In this document: positions 1 to 63,074 of the stretch, one piece after another
Position numbering within the stretch: the stretch's first letter is position 1
Layout: every line of letters starts with the position of its first letter
Notes under the pieces: generated by a model
What the model saw: the letters and a program-made list of their open reading frames with translations, nothing else
Database searches by the model: none
What the model was told of the DNA's origin: nothing
DNA from: Pseudobutyrivibrio sp.
Lineage (GTDB): Bacteria > Bacillota > Clostridia > Lachnospirales > Lachnospiraceae
Length of the DNA: 63,074 bases
Direction: 5' to 3'
Assembly: GCF_017471675.1 (NCBI RefSeq)
Contig: NZ_JAFUSK010000026.1
Location: 1 to 63,074, forward strand
Translations under genes and position numbers: made by a program

Positions 1-71
1 ATGGCTTTGCTTAGTGACTCTATTTTTTATAATTATAGGGGCAAAAGAAAATCCAAAAACAAAATAAAAGA

Positions 72-118
72 GGATTCAGGGGCTATCCGAGGATAGTCAC
101 TGAATCCAGTCCTTTTTT
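72..118. terminator. Bidirectional hairpin terminator at left edge
   Basis: Outer arms GGATTCA (72-78) and TGAATCC (101-107) enclose an inner perfect pair CTATCC (83-88) / GGATAG (91-96). On the plus strand a run of six T follows at 113-118. On the minus strand the flank is T-rich, so it can also end the leftward gene stopping at 168. Positions 1-71 show no gene I can support. Confidence 0.7.
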
Positions 119-167
119 AGGGGAGTTTTTTAACAGCCCCTATACTTTGACTACATTGAGTATCCTA

Positions 168-758
168 TTAGTATTTTTTTACATAACATTTTCCATAGAT
201 GTTTTGCAAGTTTTCTTGTAACTCTTTTATTTTATCGGCGGAGAACTGTTCCTTATCTATGTATATAAAATAGTATGAATTTGTCATTGTAAAAAAAATA
301 TACTTTTGCGTATCATATACAAATACGCGAAAATGCTTGTTCTTATTAATTTGAAACAACGGATACTTAGGTAATAATATTATCTTTTCAGAATGATATG
401 TAATATAAGCTTCGTCCGAAGTTATATTAACATTTATTGGGTCATTATCTTTAAATCTGTCGAAATATATTTTTCTATTAAGATATAAAAAAAAGCGACG
501 CCAAGCAAAGATTGATATAGATATAGCAATAATAATTAATGATAGACACAATATATCTAATGCTATGTCTAAAATATTATCAATGATTTTCATACAATCT
601 TTTTGCAAAATATACACAAAAAACAAAAAAAATGGTCCCAAAGCTATTATCATTGCTTTTGCCTGTCTTCTTTTTAACTTTCCACCTATTATTTGGTAAT
701 AAATATCATTTGTATTCCTCTCAAATATATTTGTATATTTATAATTTAATTCAAACAT
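168..758 (-). CDS. Two-TM membrane protein, YcxB-like
   Basis: A 196-residue protein with two hydrophobic segments (about residues 35-51 and 65-85), followed by a soluble basic/aromatic C-terminal half. This layout, and the opening MFELNYKY, resemble the YcxB-like family of uncharacterised Firmicutes membrane proteins; the assignment is by pattern only. The frame can be extended upstream to 845, but that start has no ribosome binding site and would run through a 14-bp hairpin. The ATG at 756-758 has AGGAAGG seven bases upstream, so I choose it. It follows the lysozyme-like gene on the same strand. Its role is unknown. Two TM segments make holin-like activity thinkable, but the large C-terminal domain argues against it. 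Confidence 0.6.
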   Translation of the reverse strand: MFELNYKYTNIFERNTNDIYYQIIGGKLKRRQAKAMIIALGPFFLFFVYILQKDCMKIIDNILDIALDILCLSLIIIAISISIFAWRRFFLYLNRKIYFDRFKDNDPINVNITSDEAYITYHSEKIILLPKYPLFQINKNKHFRVFVYDTQKYIFFTMTNSYYFIYIDKEQFSADKIKELQENLQNIYGKCYVKKY

Positions 759-794
759 GCTAATCCTTCCTAGCGCACAAGTATTCATTTTTTG

Positions 795-836
795 ATAATA
801 GACCAAGAATTGTGAAATCTTATCTTGGTCTATTAT
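795..836. repeat. 14-bp perfect hairpin between lysin and YcxB-like gene
   Basis: Arms ATAATAGACCAAGA (795-808) and its exact reverse complement (823-836) flank a 14-nt loop. It sits between the lysin stop (847-849) and the ribosome binding site of the next gene. Neither side has a clear T-run, so it looks more like an mRNA processing or stability hairpin, or a protein-binding dyad, than a classical terminator. Confidence 0.7.
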
Positions 837-846
837 TTCTACCATA

Positions 847-2979
847 TTACACAGTTATCATGGAATACAATGCCGCTATAGCTAGAGCGATAATCACAAT
901 GTATAAAACATATCTTATTTTATCAACATATGATATTTCTGGTGCCTTTACTTTTTGTAGATTTTCCATAAGTTCGTCCCACAACTCTTGAGTGATACTT
1001 TCCGGCTTTGCCATATTATTATGATAAACAATCTTCACTATTACCGCAAAGTCCTGTTTTAGTGTATCATTTTCTGTAGATAATACAATAGATTTGATTT
1101 CAAAAACTGTTCTATTTGCATCCCCAGAAACAGATATTTCCAGTCTTCCATTTCCAATTTCTGTAGCTAGACTATCTACATCAGGAATTAAGTTTTTATC
1201 AATGCCTTTTAGTGATGCCTTCATATTTGCAAACTCTACTGAAAAATCTGGATCATTAAACTGATGATGAGTAATACCTACAGAATATATTGCGTTTTTA
1301 TTAATTGTCACATCATAAGATATTTTAGCATATACTTCAACATTTTCTGTTATTACGATTGGTATTTCTTCATTTATACCATATTCAGCACCTGTTATCT
1401 CCCTTAATTTAAGGCTACTTAGAATTTCGTTCGTTTTATTTCGTATGTACTCCTTCTTCTCGCTTTCAATAAGATTGAATGGCACATCAGGATCTACTAA
1501 AACACCTCCATCTCTTCCAGACATGATGTTATTATCAATCTCAAGTAAACCTGCACCTTTTCCAATCTTCACCGTAGAAATCTGATCATAAGCCCAGTTT
1601 GGTGGTAGTGGCTTTCCGATATTACCCGCAAACCCTGATGACATATCACAAACAAAGCTGCTTGTTACAAGATTTGCTCTAGTTAACTCTGAACAAACAT
1701 ATCTAGGTCCATATACGCCAATTTTATAATTCCTGTTATTAAGTGATCTGAACTGTTCCCAGAAGGTTCTAAAGTATGGGATAATTACATTTGCAACTTC
1801 CTTCTCGTTAACATCATAATCTACAGCAACATAAAAAGTTGTTCCATTAGGAAACTTCAACTTACATAGATTAATATATGCCCTTGACGCATCCTTTAAT
1901 GCCTGTTCCTTTGTAAAATAACTTGTAGAATTATTTGTAGTCTGGTAGATTGGCATTATCTTTAATTCTTTATTATAAATAATTCTTTCTTCGTCAAGTG
2001 TTAGGATTTTGTCTACGCCGCCTACAATATATCTACCTACAACTTCTCTACCATCATTTTTTAATGAAATGGCAGTTGGCTTTGTTATAGGAGTCTTGCA
2101 ATCACATGCCTTTCCCTTTCTGTTCTTGTCTCCATAACTTACCATAAGAGATGCCCATGTCTGCTTTTGTACCATTCCTGTGATATTTATATTAGAAAAC
2201 TTCTGAAAATTCTTAACAGCCGTTTCCACTTTGTCATTAAACACTCCATTAAAGTCTCCTGTTGGAAACCCATTTGCATAAAGAGCATACTGTAAAAGAT
2301 AGATATAGTTTTTATTTTTTACAGCATCGCCTTTTCTTAGTACTGGGCAATGTATATATGTATTACTGCCCCAGATTCCATCAATAACCATCTCAGGCCA
2401 TTCTTTCTTAATCTCGTATTGCAAACCTTTGATTAAAGACCTAAGTGTCTGCTTTACAAAACGTCCATCGCAAGGAATTAAACCTATTAATGATGAATAA
2501 TTCCTATTTAAGGCCTGCTGAATTGTTCTAATTCCAGCATCACCATTCTTTGCCAATACATATCCATCTGTAGTCAACAAGGCTCTCATGAAAGCAGCAT
2601 CAGCATTGCCATTTGGATTAGAAAGGCCTGCATCAATTATTAATAATCTTACAGCCTTTTCTGCACCTGCTCCATATCCTCCATCTAATCTATTTGGATT
2701 ATATCCCTTACAATAGAGACCTCCCTGAAGAATGAATACCTGTCGTCTCTTTGACTCACTAATCTTATTACAGCCTCTTGTTAATGTTCCAAACTTCTCA
2801 AGTGTTTTAGTTCCAAGAGAACCATCGACTGTTACACCTAACTCAATCTGTAAGGCTCTAATTAGTCCCTTTACTGTTCCATTTCCTGTAATACCATCTT
2901 CTGTAACCTTTACAAAATTAGGATTATTTCCATAAGTTGTGTTTAACCATTCCTGTGTCTTCTTTACCATTAAATCCAT
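847..2979 (-). CDS. Lysozyme-like protein: PG-binding repeats, DUF1906 domain, C-terminal TM anchor
   Basis: A 710-residue protein. The N-terminal ~290 residues carry several peptidoglycan-binding-like repeats (motifs such as DGSLGTKTLEKFG and GVFNDKVETAVKNFQ). Roughly residues 305-490 match the Rv2525c-like glycoside-hydrolase-like fold (DUF1906, a GH25-like TIM barrel), including GRYIVGG, FYVAVDYDV, KIGVYGP and WAYDQIS. About 190 residues of unknown function follow, then one hydrophobic segment at the extreme C-terminus (about 688-708). There is no signal peptide, which is odd for a wall-acting enzyme; a tail anchor, or release through a holin-like route, would reconcile this. The start has GAGGAG upstream. 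It follows a 40-aa amphipathic ORF by 50 bp. Wall-hydrolase or wall-binding function is inferred; catalytic activity of DUF1906 proteins is not generally proven. Confidence 0.75.
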   Translation of the reverse strand: MDLMVKKTQEWLNTTYGNNPNFVKVTEDGITGNGTVKGLIRALQIELGVTVDGSLGTKTLEKFGTLTRGCNKISESKRRQVFILQGGLYCKGYNPNRLDGGYGAGAEKAVRLLIIDAGLSNPNGNADAAFMRALLTTDGYVLAKNGDAGIRTIQQALNRNYSSLIGLIPCDGRFVKQTLRSLIKGLQYEIKKEWPEMVIDGIWGSNTYIHCPVLRKGDAVKNKNYIYLLQYALYANGFPTGDFNGVFNDKVETAVKNFQKFSNINITGMVQKQTWASLMVSYGDKNRKGKACDCKTPITKPTAISLKNDGREVVGRYIVGGVDKILTLDEERIIYNKELKIMPIYQTTNNSTSYFTKEQALKDASRAYINLCKLKFPNGTTFYVAVDYDVNEKEVANVIIPYFRTFWEQFRSLNNRNYKIGVYGPRYVCSELTRANLVTSSFVCDMSSGFAGNIGKPLPPNWAYDQISTVKIGKGAGLLEIDNNIMSGRDGGVLVDPDVPFNLIESEKKEYIRNKTNEILSSLKLREITGAEYGINEEIPIVITENVEVYAKISYDVTINKNAIYSVGITHHQFNDPDFSVEFANMKASLKGIDKNLIPDVDSLATEIGNGRLEISVSGDANRTVFEIKSIVLSTENDTLKQDFAVIVKIVYHNNMAKPESITQELWDELMENLQKVKAPEISYVDKIRYVLYIVIIALAIAALYSMITV

Positions 2980-3029
2980 TTTATTAATCTCCTCTTCATA
3001 TAAATGATATTTTGTACTTTTTAAAATTC

Positions 3030-3152
3030 TTATTTGGCTACTTTATCAATTGAGCCAACCATGTCTTCCAGTGAATCAATCACTGTCACCAACACTTCTG
3101 CTGCACTCTTAAGTTCTGCTAAGAGTTTTACAAGTTCTGTTAGTTTTCCCAT
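3030..3152 (-). CDS. 40-aa amphipathic mini-protein
   Basis: Small ORF of 40 codons: begins MGKLTELVKLLAELK, ends GSIDKVAK. Hydrophobic residues (L, V, I, A, M) recur every 3-4 positions with K, E and D between them, predicting an amphipathic helix with slightly acidic net charge. AGGAAG lies eight bases before the chosen ATG (3150-3152); an ATG two codons upstream is too close to it. The gene sits 50 bp upstream of the lysozyme-like gene, in the place where holins or small membrane-active peptides are often found. I recognise no family. A helper for export, a membrane-active peptide or a small regulator are all possible. Confidence 0.55.
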   Translation of the reverse strand: MGKLTELVKLLAELKSAAEVLVTVIDSLEDMVGSIDKVAK

Positions 3153-3202
3153 TTTCATCACTTCCTTTCATTTTTAATATTGCTGTAATTAAACAAATAA
3201 AA

Positions 3203-3257
3203 AACGCCTGACAAAGCATAGAGATTATCTATAATCTCTATTACTTCGTCAGGCGTT
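3203..3257 (-). terminator. Nested-hairpin terminator after zinc-ribbon gene
   Basis: Outer arms AACGCCTGAC (3203-3212) and GTCAGGCGTT (3248-3257) enclose an inner perfect palindrome, ATAGAGATTAT-CT-ATAATCTCTAT (3219-3242). On the minus strand the outer arm is followed by a T-rich tract. It ends the zinc-ribbon transcript. Because I see no good promoter between it and the 40-aa ORF, it may act as an attenuator for the downstream genes. Confidence 0.75.
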
Positions 3258-3273
3258 GGTTACTACTAATCAA

Positions 3274-3441
3274 TTAAGACTGTGTACCTATTTGCTCAGT
3301 ACGAATCTTCTTATTATGCATACTAACTGCTATTACTGATTTACATCTGGGGCATTTGATTTTAATTATTCCATCAGTAGTATCTTCTGCATCAAATAAT
3401 CGTTTGTTATTACAGCATGGACATGCAATGTGTATTTCCAT
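3274..3441 (-). CDS. 55-aa zinc-ribbon protein, Com-like
   Basis: A 55-residue protein with two CxxC-type knuckles: CPCC (residues 7-10) and KCPRCKS (29-35). Spacing and the second knuckle closely resemble the phage Mu Com family of small zinc-ribbon translational activators, and also small rubredoxin-like ribbons. The start is firm: AAGGAGG precedes the ATG (3439-3441), and a near-consensus sigma-A-type promoter lies about 100 bp upstream. It is the first gene after that promoter in the leftward direction, followed by a strong terminator, then the mini-protein and lysin. A nucleic-acid-binding regulatory role is plausible by family. The phage-type relationship would fit the lysin nearby, but no other phage genes are present. 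Confidence 0.65.
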   Translation of the reverse strand: MEIHIACPCCNNKRLFDAEDTTDGIIKIKCPRCKSVIAVSMHNKKIRTEQIGTQS

Positions 3442-3534
3442 TATTCTCGCCTCCTTAGTGCCAGTTGTATAGAAATGTCTGTCTGACTTTCACATTGCCT
3501 TGCCGTATCTACTTCCCTCAGTAGCGATGAATAT

Positions 3535-3563
3535 AATATAGCAAACATATTTTCGATTGTCAA
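3535..3563 (-). promoter_or_regulatory. Sigma-A-type promoter for zinc-ribbon/lysin cassette
   Basis: On the minus strand, -35 TTGACA (3558-3563), 17-bp spacer and -10 TATATT (3535-3540). This is a perfect -35 with optimal spacing. It reads leftward, away from mfd, giving a leader of roughly 90 nt before the zinc-ribbon ribosome binding site. Confidence 0.75.
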
Positions 3564-3586
3564 CACTTTTTCGAAAGTTTGTTTGC
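3541..3586. promoter_or_regulatory. Inverted-repeat operator flanking the -35 box
   Basis: Arm GCAAACATATTTTCGA (3541-3556) fills the promoter spacer. The opposite arm (3571-3586) reads GCAAACAAACTTTCGA on the minus strand. Thirteen of 16 positions agree, with 14 bp between arms, and the -35 hexamer lies in that gap. A dimeric repressor bound here would block RNA polymerase. The regulator is not identifiable from this window. Confidence 0.65.
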
Positions 3587-3637
3587 TAATTATTTTATAT
3601 ATACTATTTTCTTATAAATCTATCATTTAACACTCCA

Positions 3638-3986
3638 TTACTATCTACAATCAGTTTTCATGCATAGATAGTAGTAGTTTTTACTTAGGCTACTACCTGT
3701 ATGCCATTTTATCTACCAGGTAGTAACTATTTTAACTTTAACTACTACCTATAAACTATTATCTTCCACAGGTAGTAATATCTCTAACTAAAACTACTAT
3801 CTACAGCCTATTTTCTCCTACAGATAGTAACATCATCCTAAACAGCTACTATCTATAGCAAAATTTCCACCACAGATAGTAGCATACTACCAAAAGACTA
3901 CTATCTGTAGCTAAATTCATGTCACAGGCAGTAATTTCTCCAAAGATGACTACTATCTATCACCAATTCTCACCTGCAGATAGTAA
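3638..3986. repeat. Seven-copy 52-bp tandem dyad array
   Basis: First arms of type CTACTATCTG begin at 3638, 3690, 3742, 3794, 3846, 3898 and 3950. The complementary second arms of type CAGATAGTAA begin at 3665, 3717, 3769, 3821, 3873, 3925 and 3977. Both series keep an exact 52-bp period, about five helical turns. Arms are about 10-13 bp; the loops and inter-unit segments are variable and A/C/T-rich. In units 2 and 3 both arms change together (ATCT/AGAT to ACCT/AGGT), which keeps the pairing. The period is not a multiple of three, so this is not protein-coding. The array ends 6 bp past the mfd stop codon and occupies most of the 551-bp gap between mfd and the zinc-ribbon gene. Function unknown. 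Confidence 0.9.
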
Positions 3987-3992
3987 CCGGTC

Positions 3993-6900
3993 TTATTCCT
4001 CCACCTTCAGGGTCTTCAAATCCAGCAAAAAGTCCTGGAGATACTCGAATACCTCTGATGGTTTGATGCGTGTGTTGGCTCTGGTATTAAATATAAAGGC
4101 CGGGTTTTTAGGGTCTGCCGCAAAGGTGATGTGTGGATTGTTGCGCTCTAGGAGAGCTGGAATCTGAGCCACATCTATCTTGGCCTTTTCGTACATGACG
4201 ATACGGATGATGTCGCCCTTTTGCTCGATGGCTGATACATAAGCATCATGGGCCTTCACGCGAAGCATTGCCACCCAAAGCAGATTTTGAACACATCGCT
4301 TTGGCTCGCCGAAGCGGTCCACAAGCTCGTCAAGCATATCGTCTCTGGCTTCCTCACTGTCGATAGCAGCAATACGCTTGTAGATATCGATACGCTGCTC
4401 TTCGTTGGAAACATAGGTATCTGGAAGATATGCTTCGATATTTATATCCACTGAGGTGTTGAAGTTTTCTTCCTTCACCTCGCCCTTTTCTATCTTTACG
4501 GCCTCGTTAAGCATCTTGCAGTATAGGTCGTAGCCTACTGCAGTCATGTTGCCGTGCTGCTCTACACCAAGCAGATTGCCGGCTCCACGTATCTCCAAAT
4601 CTCTCATGGCGATTTTAAAGCCAGAACCTAAATCTGTAAATTCCTTAATGGCAGCAAGACGCTTCTCTGCAACTTCCTTTAGCATCTTGTCTCTTCTATA
4701 CATTAAAAACGCATATGCGGTACGATTACTTCGGCCAACACGGCCTCTTAGCTGATACAACTGAGACAATCCCATATTGTCTGAATCGTGAATGATTATC
4801 GTATTTACGTTAGAAATATCAAGACCGATTTCAATGATGGTGGTAGCTACAAGCACATCAATCTCATGGTTGATAAACTGCATCATTACATCCTCAACCT
4901 TTGCCTCGGTCATCTGGCCGTGGATGTAGCCCACTGTTGCCTCTGGAACCAAGCGCTCTATTTCAGCAGCCATATCCTGAATGCCTCGCACCCTATTGAA
5001 TACGTAGTACACCTGGCCATCTCTTGCCATTTCACGCACGATAGCTTCGCGAACCATTTCCTCGTTGTACTCAAATACAAAGGTCTGTATAGGAGTACGC
5101 TCCATTGGTGCTTCATCCAGTACACTCATGTCACGGATTCCGACCAAAGACATATGAAGTGTACGAGGAATAGGTGTAGCAGAAAGTGACAGTACGTCTA
5201 CCGTCTTTTTCATCTGCTTGATCCTTTCCTTATGATTAACGCCAAATCGCTGCTCCTCATCTATAATAAGAAGCCCTAAATCTTTAAACTCTACGTCCTT
5301 TGAAAGCAGGCGGTGTGTACCGATGACGATATCTACCATGCCCTTTTTCAAATCCTCAATAGTCTTTTTCTGCTCCGCAGCAGTTCTAAATCTACATAGC
5401 AATCCCATGTTTACAGGATAGCCACCCATTCGCTGAACGAAGTTATTATAATGCTGCTGTGCAAGAATAGTTGTAGGTACCAGATATGCAACCTGCTTGC
5501 CCTCCTGAACAGCCTTAAATGCAGCACGCATAGCAACCTCTGTTTTGCCAAAGCCTACGTCACCACAGATAAGTCTATCCATGATTTTCTTTGATTCCAT
5601 ATCCTTCTTAACAGCCTCAATAGCTGTAAGCTGACCCTCTGTTTCCTCGTATGGAAAGCTTTCTTCAAATTCCTTCTGCCATACAGTATCAGGCCCATAC
5701 ACAAATCCATCTGTATTCTGACGCAAAGCATACAAATCCACCAGCTCCTTGGCAACAACACCAACAGCCGATTGAACCTTCTGCTTTGTTCTGGTCCATT
5801 CCTGGGTACCGGCACCTAAAGAATTCAGCTTTGGCTTCTTGCCATCAGGACCAGAATACTTCTGTATCATATCAAGCTGGGAAGTAAGCACGTACAGATT
5901 GCTTCCCTTAGCATACTCAATCTTTATATAATCGCGGATTACCTTGTCCACTTCCATCTGCTCGGTTCCCTTGTACACGCCCAAGCCATAGTTTTCATGA
6001 ACAACATAATCTCCAACGTGAAGATCCTGAAAGGAAGAAATAGATTCGCCCTCGTATTTCTTTACCCTGCGCTTCTTCTTACGAACATGTCCGAAGATAT
6101 CTCCATCAGATAGCATTACAAATGCCGAATCAGGATAATCAAATCCTCTTTTAATATTTCCAACACATAGCATTGTTTCCCCAGGATTGATTTTATGATC
6201 TAAATCTGTAGTGAAATATGCATTTAATCCTTCATCCAACAAATCCTGTGCCAGGCGCTGTCCTTTAGTAGATGAGCTGGTCACAAGTAGCACCTTGTAT
6301 TTACGCTTCTTATACTGGAGCAATTCCTTAGTCAATAGCTCAAACGAACCATTGTAGGCATTAACACCCTGCACTGCAATGCTGAAATGGTCTGCCGATT
6401 TAAGCAGCTTGTTTTTAGCATCCAAAACAGACATAAGTGTAGTAGGATATTTTTCGATTCTTCCAAATATCTCAGACACGCTGTAAAGCATTTCCATCTG
6501 GCCCTTTAGCATGTAGCCAGCCTCAACGCGACGTGTCATGGCATCAGCGAATTCAGTTTCTGTAACCTCGCCTTTGTTTATTACCTTCTGAACCTCGTCA
6601 ATAAACACGTAGGTTCCCTTTGGCATGAAATCTATAAATGAACCCAGCTTATCACAAAAGTAAGTAAGATTAGTCTCCAGCTCCTGGGATAATCCCCATT
6701 CTCTTGTCTCCTCCACAACTCTGTCGGCATAGGTTTTCAGATGATATGCCTCTTCTGTTTTCATTTCCTTACGATACTGTTCATAGCGCTCATCTCGTTC
6801 GGCTTCAATCTTCTGAAGACCAGCCTCCACCTCGTCAGCCCCCAGTATTAGCTCGACTGCAGGAAAAATTAAATCTGAATTTATATTTTCGATAGACTTC

Positions 6901-7520
6901 TGATTGCTGGCATCGTAGGTACGAATGCTATCAACCTCATCACCCCACAGCTCAATACGAACTGGCAAATCCGAAGTAAGTGGGAACACATCGATGATTC
7001 CACCTCTAACTGCAAACTCACCTGGATGTTCGCAGGTGCCTACATTCTCATAGCCCATGGCAACCAGCTTGCGGCGCAACGCCTCAAGCTCGATTGTATC
7101 CGTATCAGATATAGCTACCACACCATCCTCGAAATAAGAAAGTGCAGGCAGCTTATTCATCAACGCATCTATGGTGGTTATTACAGTACATGAATTATTG
7201 CTGATAACTGCCTCTATGGCGCTCATACGCTCCCGGGTAAGGGCGTTACCTCTGATATCCGACTGGTAAAACAGGAAATCCTTTGCAGGGAAAAATACCG
7301 TATTTTCATCGTAAAAACGATATTCCTCCACAAGCTCCCTTGCCTTTAATTCATCTGCTGTAATAATCAGCTTATAGTTTATATCATGTCCAATACCAAA
7401 AATAAGGTGCGCCTTATCGGCACACCCTGTAATATCATAGACTTTCCCGCGGCGAGCTAGAGCCTCACGAAGAGACTCTACCGCTGTTAGATTTTCAAAT
7501 GGTTCTAAAAATGTTTTCAT
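3993..7520 (-). CDS. mfd: Transcription-repair coupling factor Mfd
   Basis: An 1175-residue protein of full family length. Mfd is a double-stranded DNA translocase that removes RNA polymerase stalled at lesions and recruits UvrA. The N-terminal ~350 residues form the UvrB-like module. The CarD-like RNA-polymerase interaction domain lies at about 495-560 (HVGDYVVHENYGLGVYKG). The SF2 translocase shows Walker A GDVGFGKTE (about 655), the DEEQ box IDEEQRFG (about 755), and later motifs ATTIIEIGLDISN and QLRGRVGRS. The C-terminal TRCF domain is intact. It starts 3 bp after the SulP stop, with only a weak ribosome binding site, so it is probably translationally coupled as the last gene of the long leftward run. 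Its 3' side abuts the 52-bp dyad array. Confidence 0.97.
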   Translation of the reverse strand: MKTFLEPFENLTAVESLREALARRGKVYDITGCADKAHLIFGIGHDINYKLIITADELKARELVEEYRFYDENTVFFPAKDFLFYQSDIRGNALTRERMSAIEAVISNNSCTVITTIDALMNKLPALSYFEDGVVAISDTDTIELEALRRKLVAMGYENVGTCEHPGEFAVRGGIIDVFPLTSDLPVRIELWGDEVDSIRTYDASNQKSIENINSDLIFPAVELILGADEVEAGLQKIEAERDERYEQYRKEMKTEEAYHLKTYADRVVEETREWGLSQELETNLTYFCDKLGSFIDFMPKGTYVFIDEVQKVINKGEVTETEFADAMTRRVEAGYMLKGQMEMLYSVSEIFGRIEKYPTTLMSVLDAKNKLLKSADHFSIAVQGVNAYNGSFELLTKELLQYKKRKYKVLLVTSSSTKGQRLAQDLLDEGLNAYFTTDLDHKINPGETMLCVGNIKRGFDYPDSAFVMLSDGDIFGHVRKKKRRVKKYEGESISSFQDLHVGDYVVHENYGLGVYKGTEQMEVDKVIRDYIKIEYAKGSNLYVLTSQLDMIQKYSGPDGKKPKLNSLGAGTQEWTRTKQKVQSAVGVVAKELVDLYALRQNTDGFVYGPDTVWQKEFEESFPYEETEGQLTAIEAVKKDMESKKIMDRLICGDVGFGKTEVAMRAAFKAVQEGKQVAYLVPTTILAQQHYNNFVQRMGGYPVNMGLLCRFRTAAEQKKTIEDLKKGMVDIVIGTHRLLSKDVEFKDLGLLIIDEEQRFGVNHKERIKQMKKTVDVLSLSATPIPRTLHMSLVGIRDMSVLDEAPMERTPIQTFVFEYNEEMVREAIVREMARDGQVYYVFNRVRGIQDMAAEIERLVPEATVGYIHGQMTEAKVEDVMMQFINHEIDVLVATTIIEIGLDISNVNTIIIHDSDNMGLSQLYQLRGRVGRSNRTAYAFLMYRRDKMLKEVAEKRLAAIKEFTDLGSGFKIAMRDLEIRGAGNLLGVEQHGNMTAVGYDLYCKMLNEAVKIEKGEVKEENFNTSVDINIEAYLPDTYVSNEEQRIDIYKRIAAIDSEEARDDMLDELVDRFGEPKRCVQNLLWVAMLRVKAHDAYVSAIEQKGDIIRIVMYEKAKIDVAQIPALLERNNPHITFAADPKNPAFIFNTRANTRIKPSEVFEYLQDFLLDLKTLKVEE

Positions 7521-7523
7521 AAT

Positions 7524-9170
7524 TTATTTGCCTATAATTTTTTCTGCTCTATCAAGTGCTGCATCAATGTTTGGTGCAAAATTTTCTCTGCCCACTTCAT
7601 TGATGAAATCAGCCTTCTCCATCATTCTTCTTGGCTGCTCATTTACGTGGGAGAACACAACTGTAACACCCTTGGCCTTAGCGCGGGCAACAAGATCCTT
7701 TAATGCTCTAAGTGCTGTAACATCAATAGCTGGAACGGAACGCATTCTGATAACAAGTACCTTAGTGAAGTGCTTTACATTGATATCATTTGCAAGCATA
7801 TCTGAAACACCGAAGAAAAGAGGTCCTGTGATTTCGAATACACGGATTTCCTTCTCAACTGGTCTAAGGTCATCAACGAATTCCTCGTCATCAGACTGAT
7901 ATGTCCAACCACTTACCTGTGTCTCCTCGCTCATTCTCTTGATGAAAAGGATACATGCAACAATCATACCCCACTCAATAGCAACAACAAGGTCGAATAC
8001 TACTGTAAGGATGAATGTAAGTACAAGTACAATGATATCTGACTTTGGAGCATATTTTACAAGTCTTACAAATGGTCTCCACTGGCACATGTTGTAAGCT
8101 ACCTGGAACAGAATAGCTGCGATACATGGCATTGGAATAAACTTAGCATAAGGCATAAGTACTACAAGTACGATTAAAAGTGTGATTGAATGAACCATAC
8201 CTGCGATTGGTGTACGTCCACCATTTTTGATGTTGGCAGCTGTACGTGCGATAGCGCCTGTAGCTGGGATACCGCCAAATAAAACTGAACCGATGTTACC
8301 GATACCCTGACCAATAAGCTCCTGATTACTTCTGTGTTTGCTGTTTACCATACCATCTGCAACTACAGCTGAAAGAAGTGACTCGATAGCTGCAAGGATT
8401 GCGATTGTAAATGCATTTGGCATTTCTCTTCTAATAACACCTAATGATAGATGAGGTACTGAAACGCTTGGCAAACCTGCCTTCAAATCTGGATAAAGAG
8501 TACCTATCGTATTTACGTTAAGGTGTAATCCCTGAACAATTGCGATACTGACAAATACTGCAATGATAGATGCTGGTATCTTCGAGAAAAACTTAGGCCA
8601 GATAATAAGCACTGCAAGACAGATAATACCTACTACCATAGCTTCTACATTAAGTGAATCAATATTGCTAAAGAATACCTTTAGCTTATCAATAGTCTCG
8701 ATTGGCTTTTCCCCGCGGAAATCTACACCAAAGAAATCCTTGAACTGACCAATGAGAATAGTAACTGCGATTCCGGCTGTAAATCCTGTTGTGATTGTGT
8801 AAGGTATAAATTTGATAAGTGCTCCGGCTTTTACCAAGCCTAAGATTATCAAAATAATACCTGCCATAATTGTAGCGATGATAAGACCATCCATACCATC
8901 TGTGGCAATGATACCTGCTACAATAGTGGCAAATGCGGCGGTAGGTCCTGCAATCTGCACTGTACTTCCTCCGAAGAAGGAAATCAAAAAGCCTGCCACA
9001 ATTGCTGTGTATAAACCTGGCTCTGGGCCAACGCCTGAGGCAAGGGCTAGGGCAATAGAAAGTGGCAATGCGATGATTGCCACGATAATTCCTGATACTA
9101 AATCCTTAAAGAACTGTTCCTTGCTGTAGCTTTTCATGCAAGTAAACAGCATTGGTTTAAAACTTTCCAT
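7524..9170 (-). CDS. SulP-family anion transporter with STAS domain
   Basis: A 548-residue polytopic membrane protein. The N-terminal ~400 residues contain many hydrophobic segments with the SulP signatures ALPLSIALALASGVGPEPG and GGSTVQIAGPTAAFA near TM1-TM3. The last ~110 residues form a cytoplasmic STAS domain (EITGPLFFGVSDML, then VLVIRMRSVPAIDVTALRAL). SulP proteins transport sulfate, bicarbonate or dicarboxylates; the substrate cannot be fixed here. It lies between pilT (9 bp upstream) and mfd (3 bp downstream). The GGAG before the start is 13 bases away, longer than usual, and a start at Met7 is possible. Confidence 0.93.
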   Translation of the reverse strand: MESFKPMLFTCMKSYSKEQFFKDLVSGIIVAIIALPLSIALALASGVGPEPGLYTAIVAGFLISFFGGSTVQIAGPTAAFATIVAGIIATDGMDGLIIATIMAGIILIILGLVKAGALIKFIPYTITTGFTAGIAVTILIGQFKDFFGVDFRGEKPIETIDKLKVFFSNIDSLNVEAMVVGIICLAVLIIWPKFFSKIPASIIAVFVSIAIVQGLHLNVNTIGTLYPDLKAGLPSVSVPHLSLGVIRREMPNAFTIAILAAIESLLSAVVADGMVNSKHRSNQELIGQGIGNIGSVLFGGIPATGAIARTAANIKNGGRTPIAGMVHSITLLIVLVVLMPYAKFIPMPCIAAILFQVAYNMCQWRPFVRLVKYAPKSDIIVLVLTFILTVVFDLVVAIEWGMIVACILFIKRMSEETQVSGWTYQSDDEEFVDDLRPVEKEIRVFEITGPLFFGVSDMLANDINVKHFTKVLVIRMRSVPAIDVTALRALKDLVARAKAKGVTVVFSHVNEQPRRMMEKADFINEVGRENFAPNIDAALDRAEKIIGK

Positions 9171-9178
9171 CTTTTAAA

Positions 9179-10285
9179 TCAAACTCCTAATCTTCTTCCT
9201 AACATTTCTGCATTAACTGCGTAATCCATAGCAGTTGCTGTTGTAATTTTGCCTGCCTTGGCAAGCTTGAATAAGCTAGAGTCCATAGATACCATTTCCT
9301 CAGTGTCGCTGGAATAAATAACACCTTCTATCTGTGGTACCTTATTTTCTCTAATCATGTTTCTAATGGCTGGGCTTACTGTCATTACCTCAAAAGCAGG
9401 CACAAGTGTGCCATCTACTGCTGGCACCAGCTGCTGAGATACAACCGCCTTAATAACCATAGAAAGTTGCAATGCTATCTGGTGTTGCTGCTCAGATGGG
9501 AAAACATCGATTATTCTATCAATGGTGTTTGCTGCTCCAATTGTATGCAATGTAGACAGTATTAAATGACCTGTCTCAGCCGCAGTCATTGCAACAGAAA
9601 TGGTTTCAGCGTCACGCATTTCTCCAAGCAAGATAACATCTGGACTCTGTCTAAGTGAGGCACGAAGTGCTGTCACATAGTTTTCTGTATCTAAGTGGAT
9701 TTCTCGCTGCGACACTATAGATTTAGAGTGCTTGTGCAAGTATTCCACCGGGTCCTCTAGGGTAATAATATGTTTATTATAATTTTTATTAATTCTATCT
9801 ACGATACAAGACAAAGTGGTGGATTTACCACTGCCGGCAGGGCCTGTAACAAGCACCAGTCCTTTTGATTCGTTAGATAGCTTGATAACTGATTCAGGTA
9901 TCATCAGTTCCTTGTAATCTGGAAGTGTAAATGTGATTACACGAATGATTGCTGCAAAGGTACCTCTTTGCTTAAATGCATTCACACGAAACCTTGATAC
10001 ATCCTTTATGGCAAACGAAAAATCATCATCACCATAGTTTTTATATTTAGAAATATCTCTTCCTGCAATTTCATAAATCTGGCCAACTAAGTCCTCCGCC
10101 ATCTTAGGCACAATTGGACCATCGTCAGGTTCAGATTTTTCGGTATAGGTAGCCTCTAGCTCAGAACGGGTCATGACCTGGTCATTCACTCTAAAGGAAA
10201 CCTCACGGCCTGTGATAATAAACACATCTGAGGCCTTGTACTTTCTAACAGCGTCGGTTAAATAGCTAATAATGTTCACACTCAT
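9179..10285 (-). CDS. pilT: PilT-type pilus retraction ATPase
   Basis: A 368-residue hexameric ATPase of the T2SS/T4P family. Walker A is GPAGSGKSTT (about 150), the Asp box HIITLEDPVEY, Walker B SPDVILLGEMRD, and the His box GHLILSTLHT. The C-terminal segment AIRNMIRENK corresponds to the PilT signature AIRNLIRE, which separates PilT from PilB assembly ATPases. The usual N-terminal PAS-like domain is present, with a short acidic insertion. GGGGAGTGGAG precedes the ATG. It follows the pilin-like genes by 13 bp. It is the only pilus motor in the window, so it either drives retraction only, with PilB elsewhere, or serves both functions. Confidence 0.92.
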   Translation of the reverse strand: MSVNIISYLTDAVRKYKASDVFIITGREVSFRVNDQVMTRSELEATYTEKSEPDDGPIVPKMAEDLVGQIYEIAGRDISKYKNYGDDDFSFAIKDVSRFRVNAFKQRGTFAAIIRVITFTLPDYKELMIPESVIKLSNESKGLVLVTGPAGSGKSTTLSCIVDRINKNYNKHIITLEDPVEYLHKHSKSIVSQREIHLDTENYVTALRASLRQSPDVILLGEMRDAETISVAMTAAETGHLILSTLHTIGAANTIDRIIDVFPSEQQHQIALQLSMVIKAVVSQQLVPAVDGTLVPAFEVMTVSPAIRNMIRENKVPQIEGVIYSSDTEEMVSMDSSLFKLAKAGKITTATAMDYAVNAEMLGRRLGV

Positions 10286-10297
10286 ACTCCACTCCCC

Positions 10298-10660
10298 TTA
10301 ATCGTCGATTGTGATAACAGGCTGGGTGCTATCGGCTTCCCAATCAGCCGTATTTTCCACCTGAAAGCAAACTATTTCTCCCTTATCCACCTTGACATTT
10401 AACACCTGATTGTCATTAATATCAACAATAAATTCCTGATTTTCCCAATTATTTTTTGCAATTCTCTCGTAAGCTATGTTAGATGCCTTATAATATTCAT
10501 CTGTATGGTCCCTAAGCTTGATGCTTAGATTGTAGTTATTGTGGCTGGATGAAATGGCAAGAGCCGCAATCACAGCAAAAGCCAAGCCTATGAGAATAAC
10601 CACCATCAGGGATGTTCCTATATTTATTATTGTCCTCTGCTCTCTTTTCTTTTGCTCCAT
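10298..10660 (-). CDS. Single-TM pilin-cluster protein
   Basis: A 120-residue protein with a basic N-terminus, one hydrophobic helix (about residues 13-36) and a short, mostly polar extracytoplasmic domain. Size, topology and position among DUF4860-like, PilC and PilT genes suggest a minor pseudopilin. There is no prepilin peptidase motif (no Gly followed by an F-T-L-x-E helix start), so processing by PilD is doubtful. AGGAG lies upstream of the ATG. It is 8 bp from the preceding pilin-like gene and 12 bp from pilT, consistent with one transcript. No specific family recognised. Confidence 0.7.
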   Translation of the reverse strand: MEQKKREQRTIINIGTSLMVVILIGLAFAVIAALAISSSHNNYNLSIKLRDHTDEYYKASNIAYERIAKNNWENQEFIVDINDNQVLNVKVDKGEIVCFQVENTADWEADSTQPVITIDD

Positions 10661-10668
10661 GACTTCTC

Positions 10669-11052
10669 CTACTTAAGTGCCTTTTCAACCTCAAGTGAAT
10701 ATATCTCTTCATCTGAAATGGTTGATACCACCACATGCATAGTTTGACATTGCCCCTTTTTCTCTGGCTCTATCACCAGTGTTGTAAGCTTGTAGGCGGC
10801 TTTATCATCACTGACGCTTTTCCAGTCTTTATCATAATAGTAGGTATCACTTTTGTATTCATCTGTTAAAAGATACTCTTCTGCCTCATTAGTTGCAAGA
10901 TTTACTGCCCTGGTAATTTCCTTGGCACTCTTACTTTTGGCGTAGCTTCCAGCAAAGCACTGTAGGCATATAGCAGATATTATAATAAAAAAGAATATGG
11001 AAAACATCAGCTCCGTCATAAAGATTCTGGAACCATTATTTCTAATTTTCAT
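10669..11052 (-). CDS. Pilin-like protein with retained Glu5-type helix
   Basis: A 127-residue protein whose N-terminus, SRIFMTELMFSIFFFIIIS, mimics a type IV pilin helix. If cleaved after Arg, the glutamate falls at mature position 5, the residue that neutralises the neighbouring pilin N-terminus. The canonical Gly at -1 is absent. The rest is a small polar domain. A longer frame reaches 11079, but the ATG at 11050-11052 has GGAGGTGG seven bases upstream, so I use it; it overlaps the upstream gene by 11 bp. Best reading: a divergent minor pilin or pseudopilin. Its export and processing route is unproven. Confidence 0.7.
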   Translation of the reverse strand: MKIRNNGSRIFMTELMFSIFFFIIISAICLQCFAGSYAKSKSAKEITRAVNLATNEAEEYLLTDEYKSDTYYYDKDWKSVSDDKAAYKLTTLVIEPEKKGQCQTMHVVVSTISDEEIYSLEVEKALK

Positions 11053-11533
11053 CTGATTCCACCTCCGTCGACTTAACACCGATTAATACATCTAAAGATT
11101 CACCCTTAGTATCAGTAATCACTGCATTTATAGTGCCATTATCTTCCGTCAAATCTAAGCTATTTATCTGAAGAATCTTATTGCCAAAATCAGCTGTCGC
11201 ACCAGCTGTATCCTTAGCCTCAAGCTCCATGAGAAATCCGTTATATTCATAGATATAAAGGCTTACCCCATCGCCCTCTGACATTTTGATACAATCTACC
11301 CCATCAAGCTTTGAAAGTGAAACCTCTCCTGCCTTATCGTGCTGCCTTACCTGCTCTCTGATATATGATGTGGCAATACGAGCGTTGGCGTTTGCCTCGT
11401 TGGCATACACTACCGATCTATATGAATTTACAGCCATCAAAAGAACACTCACTGCAGAAAAAGTGAATATCAAGAACAATACCATCAAAAACATGATATC
11501 TATATTATGTTTTCTAAGCTGCCCCTTCTTCAA
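11042..11533 (-). CDS. DUF4860-like pilus-cluster protein
   Basis: A 163-residue protein with a basic start, one hydrophobic helix (about residues 12-36) and an extracytoplasmic domain. It resembles the DUF4860 proteins found in Lachnospiraceae pilus clusters; that match is from memory of the family pattern. Translation begins at TTG (11531-11533), supported by GAAAGGAG five bases upstream. It overlaps the next pilin-like gene by 11 bp and follows another single-TM gene by 18 bp, so the three are likely co-translated. Probable minor pseudopilin or pilus-tip component. Confidence 0.72.
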   Translation of the reverse strand: MKKGQLRKHNIDIMFLMVLFLIFTFSAVSVLLMAVNSYRSVVYANEANANARIATSYIREQVRQHDKAGEVSLSKLDGVDCIKMSEGDGVSLYIYEYNGFLMELEAKDTAGATADFGNKILQINSLDLTEDNGTINAVITDTKGESLDVLIGVKSTEVESDEN

Positions 11534-11551
11534 AGCTGCTCCTTTCTCATG

Positions 11552-11902
11552 CTACTTAAGACTGATTATAGTAACCTCTGGACGCATATTACTTCCGTAG
11601 ATTACATAATCCACCCTAAACTCTTCATCATCATAGATAATGCCATAGTTCTTTTGCAGATAATCAAAGCTTTCAGGGTATCTTCCCTCTGTTACATAGC
11701 ACTGAATAATAGCCCTATCTATAGCATCAGTAAGGCTCTGCCTTTGTTCGTGCTCTGAGCCCTCAGATGCCTTTGATACAGCAAACAAAAATACAACAAA
11801 TATGAGAATGAACAATACCGCAGAGATAATCGTAGTCTCTGCTGCGTTCTTCTTTTTGATTTGATGAATGCCATCAAGGCTTCCAAATCTGGTTTTTGCC
11901 AT
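11552..11902 (-). CDS. Single-TM pilin-like protein
   Basis: A 116-residue protein with a 20-residue basic N-terminus, a hydrophobic helix (about 22-43: TTIISAVLFILIFVVFLFAV) and a small soluble domain. The topology matches a pseudopilin, but no cleavage glycine or Glu5 is visible. It starts 1 bp after the PilC-like gene ends, with GGGGATG upstream of its ATG. With only 116 residues and no disulfide pair, it is more likely a minor component than the main fibre subunit. No named family assigned. Confidence 0.68.
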   Translation of the reverse strand: MAKTRFGSLDGIHQIKKKNAAETTIISAVLFILIFVVFLFAVSKASEGSEHEQRQSLTDAIDRAIIQCYVTEGRYPESFDYLQKNYGIIYDDEEFRVDYVIYGSNMRPEVTIISLK

Positions 11903-11903
11903 A

Positions 11904-12956
11904 TTAAATCATCCCCGACATTATGTTAAGAAGTGGTAGCATTACTGATAACAGAATGATACCTACAATTACCGAAAGAATAATAACAAGTGTAGGCTCC
12001 ACTACAGCAATCAAATCGTTGATTTCCTCGTCAGCCTCCTCCTGATATGTGGTAGCCACCTTTTCAAGAACGTTCTCCATGTTACCTGTCTTAGCTCCAA
12101 GGATAGCCATTCTTCCGTAAAGACCACCAAATATACCAGAAAGAGAAAATGCCTTTCCTATATCCATAGATTCTGCAAAGGAATCCTTGCACTTTTCTAC
12201 CTTTTTCTCAAAATCAGGGGCATCTACAATCCTGCCGCTAACATCAAGTGCCTGCATAACATCCATACCACTTGAAAGAGTCATTGCCATTGCAGATGCA
12301 AAACGGCTTGTGGCAATCTTAGAATGAATTGATTTGAATCTGCGGCTCTTATAAAGAAGATTATTTCTTCTTGCCCTGCCCCAACTGCTCTTATTAAGAA
12401 CAATTAGATATATAACTATTGCAAGCAATATAAGAAGTAATATCACTCCATGTGCCTTCATAAATGTACCAACTGCCAAAAAGCCTGCTGACAGCCCATC
12501 CATGGTGCCGCCTAATTGTTTGAACACCCTATTAAACACTGGCATTATCTCTGTCACAAGCACTATGATAATTACAAGCATCATGGCAACCATCATAAGA
12601 GGATAGGTAACTGCACTTCTGATGGCACTGCTAATAGCCATTTCCCTTGAATAATGGGCAGCCAGGTTCGTAAGCACTGAATCCATCTTACCTGTGGTCT
12701 CACCCATCTTGGCCATCTCCACAAAATAATCAGGAAACACTCCTGATTCCTCAATGGCCCTTGATAGGGAGCCAGTCTCTCCAACCACCTTTTCCATGTC
12801 AGTTAAAAGGTCCTTTTCTTCGCCGCCTTCCGATTCATCAAGCATCATTGTGATGGCCTGTATTGAAGAAACACCGCTGCTAATCATCATTCCCATCTCA
12901 TCTGAGAATGCATATAACTCCTCTGAAGTTAACCTCTTTTTTGAATTTTCACCCAT
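11904..12956 (-). CDS. PilC/GspF-type inner-membrane platform protein
   Basis: A 350-residue protein of the T2SS/T4P F family. Two GspF domains are visible: the first opens SDEMGMMISSGVSSIQA, and the second ATSRFASAMAMTLSSGMDVMQA. Hydrophobic segments lie around residues 115-135 and 160-185, and at the C-terminus (VVEPTLVIILSVIVGIILLSVML). PilC anchors the pilus motor and gathers pilins in the membrane. It is slightly shorter than classical PilC (about 400). AAGGGTG precedes the start. Flanked by a transglutaminase-like lipoprotein upstream and pilin-like genes downstream, all on the minus strand. Confidence 0.93.
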   Translation of the reverse strand: MGENSKKRLTSEELYAFSDEMGMMISSGVSSIQAITMMLDESEGGEEKDLLTDMEKVVGETGSLSRAIEESGVFPDYFVEMAKMGETTGKMDSVLTNLAAHYSREMAISSAIRSAVTYPLMMVAMMLVIIIVLVTEIMPVFNRVFKQLGGTMDGLSAGFLAVGTFMKAHGVILLLILLAIVIYLIVLNKSSWGRARRNNLLYKSRRFKSIHSKIATSRFASAMAMTLSSGMDVMQALDVSGRIVDAPDFEKKVEKCKDSFAESMDIGKAFSLSGIFGGLYGRMAILGAKTGNMENVLEKVATTYQEEADEEINDLIAVVEPTLVIILSVIVGIILLSVMLPLLNIMSGMI

Positions 12957-12966
12957 AATAACACCC

Positions 12967-13929
12967 TTAATATTTATATTTCAGTTGATAGTACGTATCA
13001 TCTTCCCTATATTTCTTAACTGTGCTGTTACTTGCGTAAGAACCAAGTGTTGGATCCATAAGAATCCAATTCTTGCCGTCAAACTGAATGATTTTATCAA
13101 TCCAGCCTGTTTCCTTGGTGTACACCGATATCCACGCATGATATTCTGTGCCAGCGTAGCCTATCTCAAGCCTGGTTGGTATTCCCTGGCTTCTTAGCAT
13201 CGCCCCCATCAGTGATGCATAGTCAAAACAAATCCCCTTGCCTGTGGCTAAGGTTTCATCCACTGTTGGAATGTAGCCTGATTGCACTGTTTCGGCCTTG
13301 TCGTAATCATAGGTTACATTCTTGGTAATGTAATGATAGACATTTTGCACCACCTCAATATCAGTGTTAGCGCCTGCTGCAAGCTCCTGCCCCTTCTTAA
13401 CCGCATTGGAATTGGCATTAAAATCCACATACGCATTTGGATACAGGAACATACTATATTCATCTTTTAGGGTTACGTTCACTGACTGAGTAAATGCTGT
13501 TGCATACTGGTCATCATGTAGGTTCTCATATACGCCGATTTTGTAGGTTCCGCTTCCCTCCGATAGTGGATAAACATCATAATTGCCATCCAAAGCCATC
13601 AGATAGTTGTAGGTGTTTCCTGCTGGCGTCTCTATAAGCATTCTTACCTTAGCTGCATCTCCTGTGTATTTGACCATAACATAGCCATCGGTGGCATTGC
13701 TGGCATCGATAGCCGCATCAGCGTTGGAATATACAGTCACTCCACTGGCTTCCGGAGTAAGCACATGGATGGCATTATCCCGTTTACCGCCTAATTCTTT
13801 GGCCATTGCCGCCGATGAACTGCTCTCGGATACAGAAGCTGTTTCACTATAAGCCGGCTGTTGGTCACCACAAGAAGTTACACTAAGACTCAGAACAATC
13901 AGTGAAAGCAAATATCTAAAACGTCCCAT
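12967..13929 (-). CDS. Transglutaminase-like lipoprotein
   Basis: A 320-residue exported protein. The N-terminus has a hydrophobic stretch ending in lipobox SVTSC (Cys20), so it should be a lipoprotein. The C-terminal third is a transglutaminase-like (papain-fold) core with a plausible triad: Cys234 in GKGICFDYA, His264 in EYHAWISV, and Asp292 in ILMDPTLG. The segment before it is probably a beta-sandwich. These domains act as cysteine proteases or crosslinkers. GGAGGAAG precedes the ATG. It lies between the BTAD-regulator pair and the pilus genes, so a role in processing or crosslinking surface or pilus proteins is a reasonable inference. Confidence 0.88.
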   Translation of the reverse strand: MGRFRYLLSLIVLSLSVTSCGDQQPAYSETASVSESSSSAAMAKELGGKRDNAIHVLTPEASGVTVYSNADAAIDASNATDGYVMVKYTGDAAKVRMLIETPAGNTYNYLMALDGNYDVYPLSEGSGTYKIGVYENLHDDQYATAFTQSVNVTLKDEYSMFLYPNAYVDFNANSNAVKKGQELAAGANTDIEVVQNVYHYITKNVTYDYDKAETVQSGYIPTVDETLATGKGICFDYASLMGAMLRSQGIPTRLEIGYAGTEYHAWISVYTKETGWIDKIIQFDGKNWILMDPTLGSYASNSTVKKYREDDTYYQLKYKY

Positions 13930-13956
13930 TTGCTTCCTCCACTCACTGCCCGTTTA

Positions 13957-14376
13957 TTATTTATTTATTATTCTAATTAACTCAACTTCGCTATTAAAGC
14001 TGTATTCCTTATCTTCTGATTTGCTGTAAATCATTCCCTGCCATGTAGCGTTATCTCTGGCTGTCACCATAATGATATAAGCATTACGCTTGCACAGCTC
14101 TAAAAGCTTTTCAGTATCGAAAAGCTTCTCATTAGGGTCAATATCCACAAGCTCCATAGTAGGAAGAGTCTTTTTAAAGGCTCTATATTTAATCTTCTGT
14201 GCCGGAAATTCCAGCGCATCCAAAAATGCATTTACAATATTGAAAAACCCATCTACATCATTAAATGTTCTAGGCTCATTCTCGAAGCAAGTGTACAATT
14301 CACCTTTAAAACCATCGTTTTTAAGGGTGATACCCACGCAATTATGCATTCTTAACATTCTATCTGAAATTGCCAT
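13957..14376 (-). CDS. Conserved-looking hypothetical protein of pilus operon
   Basis: A 139-residue soluble protein with mixed alpha/beta composition and no signal peptide or membrane segment. Its ATG overlaps the stop of the upstream BTAD regulator (TAATG arrangement), with AGAGGTGAAG upstream, so the two are translationally coupled. Features such as SFNSEVELIRIINK at the C-terminus suggest a small alpha/beta regulatory domain, but I recognise no family. Likely partner or modulator of the regulator, by coupling only. Confidence 0.7.
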   Translation of the reverse strand: MAISDRMLRMHNCVGITLKNDGFKGELYTCFENEPRTFNDVDGFFNIVNAFLDALEFPAQKIKYRAFKKTLPTMELVDIDPNEKLFDTEKLLELCKRNAYIIMVTARDNATWQGMIYSKSEDKEYSFNSEVELIRIINK

Positions 14377-15623
14377 TATTCTTCACCTCTTACAATATCC
14401 TGCAACTCATCGGTGTCATTATCAGTACCTGCACTTGCAAGATTAACAGGCGCCAAATGATATTTAATGTAGCGCTTTCTAGATTCCTTGCTAAGATTCT
14501 CGTTAATTCTTGACTGTACTAAAACACAATCCTCCTGTGTGATATCAAGAAGCAATACAACAAACTGATTGTTAGAGTATCTCGCGTACATATCGCCACC
14601 TCTTGCAGATGTACGAATAGCCTCTGAAAGCTCATCAGCAAGTGTGTCTAATCTATCTGATTCGTTAAGAGCAAAACCCTTACCATCTGTAATAGTGCAA
14701 AGCATAAGCCATGCAGCCTGTCCTGAACGGCGAATAACTCGCTTAATGTATCTATAGCTTTCTACAAATACAGGATATGTACAATAGAAGGCACCCTCAA
14801 TATCTTCCTTTGATGTATCAAGATTTCTCTTGACCTCGCTAATCATATCAGTGTTATTCTTAACCTGCTCACCTAGCTTATCAAGCTGCTTTGTCATGCT
14901 AGAAGACACTGATACACCAAGCTCCTCAAACATAAGAGTCTCAGTATCCTCATAAAGCTTAAGGGCATCCTTTGTGTTACCCTCCTCAATAAGAGCCTCC
15001 ATTTCAAAGGTCTGCCATCCATCGTATGGATAAAGCTTGTTAGCCTTATGGCTGATATTGTACATAGATGAATAATCCTTCTGCACCTTGTACATTTCAA
15101 GAAGCTGATTCAAGCATCTATCAAACAGCTTTTTTAATCTAACCTGTGTGGTAACTACCCACTCATATCCGCTAAGAGTAGGCAAGAAATCACCATTGTA
15201 TAGTTCAATAGCCTGCTCTAAAAGCTTCTGCTGCTCACTAACATCCTCTGAGCTAAGGGCTTTCTTAGCCAGCTCCTCAAACTGCACAGCATCGCACTCA
15301 ATCTTTACATTAGGATTGATTCTGTAGGTTCCCCTCTTGATATAGACATAATCCTCGTCAGGAATGCCCAGGCTAAGAAGAGCCTTTCTAAGTCTGAATA
15401 CAATGGCTCTAAGGCTGTTTGATTCATCAGCGATGTCCTCGTTGTGGAACAGATTATAGATAACCTGATCCCTGGCTATTCCATTTTGATAATATAGAAG
15501 CATCTGAAATAGCTGATTAACCTTTGTGGTGTTATTTCGCTCCAACACAATTGGTGTGCCTTCACATGAAATGTCTACCGTTCCTAAAAAATTGACATTA
15601 AAAATTACATTTGGTTCGTACAT
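14376..15623 (-). CDS. BTAD-type regulator with degenerate GGDEF-like C-terminus
   Basis: A 415-residue protein. Residues ~1-100 form a winged-helix OmpR-like DNA-binding region (NSLRAIVFRLRKALLSLGIP). Residues ~100-250 are a bacterial transcriptional activation (BTAD) TPR-like domain (AVQFEELAKKAL, then YNGDFLPTLSGYEW). This is the layout of SARP/AfsR-type activators. The last ~140 residues resemble a GGDEF domain in which the signature is replaced: RYSNNQFVVLL (350-354 SNNQF) stands where RYGGDEFVVLL would be. Cyclase activity is therefore lost; nucleotide sensing or dimerisation may remain. GGGAG precedes the ATG. It heads the leftward run containing the pilus genes, so it probably controls them. 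Confidence 0.85.
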   Translation of the reverse strand: MYEPNVIFNVNFLGTVDISCEGTPIVLERNNTTKVNQLFQMLLYYQNGIARDQVIYNLFHNEDIADESNSLRAIVFRLRKALLSLGIPDEDYVYIKRGTYRINPNVKIECDAVQFEELAKKALSSEDVSEQQKLLEQAIELYNGDFLPTLSGYEWVVTTQVRLKKLFDRCLNQLLEMYKVQKDYSSMYNISHKANKLYPYDGWQTFEMEALIEEGNTKDALKLYEDTETLMFEELGVSVSSSMTKQLDKLGEQVKNNTDMISEVKRNLDTSKEDIEGAFYCTYPVFVESYRYIKRVIRRSGQAAWLMLCTITDGKGFALNESDRLDTLADELSEAIRTSARGGDMYARYSNNQFVVLLLDITQEDCVLVQSRINENLSKESRKRYIKYHLAPVNLASAGTDNDTDELQDIVRGEE

Positions 15624-15729
15624 GTCGCTCCCTTTTCTTTATTAATTATTTTATATAATATAGTGCAATATCATTATATTTTTAAGTATAGAATAATAAA
15701 CAGTTATTGTAAATAACAAAATAAAGATA

Positions 15730-15753
15730 GCCTGCATAACAATTTATGCAGGC
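15730..15753 (-). terminator. Hairpin terminator after pth
   Basis: Perfect arms GCCTGCATAA (15730-15739) and TTATGCAGGC (15744-15753) with a 4-nt loop. On the minus strand they are followed by a T-rich stretch. It closes the glgC-glgD-spoVG-pth run. The remaining 15624-15729 is very AT-rich and should hold the promoter of the BTAD gene, but I cannot pick one pair of hexamers with confidence. Confidence 0.7.
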
Positions 15754-15760
15754 CAATCCT

Positions 15761-16336
15761 TTAGTCAATCTTTTCTTTTACGTTGTATTTATTCATTGCA
15801 GCATCAATGTCACCTTCTAAAAACAATTCTACTGCGCCGATAACCTTGTCAAATGATGCATCCACCTTCTCGCGGTCCTCGGCACTATATCTGCCAAGCA
15901 CGTGGGCTACCATATCACCGTTTTCACACTCACCTACGCCTACGCGAATGCGAGGGAACAGGTTTGTATCCAGGCGGGCTATAATGTTCTTTAATCCATT
16001 ATGTCCACCGGCAGAGCCCTTCTTTCTTACTCTAATGTTCCCTGTTGATAGAGATACATCGTCGGAAATGACTACTAGCTCCGTCTCAGGGTCAACCTGG
16101 TAATAATCTACAAGTGGCTGTACGCATTCACCACTAAGGTTCATATAGGTCATAGGCTTTGCCAAAATTACCTTATGGCCGTTTATCATACCCTTTCCAA
16201 CAATGCCTTTTTGCTCTCTTTGATTAATATCAATGGAAAAATGCTTTGCCAAGGTGTCGATTGCCTCGAACCCTACGTTATGTCTGGTTCCTTCATACTT
16301 TCTTTCTGGATTGCCTAAACCTACTATTAAATACAT
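15761..16336 (-). CDS. pth: Peptidyl-tRNA hydrolase
   Basis: A 191-residue protein of usual length. Pth cleaves peptidyl-tRNA released from stalled ribosomes and recycles tRNA. The N-terminus MYLIVGLGNP, the catalytic His19 in GTRHNVGFEAID, the substrate-binding Asn in TYMNLSGE and the Asp in VVISDDVSL are all present, as is GSAGGHNGLKNI. It starts 5 bp after spoVG and ends at a hairpin. Clustering with spoVG is known in Firmicutes; here it sits behind the glycogen genes. Confidence 0.97.
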   Translation of the reverse strand: MYLIVGLGNPERKYEGTRHNVGFEAIDTLAKHFSIDINQREQKGIVGKGMINGHKVILAKPMTYMNLSGECVQPLVDYYQVDPETELVVISDDVSLSTGNIRVRKKGSAGGHNGLKNIIARLDTNLFPRIRVGVGECENGDMVAHVLGRYSAEDREKVDASFDKVIGAVELFLEGDIDAAMNKYNVKEKID

Positions 16337-16341
16337 AAATC

Positions 16342-16602
16342 TTACTCTGGGAACTCTTCCTTATACTTGTTAAGGATCATTGTCTGCATCTGCTCCCTTG
16401 TAGTAGAGCGAATTGGATGTGCAATGTCCTTATAGCCGCCTTCAGAACCACGTCTTGATGGCATTGCTATAAACAGTCCCTTATCTCCTTCAATAATCTT
16501 GATGTCGTGAATTACAAACTCCTCGTCAATTGTGACAGAGACTACTGCTTTCATCTTGCCTTCTTTTTCAATCCTGCGAATCCTAATGTCTGTAATTTGC
16601 AT
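16342..16602 (-). CDS. spoVG: SpoVG-family regulator
   Basis: An 86-residue protein with the SpoVG signature throughout: [55 protein letters not shown]. SpoVG proteins bind nucleic acids and act pleiotropically in sporulation, capsule and stress control. A frame six codons longer exists, but its extra codons contain the ribosome binding site GGGGAGG, so the start is the ATG at 16600-16602. It follows glgD by 4 bp. Location behind glycogen synthesis genes hints at coupling with storage metabolism. Confidence 0.95.
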
Positions 16603-16606
16603 TTTG

Positions 16607-17740
16607 TTATACCTCCCCAACTGGCATATCGTATCTGTTTTTGTTACCGGTTACAATGCGGATACCGTTTTCCCCAATATATGTTGATCCGCTGAGCAAT
16701 GTCTCATGGCTTTCTACAATGCAGTTTTCTACATGCACGTTATCGCCAATGTATGCTCCATTTAAAATGACGCAGTTCTTAACAACAGAATTGTTTCCAA
16801 CAAACGCCTTCTTAAATAGTACAGAATTCTCTACTGTGCTGTTTATAATGCAACCACCAGCAACAAGTGAATTGGTGACCTTAGAACCTGTGTTAAACTT
16901 TGCAGGTGGAAGGTCGTGAGTCTTTGAAAATACACCCGGCTCAGTATGGAAGAAGCTATCTCTAACATCCTTTCTAAGGAAGTCCATATTTGCCTTGAAA
17001 TAGCTATCTACGTCTGCAAGATTAGCCCAATAGCCTTCCATCTTGTATCCGTAAATCTTCTTCATATTCTTATATCTAATGAGAATATCTGTTACAAAAT
17101 TGTATCTGCCCTCTCTGTTGCATTCCTCCAACAAATCGATAAGAGCTCTTCTTCTGATGACATATACACCAGCCGAAACAATGTCTGAATTGGCAACCAT
17201 AGGCTTCTCTTCAAACTCAACGATTCTGCCGTCTCTGTCCATCTCTACCACACCATAGCGGTTGATGTCGTCTCCCTCAGGAAGCTTAGCACATACTACT
17301 GTGATATCAGCTTGCTTTTGAATGTGATAATCAAGAACCTTGTTGAAATCCAGCTTGTAAACACAATCACCACTTGCAATTATAACATATGGCTCATGCC
17401 TCTTCTTTAAAAAATCAATATTTTGCCAAATGGCATCGGCAGTACCTCTGTACCACCAGCTATTATTAGTAGTAACTGTTGGTGTAAATAGGAATAGACC
17501 TCCCTGCTTTCTACCAAAGTTCCACCATTTTGATGAATTAAGATGCTCATTTAGAGATCTTGCGTTGTACTGTGAAAGTACTGCTACTGTCTGAATATGC
17601 GAATTTGTCATGTTTGAAAGAACAAAATCGATACATCTGTAGCTACCACCTACTGGCATTGCGGCAATGGCACGCTTTTCAGTAAGCTGTTGCATTCTGC
17701 TTGAGTTTCCACCTGCTAGTATAATTCCTAATGCTTTCAT
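16607..17740 (-). CDS. glgD: GlgD, ADP-glucose pyrophosphorylase regulatory-type subunit
   Basis: A 377-residue nucleotidyltransferase-like protein: [23 protein letters not shown] at the start and a left-handed beta-helix at the C-terminus. Firmicute GlgD lacks part of the catalytic set and partners GlgC to form an active enzyme making ADP-glucose for glycogen. The typical glycine-rich GGQGSRL loop of GlgC is here GGNSSRM. Its ATG overlaps the glgC stop by 4 bp (ATGA), giving strong translational coupling that fits a stoichiometric heteromer. Confidence 0.95.
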
Positions 17741-19011
17741 AATCGATCACCTGCCTTGATAATGTAGCCGCCACTAGCTAACTGTCCGTCAGGATAATCG
17801 GCCTCGCTAGTCTCGCCTTTGATAGCTGTATTTTTGCCTATAGTAACATTTGCTGGTATAAATGAGTTTTCTCCGATAACAGCAAGTCCAAATGAGTAGA
17901 TACTTGCATTAAGCTTGCTCTCTGCCTCTTCGCCTTGTCCTATCTTAGTTCCTTCACCAACAACAGTGTTCTCTGCGATAATCGATTTATCTACTACGCA
18001 ATTCTTACCGATAACAGCGCCTTCCATGATGATTGAATCTCTCACTACTGTGCCTTCATCAATCACAACACCAGCACCTAATACCGAATTATAAACCTCG
18101 CCATAAATCTGTGCACCTGCTCCTACAATAGCCTTTTCAACTACCGCTGTGCTTGCAACGAACTGTGGCTCGATGATATTTTGATTAGTGTATATTTTCC
18201 AAAACTCTTCATATAAGTTAAATTCTGGAATCAAATCAATAAGCTCCATATTGGCTTCCCAATATGATCCAAGTGTTCCTACATCCTTCCAATAGCTGTT
18301 GAATTCGTAGGCATACATTGGTGCCCCCTTCTCATGGAGGTATGGAAGTACATGCTTACCAAAATCGCAATTGCTTTGATCCTTAAGTGCAAGCAATGAC
18401 TCCTTTAATACTTTCCAGCTGAATATATAAATACCCATTGAAGCAAGATTGCTTCGAGGATTTGCTGGCTTCTCCTCAAATTCGCTGATACGCTTTTCGT
18501 CATCAGCAATAACAACTCCAAAACGTGATGCTTCCTCAATAGGAACCGGGATAACAGCGATTGTAACGTCTGCGCCCTTAGCCTTATGAAAATCTAACAT
18601 GGCCTCATAATCCATCTTGTAGATGTGGTCTCCTGAAAGGATAAGCACATATTCTGGATTGTAGCTTTCCATGTACTTAAGGTTTTGGAAAATAGCGTTG
18701 GCTGTGCCTGAATACCACTCACTTGTGTCGCTCTTCTCATAAGGAGGAAGAACTGTAACTCCGCCATTGTTTCTGTCCAAATCCCAAGGAATACCAATTC
18801 CGATATGAGAATTAAGGACTAATGGCTGATATTGAGTTAGCACACCAACTGTATCAATGCCTGAATTGATACAATTTGATAGAGGAAAATCGATAATACG
18901 ATACTTTCCTCCAAAAGAAACAGCTGGCTTTGCTACATCGGATGTTAATACTCCGAGTCTGCTTCCCTGCCCGCCAGCGAGAAGCATTGCGATCATTTCT
19001 TTTCTAATCAT
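17737..19011 (-). CDS. glgC: GlgC, glucose-1-phosphate adenylyltransferase
   Basis: A 424-residue enzyme converting ATP and glucose-1-phosphate to ADP-glucose, the committed step of glycogen synthesis. The N-terminus [20 protein letters not shown] carries the nucleotide loop, followed by [27 protein letters not shown] (catalytic Asp), FEEKP and a C-terminal beta-helix. A longer frame to 19104 exists, but those codons lie upstream of the -10 box, so I start at the ATG at 19009-19011. It is the first gene of glgC-glgD-spoVG-pth. Confidence 0.96.
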
Positions 19012-19087
19012 CCTATCATCTGCCTTTCTCATGGTGTCAGTCAAGGATGTGCATGTAATAACCCATAGCACTCCCCTTTGTAACATT

Positions 19088-19116
19088 AGTATAGCAAATG
19101 CCACTATTTACTGCAA
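19088..19116 (-). promoter_or_regulatory. glgC promoter
   Basis: Minus strand: -35 TTGCAG (19111-19116), 17-bp spacer, -10 TATACT (19088-19093). Transcription would begin near 19081, about 70 nt before the glgC ATG. Confidence 0.65.
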
Positions 19117-19152
19117 TATTATTAATAATTTTTACCAAACCATTGTTAATTG

Positions 19153-19181
19153 TTTGACAATTCACTAGCAAAATCTACAAT
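19153..19181 (+). promoter_or_regulatory. murC promoter
   Basis: Plus strand: -35 TTGACA (19153-19158), 17-bp spacer, -10 TACAAT (19176-19181). It is divergent from the glgC promoter about 40 bp away and leaves a leader of about 90 nt before murC. Confidence 0.65.
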
Positions 19182-19280
19182 ATATTCATTTTATCTTGCA
19201 TGTAACCACGTTTGGGTTTAGAGTTAAATAGGTAAATTTTTGATTAAATTTATCGGATATTAATTTAAGAAGGATTATTT

Positions 19281-20660
19281 ATGTATAAAATCGATTTTAA
19301 CAACAAAATTCACGTGCATTTTATAGGAATTGGTGGTATCAGCATGTCAGGTCTTGCTGAGATATTGCTTGGAGCTGGATTCACCATTTCCGGTTCTGAC
19401 AGAGATTCGTCAGACTTAACAAAACACCTTGAGGCACTTGGTGCAAAGGTTAATTATCCACAATCAGCAGCTAATATCACTGATGATATCGACCTTATTG
19501 TTTATACTGCTGCAATCCATGAGGATAACCCTGAGTTTGCTGCAGCCAAGGCATCAGGTAAGCCAATGCTTACAAGAGCAGAGCTTTTAGGCGAGATTAT
19601 GGAAAACTACGCAAGATCCATTGCTGTAGCTGGTACCCATGGCAAGACCACCACTACTTCAATGATTAGCCAGATACTTCTTGAAACAGCTGATGACCCT
19701 ACTATATCTGTAGGTGGCATTTTAGATGCTATCCACAGCAACGTTCATGTTGGTGACAGTGATGTTTTCATTACAGAGGCTTGTGAGTACACTAATTCAT
19801 ACCACTCATTCTTCCCTAAGTACAATATCATCCTTAACGTAGAGGCTGACCACTTAGATTTCTTCAAGAATCTTGAGAATTACCGCGCTTCTTTTAAGAA
19901 GTTTGCCTCTAACACATCAGATGATGGAATTCTTATCATCAATAACGAAATTGATGATGTTAAATATTTTACCGAAGGACTTAAATGTCAGGTAATTACT
20001 TATTCACTTAAGAATGATGCTGATATCTATCCTACAGATATTACATATAACGAAAAGGGCTGTGCAAGCTTTGTTCCTGTATTTAATGACAAATCCTGCG
20101 ATAGGGTAACCCTTAATGTACCAGGCGTTCACAACGTTTCAAATGCCCTTGCTGCTATTGCTCTATCTATGGAAATGGGTATTTCTTACGAGAATATACT
20201 TGCAGGACTTGCTAAATTTGGCGGTGCTCACAGACGTTTTGAACTTAAGGGTACATATAATGGTGCAACTATTATCGATGATTATGCCCATCACCCAACA
20301 GAGATTGCAGCAAGCCTTGCTGCTGCCAAGAACTATCCACACGATAGACTTATTGTTTGCTTCCAGTCACACACATACACACGTACACTTAGCTTCTTAG
20401 ATGATTTTGCTAAGGCACTTAGTGTTGCAGATATGGTTGTGCTTGCAGATATTTATCCAGCCCGTGAGCCAGATATCTATGGAGTAAGTGCAAAAGACAT
20501 TGCAGATAGGATAGAAAAGTTAGGAACAGAAGTCCATTATTTAGGCAATTTTGAGGCCTGCGAAAAATTTTTACAAAAAAATCTTTTGAACAATGACCTG
20601 TTGATAACTATGGGCGCCGGAGATGTGTATTTAGTAGGCGAACATCTACTTGCAAAATAG
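19281..20660 (+). CDS. murC: UDP-N-acetylmuramate--L-alanine ligase MurC
   Basis: A 459-residue cytoplasmic Mur ligase adding L-Ala to UDP-MurNAc in peptidoglycan synthesis. The Rossmann entry is HFIGIGGISMSGLAEIL; the ATP loop is GTHGKTTTTSMI; later motifs are EACEYTNS, LNVEADHLDF, ALAAIALSMEMG, GAHRRFE and DDYAHHPTE. Length is normal. AAGAAGGA precedes the ATG. It is transcribed away from glgC and ends in a terminator that overlaps DnaA boxes. Confidence 0.98.
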   Translation: MYKIDFNNKIHVHFIGIGGISMSGLAEILLGAGFTISGSDRDSSDLTKHLEALGAKVNYPQSAANITDDIDLIVYTAAIHEDNPEFAAAKASGKPMLTRAELLGEIMENYARSIAVAGTHGKTTTTSMISQILLETADDPTISVGGILDAIHSNVHVGDSDVFITEACEYTNSYHSFFPKYNIILNVEADHLDFFKNLENYRASFKKFASNTSDDGILIINNEIDDVKYFTEGLKCQVITYSLKNDADIYPTDITYNEKGCASFVPVFNDKSCDRVTLNVPGVHNVSNALAAIALSMEMGISYENILAGLAKFGGAHRRFELKGTYNGATIIDDYAHHPTEIAASLAAAKNYPHDRLIVCFQSHTYTRTLSFLDDFAKALSVADMVVLADIYPAREPDIYGVSAKDIADRIEKLGTEVHYLGNFEACEKFLQKNLLNNDLLITMGAGDVYLVGEHLLAK

Positions 20661-20678
20661 TTATCCACATTATCCACA
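20661..20678 (+). promoter_or_regulatory. Tandem pair of perfect DnaA boxes (1 and 2)
   Basis: Two abutting TTATCCACA nonamers, 20661-20669 and 20670-20678, same strand, directly after the murC stop. Both match the DnaA consensus exactly. The second box also forms part of the left arm of the murC terminator. Confidence 0.9.
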
Positions 20679-20722
20679 TTTTTTACATGGTTTTGCTACT
20701 GTAAAAATGTGGATTTTTTTTT
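20672..20722 (+). terminator. murC terminator overlapping a DnaA box
   Basis: Arms ATCCACATTTTTTACA (20672-20687) and TGTAAAAATGTGGAT (20700-20714), followed by a run of T to 20722. The left arm is shared with DnaA box 2, and the right arm contains a TGTGGAT inverted partial box, so DnaA binding and termination use the same bases. Confidence 0.85.
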
Positions 20723-20748
20723 GCCCTTTTTTTAAGGTCTCATATAGT

Positions 20749-20766
20749 TTATCCACATTATCCACA
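20749..20766 (+). promoter_or_regulatory. Tandem pair of perfect DnaA boxes (3 and 4)
   Basis: Two abutting TTATCCACA nonamers, 20749-20757 and 20758-20766, same orientation as pair 1 and starting 88 bp after it. They lie about 70 bp upstream of the dnaD -10 box. Confidence 0.9.
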
Positions 20767-20835
20767 CTACTCACAAACCCTTTATTTACAATGGTTTGCG
20801 GACTTCACACCCTTTTCTTTTTGAAATGACTTTGC

Positions 20836-20841
20836 TATAAT
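20836..20841 (+). promoter_or_regulatory. -10 box for dnaD operon
   Basis: Consensus TATAAT at 20836-20841, with only a poor -35 (T-rich) upstream. A weak -35 would suit activation or repression by DnaA bound at the upstream box pairs. Confidence 0.5.
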
Positions 20842-20873
20842 TTGCCTTAGTTTCGAGGGAGAGGATAATAAAT

Positions 20874-21986
20874 ATGGCTGACATCATGCTACACACCAGT
20901 AATAATTCTGGTTTTACTTGCATTTCTAATACTTTTATTGACGATTTCATGAAAGATGCCAATGGAGAGTACGTAAAGATTTACCTTTACTTGCTGCGTT
21001 GTCTAAATCGAGAGGATTATGATTTTTCCATCTCACAGTTGGCGGACTGCTTAGACCACACAGAAAAGGATATCATGCGAGCTTTTACTTATTGGGAGAA
21101 AGTGGGTTTGCTTCGTCTTGAGTACTCTGAGGACAATGAGCTTTCAGGAATCTGCTTAGTGGATGTGAATGGTACTAACAGCTCATTCACATCAGTAAAT
21201 AATGCTGCGGTACCAGCAGTTGCTATTAATGCTGGGGCTCCTACAGTTTCAAATATACCAGCACCATTCAAACCTAGCTACAGTCCAGACGAATTAGATG
21301 CATTCAAGGAAGAGGACGAAGTATCGGATTTAATTTTCGCCACTCAGACATACCTTGGCAGACCACTTTCTAATTCAGATACCAACACATTACTGTTCTG
21401 GTACGATGGTCTTCACATGTCTGTAGATTTAATTCAGTATCTTATTGAGACATGTCTTGATAATGGACACAACAGCTTCCATTACATGGATACAGTAGCC
21501 AGAAACTGGACAGAGGACGGTATCACAACTGTAGAGGATGCTAGAAAGTCATCTAGTGCCCACACTAACACAGTTTATTCTATTAAGAAGGCACTTGGCA
21601 TTGGAAACAGAGATTTAGTTGATTCAGAGCTCAACTTTATCGATAAATGGGTTAATACATTCGGCTTTAGCTTAGACATTATATTAGAGGCATGTGAACG
21701 TACTATTTCTGCTACTAATAAGCCAAGCTTTAAGTACACTGATTCTATTTTAACAAGCTGGAACAGATCAGCTGTCAAATCGCTGGATGATATTGCCCGC
21801 CTTGACCAGGAGTTTACAATGGCTTCGGTTGCAAAGCTTTCAGATGCTTCAAGAGTAAAGAACTCTAGCTTTGCAAACTCTGCTTCTGCAAGCTCTAGAG
21901 GAAAATCTAATAACAAGTTTTTAAATTTCGAACAACGTCAAAACTATGATTTTAATGCGTTAGAAAAGAAACTACTTGGAAATTAA
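20874..21986 (+). CDS. dnaD: DnaD-domain primosomal protein
   Basis: A 370-residue protein. The N-terminal ~90 residues are winged-helix-like (FSISQLADCLDHTEKDIMRAF). Two tandem DnaD/DnaB_2 domains follow, at about 155-225 and 238-310, each ending in the Y-x3-[IV]-x3-W motif (YMDTVARNW and YTDSILTSW). In Firmicutes such proteins load the replicative helicase at the origin and at restart sites. The ribosome binding site is GGGAGAGG. The helicase loader gene starts 15 bp downstream, forming a loading operon under a DnaA box cluster. Confidence 0.93.
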   Translation: MADIMLHTSNNSGFTCISNTFIDDFMKDANGEYVKIYLYLLRCLNREDYDFSISQLADCLDHTEKDIMRAFTYWEKVGLLRLEYSEDNELSGICLVDVNGTNSSFTSVNNAAVPAVAINAGAPTVSNIPAPFKPSYSPDELDAFKEEDEVSDLIFATQTYLGRPLSNSDTNTLLFWYDGLHMSVDLIQYLIETCLDNGHNSFHYMDTVARNWTEDGITTVEDARKSSSAHTNTVYSIKKALGIGNRDLVDSELNFIDKWVNTFGFSLDIILEACERTISATNKPSFKYTDSILTSWNRSAVKSLDDIARLDQEFTMASVAKLSDASRVKNSSFANSASASSRGKSNNKFLNFEQRQNYDFNALEKKLLGN

Positions 21987-22001
21987 AGGGAGGTAATTGA
22001 T

Positions 22002-22991
22002 ATGGCACTCACAAATGAGCAATACGACGCACTTATGCGTGAATACAATCACAAGCAGTCTAGAAACAATCAAATTATATCTTTCCGTACTAAAGAATTG
22101 TATTCTGCCATTCCTTCGCTTTCTTCTATTGATGAAGAAGTTTCCAGAGTTTCAATATCGTCTATCACATCTATTTTCGAGGGAAAGGATGTAGCAGTGG
22201 CATCAGCTGATTCTAAAGTCAAGCTGGAAGCTCTTAAGAACAAGCGCATGGAGCTTATGAAGGCTGCTGGCTTCCCTGAGGATTATCTTGAGCCTCCATA
22301 CGACTGTCCAGATTGTAAAGATACAGGCTATGTTAATGGCAAACGTTGCCATTGCTTTAAGCAGGCTGCTATCAATATCGTCTATGGTCAGTCTAATATG
22401 AGCAACATTCTTTCAAAGGAAAATTTCCAGGCGTTTGACCTCAATATGTATGATGATGACTATTTTGAGCCTGGTTCTGAGGTTAGCGCTCGGGCTAATG
22501 CTGAAATAGCTTACGAAAGAGCCACTAATTTTGTGCAGAATTTTAGGCAAAAAGGTGGTAATCTCTTGTTGCTTGGAAAGACAGGCTGTGGTAAAACCTT
22601 CTTGTCAAACTGCATAGCTAAGGCTTTGCTTGATCAGGGTACTTCAGTTATTTATTTCACATCAAGCGAATTATTTAGAGTTTTTGAGGAACAGACATTT
22701 AAGAAGAATGCCAATGTGGCAGAACTTCATGATCATATTTTCGATTGCGATTTATTAATCATTGATGATTTAGGCACAGAATTTCAGAATTCATTCACTA
22801 CAGCTCGCCTATTTCAATGCTTAAATGAAAGATTACTTCGCAACAAATCAACAATTATTTCCACTAATCTCTCTCTTAAGGATTTGAGAGACACCTACAG
22901 CGAACGTATTACTTCGCGAGTATTTTCTAACTATGATGTAATTAAGCTCATAGGAAACGATATTCGCATGAAAAAAGTAATATCAAAATAA
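22002..22991 (+). CDS. DnaC/DnaI-type helicase loader ATPase
   Basis: A 329-residue AAA+ ATPase. The N-terminal region holds a C4 zinc-binding segment (CPDC at about 104-107, then RCHC). The ATPase core has Walker A GKTGCGKTF and Walker B LLIIDDLGTEF, then a sensor-1-like STNLSLKDL. It belongs to the DnaI/DnaC loaders that place DnaB-type helicase on single-stranded DNA. GGGAGG precedes the ATG. Co-transcribed with dnaD (15 bp) and followed by a PRPP synthetase gene (27 bp). Confidence 0.93.
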   Translation: MALTNEQYDALMREYNHKQSRNNQIISFRTKELYSAIPSLSSIDEEVSRVSISSITSIFEGKDVAVASADSKVKLEALKNKRMELMKAAGFPEDYLEPPYDCPDCKDTGYVNGKRCHCFKQAAINIVYGQSNMSNILSKENFQAFDLNMYDDDYFEPGSEVSARANAEIAYERATNFVQNFRQKGGNLLLLGKTGCGKTFLSNCIAKALLDQGTSVIYFTSSELFRVFEEQTFKKNANVAELHDHIFDCDLLIIDDLGTEFQNSFTTARLFQCLNERLLRNKSTIISTNLSLKDLRDTYSERITSRVFSNYDVIKLIGNDIRMKKVISK

Positions 22992-23018
22992 TAATTTAAT
23001 AGAATCAAGGAGCAAAAC

Positions 23019-24197
23019 ATGCCAAATAATGAAATCGTGTTGGAAAACACACCACCTATGGCTGAGCTTGGGTTAATCCCACACAAGAGTTGTACAGCCA
23101 TCGCGGAGAGAGTTAATGATTACCTTCTTGCATGGAGACAGGAACGCAAAAGCGACCAGTCAATTATTACCCTTGCTGGTTATCGCAGTGATTCCTACAT
23201 TGTTGACGCTGACTGCCCACGTTTCGGTTCAGGAGAAGCTAAGGGTATCATCAAGCAGTCTGTTAGAGGTCTTGATTTATACATCCTTGTTGATGTTACT
23301 AATTACAGCCTTACTTACACTGTTTGTGGACATGAGAACCACATGAGCCCAGATGATATTTTCTGCGACCTTAAGCGTATTATTGCTGCTGCAATGGGTA
23401 AGGCTAAGCGCATCACTGTAATCATTCCATTCCTTTACGAAGGTAGACAGCACCGTAGAAGCGCTCGTGAATCACTTGATTGCGCTATGGCACTTCAGGA
23501 GCTTGTAGCAATGGGTGTTGATAACATCATCACATTCGATGCTCATGACCCTCGTGTACAGAATGCTATTCCACTTAACAGCTTTGAGACAGTTTCTCCT
23601 ACATATCAGTTCCTTAAGGGCATTCTTAAGAACTGCAAGGACTTAAAGCTTGATAATGATAATCTTATGATTATCTCACCTGATGAAGGTGGTACTAAGA
23701 GAGCCGTATACATGGCTTCAGTTCTTGGTGTTAATGTTGGTATGTTTTATAAGCGTCGTGATTACAGCCGCATTGTTGATGGCCGTAACCCAATCGTCGC
23801 TCACGAATTCTTAGGAAATGATGTTGCTGGTAAGGATGTTATCATCGTTGATGATATGATTTCTTCTGGTGAGTCAATGATAGATGTTGCTACAGAGCTT
23901 AAGAAGCGTAATGCTAAGCGTATCTTTGTTGTTGCAACATTCGGCCTCTTTACAAACGGTATGGCTAAATTTGATCAGGCTGTTGAGGACGGTATCATTT
24001 ACAAGGTTGTATGCACAAACCTTACTTACCTTCCAGAGGAAGTTCTTAACAAGGATTACTTCATCACATGTGATATGTCTAAGTACATCGCATATATTAT
24101 CGATACACTTAATCATGAGTGCTCTATCTCAGAGCTTCTCAACCCATACGGACGTATCGAAAAGCTCATTACCCGTTATAAAAACGGCGAATATTAA
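23019..24197 (+). CDS. prs: Ribose-phosphate pyrophosphokinase, long-form
   Basis: A 392-residue enzyme, longer than classical Prs (about 315). It makes PRPP from ribose-5-phosphate and ATP for nucleotide, His and Trp synthesis. The PRPP-binding loop is VIIVDDMISSGESM, rather than the classical DDMIDTAGT form. The flexible catalytic loop is YEGRQHRRSARESLD, and FDAHDPRVQNA matches the metal-binding region. The N-terminal ~45 residues and the C-terminal tail are extensions. It therefore belongs to a divergent Prs clade; catalysis is very likely but regulation may differ. AAGGAG precedes the ATG. Last gene of the dnaD run. Confidence 0.92.
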   Translation: MPNNEIVLENTPPMAELGLIPHKSCTAIAERVNDYLLAWRQERKSDQSIITLAGYRSDSYIVDADCPRFGSGEAKGIIKQSVRGLDLYILVDVTNYSLTYTVCGHENHMSPDDIFCDLKRIIAAAMGKAKRITVIIPFLYEGRQHRRSARESLDCAMALQELVAMGVDNIITFDAHDPRVQNAIPLNSFETVSPTYQFLKGILKNCKDLKLDNDNLMIISPDEGGTKRAVYMASVLGVNVGMFYKRRDYSRIVDGRNPIVAHEFLGNDVAGKDVIIVDDMISSGESMIDVATELKKRNAKRIFVVATFGLFTNGMAKFDQAVEDGIIYKVVCTNLTYLPEEVLNKDYFITCDMSKYIAYIIDTLNHECSISELLNPYGRIEKLITRYKNGEY

Positions 24198-24203
24198 AAA
24201 AAA

Positions 24204-24238
24204 GCTTCTCCCGCTGGTTGCGGGAGAAGCCTTTTTTT
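24204..24238. terminator. Bidirectional terminator between prs and LTA-synthase-like gene
   Basis: Perfect arms GCTTCTCCCGC (24204-24214) and GCGGGAGAAGC (24220-24230), with T7 on the plus side and A8 on the left (T8 on the minus strand). It serves both convergent genes. Confidence 0.92.
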
Positions 24239-26417
24239 ATTCTTCTGCATCTTCTTCAGTTTCTTCTATTTCTGGTTCTTCTTCAATGTAATTAGGGTCG
24301 TAAACCTTATACTCATTAGATTCCCTAAATACCGTATTAGAGCTTCCCATCTGGCACACCTTAATGGTATCCCCATTAGCTACATCTCCAATGTTAATTG
24401 ATAGAACCTGTCCACTTTCGTATTTGGTAGGAACCTGCTCTCCATTTACAAATACCTTAGACCATTTGGTGAATTCATCACCGTAAATATGCAGCTTACC
24501 GTTAAAAAAGTAAGCGCTGTCAATTACAACATCATTAACGCCCATTGTAATCTCTGTAGGGCCGTATTTTGTGCCATCCTTGTAGGTGTATCTGTCACCG
24601 TAAAGGATATCATACTGAAGCATCTTAAGGCCGCCCATATAGTCATTGCTGCCGTATTTTTCACCTTCTGCCATCACTCTCTGGTGATAAGCATTAATAT
24701 TGCCGTTGTGAATATCAAGTCTGTTTAAAAACTCTGATACAAGCTGATATGAAGCCAAATCCTGATCAATCTTCTCCATACCAAAGTTGTTCCATGTAAA
24801 GTACTTGGTCTTGTAAAGGTCTCCTGTAGCTACTTCGCTGTCTGTAAGACCCATAGTTGGGAGATGGTCACCAAACATGATAACAAGAGTATCCTCTCCT
24901 CTTGCATCAAGCGCTTCAATATAATTCTTAACAAAATCATCTACATTATAGATACGATTAATGTAATAAGTCCATGCATTCTGCTCTTCCTCTGTCTTAC
25001 CCTTGGCATTAACCTTGATAACAGGGTCTTCCTCAACAGGGTATGTAGGATAAGCACCATGACCTTCTACAGTGATTGTATATACAAAATCAGGCTTATC
25101 ATCCACATCCATGGCATCAACTGTGGCATCAATAAGGATGTCATCTGTAGGCCAGTTGCCAAGTGGTGTGTAATCTGTAATATCAAGCAATTCCTTTGAT
25201 GTAAAGGTATCAAAGCCCATCATTGAGAAGGCGTTTGCTCTTGAATAGAAGTTACCACCATTATTATGAACTACATGGGTGCTGTAGCCATTATCGTGAA
25301 GCACATCTGCGTAAGACTCACAATCAGTCTCCTTGATGATGGTCTTCTGAGGGTACTCACCTGGGCCAAAGAAACTACAGCTCATACCTGTAAGAACCTC
25401 AAACTCTGAATTACAAGTACCGGCACCTACAACAGGAACGATACAATGTCCTGTAGAATAGTTCTGCTCCAATGAATGGATAAATGGGATTGGATCCTCA
25501 CTAGTCTCTAGGAACTCTGATTCCGATACATCATAGAATGATTCAAGCAGCATAACTACTATGTTAGGTTGGGACTTATCCTCTGAAGGAATCTCTATAG
25601 TGTTAACATATGAAGCATCCTTCTTTAAAATATCATCAATCTTGCTCTCAGAATAACCAAATGGTCTATTCATACCTCTATCAAGTACTGATGTTGAAAA
25701 TCCGTATAAATAGCCATAATCCAAATATCCCTGAGCCAGGTTACCAAAGTAAGATGTCATGATACCTGTCTGTCTAAGAAGAATTGTTGATGGATAAAGT
25801 GAAACAAACAATACAATCACAAGTATCAATCTCTGCCAAAATGGCTTTGAATTCTGCTTCTTAGGACCCTTAGCCATGTAGATAGACATAAGAATTATGT
25901 AAATCACCAGGGCAATCACAGATATCATAGCCTGCTCAGCTGAAAAGTAATTAGAATCCTGCATTGTAAGCAGGTCGCTAATCATATATAGGTCTGTATA
26001 ACCAAATGGTGAAACACGATTCAACAAAATGATACAATTTATTATACCGAGGATAATAAATATCATACTGATGAAAACACGCCACCAACCTCTTCTCTTA
26101 CTAAGGAAAACTATTGATAAGGCAACGAATACACAATATGAGTTAAAAAGGTACGGTCCGGTATGGTCTACTACAAATCCCCAGGCTGCTGCAAATGAAT
26201 GTCTGGACATCCACTCCATTATATACACTATGATAAGTGCCAGTGGTATATGCATAGCCAGTGAATAATCGCTCCATAGCATTATCCAGGTCTTGTGGAA
26301 CTTGCTTCCAAGATATCCTTGTACCAGCTTAGAATTACCAAACTTAACAAATGGTTTTTTTATAACTTTCCCCAGCCAGCCAGCGCCGGTTTTAATTTTC
26401 AATAATAATTTTTTCAT
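24237..26417 (-). CDS. LTA-synthase-family sulfatase-fold membrane protein
   Basis: A 726-residue protein. The N-terminal ~230 residues hold about five TM segments, followed by an extracellular sulfatase/alkaline-phosphatase-fold domain. Visible motifs: QPNIVVMLLESFYD (first metal ligand), GAGTCNSEFEVLTG with the likely catalytic Thr, and VIMFGDHLPTMG with the metal-binding Asp-His. The family transfers glycerophosphate or phosphoethanolamine to glycolipids or polysaccharides. A C-terminal beta-rich domain and an acidic Glu/Asp tail (EEEPEIEETEEDAEE) are unusual additions. CGGAGG precedes the start. Substrate unknown; lipoteichoic acid-type polymer synthesis is the default inference. Confidence 0.9.
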   Translation of the reverse strand: MKKLLLKIKTGAGWLGKVIKKPFVKFGNSKLVQGYLGSKFHKTWIMLWSDYSLAMHIPLALIIVYIMEWMSRHSFAAAWGFVVDHTGPYLFNSYCVFVALSIVFLSKRRGWWRVFISMIFIILGIINCIILLNRVSPFGYTDLYMISDLLTMQDSNYFSAEQAMISVIALVIYIILMSIYMAKGPKKQNSKPFWQRLILVIVLFVSLYPSTILLRQTGIMTSYFGNLAQGYLDYGYLYGFSTSVLDRGMNRPFGYSESKIDDILKKDASYVNTIEIPSEDKSQPNIVVMLLESFYDVSESEFLETSEDPIPFIHSLEQNYSTGHCIVPVVGAGTCNSEFEVLTGMSCSFFGPGEYPQKTIIKETDCESYADVLHDNGYSTHVVHNNGGNFYSRANAFSMMGFDTFTSKELLDITDYTPLGNWPTDDILIDATVDAMDVDDKPDFVYTITVEGHGAYPTYPVEEDPVIKVNAKGKTEEEQNAWTYYINRIYNVDDFVKNYIEALDARGEDTLVIMFGDHLPTMGLTDSEVATGDLYKTKYFTWNNFGMEKIDQDLASYQLVSEFLNRLDIHNGNINAYHQRVMAEGEKYGSNDYMGGLKMLQYDILYGDRYTYKDGTKYGPTEITMGVNDVVIDSAYFFNGKLHIYGDEFTKWSKVFVNGEQVPTKYESGQVLSINIGDVANGDTIKVCQMGSSNTVFRESNEYKVYDPNYIEEEPEIEETEEDAEE

Positions 26418-26504
26418 GAATCCTCCGTAAAACCTAAGACAGTATGAAAAAATAGTGATAAAATAAACTTTATTCCGATTTAATATTAATCGAAAGTCTA
26501 ACGG

Positions 26505-26533
26505 ATTATAACACTTTATTTTTTATTAAGCAA
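26505..26533 (-). promoter_or_regulatory. Promoter of LTA-synthase-like gene
   Basis: Minus strand: -35 TTGCTT (26528-26533), 17-bp spacer, -10 TATAAT (26505-26510). Transcription would start near 26498, giving an ~80-nt leader. I cannot pick a good plus-strand promoter for the divergent gene at 26548. Confidence 0.6.
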
Positions 26534-26547
26534 GAAAGCGAGAATAT

Positions 26548-29097
26548 ATGAAATTACAGTTCTATAAAAAAGGCATACCTACCAAAATTATCAAAAGATC
26601 TAGCATATTATTTGCCATTTTTGTGGTTGCAATAATATTTTTTGAGGTTATTACAAATATTCAGGAGCCCAAAGAAGTTTCTAAGCTAAAAAGCCCAACA
26701 CTTCCTGTGGTTTCTATCAATTATTTAGGTGATGCATCAAGTGAACTCCACGGCTATGTTACTAAAATGGACCCTGCATACATGCGTGATGCAATCATCC
26801 CTTTAGATTCCAACCGAACAGTTTCCTTATCTATTGATGCCAAGAATTACGATATCGATACTGTTTCATACGAAATTCGCTCTTTGGATACTCAGCGTAA
26901 TATTTCCAACAACGATTTGGATTTTACCAACGATGATGGTGTATTAACAGCCAGCTTCCAGGCTGAAAACCTTATTGAAAAGAACGAGGAATACCTGCTC
27001 ATCATTACTCTGGCAAACCCTAATAAGGAAATCTACTATTATACTCGTATAATGCAGCCAGATGGTTGCCATGAGGAAGAGATACTGGATTTCGCTCAGT
27101 ATTTCCACAATACGGCCCTTTCAGAAGACACTACAGACCTTGCTACATATATTGAGCCAAAATCCACTGAGAGCAATGATTTGAGCCATGTGGATATTAA
27201 TTCTAACCTGTCTCAGGTTTCCTACGGTAATTTTGATGGAACTCAGTTAGGGGAATGTAATGTGGCGCTTACAGATATCAGCACTAACTACATTAGCCTT
27301 ACTCTTTCCTATTTATTATCAAGAGATAACTCTGGCAAGACAGAATATTACACTTGCTCGGAAGACTACCGTATTCGCTACACAGCCGATAGAATCTACC
27401 TGCTATCCTACAATAGAACTATGAATCAGATTCTTGATGCTGATTCGGCTTCATTTACTGATAATATTCTTACTATCGGTATTACTGATTCCAATTTGCA
27501 ATATCTGTCAAACGAAACAGGTACCATTGTTTCATTTGTACAGAATGGTTCTCTTTTTGAGTACAACCAGACAGATAGAAAGCTTAAGCAGATATTCAGC
27601 TTTGTAGATGACGCTACCGACATCCGCTCTATCTACGACCAGCACCAAATCCTTCTACTAAACATAGATGAAAGCGGTACTATGGATTATGTTGTATACG
27701 GCTACATGAATTCCGGTTCCCACGAAGGAGAATGTGGTATCAACCTGTTCCACTACGATGCCATAGAAGATACCTCTACAGAGCAGGTTTTCATTACCTC
27801 AACAAGCTCTTATCAGATATTGAATGCCAACTTTTCTGAGCTATTATACGAGACTGCTAACAATGATTTTTATATCATGGTAAATGGCACTCTGCTTTAT
27901 ATATCTCTTAACGAGCTAACCACCAAGGAATTGATGACAGGGCTTGATGATGCCAAATATGCAGTATCAGGTTCTCGCAGATATTTCGCATGGATGGATG
28001 AAGACAATATGTCTGACACTATCCACATTATGGATTTAGAAACAGGCTCATCCTTTGATATCAAAGCAAATAGCGGGCAGCTACTGAAGCCTCTAGAGTT
28101 CCTGGATGACGATTTAATCTACGGAACACTTAACAAGAGCGATATCACCACTGATGGTGCCGGCTCTACAATCTATCCTATGTACAAGCTCACTATTGCA
28201 GATGTTTCTTCAGATAGCAGCCGAGAGCTAATGACCTATCAGAAGAACGGCTATTACATTACTGATACATCTATTGATTCATACACCATCTATCTTGATA
28301 GAATTCAGATTGGTGAGGATGGCATCATTACCGCAGCTGAGGGTGACACCATCAAAAACAGCGCCGGTGAACAAAACAAAGCTGTTGATATAGCTTTAGC
28401 CACTGATGATGTTAAGCAACAGGTGGTTACCCTTACCATGACACCACTGGCTGAGGACGAAAAGCTAGGCACTGTTAAATACGATATTACAGGCCTTGTC
28501 CTTGCAGACGAAAGCAGAAATATTTCTGTATCATCCGCAACTGCTTCTACTCAGTACTATGTATATGTAGGAAATAAGGTGGCACTTGCCACAGACGATT
28601 TGCTCTCTGCAATCAGCCTGGCTGATGAGGAAATGGGCATTGTACTTGATAACACTCCTAAATATATATGGAAGCGCGGTGGCAAAGCTTACCAGAACGC
28701 CATTACAGGTATCGCATACGGTTCTAGCGATGCTGAGGCATCAGGTTCTGCCAAGGCTTTATCCGCTATGTTAGTTCATGCCGGGGAAAATGTACAAGTC
28801 CACACTCTATTAGAATCAGGCGAGACGCCTATTTCAATCCTTAGAAAGACCCTTAAGGATTATGATATTCTTGATTTAACAGGAGCTAAGCTTAGCCAGG
28901 TACTTTATTATGTAAGCCAGGGAATCCCTGTTTACGCCTTTACTGGTGAAGATACTGCCGTACTTATAGTAGGCTATGATGCCTCTTCTATCATATATTT
29001 CGACCCTCAGACAAGCAAAAATGCTAAGATGGGCATGACTGAGGCCAGCGAATACTTCGAATCCTTCGGAAACGTATTCGTATCCTATATCGAATAG
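26548..29097 (+). CDS. Membrane-anchored propeller-like protein with degenerate C39-like end
   Basis: An 849-residue protein with one N-terminal TM (about residues 18-37) and a large outside region. Residues ~230-600 are strand-rich, with repeated YxxxL/DxxSG-type segments suggestive of a beta-propeller. The last ~130 residues resemble a C39/papain-like peptidase module: LSQVLYYVSQGIPVYAF, then TAVLIVGYDASSIIYFDP. In active C39 enzymes the VGYD strand is led by His (HxVxVxGYD); here it is TAVLIVGYD, and no catalytic Cys is apparent, so it looks like a pseudo-enzyme or binding module. The ribosome binding site is weak (AAAGCGAG). Divergent from the LTA-synthase-like gene. Function unknown; a wall-polymer or sensing role is a guess. 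Confidence 0.65.
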   Translation: MKLQFYKKGIPTKIIKRSSILFAIFVVAIIFFEVITNIQEPKEVSKLKSPTLPVVSINYLGDASSELHGYVTKMDPAYMRDAIIPLDSNRTVSLSIDAKNYDIDTVSYEIRSLDTQRNISNNDLDFTNDDGVLTASFQAENLIEKNEEYLLIITLANPNKEIYYYTRIMQPDGCHEEEILDFAQYFHNTALSEDTTDLATYIEPKSTESNDLSHVDINSNLSQVSYGNFDGTQLGECNVALTDISTNYISLTLSYLLSRDNSGKTEYYTCSEDYRIRYTADRIYLLSYNRTMNQILDADSASFTDNILTIGITDSNLQYLSNETGTIVSFVQNGSLFEYNQTDRKLKQIFSFVDDATDIRSIYDQHQILLLNIDESGTMDYVVYGYMNSGSHEGECGINLFHYDAIEDTSTEQVFITSTSSYQILNANFSELLYETANNDFYIMVNGTLLYISLNELTTKELMTGLDDAKYAVSGSRRYFAWMDEDNMSDTIHIMDLETGSSFDIKANSGQLLKPLEFLDDDLIYGTLNKSDITTDGAGSTIYPMYKLTIADVSSDSSRELMTYQKNGYYITDTSIDSYTIYLDRIQIGEDGIITAAEGDTIKNSAGEQNKAVDIALATDDVKQQVVTLTMTPLAEDEKLGTVKYDITGLVLADESRNISVSSATASTQYYVYVGNKVALATDDLLSAISLADEEMGIVLDNTPKYIWKRGGKAYQNAITGIAYGSSDAEASGSAKALSAMLVHAGENVQVHTLLESGETPISILRKTLKDYDILDLTGAKLSQVLYYVSQGIPVYAFTGEDTAVLIVGYDASSIIYFDPQTSKNAKMGMTEASEYFESFGNVFVSYIE

Positions 29098-29114
29098 ACA
29101 CAGTCCGATAGTCC

Positions 29115-29195
29115 GCTGGTTACGTCTACAAACATAATAAATCCACGCTCATAAGATTATTCGCTTAGGAATTATTATGTTTGTAGACTACCAGC
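29115..29195. repeat. Long imperfect hairpin element in convergent gap
   Basis: GCTGGT (29115-29120) plus a 17-bp arm starting GTCTACAAACATAATAA (29124-29140) pairs perfectly with 29172-29188 and then ACCAGC (29190-29195), with a 3/1-nt bulge. The loop is 31 nt. It fills the gap between two convergent genes. No T-runs flank it, so it is not a simple terminator; it may be a small MITE- or REP-like element, or an RNA stability structure. Confidence 0.8.
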
Positions 29196-29199
29196 TCAC

Positions 29200-29850
29200 T
29201 TAAAGGCTAAAAATAAATAATAAAATAGCTAGATAATACGTCGCGAGGTTTACGTAGTGGACCGCGCGCTTATTTTTTATGTGGCTAAAATGATAGAAAT
29301 ATAAGAAAAGAATTGTAAAATCACTTATTAAAAATAATACTCCTGCAACCCCAAGTAGTGTTAATCCGTTTAGGGCACATTCTACGGCTTTTAAGGTCAT
29401 AGTTGATACAAAGTAGCAATAGATAACACAAGGGATTAAAAGGGAACCCATGTGCAAATGATACCTTTTCTTCATCCAAAGTAATATCAGGCATGCCACA
29501 ACAGGTGCGATATATACCATCACGCTGGTTCTATTGGTAATCCTGCACATATAATTAAGGAATCCCACATGGCCTAGCATAAAGGCAATTATTCCAAGAG
29601 CTATAAATTGCTTTCGCATATAGGTATTATACAATCCCATCAATATATCCCCTACAAAGCATGCCAGTAGTGCCCATACCAAAAGTCCAAGCTTTGCGCT
29701 GTAATAATAGTTAATAAAGAAAATCACCAAAAAGGAGATGCTACACACCACCTTTAATGGGACATAGTATCTCCTTGAATATCTATTATCACATACAGCA
29801 AATAATGCAATTATTAGTGCTACATAAATAATAGTTTCTGCTATAATCAT
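29200..29850 (-). CDS. YhhN/TMEM86-family membrane protein
   Basis: A 216-residue protein, almost all hydrophobic, with about seven or eight TM helices. The family signatures are present: an acidic residue in FVGDILMGLYN after the third helix, GHVGFLNYM, and a second Asp in FLISDFTILF. Related proteins are lysoplasmalogenases that cleave the vinyl-ether bond of lysoplasmalogens. Plasmalogens are common in anaerobic Clostridia, so a lipid role is consistent but inferred. AGGTGG precedes the ATG. It follows the sortase-substrate gene by 12 bp. Confidence 0.82.
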   Translation of the reverse strand: MIIAETIIYVALIIALFAVCDNRYSRRYYVPLKVVCSISFLVIFFINYYYSAKLGLLVWALLACFVGDILMGLYNTYMRKQFIALGIIAFMLGHVGFLNYMCRITNRTSVMVYIAPVVACLILLWMKKRYHLHMGSLLIPCVIYCYFVSTMTLKAVECALNGLTLLGVAGVLFLISDFTILFLYFYHFSHIKNKRAVHYVNLATYYLAILLFIFSL

Positions 29851-29862
29851 TTTTCCACCTGA

Positions 29863-31554
29863 CTATTCGTCGTCATTCTCCCCTGCCAATATTGCTTCCA
29901 GTTTTCTCTGGTTACCAAATAGAATAGAACCTGCACCAAGTAAGAAGATTGCTATGCAAAGTAGATACTTGTTATCAAAGCCATCTGCTGTCTTTGGTGT
30001 TGTGTCCTTAGTATGACCAGATGATATAGAACCATCACTGCTAACCTTGTAGGTAACTGTGGTAGTTGTCTTTCCTTCTGTCACCTTAAGACCTGTCTCT
30101 GCATATCCATCCACGTACTCAAATCTGACTACATGGTCGCCTGTGGAAAACAGCTTAACAAATCCACCGGTAAATGTAAGGATTGTAGAACCAGATTCCA
30201 GGGTATATCTGCTTGGATCGATTCTAACCTTATCCACAAAGATTCCTGTAAGCTTGTTTAACTCGCCGTTGCAGACAATTTTTACAGGGCCTCCATTGCG
30301 TGCCACTGTCTGATTAGCTCCCTGTGTTACCTGGTAGATACCCTTTAAACCAGCATTTATATTGCTTGTAGCTGTTTTGGCAGCTGGTGAGCTTGAGCTG
30401 CTTGAAGAACTTGATGAGCCACCACCTGATGGTGTTGGTGTTGTACCGTTGGCCTTATATTTAAATGTTACTGTCTGTCCAGTTTTTTCTGAAGTTACTG
30501 TATAATTGCTGCCTTCAAACAATGTATAGCCTGATATAGATAATGGCTTAATAATATCATTTTCCTTATAATTTTGCGTTCTATCTGTATTTGAGCTAAC
30601 CTTTGTATTTCCAGTAGAATCATAATACTCATCTATTACATCTACTAATGGGTCATCTGCTGTAGCTTCTGGCGAGTATATAAATGTAACCGACTGGATA
30701 GCCTCTGAAGTTACACTATAGCTTTTTGGGCTAACTGTGTAACCAGTTCTTGTATTTGGTGTATACGTTGAACCAGCTACTAAAGAATAAGGGGTAGTTG
30801 TATCTTCAAAGCTACTATCGCTGGCCGTTTCAGTTACATTTACAATAACAGTTGTCTCTGGTGTAGGATCATCTGGTGTAATATCAGATTCTGAATAATA
30901 AATACTAATCTTTCTTGATGAAGTAATTCTTGCTAAGAAAAACTGTGATACTGTTGAAGCTGCCTTCTCAGAAGAACCATAACAATATACTACTGTTCCA
31001 TTAGCAGGCCAATCATTACTCTGTGAGCCAAAACTGCTAACTTTGTCTCCACCACCTTCAAATGTTATCGTGCTAACACTACTGCTACTAAATGCATCAG
31101 CTCTTATAGATGTTACTGACGATGGCACAGTAAAGCTCTCTCCTACTCCAGCTGGAACATATATTAATTCTGTACCGTCAGCACTGTATGTTGCCTCTGT
31201 TGTGTCATCAGAAGAGCTAGTGGCATTCAATGAAGCCCCCAGCATCATTCTCATATTATTTCCACTCAAAGGTGTTAAATTATCTTCCTCAAGGGTTGTT
31301 AAATCAAGTGTTGTAGTCTCTTCTCCATCTTTTCCCTCTTCAGGCAACTCAGAAGGTTCTTCAACATCTTTCTTTTCCCCTGTTTCATCTGGAATGTCTT
31401 GTGGAACATCTTCTGGAAGACTCTCTTCTACTAAATTCAAATCTTCATCATCAGCTTCAGACGTTGAGCTACCAAAGAAAGTCACGCCTGTCAAAATGAT
31501 AGACGCGCTAATTAGAATACATCCTGTCTTTTTTAAAAATCCCTTTTTCACCAT
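29863..31554 (-). CDS. Secreted LRR/MucBP surface protein, likely sortase substrate
   Basis: A 563-residue protein. The N-terminal signal peptide (GFLKKTGCILISASIILTG) is followed by an acidic Glu/Asp/Pro linker. Next come a short BspA-type leucine-rich repeat (FTVPSSVTSIRADAFSSSS), two MucBP-like domains (ending VTFIYSP and VTFKYK), a Ser-rich stretch and a beta domain. The C-terminus reads TPKTADG, then a hydrophobic helix and a short charged tail, resembling non-LPXTG sorting signals of the PKT class. A class B sortase gene lies 42 bp upstream. The frame extends to a GTG at 31563, but the ATG at 31552-31554 has GGTGG and fits better. Likely adhesin anchored by its neighbour. Confidence 0.78.
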   Translation of the reverse strand: MVKKGFLKKTGCILISASIILTGVTFFGSSTSEADDEDLNLVEESLPEDVPQDIPDETGEKKDVEEPSELPEEGKDGEETTTLDLTTLEEDNLTPLSGNNMRMMLGASLNATSSSDDTTEATYSADGTELIYVPAGVGESFTVPSSVTSIRADAFSSSSVSTITFEGGGDKVSSFGSQSNDWPANGTVVYCYGSSEKAASTVSQFFLARITSSRKISIYYSESDITPDDPTPETTVIVNVTETASDSSFEDTTTPYSLVAGSTYTPNTRTGYTVSPKSYSVTSEAIQSVTFIYSPEATADDPLVDVIDEYYDSTGNTKVSSNTDRTQNYKENDIIKPLSISGYTLFEGSNYTVTSEKTGQTVTFKYKANGTTPTPSGGGSSSSSSSSSSPAAKTATSNINAGLKGIYQVTQGANQTVARNGGPVKIVCNGELNKLTGIFVDKVRIDPSRYTLESGSTILTFTGGFVKLFSTGDHVVRFEYVDGYAETGLKVTEGKTTTTVTYKVSSDGSISSGHTKDTTPKTADGFDNKYLLCIAIFLLGAGSILFGNQRKLEAILAGENDDE

Positions 31555-31596
31555 AGCTTCCACCCTTAAACTCCAAGTTTATAGACTCTAGTGTTG

Positions 31597-32775
31597 TTAT
31601 TTGACTCTCTTGGCCACAACAAACATTCGTCCATCCTCGGTGTAGGTGTTGCATGTACTGAGAGTCAATATCTTGTCAGTCGCGCTGATATCAATTGTCT
31701 CATCATAAACTGATAAACTTTGGATATTGTCTAAGAACTCTTTGAGCTCGCTACCTGTAACCGCGTTGATGAAATTGTAGTATTTGTAGTTTTCATCGTC
31801 ATCATAGCCTACCGCCGATAAGCCCACTCCTACAATTTCGTACTCTTGCTCCTCATAAAGAGTCTTAAAGATTATCGTTTTATGCGACTGATAGTAATCC
31901 TGTTTCAAGTAACGCTTCAATCCACCAAACATGGTTCCAGAGCGCATGTTGTGACCATATATGATGGTATTGGTAGTCGGATTTACTATGTCACAACGAT
32001 AATCAACGAATAAAGTACCTGCTGTACTATCCTCTCCATAGAAATCCCTTCTCAAATAGTATTCTGGATCACTTGGTGTCTGAACAACAGGGTAGTTGAT
32101 ATCTGTTCCTACCACCTCCAAAATGCCTACCAAATCTGGATTTTCAGCATATAAACCTGTTAATTCTGGAAGAATTTCTCTGTCCTCAGGAGCATAATTT
32201 GTATCCCATGGGCTAGTAATTATATCCTCCGTAATTTCATTGGCTTTTGCTGTGTTACTAGACACATTTTCACTATTTGAGTTCTCTACAGAATCTATAT
32301 CGTCATTTTCATTGTTTATATTAACGTTTTTTTGTGAATTATTAGTGTCCTGAGCGGACTTGACTTCTTCTTGAATTTTGGCGAGACGTCTGGTCTCCAT
32401 TACCTCTTTGATTTCTATTGTGGCATAAATGCCAATAAGAGCTACTGCAAGCCCCACAAAAATAAGGCCTAAGCGCCTAGAACTCTTGGCCTTTGTAGCA
32501 GCCTCTTCGATAAGCTCCCTATCATCAAGTAGGCCAGCGGACTTATTAGCCACAATATCTGCCACATGCTCTGTATACTGAGCCCCAATAGGGCTATTAA
32601 ATGTAATAATACCATCGCGAATATCATTATAAAGGCGCAAAGCAACCTCAGGATCTTGGATATCAAGCTCCTCATTGATGCACTCTATTTTCTTTACATC
32701 CTCTTGGGCTGCACGATATTCATAGTGAGTCTCAAATTCAAACCCGCCTATGATGAACCTTTTTTTCTCCGCCAT
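31597..32775 (-). CDS. srtB: Class B sortase with long cytoplasmic N-terminus
   Basis: A 392-residue membrane-bound transpeptidase. Catalytic residues are visible: His275 in IIYGHNMRSG, Cys375 in LTLSTCNTY and Arg383 in DGRMFVVAKR. The class B features GTLFVDYRC and TMFGGLKRYL are present. Unusually, about 110 residues precede the TM helix (around 103-122, GLIFVGLAVALIGIYATI), so a soluble helical domain lies in the cytoplasm. An Asn/Ser/Glu-rich linker separates the TM from the catalytic domain. Met3 of the longer frame is preferred because AAGG is nine bases upstream. The likely substrate is the next gene. Confidence 0.92.
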   Translation of the reverse strand: MAEKKRFIIGGFEFETHYEYRAAQEDVKKIECINEELDIQDPEVALRLYNDIRDGIITFNSPIGAQYTEHVADIVANKSAGLLDDRELIEEAATKAKSSRRLGLIFVGLAVALIGIYATIEIKEVMETRRLAKIQEEVKSAQDTNNSQKNVNINNENDDIDSVENSNSENVSSNTAKANEITEDIITSPWDTNYAPEDREILPELTGLYAENPDLVGILEVVGTDINYPVVQTPSDPEYYLRRDFYGEDSTAGTLFVDYRCDIVNPTTNTIIYGHNMRSGTMFGGLKRYLKQDYYQSHKTIIFKTLYEEQEYEIVGVGLSAVGYDDDENYKYYNFINAVTGSELKEFLDNIQSLSVYDETIDISATDKILTLSTCNTYTEDGRMFVVAKRVK

Positions 32776-32840
32776 ACACATTTACCTTCTAATAAAATTC
32801 TACCTAATTGTAAATATTTCAGCAAGTCGAATAATCAAAA

Positions 32841-32889
32841 AATAGCTTAGCCAAATCTATAAAATTTGGATAGATTTGGCTTAGCTATT
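32841..32889 (-). terminator. 20-bp hairpin terminator overlapping a stop codon
   Basis: Perfect arms AATAGCTTAGCCAAATCTAT (32841-32860) and its reverse complement (32870-32889), with a 9-nt loop. On the minus strand it is followed by T6. The right arm overlaps the stop codon (32888-32890) of the ATPase gene that it terminates. Confidence 0.9.
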
Positions 32890-34333
32890 ATTCAAACAAA
32901 TCATCTAATATAACCTGATTAGATGCAATATTACTATACATATTTCGTTTTAAACCATAGGTAGTGATTAAGGTAAGTTGAAGGGAATTCTTATTATTTG
33001 TTTCTCTTCTAAAACGTTCTATCTTATTGCGTAATTCCATATCATATGATTTATCGATTTCATATTCATTTTGAGAATACTTAATCTCACATATGTTTAT
33101 AACTCTATCGCGCCTTTCGATTAACAAATCAATCTGAGCACCCTTTTGAGCTGTGCCATTTTCATCTATGCCACCTTTTATCTGCCAAACTGACTCCTCG
33201 GATAATACACCTGATACCCCAAGAGCTTTCTTTATCTGATACACATGATCCTTACATACCTGTTCAAATGTAAGCCCTGTCCAGGCACGTTTTGAAGGGT
33301 TATCTATTGAATTAGTCCAAAAATGCTCATCCTTACCATAGTTATCTCTAATGAAATACAGATAAAAAGCAGTATAGTAATCGCAAAGCTGATAGCGTAT
33401 TTCCTTCTTTTTCTTGCCATAGAATGCATTTATTCTAATAAAGCCTGAATCGACCAGATTGTTTAAAATCTTTGATAAAGATCCATTTGACTGGAAAGCA
33501 CCGCTTTCTATAATTTCCTGCCTTGTAAGACCAGAGCGCTTCTTACTTAAAAGTTCCACAATCTTAACATAAACATCGCTATTAGAAAAAAGTGTGGCAT
33601 ACAAGTGCTCAAATTCATCCCATAACTCACCTTTGTCTTTGAAGAACAGTGCATCTATATTTTGAGATAAAGACAGATTCTTCTTAAGTAAACTAAGGTA
33701 ATATGGAATTCCTCCCATAATCATGTAACATTCTGCAATGTCATATCTAGACCATATGAAATTCTTGTTTAGCAGATATTGCTCTACCTCCGCTAGAGTA
33801 AATGGTTTTAGATATAATCTACAGGTTTGGCGATTAAATAAACCGCCCTTATTATGAGATATATGTTCTACCATCCATGATGTTGCTGAGCCACAAACAA
33901 TAAATACTACATTATCCTTTGTAGATGCATAATCATTCCAAAACCATTCAAAGGCAGGTAAAAAATCAGATTTATTAGTATCCATCCAAGGAAGTTCATC
34001 AAAGAAAAACACCTGCTTCTCATCTTCAGGTAAATCTTCAATATAGTTTCTAATTAATTCAAAAACGTCATACCAATCTGTAGGCTGTTCGTATTTTTGC
34101 TTAGTTTTACGAGAAAGCTCCTGTATAAAATTCTTTATTTGAACAGCCTTCGGCTGCATATATGCACCAGTGACTTTAAATGCAAACTTATTCTCAAAAT
34201 ACTGATTAATAAGATAAGTCTTTCCTACTCTTCTACGGCCATATACTATCACAAGCTGCGCAGAATCAGCCTCAAGAACCTCATTTAGCCTTTCACATTC
34301 TTCAATTCGTCCGATTATTTTTTTAGTATTCAT
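32888..34333 (-). CDS. ATPase with C-terminal PD-(D/E)XK-like (DUF234) domain
   Basis: A 481-residue protein of the archaeal-type ATP-binding family (PF01637/DUF234 type). Walker A is YGRRRVGKTY, Walker B VFFFDELPWMD, and a sensor-like stretch FIVCGSATSW follows. A winged-helix region follows (KRSGLTRQEIIES). The C-terminal nuclease-like motif is intact: the Asp in QIDLLIERR, then ICEIKYS (E-x-K). The family occurs widely in anaerobes and archaea; its role is unclear and mobile or defence associations are suggested. Neither ATG has a ribosome binding site. A promoter places the start site at the inner ATG (34331-34333), suggesting leaderless translation; the outer ATG at 34351 remains possible. 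Confidence 0.8.
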   Translation of the reverse strand: MNTKKIIGRIEECERLNEVLEADSAQLVIVYGRRRVGKTYLINQYFENKFAFKVTGAYMQPKAVQIKNFIQELSRKTKQKYEQPTDWYDVFELIRNYIEDLPEDEKQVFFFDELPWMDTNKSDFLPAFEWFWNDYASTKDNVVFIVCGSATSWMVEHISHNKGGLFNRQTCRLYLKPFTLAEVEQYLLNKNFIWSRYDIAECYMIMGGIPYYLSLLKKNLSLSQNIDALFFKDKGELWDEFEHLYATLFSNSDVYVKIVELLSKKRSGLTRQEIIESGAFQSNGSLSKILNNLVDSGFIRINAFYGKKKKEIRYQLCDYYTAFYLYFIRDNYGKDEHFWTNSIDNPSKRAWTGLTFEQVCKDHVYQIKKALGVSGVLSEESVWQIKGGIDENGTAQKGAQIDLLIERRDRVINICEIKYSQNEYEIDKSYDMELRNKIERFRRETNNKNSLQLTLITTYGLKRNMYSNIASNQVILDDLFE

Positions 34334-34339
34334 ATCTAT

Positions 34340-34369
34340 AATATAATCCATTTAATAATTAGGCGTCAA
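34340..34369 (-). promoter_or_regulatory. Promoter giving a likely leaderless ATPase mRNA
   Basis: Minus strand: -35 TTGACG (34364-34369), 18-bp spacer, -10 TATATT (34340-34345). The seventh base after the -10 is the A of the ATG at 34333, so the mRNA would carry no leader. Confidence 0.5.
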
Positions 34370-34438
34370 TCATTATCGAGCCAAATCTTAATTTTTTTAC
34401 CACTTTTGGCTGGGTAATATTTTTTTTAGATAACAAAA

Positions 34439-34470
34439 AGAGGCTAAAAGCCCGAAAGCTCTTAGCCTCT
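34439..34470 (-). terminator. Terminator of giant surface-protein gene
   Basis: Arms AGAGGCTAA (34439-34447) and TTAGCCTCT (34462-34470), with an inner AGC/GCT extension. On the minus strand they are followed by T5. It lies 17 bp after the stop codon of the giant gene. Confidence 0.85.
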
Positions 34471-34487
34471 AGAATTATTATTTAATT

Positions 34488-37400
34488 TTACTGAATTACA
34501 GCCTCTACATATTCTGACTGATTAACCTGTTCTAGCTTACCTGTTGTAGATGAGAAGCCATATCCTACTACGTAATAATAATATGTTGTTCCACTGTTAA
34601 GATTTGTGTTTGTATAAGCTCCTGTATCTCTTGGTAAGATTGCACACAATGTACCCTTGCTAGTTGTATCTGTTGATCTATAAATGTAGTAGATAACAAC
34701 ATCGCCATCGCTTGGAAGAGTAACTGTAGCTCTGGTTGGGTCTGAACTACTTCTCTTTACAGTAATAGATGACTTCTCTACATCGGTAGTCTTTTCTATA
34801 GTCTTATCATCACTATAAATTGTTACTCCTGTTGCTGGGTTTGCATAAGCTGTTGCAGTAATTCTGTAGGTTGTGCTGCCCTTAAGTCCCTCTAGCTTAT
34901 ATTCATTTCCATTTCCAGCAATTCTGGTTACCATATAATCCTTGTAGGTTCCATCTGAATTCATCACTTCAAACTTCAGCTGTGTTCCATCAGAGAACAG
35001 ATCCTTAACCCACTTGACTGTCATAGAATCGCCAGTATTTTCTGTTACTCTCAGATTTGCAACTGCCTGCAAGCTGATTGTATATGGATATGTAGCTGTT
35101 CCTTCAAGCTTATCAGACTTTCCTGTAAGTGTAATATAGCAATCATCTTCGCTTGTACTATATACAAAATTACCGTAATCAACTGTGTAATCACCAGTAT
35201 TTGTTGCTTCATCGAAGACTTGCAAATCAGTATAAATCTGCTCCTTATCTGTTTGCAGATTCTTTGAAATGATACTTATTGAGAATGCTGGTTCTACTGC
35301 ATTTCCGGTGTATCTATGGAAGTCCTTAGCATATTCAACATTACATTCTTCGATAGGTCTTGGAACAATATTGTACTGTGTAGTAGCGGTATTACCCTTC
35401 TTATTTCCTACATCATAGGTTATTACTACGTCTATTGTTCCGTTATTTGTAAAGTATTGCTTATCTGCATCTGCGGTAGGGTCAATCTCTTTACTATTCT
35501 GATAGTACTTAGTAGATTTAATCTCTGCAGTAGATACATTCAGTGTAAACTTAGGAACGATTGGGAATCCGGTAAACTTATAATCACCCTCGTTATTATT
35601 AACATGAATTTCACTTTCGTTGAACTCAATGTCATAATATACCGATTTATCGCCCTTCCAATACTTAGCCTCAACACCTGAGTAGATAATAGTACCATAA
35701 GATACATAATTATCAGTATCGCCTACACCAGATACCATGTACTCTTCACCATAGGTAAGGATTACATCTTCAGGATAATCTGTTGTTCCTTCAAGCATCA
35801 AATATATCTGTGGATTACCCTTTGTAATGGATGTTCCAGTATAGATTTGCTTAGGTGCGCCCTTAATGTAATTTCCATTATCATCCTTTGAGCATTCCAC
35901 GGTATCATTATTTAGGTTACCCATGATGTCAAAGTGCAATGTCTTGGTACCGGTATAGTTATTTACACCTGTAATAGTTACTGTAGCTGTACCTGGAATT
36001 ACGTTATCCTCATATGTTAGCTTGTAATCACCTTCATCAGTACTCTCATCGTACTTAACAAGTGGTGAACCACCATTTGTAACAGATACTTCTGGCTCAA
36101 TGAAGCTTCCTGTGTAATCCTGAGGCTTATCAAGACCTTCTACAAACTCTGCTACAAAGTCATCTGATGTAATATCTCTTGCAACGATGATGTATCTGAA
36201 ACGATACTTAGCTGACTCACTGCCAACGTAATAATTTCCCTTGGATGTAGATTCAAGTGTATTAGTATTTGCCTTAAAGCCAATTGTTACTTCTCCACAT
36301 CTTAAGATTGTTCCATCATCGTTAAACAGTGTCTTGGTATTATCATTCAAATAATTAATATCCAGGTCACCATCGTCTCCGCCAGCGATTTGCTTTGTTG
36401 TAGTTCCTGCAGTACCAAGGGTATTATCATACACTGTTATTTCAGGCTTAATAGCAGTACCTGAATATATTCCATAATAGTATCCAACATAATCAGCAGT
36501 CTGATTATTGTCATCATCAGTCTTTAATCCATGGGCTGCAAGATATTTCTTAGCGGTCTCGTCTGTTAGCTTGTTTAATCCAGTAAGTCGGAATGTTAAT
36601 ACAGGATTTCCATAGGTTCCAGCATCCGTCTTATCAGCTGCATATGGATTGACCTCTGTTGTAAAGTATGTTCCACCTGCTGCAGTCGTCTTTGGATTCA
36701 TTATTACAGGTTCTGCCGTAATCTTCTTTCTATTTATCTGGTATCGTTGAATCATGGTTCCACAATAATCACCCTTACCAGTTATTACAACATACTTGTA
36801 CCCTGCATTAATTGAACTGTCATCATTTCCTACGCCATCTGTGTAGGATACAGTGTAATCCTTAGTGCTTGATAGTCTTACATCACTGCTGGTTGTTACC
36901 TTTACTACTGGTACCTGTGCAGTTCCATTGTATGTATACTGCCATCTTGGACTTGTTGATGAATATGTGCCAAAGCTTGCATCATAAGCATAGTCTGTAC
37001 CATTGACAGAATATGTAATCTTCAGACCTTGATTATTAATATTCTTACCAATGTTAAATGGCAATGTGATACTACCTGTGTAATCGCCCTGGCCAGTGAT
37101 TGTTATAGCTGGCGATGTATCTGCAACTGTTGCATGTTTATCTTCTGTTGCCGCTCTATTCCACTCTGCAGTACCAGCTTTCTGGGCATTAGATACAGTT
37201 ACAGTGTAATCCTTTTCTTTTATCAGCTCATAATTTTTTGATGAATCATCAGGATCTTTTACACCTGCATCTATAATGGCAATTTCAGGTACGTTATCTT
37301 CGCCTGCCTTTACTGTTGTGCAATCATAAATGTAAATCTTTAATTTATCATTTGCTAATCCACCTTCAGTAACAAAACCAGGCTTATAGTTTTCTGCTGT

Positions 37401-40400
37401 ATCAAAATCAGCTGTAGTTAATTCTCTCCAGGTTCCCTCAAAACCAGGTTTTTCTGTAGAGTAATAATAGTGATAATTATTTGGTAATGAGCGCTGAGTA
37501 ACTGTGAAATCAATTATTCTTTCACCGGTACAGCTATTCTTACCTGTGATAATCATCTTATATAAACCCATGGAGATAAGCGATGTTACAGCATTACCTG
37601 CTGAATCTAATATTTCAATACTATAATCTCCATTACCAGTTGCAGTTTCATATTTTACTAATGGTGTTTCAACATTCTTGTATGTTACAGATAAAGCTAC
37701 TGCTTCATAAGGGTCGATTACATCACCAGTAAACTCTGCTGAAGTTGCCGCTATATTAACTGCCTGATTTGTTTCGATATCAAGCTTTTCAATTGTAAAT
37801 TTAGCAGTGATAGAGCCAGTGTAGTTACCATTTGCTGTTGCAGTAATAGTCACGCTTGGCCTCATAGTCCAGCTGCTTTCCTCTGTGTTTCCATTTAATA
37901 CAGCTGTTGCAATCGAACCATTATTTGCAAAATCAGCAGATGTGATTTCTTTATAATCTACCCCTGACCTAAGCTCTACTGTACCATTCTTTACAGTAAC
38001 TGTAGGCTCAACATTAAGACCAGCGGCATTTCCTACATAATATGCATCTCCAAAGCTTACTGTACATCCACTTAAATCCTTCTTTGTAATAGTGAATGTC
38101 TTTGTTATACTTCCAGAATAATTGTTAATACCTGATATTAAGACTCTTGCTGTTCCAGCATTAATGTTATCTTCGTACTTTACTGTATAATCTGTATTTT
38201 CAGTAAGTGTTATAGCACCATTTTGAATCTTTACTGTTGCCTTTGGCGCTAAATTTTTTCCAGTATATTCCTTACTATCATACTCTAGAGTGACTGCTGC
38301 ATCAGCAAGACTTATTCCAGATATAGCAAATTTTGCAGTACATGTACCATAACAATAATCTGAATCCTTCGCTGTTGCTGTAATTGTATATGTACCCATA
38401 TCCGTCTTTTCAGTCGGATTTAGTGTAACAAGAGCATTATTGTCCTTTGAATATATCTCTGTTGTGCCATCATAATCTGTAATAGTTACATTATCAGTAA
38501 AGCTATAAGGATTTCCTGTATAGCCTACCTTTGGAGGGTTACTTGGGTCATCAGTATCGTAAGATGCATTAGCAAATGTCATCGTTGCATTATCTAAATC
38601 ATATTTTATGTAAAACTCTAGTGACTTAGACGTACCAGGAATAAAGAATCTACTTGTAGTAGTAGGTACAACATTAACCTTCCATTTTCCTGCCTTAATT
38701 GCAGTATTTGTAACCTTTCCATCTGTATATTCATAGGTTAAAGCATAATCTGTGCCATCTCCATTGTGTATGGTTATAGTCTGGTCAGCATTTACCGTTA
38801 CTGGTGCAGCCACAGCTCCAATATCTATAAGTCCATTGATTGCTGGAATTACCGCACTTCCTGTGTATGTATAAATGCCATTTCCACTTATAGCCAAATC
38901 ACCATAATTAGATAGTCTAATCTGGAAGCATACATCTTTAGCATTAACTGACTGAACATTCTTAGCTGTTCCCGTACAATTATAAGCACCTGTTACTGCA
39001 ATACTTCCATCAGGACCTGGTTTACCTTCACGGTCTCTGGTTATCGTATAGTTTGTTAAGGTCTTAGTAGTTGTTGTTCCATCTGTTTCTGATACTTGAA
39101 CCTCTGGCGCTGTTAATTGCTTGGTATATGTATCCTGTGCTCCATTGACATCTCTGTACATTATAGTTGGAACATACTCAGTACCTGTAGGCTTGCCATC
39201 ATCACCAAGCTCATAACTATCCTTAGGCATACTTACCTTAGTGTAAGCATCATTACCTAAATCAAGGATGATGCTAAATGGTATTCTACAATAGCCACTG
39301 TATATACCAATACCTTTAACAAATATGTAGTTTGTTTGATATGAAGGCAATGATTCTGTAACTACAGCCTTATCATATGTATTACCAAACTGTGCCTGGA
39401 ATTTAGCTTCCTGAGTCTCAGCATCTGTCTCTACTAATTCAAAATCTATACCCTTTGTCAGCTCTGCGCCGCCCTTAGTTGTAGCAAGCTTCAATGTGGC
39501 CTTCTTTACCGTATTTATATCTACAGTAGTTGCTGTATAAGGTATGTCACTTAATGTGCCATAGAAGTCCTTAATATTGTTACTTGCTATCTTATAGGTA
39601 ATAGTAATTGTCTGAGCCACATAGTTAGCACCCTTGATATTGATTTTAATAGTTAAATCTTCATCAAGTTTAGTCTGACCCTTTTGCTCAGCTTCTGTAG
39701 GATATGTAATATCGTAATCAGTTCCCTTAACTAACTTAGTTGTTCCATTTGTCGCAGTTAATGTGATTTCAGGACATTGAGCTTTGTTCTCTTTATATGC
39801 ATATATTGCGCCTAAATCCTTAGTTGTTGTTGCGCTGCTTGTAGTTTCTGTATAGGAACCGTCTGTATCATCGCTCCATTTGGCTGTTACTATTACATAG
39901 CCACGCTCGACTTTAAGGTTATTCATATTATATGAATCTGTAAAATTGCCTACACCGTATACGGTATAAACTGGTTTATCAATAACTGATTCATAGTCAG
40001 CTGGGGTACCAATGTTTACTGGGTATGGAACATAATCCTCCCCTCCTACCAGGCTATATGCATCATTGCCATACTTAAGTACAAATTTAGGTCTATACTC
40101 ACCAGCATTTCCATCATAATAGATAACACTACTTGTGCTTTCCCAATCCATACCGTTTCCGATAATAATGCTCTGTGGTTGGATTTCGTAGTATATTGTT
40201 GTACTTCCGAAATATTTACTTGCTCCTTCTTTTGCACTTACTGTATAAGTAATTACATTATAGTTATAATCCTCTTTATCCTTAGAATTTCTTGCTACAT
40301 AAGAAACTCCACCCGATGCATCCTTGAACTTAGATGTTACTTCAGCTGCATTTAGATTTTCAGGTTCAATTTTAGTTGCGCCATCATATAATTCAATCTT

Positions 40401-43400
40401 AGCTGCTTTATTCTCTCTCCACTTAACACCTTTGAATGGGTTGGAAGCATCAGAATTATTATTAGCTGCAAATGTTCCAGCATTTCGCTCTTCCTCTGAT
40501 GGAACAAATATTGCTGGGTTTGAATCTGTTGGTTCTATGATTCGTACTAATGCATCGCTTATATCAACACCAACAGTGTATGCTTTTATCACTTCACCTT
40601 CATATATTCCCTTACCTGTGATAACAGCATACTTTTTACCTGCCTTCTTTGTAGCGGGAACTGTGCATGCCTCATCATCGAAGCATGTTACTTCATAATC
40701 CGTTCCAAGTGTTAATGGAGTATTTCCATATGTGATTGTAAATGTAGGAACTACTACATTATTAGCATCATAATCAAGCTTTGAATTATTTGATTCAAAA
40801 TTTATTGTTGCATCTGCAATACTTACAGGTAAAATCTTAAAATATACAATTGCATCATTTCCATCAAAAGAATTAATGCCTGTAATCTTAAGATATGGCC
40901 ATGTTGCAGTTGAATATGGTTTTGATGGATTTACCTTATCCGTATTGTAATATGCATAACCGTAATCCGTCTTTCTACCATTCTTGTTAAGAACTTCATT
41001 TGTTGCAGGGTTAATAACTACAGGAGCACCATAGTTAGTTGTACCATTGTAGACTGCGTTTAAGTCACAATAGTATTCTCTATAATGGTCTGATTCAAAT
41101 TTTTCTTCGCTATATAAATCAGCTGCTTTTCCATTGATAGAAATCTGATATTTATCCTTGCTACTTGTTATGTTAAATGTTAACACAACACTTCCTGTTA
41201 AATTGTTCTTTCCTGTTACAGTCACCTTTGCTGGACTATTTGTTGTAGAAAGTGCAGTATTATTCTCGTAGCTTACTGTAAAGTTCGTGCTTTCTAGTGT
41301 TGCTTCTTTATATTTGTAGGTTTCCGTAAATGTGCTGTTGTTAACCTTTACATTTACTGTAGGATATTTTGGATTTCCATCATATGATAGGCTCAATACT
41401 GGATTTGTAAAATCAAGTGTTGCAACAGCTGTTCCTGTGTTTTCTGCAAGACTTGCTGGTTTTATAGTAAATGATTTAGATGGCAAGCTACCTGTGTAAT
41501 TACCCTTGCCCGTTACTGTATATGTTACTGTGCCAACATTTACCTGGTCGCCTGAATATTCAATAGTATAGTCATCCCCATATTTTAGATATGTGTTTCC
41601 ATAATTTATCTTGAGATCATAATCAGTATCTGCATCACTTTCCGCAATTACCAAGCCCCATATAGAATTATTGAATATCTTATCTCTTGTTGATGTTTTA
41701 TCAGTCACTGTAATTACAGCACTATTAATAGGCCTTGGCACTACAGTATAGGTTGCTATTACTGTGCCACCGCCTTCATATTTTCCACCAGCTTTTGCTG
41801 TAACCTTTATATATTTTGTTCCTACCGAAGGTGATAAATCAGATGAGCCATTTGGCGCACTTGCATCATCATCAACCTCGATATCATAGTCTGTTGATAA
41901 ACTAATTGTATTTCCACCTACTAAAACTTTAATTGTAGGGATGCTATTTGTTGTATCATAGTACTTCTGATATCCTGTTTGGTAATATCCGTTCCCGTCC
42001 CTCTTATCATAAGTACCATTATATGTACCACCATCAATAATTCTTACAGTCATATTCAGGTCATAGCTTGCCTGGATAGTGTAGCCTAGGGATTGAGTAG
42101 AAAGATTTTCAAAATTCTTTCCAGTTGCTGTAAGCATCAATGTTGGAGAATCTGTAATCTTTGTGTGGTTATTTGCTGGTAAATATGAAATCTTATACTC
42201 CTGCTGATTTGTATTGTCTATTCTGATTTCATCACCTGAATCTCCACTTACATTTAATGTTACATAGAAATCTTTATCGGTAGTTCCATATGTGCATTCC
42301 TGTGGCTCGATAGGGTTTCCTGTATAGGAGAACTTACCTGTTCCATTAACCCAGTGAATCTCCACTTCACTCAGTGATCTTGGGTAAATAGTAAATGGCA
42401 CTACAATGCTTCCACTAAATCCACTTGTAGGGCTAATAACTATTTCCTTAGCTCCTGCGTTAATGGAATCGCCATCTGTTGTTCCACTTGTATTAATTGT
42501 TGCGGTTGCATTATTCTTATTAATTGTTCCTGCAGGTAATTCATTACCTTGCATATCATAAAATGCTAAATCTGTCCAATTATCACCATTAACATAGTCG
42601 TTTAAGCTATATGCCTTTCCAGTATATTCATAGTAATATAGTGGTGAATCTGTCTTTATTTCTGCTCTAACAATCTGTGAAATATCACTTCCAGATATCT
42701 CTTTAACAACATCAACCTGGCCCGTAAAATTGTTATGTCCAACTACGCGATATGTATATTTTATTCCAGTGGAACTAAACACTGGTGTACCTTCCAGTGT
42801 TACTGTAATATCTCCATCACTAAATACTGGTGTTGCAGTAAGGACTCCGTTTTCATTTACTTTCTTTACATCCACTACCACACCGTTTTCGACTACAAAT
42901 TCAGCTGTATCAAAAGCATCCTTTCCTGCCGCATTCTGCGTACTTACATCAAGAGCTGTAATCGTAAATAATCTATCATATGAATATACTTTACTTGCAG
43001 AATAATAGTATTTAATATTAATTGAAGCAGTTCCAGCATTTATATTTGTTGCAGAATCGCATCTAGTTATAGTGTATGGATAGGTAAGCGAAGACACACT
43101 AATAGCGCCGGTTCCATTAGGAGCAGATTTTACTGTTGTATCTGATAAATAATAGTAAGAATTTACTGTTCCACCAGCATCTGTAGTATTAACTGCTACT
43201 GTAGGTACTATGTTAGTTCCTGTATATTTTTCTGAATGACTAGCTGTTCCTTCTACACTACTATCTCCACCTATCTTTATATCTACTACATTAACAGTAA
43301 TACTAAACGTACTTCCTTTATAAGTAGCATTAAGCTTAACACTTCCTGGATTTGCAGCTGTAATCTTTGTTGCCATTGGATTATTAGATACAGATGAAAG

Positions 43401-45170
43401 TGTTATTACATTAGAAGAACTTGGGTCTAAAGCCCAATTAATTGTTCTTTCTGCAGTAGCCTCACTTAAAATAGCTGTCAATGTATCTGTTTCTCCAATA
43501 GCATATACTACTGTATTTTCAGAAGCTAATTTATCGTTTTCTGATTTTACCGAAGCTATAGTATAAGAATCGCTTGGTGTATCTGTTACTTCAAGCGTGT
43601 AATCACTTGGATTTGTGCTACTAGTTGTTACCACGAAAATACCATTGTGCTCTGTCTCAGCCTTCCAAGTATCACCCTTACTAATATAAGTTGAAGAGTC
43701 ACTTCCATTATTAAATTTGAAATATACATGGTTACTTGGTGATGATTCAAATGCTACAACGACTGAATAGCTATATCCTCTTGATACATATCCGTTTCCT
43801 ACGCTCTTTTCTACTAACGGAATCTTTACAGTCTGCCATCCTACAGATGCTACTGTAACTTTATATGTTCCACTTGATTCGGATGCCAAATCTCCAGATG
43901 TTGGATTATCTGACGATGTTAAGTTCTTATATGATTTAGCAGTAAACACATAATCGCCAATTGCATCTGCATAGAAATCAAAACCTGCATAAGCTGCTCT
44001 TGTGTATGCATAAGCTGTATCAGCTGTTCCTATAAATGCAACTTGATTAATATCATTAATTTCTACCCAATCATTAGTATCTACTGTACCAGTTACATAA
44101 GTACTAAAATGCTCAGCCTCAAAGCTTACATCCTCTCCAGATGCATCAGCTGCTATCTCAGTTACGCTGTAGTCATCTTCAATTCTAAATACTGTTACTT
44201 CCTCATCTGGAACCTCTTCTAGCTTGTTAACTGATTCAAATGTAACCTTTACAGCGTTGTTATCATAGTCTGGTTGATACTTGTTTCCATAACGGTCATA
44301 GATTGTGATGTCATATGCAGCGTATGCCTTGAATACACCCTCATCCAGGCTATCATTTACTATATTTTCAATTGCCTTCTTGCCTACGTAGTAAATTGTT
44401 ACGTCTGCATTTCTTGGCATATTACCTTCTACTGTTACAGTTGTTCCAAGGATTTCCTTAGAGAATGTCTGGAACACTAGCGAATTATCTTCGTAACCAC
44501 ACTTGCGGCATACTCCGTTTTCATCGTAGTCGCAGTCCTCCTGCTCTCCTTCCTCGCCGCACTTAGTGCACTTTCTAAAATGCGTACCATTTCCATTAGA
44601 AACATATTTCCATTCGTGCTCACACTCTTCTTCCTCTTCTTTAACTAATTCCTCTTCATCCTCTGTTTCTTCATCATCGATTCCCTCTTCCTTATCTTTC
44701 GCATCAGGATCTTCTATATCTTCTTCATTAGTCTTATCAGTTTCTGGTTTATCTATATTTTCAGGGTTAGGGGTAACTTCTGCATCATCAATAGACTCCT
44801 TTGGTTCTGCTGGAGTCTCTGGGCTTGGCTGGTTTTCAGTTGGAACAACTACAGGGTTTCCATTTTCATCAACTGTAGGCTGTGGTTCTGTTGGTATCTC
44901 AGCTTCATTAGTCGCTGGTTCTACTACCTGTTCTGGCTCTGCTGGTGTCTGCTGCTCTTCTGTTGCAGGCTCCTGTGGTATATCCACTGCTTCTGGCGCA
45001 GGCGCAGCTTCAGGTGCCGAACTACTGTCACCTGTTTCCACACTTTCCTCCGTAATTATTTCATCGCTTGTTGCCAATGAGAAGAAATCATTTCCCATCA
45101 TTGTTGTCACAAGCAACATGGCCAGCAAAAATGCTGTCAATCTTTTGAAGAAATTTAATCTGTTGTTCAT
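34488..45170 (-). CDS. Giant secreted repeat adhesin-like protein (3560 aa)
   Basis: A 3560-residue secreted protein. Signal peptide (residues ~1-33), Pro/Glu/Thr-rich acidic linker (~35-182), then a Cys/His cluster (C183, H185, H197, C201, C204, C213, C221, C224) that could bind zinc. Most of the rest is a long series of degenerate beta-rich modules of roughly 80-110 residues. They are marked by Y-[TSD]-G-x3-x-P entries (YTGNPIEP, YTGKNLAP, YTGSFIEP, YTGNAVEP), D-Y-x-[VI]-x-Y cores and G-x-Y-x-G turns; at least a dozen can be counted by eye. Two fibronectin type III-like modules close the protein. No sorting signal or TM is visible at the C-terminus (ends SEYVEAVIQ). An upstream extension of 50 codons lacks a signal; the ATG at 45170 has AAGGGG and the signal peptide. 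Likely a wall-associated adhesin or substrate binder. Confidence 0.88.
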   Translation of the reverse strand: MNNRLNFFKRLTAFLLAMLLVTTMMGNDFFSLATSDEIITEESVETGDSSSAPEAAPAPEAVDIPQEPATEEQQTPAEPEQVVEPATNEAEIPTEPQPTVDENGNPVVVPTENQPSPETPAEPKESIDDAEVTPNPENIDKPETDKTNEEDIEDPDAKDKEEGIDDEETEDEEELVKEEEEECEHEWKYVSNGNGTHFRKCTKCGEEGEQEDCDYDENGVCRKCGYEDNSLVFQTFSKEILGTTVTVEGNMPRNADVTIYYVGKKAIENIVNDSLDEGVFKAYAAYDITIYDRYGNKYQPDYDNNAVKVTFESVNKLEEVPDEEVTVFRIEDDYSVTEIAADASGEDVSFEAEHFSTYVTGTVDTNDWVEINDINQVAFIGTADTAYAYTRAAYAGFDFYADAIGDYVFTAKSYKNLTSSDNPTSGDLASESSGTYKVTVASVGWQTVKIPLVEKSVGNGYVSRGYSYSVVVAFESSPSNHVYFKFNNGSDSSTYISKGDTWKAETEHNGIFVVTTSSTNPSDYTLEVTDTPSDSYTIASVKSENDKLASENTVVYAIGETDTLTAILSEATAERTINWALDPSSSNVITLSSVSNNPMATKITAANPGSVKLNATYKGSTFSITVNVVDIKIGGDSSVEGTASHSEKYTGTNIVPTVAVNTTDAGGTVNSYYYLSDTTVKSAPNGTGAISVSSLTYPYTITRCDSATNINAGTASINIKYYYSASKVYSYDRLFTITALDVSTQNAAGKDAFDTAEFVVENGVVVDVKKVNENGVLTATPVFSDGDITVTLEGTPVFSSTGIKYTYRVVGHNNFTGQVDVVKEISGSDISQIVRAEIKTDSPLYYYEYTGKAYSLNDYVNGDNWTDLAFYDMQGNELPAGTINKNNATATINTSGTTDGDSINAGAKEIVISPTSGFSGSIVVPFTIYPRSLSEVEIHWVNGTGKFSYTGNPIEPQECTYGTTDKDFYVTLNVSGDSGDEIRIDNTNQQEYKISYLPANNHTKITDSPTLMLTATGKNFENLSTQSLGYTIQASYDLNMTVRIIDGGTYNGTYDKRDGNGYYQTGYQKYYDTTNSIPTIKVLVGGNTISLSTDYDIEVDDDASAPNGSSDLSPSVGTKYIKVTAKAGGKYEGGGTVIATYTVVPRPINSAVITVTDKTSTRDKIFNNSIWGLVIAESDADTDYDLKINYGNTYLKYGDDYTIEYSGDQVNVGTVTYTVTGKGNYTGSLPSKSFTIKPASLAENTGTAVATLDFTNPVLSLSYDGNPKYPTVNVKVNNSTFTETYKYKEATLESTNFTVSYENNTALSTTNSPAKVTVTGKNNLTGSVVLTFNITSSKDKYQISINGKAADLYSEEKFESDHYREYYCDLNAVYNGTTNYGAPVVINPATNEVLNKNGRKTDYGYAYYNTDKVNPSKPYSTATWPYLKITGINSFDGNDAIVYFKILPVSIADATINFESNNSKLDYDANNVVVPTFTITYGNTPLTLGTDYEVTCFDDEACTVPATKKAGKKYAVITGKGIYEGEVIKAYTVGVDISDALVRIIEPTDSNPAIFVPSEEERNAGTFAANNNSDASNPFKGVKWRENKAAKIELYDGATKIEPENLNAAEVTSKFKDASGGVSYVARNSKDKEDYNYNVITYTVSAKEGASKYFGSTTIYYEIQPQSIIIGNGMDWESTSSVIYYDGNAGEYRPKFVLKYGNDAYSLVGGEDYVPYPVNIGTPADYESVIDKPVYTVYGVGNFTDSYNMNNLKVERGYVIVTAKWSDDTDGSYTETTSSATTTKDLGAIYAYKENKAQCPEITLTATNGTTKLVKGTDYDITYPTEAEQKGQTKLDEDLTIKINIKGANYVAQTITITYKIASNNIKDFYGTLSDIPYTATTVDINTVKKATLKLATTKGGAELTKGIDFELVETDAETQEAKFQAQFGNTYDKAVVTESLPSYQTNYIFVKGIGIYSGYCRIPFSIILDLGNDAYTKVSMPKDSYELGDDGKPTGTEYVPTIMYRDVNGAQDTYTKQLTAPEVQVSETDGTTTTKTLTNYTITRDREGKPGPDGSIAVTGAYNCTGTAKNVQSVNAKDVCFQIRLSNYGDLAISGNGIYTYTGSAVIPAINGLIDIGAVAAPVTVNADQTITIHNGDGTDYALTYEYTDGKVTNTAIKAGKWKVNVVPTTTSRFFIPGTSKSLEFYIKYDLDNATMTFANASYDTDDPSNPPKVGYTGNPYSFTDNVTITDYDGTTEIYSKDNNALVTLNPTEKTDMGTYTITATAKDSDYCYGTCTAKFAISGISLADAAVTLEYDSKEYTGKNLAPKATVKIQNGAITLTENTDYTVKYEDNINAGTARVLISGINNYSGSITKTFTITKKDLSGCTVSFGDAYYVGNAAGLNVEPTVTVKNGTVELRSGVDYKEITSADFANNGSIATAVLNGNTEESSWTMRPSVTITATANGNYTGSITAKFTIEKLDIETNQAVNIAATSAEFTGDVIDPYEAVALSVTYKNVETPLVKYETATGNGDYSIEILDSAGNAVTSLISMGLYKMIITGKNSCTGERIIDFTVTQRSLPNNYHYYYSTEKPGFEGTWRELTTADFDTAENYKPGFVTEGGLANDKLKIYIYDCTTVKAGEDNVPEIAIIDAGVKDPDDSSKNYELIKEKDYTVTVSNAQKAGTAEWNRAATEDKHATVADTSPAITITGQGDYTGSITLPFNIGKNINNQGLKITYSVNGTDYAYDASFGTYSSTSPRWQYTYNGTAQVPVVKVTTSSDVRLSSTKDYTVSYTDGVGNDDSSINAGYKYVVITGKGDYCGTMIQRYQINRKKITAEPVIMNPKTTAAGGTYFTTEVNPYAADKTDAGTYGNPVLTFRLTGLNKLTDETAKKYLAAHGLKTDDDNNQTADYVGYYYGIYSGTAIKPEITVYDNTLGTAGTTTKQIAGGDDGDLDINYLNDNTKTLFNDDGTILRCGEVTIGFKANTNTLESTSKGNYYVGSESAKYRFRYIIVARDITSDDFVAEFVEGLDKPQDYTGSFIEPEVSVTNGGSPLVKYDESTDEGDYKLTYEDNVIPGTATVTITGVNNYTGTKTLHFDIMGNLNNDTVECSKDDNGNYIKGAPKQIYTGTSITKGNPQIYLMLEGTTDYPEDVILTYGEEYMVSGVGDTDNYVSYGTIIYSGVEAKYWKGDKSVYYDIEFNESEIHVNNNEGDYKFTGFPIVPKFTLNVSTAEIKSTKYYQNSKEIDPTADADKQYFTNNGTIDVVITYDVGNKKGNTATTQYNIVPRPIEECNVEYAKDFHRYTGNAVEPAFSISIISKNLQTDKEQIYTDLQVFDEATNTGDYTVDYGNFVYSTSEDDCYITLTGKSDKLEGTATYPYTISLQAVANLRVTENTGDSMTVKWVKDLFSDGTQLKFEVMNSDGTYKDYMVTRIAGNGNEYKLEGLKGSTTYRITATAYANPATGVTIYSDDKTIEKTTDVEKSSITVKRSSSDPTRATVTLPSDGDVVIYYIYRSTDTTSKGTLCAILPRDTGAYTNTNLNSGTTYYYYVVGYGFSSTTGKLEQVNQSEYVEAVIQ

Positions 45171-45371
45171 AGGCCAATTCCCCTTTGCGTTACCCATTTC
45201 TAACATCTTTTCTAATAAGTGTTTTGCAGTGCTTGCCCTAATTTTGGATACAAAAAATAGACATGGACATTCCACTACAATTTCCATATCGGAAAATCTC
45301 ATTATTAAGTTTATAGACAACCCGCGTTATAAATATGAATTTTCTATGAAATATATATTAAGAATTTAACT

Positions 45372-45983
45372 CTAGATATCTACTAAACACTTGAACAACA
45401 GCTCTTCGAATGGAGCGTAGTTCAGCACAGAGCTTTCCTTGCTGGCAAGTATCATATCATTCTTAGTAGTCTTTGAAAAATCAATATCGAAATGTTTACT
45501 GTTCTTGCAGATGTATTCAATGAACACCCTCTGAGCCCTGCCGTTACCCTCTCTGAATGGGTGAATCATGTTAATCTCACCAATCAGGTATGCCAGTCTT
45601 TTAGACATAACTATCTTGTCATCCACATCCAATAAATAATTGTTCTGGATTATCCACTCCTGCACCTTATTAAATTCGATTTCAATGAATTGTGTCAGGC
45701 AGAAAATGGTGCCCTTTGAAATATCAACTGTGCGAATCTCCCCAGCCCAATCATAGATATCCTGGAACAGATACTTATGAATAGCCTGCAAATGCTTTAA
45801 AGAAAAATCGCCAGGTATAGGACGCTTGACGATTTCAAAATACCGCGCTGAACTAAGCTCCTGTTCTACCTTAAAGAGCTCATCCTTATCGCGAATATCC
45901 AATTTGTTCTTTAGGATATGAGTGTGTGGATAACAGTACTGGCCGTTATCTTCGTACTCATAACGGTAATATTCATCCATCAT
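45372..45983 (-). CDS. Fic-domain toxin
   Basis: A 203-residue Fic protein. The active-site motif HPFREGNGRAQR begins at His141 and matches HxFx(D/E)GNGRxxR fully, so AMP transfer from ATP to a target protein is expected. Upstream, IYDWAGEIRTVDISKG is the typical alpha-helix/flap region. No inhibitory (S/T)xxxE(G/N) helix is inside the protein, so control should come from the separate antitoxin encoded 4 bp upstream. Together they form a class I (VbhT/VbhA-like) Fic system, usually toxic to DNA gyrase/topoisomerase IV in known cases. The target here is unknown. Confidence 0.93.
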   Translation of the reverse strand: MMDEYYRYEYEDNGQYCYPHTHILKNKLDIRDKDELFKVEQELSSARYFEIVKRPIPGDFSLKHLQAIHKYLFQDIYDWAGEIRTVDISKGTIFCLTQFIEIEFNKVQEWIIQNNYLLDVDDKIVMSKRLAYLIGEINMIHPFREGNGRAQRVFIEYICKNSKHFDIDFSKTTKNDMILASKESSVLNYAPFEELLFKCLVDI

Positions 45984-45987
45984 AGGC

Positions 45988-46152
45988 TTATCCTACTGAA
46001 ACATACCTTGATGTAATCTCACGGACTACATCCTCTACATCAACCTCATTTTCAATAATCATTCTGCCTCGCTCTAGCTCCTGAGGTGTCAGAATCATAT
46101 CCTCCATCGCAAAAGAAGCTGATACACTAGCGATTTTCTCATCTGTAGACAT
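45988..46152 (-). CDS. VbhA-type Fic antitoxin
   Basis: A 54-residue protein: SVSASFAMEDMILTPQELERG is the inhibitory helix region, followed by the typical conserved tail ending EITSRY. In VbhA-like antitoxins the motif is (S/T)xxxE(G/N); here it reads SFAMED, so the glutamate that blocks ATP gamma-phosphate binding is kept but Gly/Asn is replaced by Asp. A longer frame with TTG at 46227 exists, but GGAG seven bases before the ATG at 46150-46152 decides the start. It precedes the Fic gene, the usual antitoxin-first order. Confidence 0.87.
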   Translation of the reverse strand: MSTDEKIASVSASFAMEDMILTPQELERGRMIIENEVDVEDVVREITSRYVSVG

Positions 46153-46238
46153 TAGTCTCTCCTTATTTATCGGTCTAATTTCCATATTTTCTAACCATTC
46201 CCCTAAATATTCACTTCGTACCTTCAAAATATGGTTTT

Positions 46239-46244
46239 ATTATA
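46239..46244 (-). promoter_or_regulatory. -10 box for antitoxin-fic operon
   Basis: TATAAT on the minus strand at 46239-46244 with only an A/T-rich -35. It would produce an ~80-nt leader before the antitoxin start, which also argues against the TTG at 46227. Confidence 0.45.
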
Positions 46245-46279
46245 GCATATTTAAATATCTTTAAAAACCTAGTTCACAA

Positions 46280-46317
46280 AAAGGCTGTAGTTGATATTTC
46301 TATCAACTACAGCCTTT
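46280..46317 (-). terminator. Terminator of ABC exporter operon
   Basis: Perfect 17-bp arms starting AAAGGCTGTAGTTGATA (46280-46296), with a 4-nt loop and the reverse complement at 46301-46317. On the minus strand T5 follows. It lies directly after the ABC transporter stop codon. Confidence 0.92.
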
Positions 46318-46320
46318 ATT

Positions 46321-48231
46321 TTAAGCATTTTGAATCTTTCCTGTATATAACTGGTAGTACTTACCACCCTCTGCGATAAGCTCCTCGTGGTTGCCTCGCT
46401 CAATGATACGGCCCTGATCAAGAACCATGATGCAATCAGAGTTTCTGATTGTTGAAAGTCTGTGGGCGATAACAAATGTAGTACGTCCATGCATCAGCTT
46501 ATCCATACCATCCTGTACAATCTTCTCTGTACGGGTATCGATAGAAGATGTAGCCTCATCAAGGATAAGCACTGGTGGATCTGCAATTGCAGCACGTGCA
46601 ATAGCAAGCAGCTGTCTCTGTCCCTGGGAAAGGTTACCACCATCTCCCTTGATTACTGTATCGTAGCCCTGTGGCAATCTGCGGATAAAGCTATCTGCAT
46701 TTGCAAGCTTAGCTGCTGCAATAACCTCTTCTTCTGTAGCATCCAGCTTTCCGTAGCGGATGTTGTCTGCAATAGTTCCTGTAAACAAATGTGTATCCTG
46801 AAGTACGATACCAAGTGAACGACGTAAATCTGCCTTCTTAATCTTGTTAATGTTGATTCCATCGTATCTGATTTTACCATCAGCGATATCGTAAAATCTG
46901 TTGATAAGGTTTGTGATTGTTGTCTTTCCGGCACCTGTTGCACCTACAAAGGCTATCTTCTGACCTGGTGTTGCAAACAGCTTGATGTTGTGAAGTACTG
47001 TCTTATCAGGATTGTAAGCGAAATCCACATCATCAAATACAATGTCACCAGTAAGCTTCACGTAAGTTGTGGTGCCCTCTGCCTTGTGATAGTGCTTCCA
47101 AGCCCACATTCCTGTACGCTCCTCGCACTCAACGATTTCACCGTTTTCTTCCTTGGCATTTACAAGCATTACATAGCCTTCATCTGTCTCTGGCTTTTCA
47201 TCGATAAGGCCAAATACACGCTCGGCACCAGCCATAGCAAGTACGATAGACTGGAACTGCTGTGATACCTGCATGATAGGCATGATAAATGAACGGGTAA
47301 ACTGAAGGAATGATACGAGTGCTCCAAGTGTAAGTCCAGTCCATCCATTAAGAGCAAGTGTTCCACCAACAACAGCGCAGATAACATAGTTTACATTACC
47401 AAGCTGTGCATTTACAGGTCCTAAGCAGTTTGCTAATCTGTTGGCTCTGTATGAATTATTGTATAGCTGCTCATTTAAATCCTTAAATTTATCAATTACT
47501 TCATCCTCATGGCAGAATACCTTAACAACCTTCTGACCATTCATGATTTCTTCGATGTTACCGTTTACTGCACCAAGAGCCTTCTGCTGCTCACGGAAGT
47601 ACTTACCTGATGTACCTGCAAGTGTCTTAGTAATAAGAATAATTACAACAATCATTGCGATTGTAACACCTGTAAGTGTTGGTGATAACATAAGCATGTA
47701 CACAAACACTGTCACAATAGTGATTGCACTGTTAAACATCTGTGGGAATGACTGCGAAATCATCTGACGCAGTGTATCAATATCGTTTGTGTAGATAGAC
47801 ATGATATCACCGTGTGCATGTGTATCGAAGTAGCGGATTGGTAAATCCTCCATCTTCTCAAACATCTCGTCACGAAGGTCTCTAAGTGTTCCCTGACCTA
47901 CGAAAATCATAATCCAGTTGTAAGCAAATGTTGCTGCGATACCTACTGCATAATATCCAATCAAGTGGAAGATGGCAGCCTTAAGTGGGCCAAAGTCCTT
48001 GCTTCCAGTTTCAAGCATTGGAAGGATGTAGGAATCGATAAGCTGCTGCATAAATGCTGTTCCCTTGGCATTACATATTACCGATAGGAAGATGCAGATT
48101 ACTACTGCAACAAGGTGGATTGGATATCTTCCACCAACATATTTTACAAGGCGGCCTAAAACTCCTCGTCTAGCGGCCTTTTGTTCTTTTGTCAGCTTTG
48201 GTACTGATCCTGGTTGTGGTCCTCTAGGCAT
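46321..48231 (-). CDS. ABC exporter subunit with intact ATP site
   Basis: A 636-residue half-transporter with a six-TM exporter domain (residues ~30-330) and a nucleotide-binding domain. The motifs are canonical: Walker A GATGAGKTT, signature LSQGQRQ and Walker B VLILDEATSSID with the catalytic Glu. An extra ~30-residue insertion sits before the NBD (ENGEIVECEERTGMWAWKHY). It overlaps the preceding ABC gene by 1 bp (TAATG), indicating a heterodimer. MarR-linked exporters of this kind often pump drugs or peptides; the substrate is not evident. Confidence 0.94.
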   Translation of the reverse strand: MPRGPQPGSVPKLTKEQKAARRGVLGRLVKYVGGRYPIHLVAVVICIFLSVICNAKGTAFMQQLIDSYILPMLETGSKDFGPLKAAIFHLIGYYAVGIAATFAYNWIMIFVGQGTLRDLRDEMFEKMEDLPIRYFDTHAHGDIMSIYTNDIDTLRQMISQSFPQMFNSAITIVTVFVYMLMLSPTLTGVTIAMIVVIILITKTLAGTSGKYFREQQKALGAVNGNIEEIMNGQKVVKVFCHEDEVIDKFKDLNEQLYNNSYRANRLANCLGPVNAQLGNVNYVICAVVGGTLALNGWTGLTLGALVSFLQFTRSFIMPIMQVSQQFQSIVLAMAGAERVFGLIDEKPETDEGYVMLVNAKEENGEIVECEERTGMWAWKHYHKAEGTTTYVKLTGDIVFDDVDFAYNPDKTVLHNIKLFATPGQKIAFVGATGAGKTTITNLINRFYDIADGKIRYDGININKIKKADLRRSLGIVLQDTHLFTGTIADNIRYGKLDATEEEVIAAAKLANADSFIRRLPQGYDTVIKGDGGNLSQGQRQLLAIARAAIADPPVLILDEATSSIDTRTEKIVQDGMDKLMHGRTTFVIAHRLSTIRNSDCIMVLDQGRIIERGNHEELIAEGGKYYQLYTGKIQNA

Positions 48232-49994
48232 TAGTCCTCGCCTCCTTCCTCTGCTTTATCGAAGTCGCCGCTGCCGGCGCCTGTCTGCTGCTCAAATATT
48301 TCTTTGTATATCTCATTTCTGGCCATAAGCTCATCATGAGTGCCAAAATCGTTAACCTTACCATCATCCATAACAATGATTCTATCTGCATCCATTACTG
48401 ATGAAATACGTTGCGCAATAATAAGCTTTGTTGTGTTTGGAATCTCTTCTCTGAAAGCACGTCTAATACTTGCATCTGTTGCTGTATCAACAGCAGATGT
48501 AGAATCATCAAGGATAAGGATTCTTGGTTTCTTAAGAAGAGCTCTTGCAATACATAATCTCTGACGCTGCCCACCAGATACGTTGGTACCGCCCTGCTCG
48601 ATATAAGTATCATAGCCATCTAGGAACTTCTCGATGAATTCATCTGCACAGGCAAGCTTTGCTGCACGTCTTACTTCTTCATCTGTTGCATTCTTGTCAC
48701 CCCAGCGAAGGTTCTCTGCAATAGTTCCAGAGAAGAGCACGTTGTTCTGAAGCACTACAGAAACCTGGTTTCTGATTGTCTCCACATCATAATCCTTTAC
48801 ATTGTGGCCACCTACGATTACCTCGCCTTCGTCCACATCATATAGACGAGAAATCATAGATACCAATGTAGATTTTGCTGAACCTGTTCCACCTAACACA
48901 CCAATAGTCTCACCTGATTTAATATCAAGATTAATATGGTCTAGCACAGGTCTTTCAGCTGTCTTGTTATATCCAAATACCACATCCTTAAACTGGATTG
49001 AACCATCTGGTACCTCAAAAATTGGATTGTCGCCATTTGTAATAGTTGTCTTTTCCTCAAGTACCTCATATATACGCTTTATACTTGCTATAGACATTGT
49101 TATCATGATAAAAATCATAGCAAAGAACATAAGCGACATAAGAATATTCATGCAATATGAGAATAGGGATACAAGCTCACCTGTTGTAAGTGTTCCATCT
49201 ATAACAATAAAATGTGCTCCAAACCAGCTTATTAGTATGATACATACATATACAACCAAGTTCATCATTGGCATTGTTGTTGCAATCATCTTTTCAGCGC
49301 TTGTTGCGGCTTTATAAATGCCCTGGCTTGCAGTTGTAAATTTTGTCTTTTCAAAGGCCTCTCTTACGTATGCCTTTACAACCCTGATGCCTGTGATGTT
49401 TTCCTGCACAGATGCATTCAAATCATCATATTTTCTGAACAATGTTTCAAATAGCTTCCTGGTTACCACCATAACAAATCCCATAAACACCAGGATTATT
49501 ATCATGGCAATAAGGAAATTAGAAGCAAGCTTTGCATTTATCTTGAATGATAAAATCATTGCTACAATAACTGTTACTGGAGCTCTAAATCCCATTCTAA
49601 GAACCATGATGAAAGCGTTTTGCACATTTGTTACATCTGTTGTAAGACGTGTTACAAGACCTGCTGTTGAATACTTATCAATATTCTCAAATGAATATGT
49701 CTGGATATTCTCAAACATCTTGTTACGAAGGTTCTTAGCTAATCCTGCTGATGCCTTGGAACCAAGGACACCACCCATAACACCTCCGAAAAGTCCTATT
49801 ACCGCACAGATAAGCATGTATCCACCTATGCGATATATTTCACCCATATTTCCAGCTTCCACGCCCTTATCCACCAGGTCTGCAATAAGAAGTGGTATTA
49901 TCATTTCCATTGCTACCTCGAGAATCATAAATACAGGCGTAAGTATAGCTGAAAGAGTGTACTCTTTCGTCTCCTGTAATAATCTCTTAACCAA
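48231..49994 (-). CDS. ABC exporter subunit with degenerate ATP site
   Basis: A 587-residue half-transporter. The six-TM domain is followed by an NBD with Walker A GGTGSAKST (third Gly replaced by Ala), signature VSGGQRQ, and Walker B ILILDDSTSAVD, where the catalytic Glu is Asp. This is the non-catalytic half of asymmetric heterodimeric exporters. TTG start at 49992-49994 with GGAGG upstream. It lies 3 bp after the MarR gene and overlaps its partner, so the three form a self-regulated operon. Confidence 0.93.
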   Translation of the reverse strand: MVKRLLQETKEYTLSAILTPVFMILEVAMEMIIPLLIADLVDKGVEAGNMGEIYRIGGYMLICAVIGLFGGVMGGVLGSKASAGLAKNLRNKMFENIQTYSFENIDKYSTAGLVTRLTTDVTNVQNAFIMVLRMGFRAPVTVIVAMILSFKINAKLASNFLIAMIIILVFMGFVMVVTRKLFETLFRKYDDLNASVQENITGIRVVKAYVREAFEKTKFTTASQGIYKAATSAEKMIATTMPMMNLVVYVCIILISWFGAHFIVIDGTLTTGELVSLFSYCMNILMSLMFFAMIFIMITMSIASIKRIYEVLEEKTTITNGDNPIFEVPDGSIQFKDVVFGYNKTAERPVLDHINLDIKSGETIGVLGGTGSAKSTLVSMISRLYDVDEGEVIVGGHNVKDYDVETIRNQVSVVLQNNVLFSGTIAENLRWGDKNATDEEVRRAAKLACADEFIEKFLDGYDTYIEQGGTNVSGGQRQRLCIARALLKKPRILILDDSTSAVDTATDASIRRAFREEIPNTTKLIIAQRISSVMDADRIIVMDDGKVNDFGTHDELMARNEIYKEIFEQQTGAGSGDFDKAEEGGED

Positions 49995-49997
49995 TCT

Positions 49998-50480
49998 TTA
50001 GTCCTCCTTTTTTAGCATTATATGTGATTTATACTTTCTGACATTCTGCTGCATTTTATTTAACACCTTTGCAACAACCTCTTTTTCTTCCTCTGAAATG
50101 TCTTCCATCATAAAGTCTTCAACCTCCATTATCATAGCTTCGGTAATGAGGTTTAATTCACGACCCTTGGTTGTTACTACAATCTGCTTTTTTCTGCCGT
50201 CCCCGTCCACAGGCACCTTTTCGATTAAATCTTCCTTTTCAAATATCTGGATAATATCTGCTAATGTAGATTTTGGAAGATGAAAGATTTGCTCTAAATC
50301 TCGTTGGAAAATAGGCTCTGTCTGGCGGACAAAATAAGCTAACAGCCAGCCATACTTTGATGCTGCACTCAAACCCTTTGCATCCTTTAGCCCCCTGTTT
50401 ACCGCATTCTTCACTTCGCGGCTAAGGCAATCGCATAAAAAACCTAAATGTGTTCTACTATCAAATTCTTTATGGTCCAT
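49998..50480 (-). CDS. MarR-family regulator
   Basis: A 160-residue winged-helix regulator. The recognition region is FQRDLEQIFHLPKSTLADIIQIFEKE, and the wing VDGDGRKKQIVVTTKGREL shows the DxRxxx-type MarR wing. A longer frame to a TTG at 50573 exists, but that codon lies in the -35 box; the ATG at 50478-50480 has AAAGGAG and is chosen. Operator-like TTCG dyads lie between the promoter and the start, fitting autorepression of marR-ABC-ABC, relieved by a ligand. Confidence 0.92.
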   Translation of the reverse strand: MDHKEFDSRTHLGFLCDCLSREVKNAVNRGLKDAKGLSAASKYGWLLAYFVRQTEPIFQRDLEQIFHLPKSTLADIIQIFEKEDLIEKVPVDGDGRKKQIVVTTKGRELNLITEAMIMEVEDFMMEDISEEEKEVVAKVLNKMQQNVRKYKSHIMLKKED

Positions 50481-50508
50481 ACTTCTCCTTTCGTCCGAGT
50501 TCGGAATG

Positions 50509-50535
50509 TTCGAATCCGTATTGTCCGAATTCGAA
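50509..50535. promoter_or_regulatory. MarR-type operator
   Basis: TTCGAATCCG (50509-50518) and CGAATTCGAA (50526-50535) form an inverted repeat (9/10) with a 7-bp centre. A further dyad, CCGAGTTCGG (50495-50504), lies closer to the gene. Both are downstream of the -10 box, positioned to block transcription. Confidence 0.65.
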
Positions 50536-50544
50536 CTATTTCGT

Positions 50545-50573
50545 ATTATACACGTCAATTTGTGTTCATTCAA
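50545..50573 (-). promoter_or_regulatory. marR-ABC promoter
   Basis: Minus strand: -35 TTGAAT (50568-50573), 17-bp spacer, -10 TATAAT (50545-50550). Confidence 0.7.
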
Positions 50574-50604
50574 TAAACAAATTCTAAAAAATCTATTAAA
50601 AATT

Positions 50605-50632
50605 CCACGTGGGGTTTATTACGTGGTATAGT
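50605..50632 (+). promoter_or_regulatory. TetR operator-like dyad and -10 box
   Basis: CCACGT (50605-50610) and ACGTGG (50621-50626) form an inverted repeat directly followed by -10 TATAGT (50627-50632). This is the expected place for TetR autorepression. The -35 is poor. Confidence 0.5.
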
Positions 50633-50700
50633 AGACAAAGAGTATGAATCTATTATTTTGTCAGTATAAATAATTAATAATAGAAAAAAGGAGCGAAAAC

Positions 50701-51258
50701 ATGAGAGAACGAAGTAAAGATTTAAGGGTGCGGAGAACCCTAACTGCAGTCAGAAAAGCTTTTAATGACTTAGTGCTAACCCGCAATTACAATGAAATCT
50801 CTATCACTGACCTCACTGAAAAAGCCGGAATTAACAGAAAAACATTTTACTTGCATTATTCTTCACTTGATGATTTAGTTGCAGAGGTTGAGGAAGAAAT
50901 GTCTAAAGATATTTTAGATAACATTGGCGAGTATGCCAGAAAGCTGGATTTAGAAGGATGTATTACTTATTTCTACAAATATCTTGAATCATGCTCAAAG
51001 GTAGAAAAAAAGCTAATGTGTGATGAGCACTATGCATTCTTCTATAACGAAGTTGTAGATACTGTTCTAAAGAGTGATGAATTTTCTAAATTCTTCTCTA
51101 TGACCAAGTATCCTTCTATCGTACGTTCGTATACAAAGGCTATCACAGCTATCTATAAGGATTGGCTGCTAGCTGGGCGCGACACAGATTTCTCTGTACT
51201 TACTGAAACTGCCAGCAAGCTATTAGGCAGTGGATACTCAGGTATTGTAAATAAGTAA
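50701..51258 (+). CDS. TetR/AcrR-family regulator
   Basis: A 185-residue regulator. The N-terminal helix-turn-helix reads VRKAFNDLVLTRNYNEISITDLTEKAGINRKTFYLHYSS, in several segments matching the TetR consensus (ITDLTEKAGINRKTFYLHY). The C-terminal ligand domain is variable. AAAGGAG precedes the ATG. It is divergent from the MarR-ABC operon, with a 220-bp shared regulatory region, so cross-control is possible. It ends at a terminator shared in space with the ROK gene. Confidence 0.92.
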   Translation: MRERSKDLRVRRTLTAVRKAFNDLVLTRNYNEISITDLTEKAGINRKTFYLHYSSLDDLVAEVEEEMSKDILDNIGEYARKLDLEGCITYFYKYLESCSKVEKKLMCDEHYAFFYNEVVDTVLKSDEFSKFFSMTKYPSIVRSYTKAITAIYKDWLLAGRDTDFSVLTETASKLLGSGYSGIVNK

Positions 51259-51260
51259 TT

Positions 51261-51294
51261 AACAGCCTTCCCCCTTTGGAGGAAGGCTGTTTTA
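51261..51294 (+). terminator. TetR gene terminator
   Basis: Arms AACAGCCTTCC (51261-51271) and GGAAGGCTGTT (51281-51291), followed by T-rich sequence. The CCTTCCCCCTTTGG loop recalls the ends of the 167-bp palindromic element at 55648. Confidence 0.85.
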
Positions 51295-52233
51295 TTATAG
51301 AATGAGCTTCATAGCTCCATAAATACCTGCATCGTTTCCAAGTGTAGCAAGTACAATCTTTGTATTGCGGCAGCCATGGAATGCAATCTGGTTGAATCTG
51401 TACTCAACTTCGTCGATTAAGTACTGGCCAGCCTTAGAAACTCCACCACCGATAACAAATGCCTCTGGGTTTACTACACATGAAATTACCTGTAATCCCT
51501 GTGCAAGATATTCACAAGCTCTTTTTGCAATTTCCTTTGCAACAGTATCACCCTTCTTAGCCTCGTCAAATACGGCCTTAGCATCAAGAGATTCTACGCT
51601 TCTAAGTGTGCTTTCATCATCGTTCTGAGCCAATCTAATCTTAGCAAGACGTGCAATACCTGTAGCTGAGCAATACTGCTCTAAGCACCCGTGATTACCA
51701 CATCCGCATGTATTTTCCTCTGTATAATTAACTCTGATATGTCCTATCTCACCTGCTGCACCATGAGCGCCAGGGATAATGTCATCATTAAGGATTACAC
51801 CACCGCCTACACCTGTTCCAAGTGTAACCATTACTGAGCTTGAGTACTCCTTAGCAGCACCCATCCAAGACTCACCAAGAGCAGCCACATTAGCATCATT
51901 ACCAGCCTTTACCTTAATTCCACCAAGGCACTCTGAAAATTCCTTCTCAACATTGAATACGCCCCATCCAAGGTTTACGCATCTATTAACCACACCATCA
52001 TCTGAAACAGGTCCTGGAATTCCGATACCTACACCAAGAACATCGTCAGATGTAATATTTTTTTCTTCCATCTTCTTAACAACAGTCTGTGCCAAATCCT
52101 TAAGAATATTAACACCACCATTAGATGTGTCTGTTGGAACCTCCCACTTCTCAAGAAGCTCTCCTGTTGCAGTAAATAAACCACATTTACATGTTGTGCC
52201 ACCTAAATCAAGTCCAAATCCATAATTTGCCAT
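51295..52233 (-). CDS. ROK-family glucokinase
   Basis: A 312-residue sugar kinase. The ATP loop is GLDLGGTTCKCGLF, the catalytic region VKAGNDANVAALGE, and the ROK zinc site CGCGNHGCLEQYCS with GHIRV before it. There is no N-terminal helix-turn-helix, so it is a kinase, not a repressor. It phosphorylates glucose to glucose-6-phosphate for glycolysis and, in this organism, glycogen synthesis. GGAGG lies 13 bases before the ATG. It follows the PBP1A gene by 27 bp on the same strand. Confidence 0.94.
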   Translation of the reverse strand: MANYGFGLDLGGTTCKCGLFTATGELLEKWEVPTDTSNGGVNILKDLAQTVVKKMEEKNITSDDVLGVGIGIPGPVSDDGVVNRCVNLGWGVFNVEKEFSECLGGIKVKAGNDANVAALGESWMGAAKEYSSSVMVTLGTGVGGGVILNDDIIPGAHGAAGEIGHIRVNYTEENTCGCGNHGCLEQYCSATGIARLAKIRLAQNDDESTLRSVESLDAKAVFDEAKKGDTVAKEIAKRACEYLAQGLQVISCVVNPEAFVIGGGVSKAGQYLIDEVEYRFNQIAFHGCRNTKIVLATLGNDAGIYGAMKLIL

Positions 52234-52260
52234 TTCTTTTTTGTATCCTCCATTTTAAAA

Positions 52261-54447
52261 CTATTCTTCAACCACTGGTTCTGTTGTGGTAGTAATCTGT
52301 ACATCTGTGGCATTATCAGGTATTATGCCCTCAGGAACCTCTGGACCGTCAAATGTCTGTGTTATAACCTGATAAGTTTGTTCTTCAGGGATTTCCTCAG
52401 GATTTTCTTCATCAAATTCACCATAAGGCTCCTCGCCTTCTTCCAAGTCAGCCTCTGGATCTTCTTCCTGCTCCTGTGGACCTGTAAACACTGCAGGCTT
52501 TTTAAACTCTGCCGGCACCTTACCTTCATGAATAGCCAGCATAAAATCCTGCCAGATAGCAGCTGGATATGAAGAGCCGGTAAGCCCTGGCACCTTCTTA
52601 GGCTGATCATAGCCTACCCAGATACTGGTTGTGTAATACTTAGTGTATCCAACAAACCATCCATCTCTGTTATCATTGGTAGTACCTGTCTTGCCTGCTG
52701 CAGGCATATCACCAAGTGATACACCCCTTGCCGTGCCGTCAGTCAATACAGATTGTAGCATATCTGTCATGTTTCGTGCATCATTTTCTTCATATATTTT
52801 AATATCTTCTTGATTTACTTCATAGATTGTATTTCCTTTAGCATCTAATATCTTTGAAATACAGGTCGGTTCTCTCGTATATCCATCATTTTCTATGGTC
52901 GCATATCCTTTTGCCATCTCAAGTGGACTGACTCCTACAGTTAATCCACCCAGGCATGCAGCCATTCCATAGTCTTCTTTTTCAATATGACTAAATCCCA
53001 TATCTTTAAGATAGCTCATGCCCTTATCTGGTGTTATTTCTGTATATAATTGCCACGCTATTGTGTTCTTAGAGGCAGCTACTGCCTGCCTTAAAGTTAT
53101 CTCTCCACTGTATTTTCCACTGGCATTTTCAGGGCCATCCTCCAGCTTCTCATCTATAACAATGGAATCAGGAGTGTACCCCATCTCTAATGCCGGCGTA
53201 TACACATTTAAAGGTTTTATGGAGCTTCCAGGCTGCCTAAAGCTTTGAAATGCTCGATTTAGGGTATAGCCGTTTACTTCCTGGCTCCTACCGCCCACTA
53301 TAGCATTTACCATTCCCGTTTCATTATCAATACACACTCCTGCTGATTGTAGGGCATAGATTCCTTCTTCATTTACATCGGTAAATTCCTCTAGCTGCTG
53401 GTCTATAGAATCCTGTAGCTGCTGCTGCATCTTTAAATCAATGGATGTATATATTCTGTATCCAGCTGTAAATAAGCTTTTATTTGCCTCGTTATAGGCT
53501 TCGTCATAAGCCTTTTCGTATGCTTTTTTTGCATCATCATTTTTGAAATCCGTCTTAAATTCAAATCCATTTTGAGCCATTAAAGCTCTGGTAGCACATG
53601 TATACACGTATGTTTCAACATAATTATTCTTTATACTATCCGGACGGGTCAGGCTAATAACCTCATCCTTTGCCTCATCATATAGTTTTTCAGATATTAC
53701 GCCATCATCTTTCATTGCATTTAAAATCAAGTTCTTTCTTTTGATGGTATTATCTGGATTCACTACAGGATCGTAATAGGTGGGAGAATTTGGAATGGCC
53801 AGCAAATAGCAAATCTCTGCCAAATCAAGCTCTGATATATCTTTACTAAAATACCCTTTTGCCGCAGCTTCTATGCCATAATAGCCATTAGCGAAATACA
53901 CATTGTTAAGATAAAATTCCAGGATTTCCTCCTTTGAATACTTTCTTTCAAGCTCTGAGGCTATGTAGATTTCTTCTATCTTTCTTTGCCATGTCTTTTC
54001 ATTACTTAAGAATATAGTTCTCGCCAGCTGCATTGTAATGGTACTTCCACCCTGGGTCATCTCTTTATCCTTTAGCATCACATAACAAGCTCTTGCTATA
54101 GCCTTATAATCCACACCATCGTGGCTAAAAAACTTTTTGTCTTCAATAGAAATAAGGGCTTTTACAGCATCCTCCGGAATTTGTTCATAGGTGATATAAT
54201 AGACATCCTTTTCCCCTTTTAGCACAGAAATAGTATCCCCATTTATATCATAAACTTCACTTGTCTCTGTCTGCCTAAAGGTATTCGGATTAGATTTGCG
54301 CACTAAAAGATTAGCCTCTGTCTTTAGGTCAGAGACTGTCTTTGCATAACCGCTGACGTAATAGTAGGTAACACCTGCAATTAATAAAAGCAGCAATGCA
54401 ATCTGAATTTTGATTAATCTAAGGATTTTCCTATCCCTGGATTTCAT
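52261..54447 (-). CDS. PBP1A-type bifunctional peptidoglycan synthase
   Basis: A 728-residue class A PBP with an N-terminal TM (about 10-30). The GT51 glycosyltransferase has EDKKFFSHDGVDY with the catalytic Glu, GGSTITMQLAR and RKIEEIYIASELE. The transpeptidase has SxxK in RQPGSSIKPL, SxN in ASKNTIAW and KTG in AAGKTGTTND. An acidic Glu/Asp-rich tail of about 80 residues ends the protein, probably extracellular. The frame begins at a GTG (54462), but the ATG at 54445-54447 has GGGGG and fits better. It polymerises and crosslinks peptidoglycan. Confidence 0.96.
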   Translation of the reverse strand: MKSRDRKILRLIKIQIALLLLLIAGVTYYYVSGYAKTVSDLKTEANLLVRKSNPNTFRQTETSEVYDINGDTISVLKGEKDVYYITYEQIPEDAVKALISIEDKKFFSHDGVDYKAIARACYVMLKDKEMTQGGSTITMQLARTIFLSNEKTWQRKIEEIYIASELERKYSKEEILEFYLNNVYFANGYYGIEAAAKGYFSKDISELDLAEICYLLAIPNSPTYYDPVVNPDNTIKRKNLILNAMKDDGVISEKLYDEAKDEVISLTRPDSIKNNYVETYVYTCATRALMAQNGFEFKTDFKNDDAKKAYEKAYDEAYNEANKSLFTAGYRIYTSIDLKMQQQLQDSIDQQLEEFTDVNEEGIYALQSAGVCIDNETGMVNAIVGGRSQEVNGYTLNRAFQSFRQPGSSIKPLNVYTPALEMGYTPDSIVIDEKLEDGPENASGKYSGEITLRQAVAASKNTIAWQLYTEITPDKGMSYLKDMGFSHIEKEDYGMAACLGGLTVGVSPLEMAKGYATIENDGYTREPTCISKILDAKGNTIYEVNQEDIKIYEENDARNMTDMLQSVLTDGTARGVSLGDMPAAGKTGTTNDNRDGWFVGYTKYYTTSIWVGYDQPKKVPGLTGSSYPAAIWQDFMLAIHEGKVPAEFKKPAVFTGPQEQEEDPEADLEEGEEPYGEFDEENPEEIPEEQTYQVITQTFDGPEVPEGIIPDNATDVQITTTTEPVVEE

Positions 54448-54559
54448 CTTTTTTACCCCCACAAATGTGTCCTACTTCTATAGTACCATAATGTCATTTC
54501 TTTGACATTTTTACCTTTAAAAATTTGTTTTTTATTTTGAAAATCTTGTAATTATACCA

Positions 54560-54575
54560 TCATACTCGTATGATA
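54560..54575. promoter_or_regulatory. Palindrome upstream of aldose epimerase gene
   Basis: ATCATAC (54560-54566) and GTATGAT (54569-54575) form a perfect dyad with a 2-bp centre, 33 bp before the start codon. It is the size of a repressor half-site pair and probably an operator for sugar-dependent control. Confidence 0.5.
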
Positions 54576-54607
54576 GATATAGTCTAAAAAATAGGGAGGT
54601 TTTAACC

Positions 54608-55642
54608 GTGGAAAAAGAAAAAATTGGCGTCACCAAAAACGGTGAAGATATTATTGCATACACTCTTATCAACGAGAATGGTATGCAGGCAAAGATTATG
54701 AATTTCGGCTGTAATCTATTGGATCTTTGGGTTCCTGATTCAGAGGGAATTCTTTCAGATGTTGTTTTAGGATATGATAAAATCGAAGATTATTTTGTTA
54801 ATGGACCTGGCTTTGGCTGCTGCATTTGCCCTAACGGCAACCGCATCGGCGACAGCAAATTCACTCTTAACGGAGTAGAATACAAGCTTGATGCTAATGA
54901 TGGCAAGAACAATCTTCACTCAGGCTTTAACCCAATGCACAAGCGTATTTGGGATGTAGAATCTGTTGATGATAAGCACATTACATTTACATGCCACAAG
55001 GCTGATATGGAATGTGGTTTCCCTGGTGAAATGGATATCACTATCACATATACATTAGGTGATGACAACTCTATTCGCCTTGATTATTCAGGGGTTTCAG
55101 ATGTTGATACAATATTCAACCCAACTAACCATACTTACTTTAACTTAAATGGTCATGACACTGGTTCTGTTATGGATCACATTGTTTGGATGGATGCAGA
55201 CAGATATACTCACACAGATTCAGAGTCTATCCCACATGGCGAATGCCGCGAAGTTAAGGGAACTCCAATGGATTTCACTACTCCAAAGGCTCTTAGCAAG
55301 GATACAGATGTTGATTACGACCAGCTTAACTGGGCAGGTGGATTTGACCACAACTACTGCTTAAATCACCACACATTAGATAAGCCAAGTTGCACACTTG
55401 AGTCAACTCAGAGCGGCAGAAAGATGGAAGTTTACACAGATTTACCTGGTATGCAGCTTTATGCTGGTAACTACCTCGATACAAGCCACATTGGCAAGGG
55501 CGGATGTGTCTACGACAAGCGCCACGGCGTATGCTTCGAGTCTCAGTACTTCCCAAATGCCATCAACGTACCTGAGTTTGATCAGCCAATCGCAAAAGCA
55601 GGCGTTAAAGCTCACTCAACCACAATTTATAAATTTGTATAA
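54608..55642 (+). CDS. galM: Aldose 1-epimerase (mutarotase)
   Basis: A 344-residue beta-sandwich enzyme interconverting alpha and beta anomers of sugars such as galactose. Substrate and catalytic signatures are present: NRIGDSKFTLNG, NPTNHTYFNLNGH (catalytic His), and near the C-terminus GVCFESQYFPNAIN with the catalytic Glu. The start is GTG (54608-54610), with GGGAGG upstream. It stands alone as a plus-strand gene ending in the 167-bp palindromic element. Confidence 0.93.
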   Translation: MEKEKIGVTKNGEDIIAYTLINENGMQAKIMNFGCNLLDLWVPDSEGILSDVVLGYDKIEDYFVNGPGFGCCICPNGNRIGDSKFTLNGVEYKLDANDGKNNLHSGFNPMHKRIWDVESVDDKHITFTCHKADMECGFPGEMDITITYTLGDDNSIRLDYSGVSDVDTIFNPTNHTYFNLNGHDTGSVMDHIVWMDADRYTHTDSESIPHGECREVKGTPMDFTTPKALSKDTDVDYDQLNWAGGFDHNYCLNHHTLDKPSCTLESTQSGRKMEVYTDLPGMQLYAGNYLDTSHIGKGGCVYDKRHGVCFESQYFPNAINVPEFDQPIAKAGVKAHSTTIYKFV

Positions 55643-55647
55643 AAAAT

Positions 55648-55814
55648 AAGGCTTCCCCCTTTGGGGCGAAAGAGGTCCAGTGGACCTCTGCTTTGAGCCG
55701 ACCGGAGCGGAAGCGGAGAAGAAGCTGGCACCGAAGGTGACTGATGAGGGCATTACTACAATTGACCCTCATCCGGCTGCTTCGCATCCACCTTCCCCCA
55801 AAGGGGGAAGGCTT
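55648..55814. repeat. 167-bp palindromic intergenic element, MITE/REP-like
   Basis: Terminal inverted repeats: AAGGCTTCCCCCTTTGGGG (55648-55666) and CCCCAAAGGGGGAAGGCTT (55796-55814), one mismatch pair. Internal dyads are GAGGTCC-AGT-GGACCTC (55672-55688) and GATGAGGG (55743-55750) / CCCTCATC (55765-55772). Runs of T flank both ends on the respective strands, so it can act as a bidirectional terminator between galM and transketolase. Its base composition is GC-richer than its surroundings. Similar CCTTCCCCCTTTGGGG-bordered elements are, from memory, common between genes in Clostridia. Confidence 0.85.
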
Positions 55815-55817
55815 TTT

Positions 55818-56756
55818 TTATATAAATTCCTTAATCTGCTTGTAAATTCCAGCAGCATCTAATTCGTACTTCTCAAGTAGCTTAACAGCTGGGCCTGACT
55901 CGCCGAATGTATCCTTTACGCCGATGCGAAGCATCTTTGTTGGGCACTTCTCTGAAAGAACCTCAGCAACAGCTCCACCAAGACCACCGATGATAGAATG
56001 CTCTTCTACAGTAACAACCTTTCCTGTCTTTGATGCGCTCTTTACGATAAGGTCTGCATCGATAGGCTTGATTGTGTGAATGTTGATAACCTCAGCATCG
56101 ATTCCATCCTCTGCTAATTTCTTAGCAGCCTCAAGAGATTCGTTAACCTCAAGACCTGTTGCAATGATTGTAAGGTCTTTGCCCTCTTTAAGAACAACAC
56201 CCTTGCCAATCTCGAACTTATAATCTGGTCTGTCGTTGATTACAGGTACTGCAAGACGTCCAAATCTGAGGTAAACTGGACCATCCATCTTGTAAGCAGC
56301 CTCTACTGCTGCCTTAGCCTCAACATCATCAGAAGGGTTGATGATTGTCATGCCAGGGATTGTACGCATAAGTGCGATATCCTCGTTACACTGATGTGAT
56401 GCTCCATCCTCACCTACTGAAATACCAGCGTGTGTAGCACCAATCTTTACGTTAAGGTGTGGGTAACCAACTGAGTTACGTACCTGCTCAAAAGCACGTC
56501 CTGCTGCAAACATTGCAAATGAAGAGCAGAATGGAACCTTTCCTGTGCTAGCGATACCAGCAGCGATACCAACCATGTTTGACTCTGCAATACCACAGTC
56601 AATGTGACGCTCTGGAAAAGCCTTCTTAAAAATACCTGTCTTTGTAGCCTCTGCAAGGTCTGCATCAAGAACTACTAAATTATCATATTTCTCACCGAGA
56701 GCAACAAGAGCGTTACCGTAGCTCTCACGAGTTGCGATTTTCTTTACGTCTGCCAT
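55818..56756 (-). CDS. Transketolase, C-terminal (pyrimidine) subunit
   Basis: A 312-residue half-transketolase containing the pyrimidine-binding and C-terminal domains. Features include VVLDADLAEATKTGIFKKAFPERHIDCGIAE (in part), with the cofactor-activating Glu in the CGIAESNMVG segment, GASHQCNEDIALMR, and VEEHSIIGGLGGAVAE. It pairs with the N-terminal half encoded 2 bp upstream; together they transfer two-carbon units in the non-oxidative pentose phosphate pathway. GGTGAG precedes the ATG. The stop touches the palindromic element. Confidence 0.95.
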   Translation of the reverse strand: MADVKKIATRESYGNALVALGEKYDNLVVLDADLAEATKTGIFKKAFPERHIDCGIAESNMVGIAAGIASTGKVPFCSSFAMFAAGRAFEQVRNSVGYPHLNVKIGATHAGISVGEDGASHQCNEDIALMRTIPGMTIINPSDDVEAKAAVEAAYKMDGPVYLRFGRLAVPVINDRPDYKFEIGKGVVLKEGKDLTIIATGLEVNESLEAAKKLAEDGIDAEVINIHTIKPIDADLIVKSASKTGKVVTVEEHSIIGGLGGAVAEVLSEKCPTKMLRIGVKDTFGESGPAVKLLEKYELDAAGIYKQIKEFI

Positions 56757-56758
56757 TC

Positions 56759-57583
56759 TTACTCACCAGCCTTTCCTAATTCTTCCATTGCGATAGCATA
56801 CTCCTCATCGTTAGGAGCTTTTCCGTGCCATCCTACCTGGTTTTCCATAAATGAAATGCCCTTACCCTTAACAGTCTTCATGATGATAGCTGTTGGCATT
56901 CCCTTTGTCTCTCTAGCTTTATTGAAAGCATCGCGAAGCTGGTCGAAATCATTACCATCAGCTACTTCAACTACGTTAAAGTTGAATGCTTTAAACTTAT
57001 CAGCAATAGGATATGGTGTGTTAACTACATCAACTGGTCCATCAATCTGAAGACCATTGTTATCAACGATTACAACAAGATTATCAAGCTTCTTAGCGCC
57101 AGCAAACATAGCTGCCTCCCAAACCTGACCTTCCTGAATCTCACCATCACCTAAAAGTGTGTATACTCTGTATGAATCATTTGAAAGCTTTGCAGAAAGT
57201 GCCATACCAACTGCAACAGAAATCCCCTGTCCAAGTGAACCTGATGATGCATCAATACCTGGTGTGTGCTGTACACATGGATGTCCCTGAAGATGGCTTC
57301 CAATGCTACGAAGACCCTTCAAATCCTCAACTGGGAAGAATCCTCTCTGTGCAAGTGTAGAATAAAGACCTGGTGCAGTGTGTCCCTTTGAAAGCACGAA
57401 TCTATCTCTGTCTGCCTTCTTAGGGTTCTTTGGATCGATGTTCATCTCCTCAAAGTAAAGGTAAGTAAATACCTCTGTTGCTGAAAGTGATCCGCCTGGA
57501 TGTCCGGCTTTTGCAGCATGAACACCTTCAATGATGCCTTTGCGAACCTCAGTAGCAATTTTCTTTAGCTCTTGGTTTGTCAT
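56759..57583 (-). CDS. Transketolase, N-terminal (diphosphate) subunit
   Basis: A 274-residue half-transketolase with the thiamine-diphosphate-binding site: AAKAGHPGGSLSATE, GHTAPGLYS, the GDGEIQEGQVWEA motif with metal ligand Asp, and IVDNNGLQIDG. A longer frame begins at TTG 57601, but AGGAGG lies inside it and points to the ATG at 57581-57583. Split transketolases of this type are usual in Clostridia. The downstream half starts 2 bp later, so they are coupled. Confidence 0.95.
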   Translation of the reverse strand: MTNQELKKIATEVRKGIIEGVHAAKAGHPGGSLSATEVFTYLYFEEMNIDPKNPKKADRDRFVLSKGHTAPGLYSTLAQRGFFPVEDLKGLRSIGSHLQGHPCVQHTPGIDASSGSLGQGISVAVGMALSAKLSNDSYRVYTLLGDGEIQEGQVWEAAMFAGAKKLDNLVVIVDNNGLQIDGPVDVVNTPYPIADKFKAFNFNVVEVADGNDFDQLRDAFNKARETKGMPTAIIMKTVKGKGISFMENQVGWHGKAPNDEEYAIAMEELGKAGE

Positions 57584-57649
57584 TTTTCTCCTCCTATACA
57601 ATTACATGGCTGAGCCACTGTATTGATTTTCTAATGAAAATCAAAAATA

Positions 57650-59077
57650 TTATCTCATTTCGTCTAATGTAATAAGCATGATGTTTTTAATGGCTGACGA
57701 AATGGTAATAGCATTTTCGTGAAATCCTGCGTTAGCAAATACCAAATAGAACGCATCCCCCTGTCTATGTAGCTGTTTTGTCTTCTCAATTAAAGACTTA
57801 AGCTGAGCAACCTCTATAGGCTCGTTATTGTAATAGCATTGAGCAAATATTGTTGCCGGCTTATCTTCGCATTTTCCAAGGGATACTAAATCGAAGCCGT
57901 CAGTTGTGCCTGCCTCGTCATCGTTTACCCACCAGTTACCTATCTCTTCAACTGTAAATGGTAACATATTCTTATCGCTTCTATCCCTAAGATATTCGGC
58001 ACAAATCTTAACAAATACCTCTTTCATGTATTCATCCATTATAAGCTGTGCCTTTTTCCAAAGCCCCTCAACATTTCCTAATATATATTCATCGTAATTA
58101 GGCACTACCACCTTATACCAGAATAATGTGCTTAAATTAACGATGGAATAGCGTGTTTTTTTTCTATTTGTAATCTCTGTAATAGCTGTATCCTTTGTAC
58201 AAACCCCAATTGACATCAAAGAATTTAGATAAGGTACCACTACATCCTTTGGCTTTTCAACCTCCGCTGAAATCTGATTTACGCGGTTGAGCCCCTTTGC
58301 CAAGGTTGTAAGCATATAATTATAATATGCCAATTCTCTAAGCTCTGTAGCCATCACTACCTCTGGATTTATTCCAAGCTTAGATTCCTTATCCAAAAAT
58401 AATTTCTTAGCTATTTCCTTAATCTTATCATCTGATTCTATCTGCTTTTGTCCTAGATATTCGAAGCCATCTACACCAAGCAGGGCCGCCACTCTTGCCA
58501 AATTATATGGTATTCCACCTGTAATTCCATATAAAAATGCTGCCTCCTTTGGGCTTGCATCTGCAAAAAACTGGCATGAATCATAGAATCCTAAAGGCTC
58601 GACAACTAAATCAAGAGCTATCGAATCCTTCCAGACAGCCTTCTTACCTTTTATATATTTATCTACAAGCATGAATGCATCTGAGCAAAGAATTAGCTTA
58701 ACAGGTAAATTTTTCCACTCACCTGTAATGTATTCATGCAGCATTTTATCAAATTCTGAATCTGCTTTTGCAATATGAGGATATTGATCGATAATAATGA
58801 GTTGCTTTGCTTCTGCGGCTCGTTTACTGATTTCCTTACAGAAGGCTTCGCCATCAAGAACTGTTTCAGACCCCATTATCTTTCTAATCAGCTCGAATTG
58901 GTGCTTACTAGTAGTTTCGTAAGCTTCAATGAAAATGCATTCCTTATCGGCTGCAAATTCCTTTAGCAATGTTGATTTGCCAATACCAAACTGACCAGAA
59001 ATTATGGCTACTTCAGCATTATCTCCCTCATAAAACTTCTTTAGCTTTTCAATTTCTTCTTTACGACCTTTAAACAT
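57650..59077 (-). CDS. ATPase of DUF234-type family with degenerate nuclease site
   Basis: A 475-residue protein, paralogous in layout to the ATPase at 32888. Walker A is SGQFGIGKSTL and a Walker-B-like IIIDQYPHI has Gln in place of the acidic residue after Asp. Then come ILCSDAFMLVD, a winged-helix region, and a C-terminal domain. There the nuclease-like strand reads DGFDLVSLG, then TIFAQCYYNN, where the sister protein has E-x-K. So both the catalytic base of the ATPase and the PD-(D/E)XK lysine/glutamate appear altered. GGAGAGG precedes the ATG. Function unknown; it may be an inactive partner or sensor. Confidence 0.8.
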   Translation of the reverse strand: MFKGRKEEIEKLKKFYEGDNAEVAIISGQFGIGKSTLLKEFAADKECIFIEAYETTSKHQFELIRKIMGSETVLDGEAFCKEISKRAAEAKQLIIIDQYPHIAKADSEFDKMLHEYITGEWKNLPVKLILCSDAFMLVDKYIKGKKAVWKDSIALDLVVEPLGFYDSCQFFADASPKEAAFLYGITGGIPYNLARVAALLGVDGFEYLGQKQIESDDKIKEIAKKLFLDKESKLGINPEVVMATELRELAYYNYMLTTLAKGLNRVNQISAEVEKPKDVVVPYLNSLMSIGVCTKDTAITEITNRKKTRYSIVNLSTLFWYKVVVPNYDEYILGNVEGLWKKAQLIMDEYMKEVFVKICAEYLRDRSDKNMLPFTVEEIGNWWVNDDEAGTTDGFDLVSLGKCEDKPATIFAQCYYNNEPIEVAQLKSLIEKTKQLHRQGDAFYLVFANAGFHENAITISSAIKNIMLITLDEMR

Positions 59078-59285
59078 AACACCTCTCCTTTACACTGCAT
59101 CAAGCGCGTGTAAATCCATGGTATCACGTTTCAACTATTCCTGCAATACTACCAAGATTTTTGTTTATTTTTATAAAGTCTAAACTATTTTAATATATTC
59201 TTTATACATCTTCTTTACTTTAGCATTATCTCTCTTTTTTATCAATAATGTAATGCGTTTTTTTACTATTTAATGGCGAAAAAAA

Positions 59286-59312
59286 GACCTGACGTCTGTC
59301 CTCCGTCAGGCC
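59286..59312 (-). terminator. Terminator of radical SAM gene
   Basis: Arms GACCTGACG (59286-59294) and CGTCAGGCC (59304-59312), pairing with one G-T. On the minus strand T7 follows. The rest of the 59078-59285 gap is AT-rich; a possible promoter for the ATPase gene is TTGCAG with TACCAT, but it is weak. Confidence 0.85.
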
Positions 59313-59328
59313 TATAGATAATGTCTAT

Positions 59329-60762
59329 TTAATCAACCTTATATGCATAACCTTTTTCTTCAGCATTAGCATAATTGATATAACCTTTTTGTCTATATGG
59401 GTGAGCCATCCAAAGCCTATCAGCTGTTTCTTTCCAGTTTTCGGCATACTGGGCACACTTGCCACATAAATGCTCAACAGGCTCCTCTTCTTGTACATCT
59501 GTAGAATGTGCCCCTGAACGCTTAACCATCTCCTGAAGTAATTCTGGGTTTTCCAACATTGGACAAGGGCGAAGCATATTATCGTTAAAAGGCTGTCCTT
59601 TTCTATATTCCATGAATAATGGCTGCTTAAGAGCCTCTAGTAATGTATTCTCACGAATATTAGCACCGGAATAATGTATAAATACACATGGCTCTACGTC
59701 ACCCTTAGGATTAATATGACAGTAGTTTCTTCCTCCTGCAATGCATCCACCTACAAATTCACCATCATTCTGGAAATCCATTACGTAAATTTCTTTACCA
59801 CCTTTATTACCACGGACTTCACGTAACCTATGATAAATATACTCTCTCTGCTCTGGTGAAGGCATCAACTCTGGTGTAGCATTCATTCCTACAGGCATCA
59901 AATGGAAATACCATGCAAATCTTGAACCATGCTCGATTAACAGGTCAAAGAATTCATCTGATGTGACTGAATCCATATTCTTAGATGTATAACATACTGA
60001 ATTACCAAATATAAGGCCATTTTCATGTAATAAATCCATTGCATGAAGTACCTTTGCGTATACACCATCACCTCGTCTGAAATCGTTAGCATCCTCAAAA
60101 CCTTCTAGTGAAATTGAAAGTGATAAGTTACCAACCCTCTTCATTTCATCACAAAATGCCTGATCAACAAGTGTTCCGTTGGTGTAGCTATGGAAAGCAC
60201 ATTCATTATGCTTTTCACAAAGCTTTATCAAATCATCTTTTCTTACTAATGGCTCACCGCCGGTAAACATATAAAAGAATATACCAAGCTCTTTTCCTTG
60301 AGTAACAATACTGTCTAATTCATCAAATGTAAGGTTGAGCTTATGTCCATATTCTGCAGCCCAGCAGCCCTTACAACGCAAGTTACAAGCACTTGTTGGG
60401 TCCATAAGAATAAGCCATGGAATATTACATCCATATTTTTCTCTATTCTCTCTAATCATCTTTGTGCCCTTAAAAGCAGCCTGATAACCAAGGTTTAAAG
60501 CTGTCATTTTTGCTACATGAGGGTCAGTTTCAGTGAGCAGACGTGTAACATAATTCATCCATTTGGAATTCTCCTGGTTAATTAAATCCCTTGCTCCAGC
60601 AAATGCTCCTGAACGAAATCCTTTAGAATCTCCTCCCATCATCTTCTCTGTTAAATCAACTATTTTTAATAAATTCTTTTTAGGATCCTTTTTAATATTC
60701 TTTAGAACACCATCAATTGCAGCACCAAAGGCAGCACGTTCAACACTATCTTTTACACTCAT
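59329..60762 (-). CDS. Radical SAM protein with SPASM-like C-terminal cysteines
   Basis: A 477-residue radical SAM enzyme. An N-terminal helical region of ~115 residues precedes the CNLRCKGC cluster motif (CxxxCxxC form). The partial TIM barrel follows: FTGGEPLVRKDD binds SAM, then SLSISLEGFED. Extra cysteines near the C-terminus (GGCIAGGRNYC, VEPCVF, HLCGKCAQY) suggest auxiliary iron-sulfur clusters. The general type includes peptide- and heme-modifying enzymes; the substrate is unknown, and no precursor peptide gene is visible nearby. GGGAGG precedes the ATG. It is divergent from the phospholipase-like gene. Confidence 0.9.
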   Translation of the reverse strand: MSVKDSVERAAFGAAIDGVLKNIKKDPKKNLLKIVDLTEKMMGGDSKGFRSGAFAGARDLINQENSKWMNYVTRLLTETDPHVAKMTALNLGYQAAFKGTKMIRENREKYGCNIPWLILMDPTSACNLRCKGCWAAEYGHKLNLTFDELDSIVTQGKELGIFFYMFTGGEPLVRKDDLIKLCEKHNECAFHSYTNGTLVDQAFCDEMKRVGNLSLSISLEGFEDANDFRRGDGVYAKVLHAMDLLHENGLIFGNSVCYTSKNMDSVTSDEFFDLLIEHGSRFAWYFHLMPVGMNATPELMPSPEQREYIYHRLREVRGNKGGKEIYVMDFQNDGEFVGGCIAGGRNYCHINPKGDVEPCVFIHYSGANIRENTLLEALKQPLFMEYRKGQPFNDNMLRPCPMLENPELLQEMVKRSGAHSTDVQEEEPVEHLCGKCAQYAENWKETADRLWMAHPYRQKGYINYANAEEKGYAYKVD

Positions 60763-60924
60763 TTTGTGTCCTCCCTTTACAATCTAATGTAGTTTTCTTT
60801 CTAATCTTAGTATAAATTCTTCCTCAAATTCTGCTATATACAATAATTTTTACTTGTTCCATGAATTTATACACTTTGTTTTTTTTGTATTCACATTCCC
60901 TTCGCAATTAAGACATTGTTAGTA

Positions 60925-60933
60925 TGATATAAT
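60925..60933 (+). promoter_or_regulatory. Extended -10 promoter for phospholipase-like gene
   Basis: TGATATAAT at 60925-60933, with -10 TATAAT at 60928-60933 and the TGn extension immediately upstream. There is no good -35, which is typical of extended -10 promoters. The ATG lies 54 bp downstream. Confidence 0.55.
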
Positions 60934-60986
60934 TGTGTAAATTTAAAGTTAACATTATATCTGAAGATTAGAAATAAGGAGTCATC

Positions 60987-61985
60987 ATGCCAGGATTTAT
61001 AACTCATTTAGAATTTGGTGAACAATCTATTTCATTTATTGAATCTAGTGATACAAGGTCATTGATTGGAAGGCATCAAACTGCATTTTCTCTAGGTTTA
61101 CAAGGACCTGATATATTTTTCTATCATCTCCCTGCATATTTGTTTTATAAAAAGAATATTGGAAATATAATGCATCAAGAACGTGTTATGTTATTCTTTG
61201 ATTACCTATTTGATGCTAGAAATACCTTTGAAGATGCTCATTCTAGAAGGATTTGTGATGCCTATATACTTGGATTTATAGGACATTATTCCTTAGATAT
61301 TGTTTGCCATCCTTACATTTATTTTAAAAGCAATCATTTTGAAAATCTAAAAAAAGGGAAAAAATACGACTTTGGTAAACATGTATCTTTGGAAACTGAC
61401 ATTGATCACTTGGTTTTAAATCATTATAAGCATCTTTTACCAAGTGAATTTGATTATGCTGGAGCTGTTTCACCTTCTGCTAATGAGAAACGTGTTATAG
61501 CTGAAATGCTACATATTGCCATTAATAAGGCATACCCAGAGCATAAGATACGTCTTCATACTGTAAAACAGGCTATTAAATCATTTATCAAACTCAATCG
61601 TATGATGAATGACCCTAAAGGCATTAAGAAGCACCGTGTTAGAAGCATAGAGCAAGTTCTCTATAAATGTGCTTTCATATCTTCAATGATACCAAGTGAT
61701 AATATTATTAAATACACTGACCCTTGTAATGAAAAGCATGCTAAATGGTATAATCCTTGGAACCCTGATGTTGAATGTAGTGATAGTATTTATGACTTAA
61801 TGAATAAAGCCATGCCTTCGTATATAGAAAGAATGGAACTCTACATGAAGTCCTGCGGTAATACTTCATTTATAGATTCAGAAAAAGATATAGTGGAGGA
61901 AACCAATCAGTTTCTCCACTATCGAAATCTTCTTCTTGTAAGCTTAAGCGATACAAGCTATGTAACTGGATTACCAATAGAATAA
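60987..61985 (+). CDS. Zinc-dependent phospholipase C-like protein
   Basis: A 332-residue all-helical protein. The N-terminus MPGFITHLEFGEQ supplies a His near residue 7. Then GLQGPDIFFYHLP (Asp) and FIGHYSLDIVCHPYIYF with paired His, followed by HVSLETDIDH, give the zinc-ligand pattern of the zinc-dependent phospholipase C/S1-P1 nuclease fold. There is no signal peptide, unlike secreted toxins, so it may be an intracellular lipase or nuclease-like protein. AAGGAG precedes the ATG. It converges with the dehydrogenase gene, 1 bp apart. Confidence 0.85.
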   Translation: MPGFITHLEFGEQSISFIESSDTRSLIGRHQTAFSLGLQGPDIFFYHLPAYLFYKKNIGNIMHQERVMLFFDYLFDARNTFEDAHSRRICDAYILGFIGHYSLDIVCHPYIYFKSNHFENLKKGKKYDFGKHVSLETDIDHLVLNHYKHLLPSEFDYAGAVSPSANEKRVIAEMLHIAINKAYPEHKIRLHTVKQAIKSFIKLNRMMNDPKGIKKHRVRSIEQVLYKCAFISSMIPSDNIIKYTDPCNEKHAKWYNPWNPDVECSDSIYDLMNKAMPSYIERMELYMKSCGNTSFIDSEKDIVEETNQFLHYRNLLLVSLSDTSYVTGLPIE

Positions 61986-61986
61986 T

Positions 61987-62922
61987 CTATTTGAAAAGAT
62001 ATTCTTTAATTTGACCATGAATTATATCCATGAGCCTTACTCTTGCTTCAACTGCTGCCCATGCTATATGAGGAGTTATTATAAGCTTATTGCTATCTTT
62101 AATAGTTTTTAATGGGTTTTGGTCAGACATAGGCTCCACATCAAGTACATCTAATCCAGCAGCCGCTATCTTATTGGTATTTAATGCGTCAGCTAAATCT
62201 TTTTCAACAATAATTGGTCCTCTTCCAACGTTGATTAAGATGGCTGACTCTTTCATCTTATCAAATGCTTTTGCATCCATCAGGTGCAAGGTATTGTCAT
62301 CCAAAGGAGCGTGGATAGATACGATATCTGATGTTGATAACAATGTATCAAAATCAACTTCTTTGTAGATATCTGAATGATTCCTGCCACTGGTAGAGTA
62401 ATATATTACATTTGCTCCTAAGCATGTAGCTATTTCTGCAACTCTCTTTCCTATTGCTCCTAGACCTATTATTCCCCAGGTTTTACCAGCAATTTCATTA
62501 AAGTGCATTTCAAAATGAGTAAACATTTTATCATTTACATATTTTTCGCTTTTAACATAATTATCGTAATAACTAAGATGCTCTAGTAAATATAAAGTAA
62601 GAGATAATGTATGCTGTGCTACTGCCTCTGTTGAATATCCTGCAACATTTCTCCATTCTATCCCTCTTTTAGCCAAATATTCCTTATCAAGATTATTTGT
62701 TCCTGTTGCGGTAACACATACAAGCTTTAGATTTTTTGCTTTTCCTATGGTTTGTTCATTAATAGGCACCTTATTCAATACAATGATATCAGCATCAACT
62801 GTTCTTTCAGCTGCCTCAGCTACTGTAGAATAATCATATATTACCAGTTCACCAAATTCCTTAAATGGTGTTAAATCTATATCATCACCTATAGATTTTC
62901 TGTCAAGAAATACTATTTTCAT
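61987..62922 (-). CDS. D-isomer specific 2-hydroxyacid dehydrogenase
   Basis: A 311-residue NAD-dependent oxidoreductase. The Rossmann motif is WGIIGLGAIGKRVAE. The catalytic Arg lies in INVGRGPIIVE, followed by the Glu in GLDVLDVEPM and the catalytic His in ITPHIAWAA. It resembles the glycerate/hydroxypyruvate reductase branch, but substrate cannot be fixed. GGAG precedes the ATG. Single gene, converging with the phospholipase-like gene. Confidence 0.93.
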   Translation of the reverse strand: MKIVFLDRKSIGDDIDLTPFKEFGELVIYDYSTVAEAAERTVDADIIVLNKVPINEQTIGKAKNLKLVCVTATGTNNLDKEYLAKRGIEWRNVAGYSTEAVAQHTLSLTLYLLEHLSYYDNYVKSEKYVNDKMFTHFEMHFNEIAGKTWGIIGLGAIGKRVAEIATCLGANVIYYSTSGRNHSDIYKEVDFDTLLSTSDIVSIHAPLDDNTLHLMDAKAFDKMKESAILINVGRGPIIVEKDLADALNTNKIAAAGLDVLDVEPMSDQNPLKTIKDSNKLIITPHIAWAAVEARVRLMDIIHGQIKEYLFK

Positions 62923-62997
62923 ATTGTTTGCTCCTTCTATAATCTGTAGATATTATGCCATAAGAATATATATTTAAAAAGGACGAATAATAAAAAA

Positions 62998-63024
62998 ACC
63001 TCTCAGTATTATCTACTGAAAGGT
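62998..63024 (-). terminator. Terminator after tRNA-Phe
   Basis: Arms ACCTCTCAGTA (62998-63008) and TACTGAAAGGT (63014-63024), with one mismatch. On the minus strand T7 follows. It ends the tRNA transcript entering from the right edge. Confidence 0.85.
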
Positions 63025-63034
63025 AAAAAACAAG

Positions 63035-63074
63035 TGCCCAGAGTCGGAATCGAACCAACGACACGAGGATTTTC
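63035..63074 (-). tRNA. tRNA-Phe(GAA), 3' part, cut by window end
   Basis: On the minus strand the window opens with GAA AA, the anticodon and its 3' loop, then the anticodon stem, variable loop and the T arm GTTGGTTCGATTCCGAC, and the acceptor strand TCTGGGC with discriminator A at 63035. The order matches tRNA-Phe. CCA is not encoded (ACTT follows). The 5' half lies outside. Confidence 0.88.

Follow-up and report, generated by a model that had tools for sequence, protein, structure and literature searches.

Dispersed, helically phased inverted-repeat arrays in Pseudobutyrivibrio and a linked family of nuclease-like genes: a candidate repeat-plus-enzyme system

The array of seven dyads beside mfd in the window (the whole 63,074-nucleotide stretch of Pseudobutyrivibrio DNA analysed here) is one of many copies scattered through the source genome, far beyond what chance would give. 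At a probability of roughly 60%, we read this dispersed array, which has no gene of its own, as the DNA partner of a nuclease-like protein encoded on contig C7, in a relationship like that of REP sequences and RAYT proteins but with an unrelated enzyme. The combination looks like an undescribed repeat-plus-enzyme system; our literature search, which covered open-licence PMC papers and so gives a weak form of absence, found no description of an array-plus-nuclease system. The evidence comes from the linkage of arrays to genes, the distinct array types of different paralogs, the dispersal and helical phasing of the arrays, their differences between species, near copies at unrelated loci, and purifying selection on the gene.

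Table 1. Positions of the array, its dyads, its neighbours in the window, and the array-linked gene on contig C7.
Feature	Position	Strand	Description
Seven-dyad array	3638..3986	.	Period 52 bp; from sequence
Dyad 1	3639..3673		TACTATCT ... AGATAGTA; arms start at 3639 and 3666
Dyad 2	3691..3725		TACTACCT ... AGGTAGTA; arms start at 3691 and 3718
Dyad 3	3743..3777		TACTACCT ... AGGTAGTA; arms start at 3743 and 3770
Dyad 4	3795..3829		TACTATCT ... AGATAGTA; arms start at 3795 and 3822
Dyad 5	3847..3881		TACTATCT ... AGATAGTA; arms start at 3847 and 3874
Dyad 6	3899..3933		TACTATCT ... AGGCAGTA; second arm 1 base off consensus; arms start at 3899 and 3926
Dyad 7	3951..3985		TACTATCT ... AGATAGTA; arms start at 3951 and 3978
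mfd	3993..7520	minus	Transcription-repair coupling factor; ORF; Pfam TRCF, CarD_TRCF_RID, UvrB_inter
Promoter-like site	3535..3563	minus	11/12 consensus bases; before next minus-strand gene
Array-linked gene	contig C7, 39603-40391	minus	263 aa; two arrays flank gene

The first arms of the window array read TACTAYCT and the second arms AGRTAGTA, with spacings of 27 and then 25 bp that add up to a period of exactly 52 bp. Over the seven units, the two arms average 94% and 89% pairwise identity and the two spacers 50% and 39%. Arm starts and unit identities agree with the initial annotation, which described seven dyads in a strict 52-bp register with diverged spacers; it was also right that units 2 and 3 carry a coordinated change in both arms and that unit 6, with its altered second arm, is less well paired. 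The same annotation placed the array in the space between the mfd stop codon and a promoter. This holds at the mfd end, where the last arm is 7 bp from the stop codon, but about 75 bp are left before the best minus-strand promoter-like site (weaker matches are nearer). When the window was tiled in 180 overlapping 700-bp pieces, a score of 4 was reached by only 2, both on the array, and Tandem Repeats Finder detects the array in parts only. An Rfam scan of the window returned no matches at gathering scores, and no terminator-like site is present at the array. It should also be noted that an 18-bp inverted repeat (89%; 3539-3556 / 3571-3588) overlaps the strong promoter-like site, which stands upstream of a 55-aa gene with CxxC pairs. 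The product of the nearby gene at 847-2979 is 710 aa long and has a peptidoglycan-binding and an Rv2525c-like glycoside hydrolase domain; in the five relatives read at mfd, another gene occupies that place.

Used as a DNA query, the window array gave nine further matches. The pattern TACTAYCT-N18..21-AGRTAGTA occurs as 54 exact dyads in the 3.1 Mb source genome (reversed-pattern control, 0), in at least 11 arrays on contigs C1, C7 (two), C11, C19, C28, C29, C45, C49, C79 and C86. Within the genus, 14 of 29 genomes contain the dyad, one of them as a single dyad, compared to 1 match for the control pattern; the initial annotation had suggested this search for further copies. Among 397 sampled genomes of the family, the dyad turns up in six: the source genome and G020, both of the genus, plus four more in which it occurs singly; we attribute these four to chance, as the control pattern matches 14 genomes of the sample. 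A three-arm pattern found 55 stretches in the GTDB collection, 54 of them in Pseudobutyrivibrio, and a stretch from a Ruminococcus MAG (L139) was rejected as chance: three arms are in register and one is out, the sequence looks coding, and there is no longer array. The register is strict in 90 chains from the source genome and 11 related genomes, scanned with permitted spacings of 26-28 and 24-26 bp only: first-to-second arm distances are 27 (334 times) or 28 bp (85), and second-to-first distances are 25 (326), 24 (25) or 26 bp (1).

The protein encoded between the two C7 arrays has an N-terminal helical and beta part and a C-terminal PD-(D/E)XK-like domain. Its C-terminal half matches the PADLOC models PDC-S68 (in the C-terminal stretch of that model) and HEAT_CxxC_PDDEXK, and its fold matches the Bax1 endonuclease, with nothing closer among the fold matches listed. 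Both the conserved acidic motif and the fold of the PD-(D/E)XK superfamily were found, and the putative catalytic residues, by our own reading, are invariant in 29 paralogs. We infer that the protein is PD-(D/E)XK-like and predict that it cleaves DNA. Neither Pfam nor NCBIfam gave a match above cut-off for the gene, and Pfam searches of ten family proteins gave no transposase and no Nop domain matches.

The gene family is multi-copy, with matches in 28 of 29 genomes of the genus and 8-11 in 12 of these, counting pieces of broken genes separately. Homologs at E <= 1e-20 are present in 42 of 120 genera of the wider family, own genus counted; in four of the 42 the match consists of C-terminal pieces only. 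Many homologs lie near contig ends, which is what assembly breaks at repeats would be expected to give. Purifying selection acts on the gene, with dN/dS of 0.13-0.20 in four ortholog pairs (one near saturation, dS 1.5) and 0.07-0.29 for neighbouring genes. Two other ideas about the gene were rejected. A phage origin was considered from nine viral contigs that carry relatives, and their best segments span the C-terminal part only. A mobile unit shared with a comEC-like gene was dropped on finding the synteny there conserved in four genomes.

Before the paralogs were searched, the expectation was set that they should adjoin arrays with different arms. When alternating 8-mers were sought blindly, chains appeared next to paralogs but in none of 36 shuffled loci; their arms include AGTGGTAA, AGTACTGC, CTACTGCA, CCACGTAG, GACACGAA, ATGCATCC and AGGCAGTA. 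With one detector, an array was found within 700 bp of the gene at 41 of 69 gene loci, compared to 0 of 78 control stretches, which were drawn from 26 mfd loci and are partly coding. The array is upstream at 37 of these loci and downstream at 9, five of which have both (L020, L061, L172, L178, L179); the other 36 have one side only. The 69 loci, which include orthologs and are hence not independent, consist of 36 taken by rank and by genome, 4 home loci found through their arrays (L020, L061, L070, L072) and 29 from other genera. Leaving out the four array-found loci gives 37 of 65, or 22/36 in the genus and 15/29 in other genera. Shuffled upstream sequences scored 0, and five of the 28 loci without a detected array have less than 300 bp upstream.

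Arrays with other arms are likewise found away from their genes. In the source genome, TTACCACT-N-AGTGGTAA occurs 18 times on C15, C31, C36, C45 and C73, with the gene on C15, and TGTGACAG-N-CTGTCACA occurs 23 times with a period of about 74 bp on C19, C24, C26, C28, C52, C71 and C88, with genes on C24 and C52 (control, 0 for each). In all, three array types are dispersed in this genome along with their genes. The two paralogs on C24 and C52 (L164 and L165) share the arm motif CTGTCACA within one genome. At L173 (G028) and L181 (G025), the closest matches to the home gene adjoin arrays with drifted arms (TAGTAAAA and ACTACCAC seeds).

We compared the variable arm base of home and dispersed arrays. 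It is mostly C in both for G005 (CF1b), G020 (YE44) and G027 (P. xylanivorans DSM 14809), and mostly T in the source genome (G000), G004 (AD2017) and G023 (OR37), at 82-89% in home and about 58-73% in dispersed arrays. Home arrays are all T in G002 (DSM 9787) and G003, where dispersed arms number 27 T / 22 C and 11 T / 51 C, respectively. G022 carries TACTGCCT in home and dispersed arrays alike (17 exact dyads in total) and has no TACTAYCT; outside G022, TACTGCCT dyads occur in G003 (22), G002 (11), G011 (4) and G020 (3). Between genomes, then, dispersed repeats go together with the cognate gene in G022 and partly in G002 and G003, a pattern in the arms suggesting that dispersed arrays may be recognised in trans.

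Array periods lie near 52, 63, 74 and 86 bp, which is 5, 6, 7 and 8 helical turns. The mean periods of 29 arm types, grouped by eye and with six resting on detector scores below 6, fall at 50.6-53.8, 62-64, 72.7-75 and 86 bp (the last being one type). Phasing at 10.5 bp gives R 0.885 with a mean offset of 0.24 bp, reached by 0 of 100000 uniform draws, and the 12 types away from 52 bp alone give p 6e-5. The fit is best at 10.85, on a flat optimum, which supports whole turns of about 10.5-11 bp; taken as absolute values, the periods (5 x 10.5 etc.) suit B-DNA. In the long-period types the shorter gap between arms is 25-34 bp and the other 33-58 bp, neither being fixed singly, and the A/T-richer centre is in the shorter gap for 10 of 12 (L236 is a tie and L229 is reversed). 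Across 61 source-genome units of the window type, three central positions have no G and are almost only A/T. Speaking against such a difference, the two gaps cannot be clearly told apart at L161, L173, L182, L184, L185, L189 and L232, with periods near 52 bp. Overall, this geometry would fit a dimer whose footprint is A/T-rich at its centre, plus a linker completing whole turns. Quantised periods, A/T-only centres in the window type and the linked gene family all support a proposal of the initial annotation, that a DNA-binding protein lines up along one helical face.

At gene pairs that are themselves conserved, the arrays vary from species to species, and near copies occur at unrelated loci. 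Downstream of mfd, a window-type array is found in the source genome and G002 only and is absent in 26 of 28 genomes with mfd (among the 26, G010 has one lone arm and G012 only 224 bp in view). The relatives compared yielded no clean empty site at mfd; a lipoprotein-like gene follows in the five mfd loci read, and in the source genome the neighbouring genes differ too. In G002 (L203), the array is, by eye, broken by an element with inverted parts that is also present just before the array. In G024 (RUG12053), where searching for mfd gave no match, an array of 96% identity lies at the start of a contig; from the adjoining sequence, a piece resembling the interior of the window gene at 847-2979 can be read by eye. 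At a hemZ-like gene pair, counting window-type arms only, the array is present in the source genome and in 0 of 27 others (25 fully in view; G024 is incomplete and the G001 gene is in pieces). One of these 27, G006 (SIG311), lacks it despite a 97% identical neighbour. The intergenic sequence differs over its full length, so an insertion point cannot be placed exactly. One array lineage occurs in the source genome at L022 and, inverted and 85% alike, at the unrelated L059. Two unrelated loci of AD2017 share an array-bearing stretch of 274 bp at 96% identity. Between some species, array placement is orthologous.

In the source genome and RGIG9167, genes A and B adjoin with only an array of the L022 lineage between them. 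Other DNA, about 3.8 kb in SIG311 and 14 kb in OR37, parts these two genes there, and each insert (the one in OR37 read except for 8 kb) has an array of that lineage at each end in the same orientation. From this comparison of a single-array locus in two genomes with inserts in two others, arrays might be read as exchange sites of a nuclease-driven cassette system, in which breaks made by the enzyme aligned along an array would let array-flanked DNA insert, copy or leave; we regard that as improbable. The inserts (L114:7547 to L142:3929 in SIG311, L149 to L107 in OR37) hold small genes of unknown kind and could be cassettes. Separately, in P. ruminis CF1b and P. xylanivorans, arrays form part of a compound element, about 690 bp long, whose inverted ends are hairpin-like (L150:4399-5090; pieces in L129, L130, L132, L136, L144, L148, L155 and L156), the longer pieces being about 88-97% alike at many places.

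The strongest competitor, itself rather unlikely, is that the arrays are host operators or architectural sites: a nucleoid or regulatory protein would bind an autoregulatory site upstream of its gene and scattered platforms that organise or silence the chromosome. The upstream position at 37 of the 41 array-bearing loci, orthologous placement in some species, purifying selection and helical phasing would all be expected of such sites. However, a pure binder would have no need of the putative catalytic residues that 29 paralogs share without exception, conserved gene pairs carry arrays in some species and not in others, and a single architectural role would sit oddly with several paralogs per genome that have different arms.

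Somewhat less likely still is that the arrays act as RNA, either as chains of stem-loops at mRNA 3' ends or as terminators, or as a source of nuclease guide RNAs from the spacers in the manner of TIGR-Tas. The window array does fold strongly (z -11.3), as any set of inverted repeats is expected to. By reading, eight of nine source-genome window-type arrays with both neighbours in view lie between codirectional genes and one between convergent genes, and several source-genome arrays begin shortly past a stop codon. TIGR arrays likewise alternate, vary between loci and adjoin an effector gene, according to PMC12045711. However, the variable arm base agrees in 288 of 408 comparisons within dyads and 245 of 346 across neighbouring dyads, in a test of one variable base per arm in chains of at least 4 arms with seven AD2017 loci left out as duplicates. 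Both values are slightly above within-locus shuffles (p about 0.009 each), suggesting that arrays homogenise internally; in the source genome alone neither is (p 0.22 and 0.52). The covariation check therefore went against the initial annotation, which had taken the coordinated change in units 2 and 3 as a sign of selected pairing and offered seven RNA stem-loops as an option, and a protein on one DNA face is favoured over stem-loops. The fit of the periods to B-DNA turns, the lack of Nop matches in Pfam searches of ten proteins, spacers of 16-20 nt rather than 9, and a window array without a terminator-like site also weigh against RNA. An ordinary tandem duplication beside mfd without special meaning, which near-identical units within some arrays (L021, L024) might suggest, is refuted as a full account by the dispersed arrays, conserved arms with diverged spacers, the same design with other arms beside paralogous genes, and the quantised periods.

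As a DNA partner of the nuclease-like protein, the array would work as follows. Many members of the family come with a particular array type beside their gene, and the three types searched in the source genome lie elsewhere in it as well. A protein dimer would bind each dyad, one subunit per arm with the A/T-rich centre between, and dyads whole turns apart would align dimers on one face, where they could bind side by side. More speculatively, the enzyme, directly or by provoking recombination, might let arrays grow, copy to new intergenic places and vanish, in which case the pair would behave as REP/RAYT with an unrelated enzyme.

If this is true, a large family of bacteria has repeats partnered by an enzyme without kinship to the REP-linked tyrosine transposases, and the tie between an enzyme and an intergenic repeat family would have evolved at least twice. 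The numerous protein and arm-motif pairs would offer ready material for studying the evolution of sequence specificity, and the spacing rule of 5-8 turns allows a direct test of the cooperative-binding model. Arrays lie near several contig ends and at species-variable inserts, and so may be sites where rumen bacteria exchange genes.

CRISPR arrays also combine regular repeats and variable spacers beside a nuclease-like gene. Unlike them, the arrays described here have two inverted short arms per unit and, in the window type, an A/T-only spacer centre; the window has no Rfam match and the array gene none in Pfam or NCBIfam above cut-off. Likeness to PDC-S68, whose models span 1202-1273 residues compared to about 263 for the array protein, is a C-terminal sequence match, and likeness to the Bax1 endonuclease is a fold match. 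In the paper on tagged palindromic repeats (PMC3733652), a word search for five names of this bacterial group found none of them.

TIGR arrays, as described in PMC12045711, consist of alternating 8-12-nt repeats that vary between loci and adjoin an effector gene; the arrays here share the alternating short repeats, variable spacers, adjacent protein gene and locus-to-locus variation. TIGR-Tas spacers are 9 nt (up to 12) between two distinct repeats, whereas ours are 19-20 and 16-18 nt (8-bp arms set 27-28 and 24-26 bp apart) and separate inverted copies of a single arm. Processing of the array to 36-nt RNAs is a further TIGR-Tas feature. Also unlike TIGR-Tas, the array family has dispersed arrays without genes and helical quantisation; it has no Nop match in Pfam (ten proteins), although a distant structural kinship may exist.

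The closest likeness is to REP/BIME sequences and RAYT. According to PMC2817692, the RAYT gene is flanked by cognate repeats, and the inverted repeats are regularly spaced and dispersed in the genome; alternating inverted repeats and regular spacing are found here as well, with an array beside the gene at 41 of 69 loci (on both sides at five) and dispersal along with the gene for three types in the source genome. The REP/RAYT enzyme is an IS200/IS605-type tyrosine transposase, whereas the array protein is PD-(D/E)XK-like, with no Pfam transposase match among ten family proteins. Unlike REP sequences, the arms are halves, of about 8-10 bp, of long dyads with a strict periodicity of 5-8 turns, and each type numbers tens of exact dyads per genome, compared to more than 100 repeats for REP.
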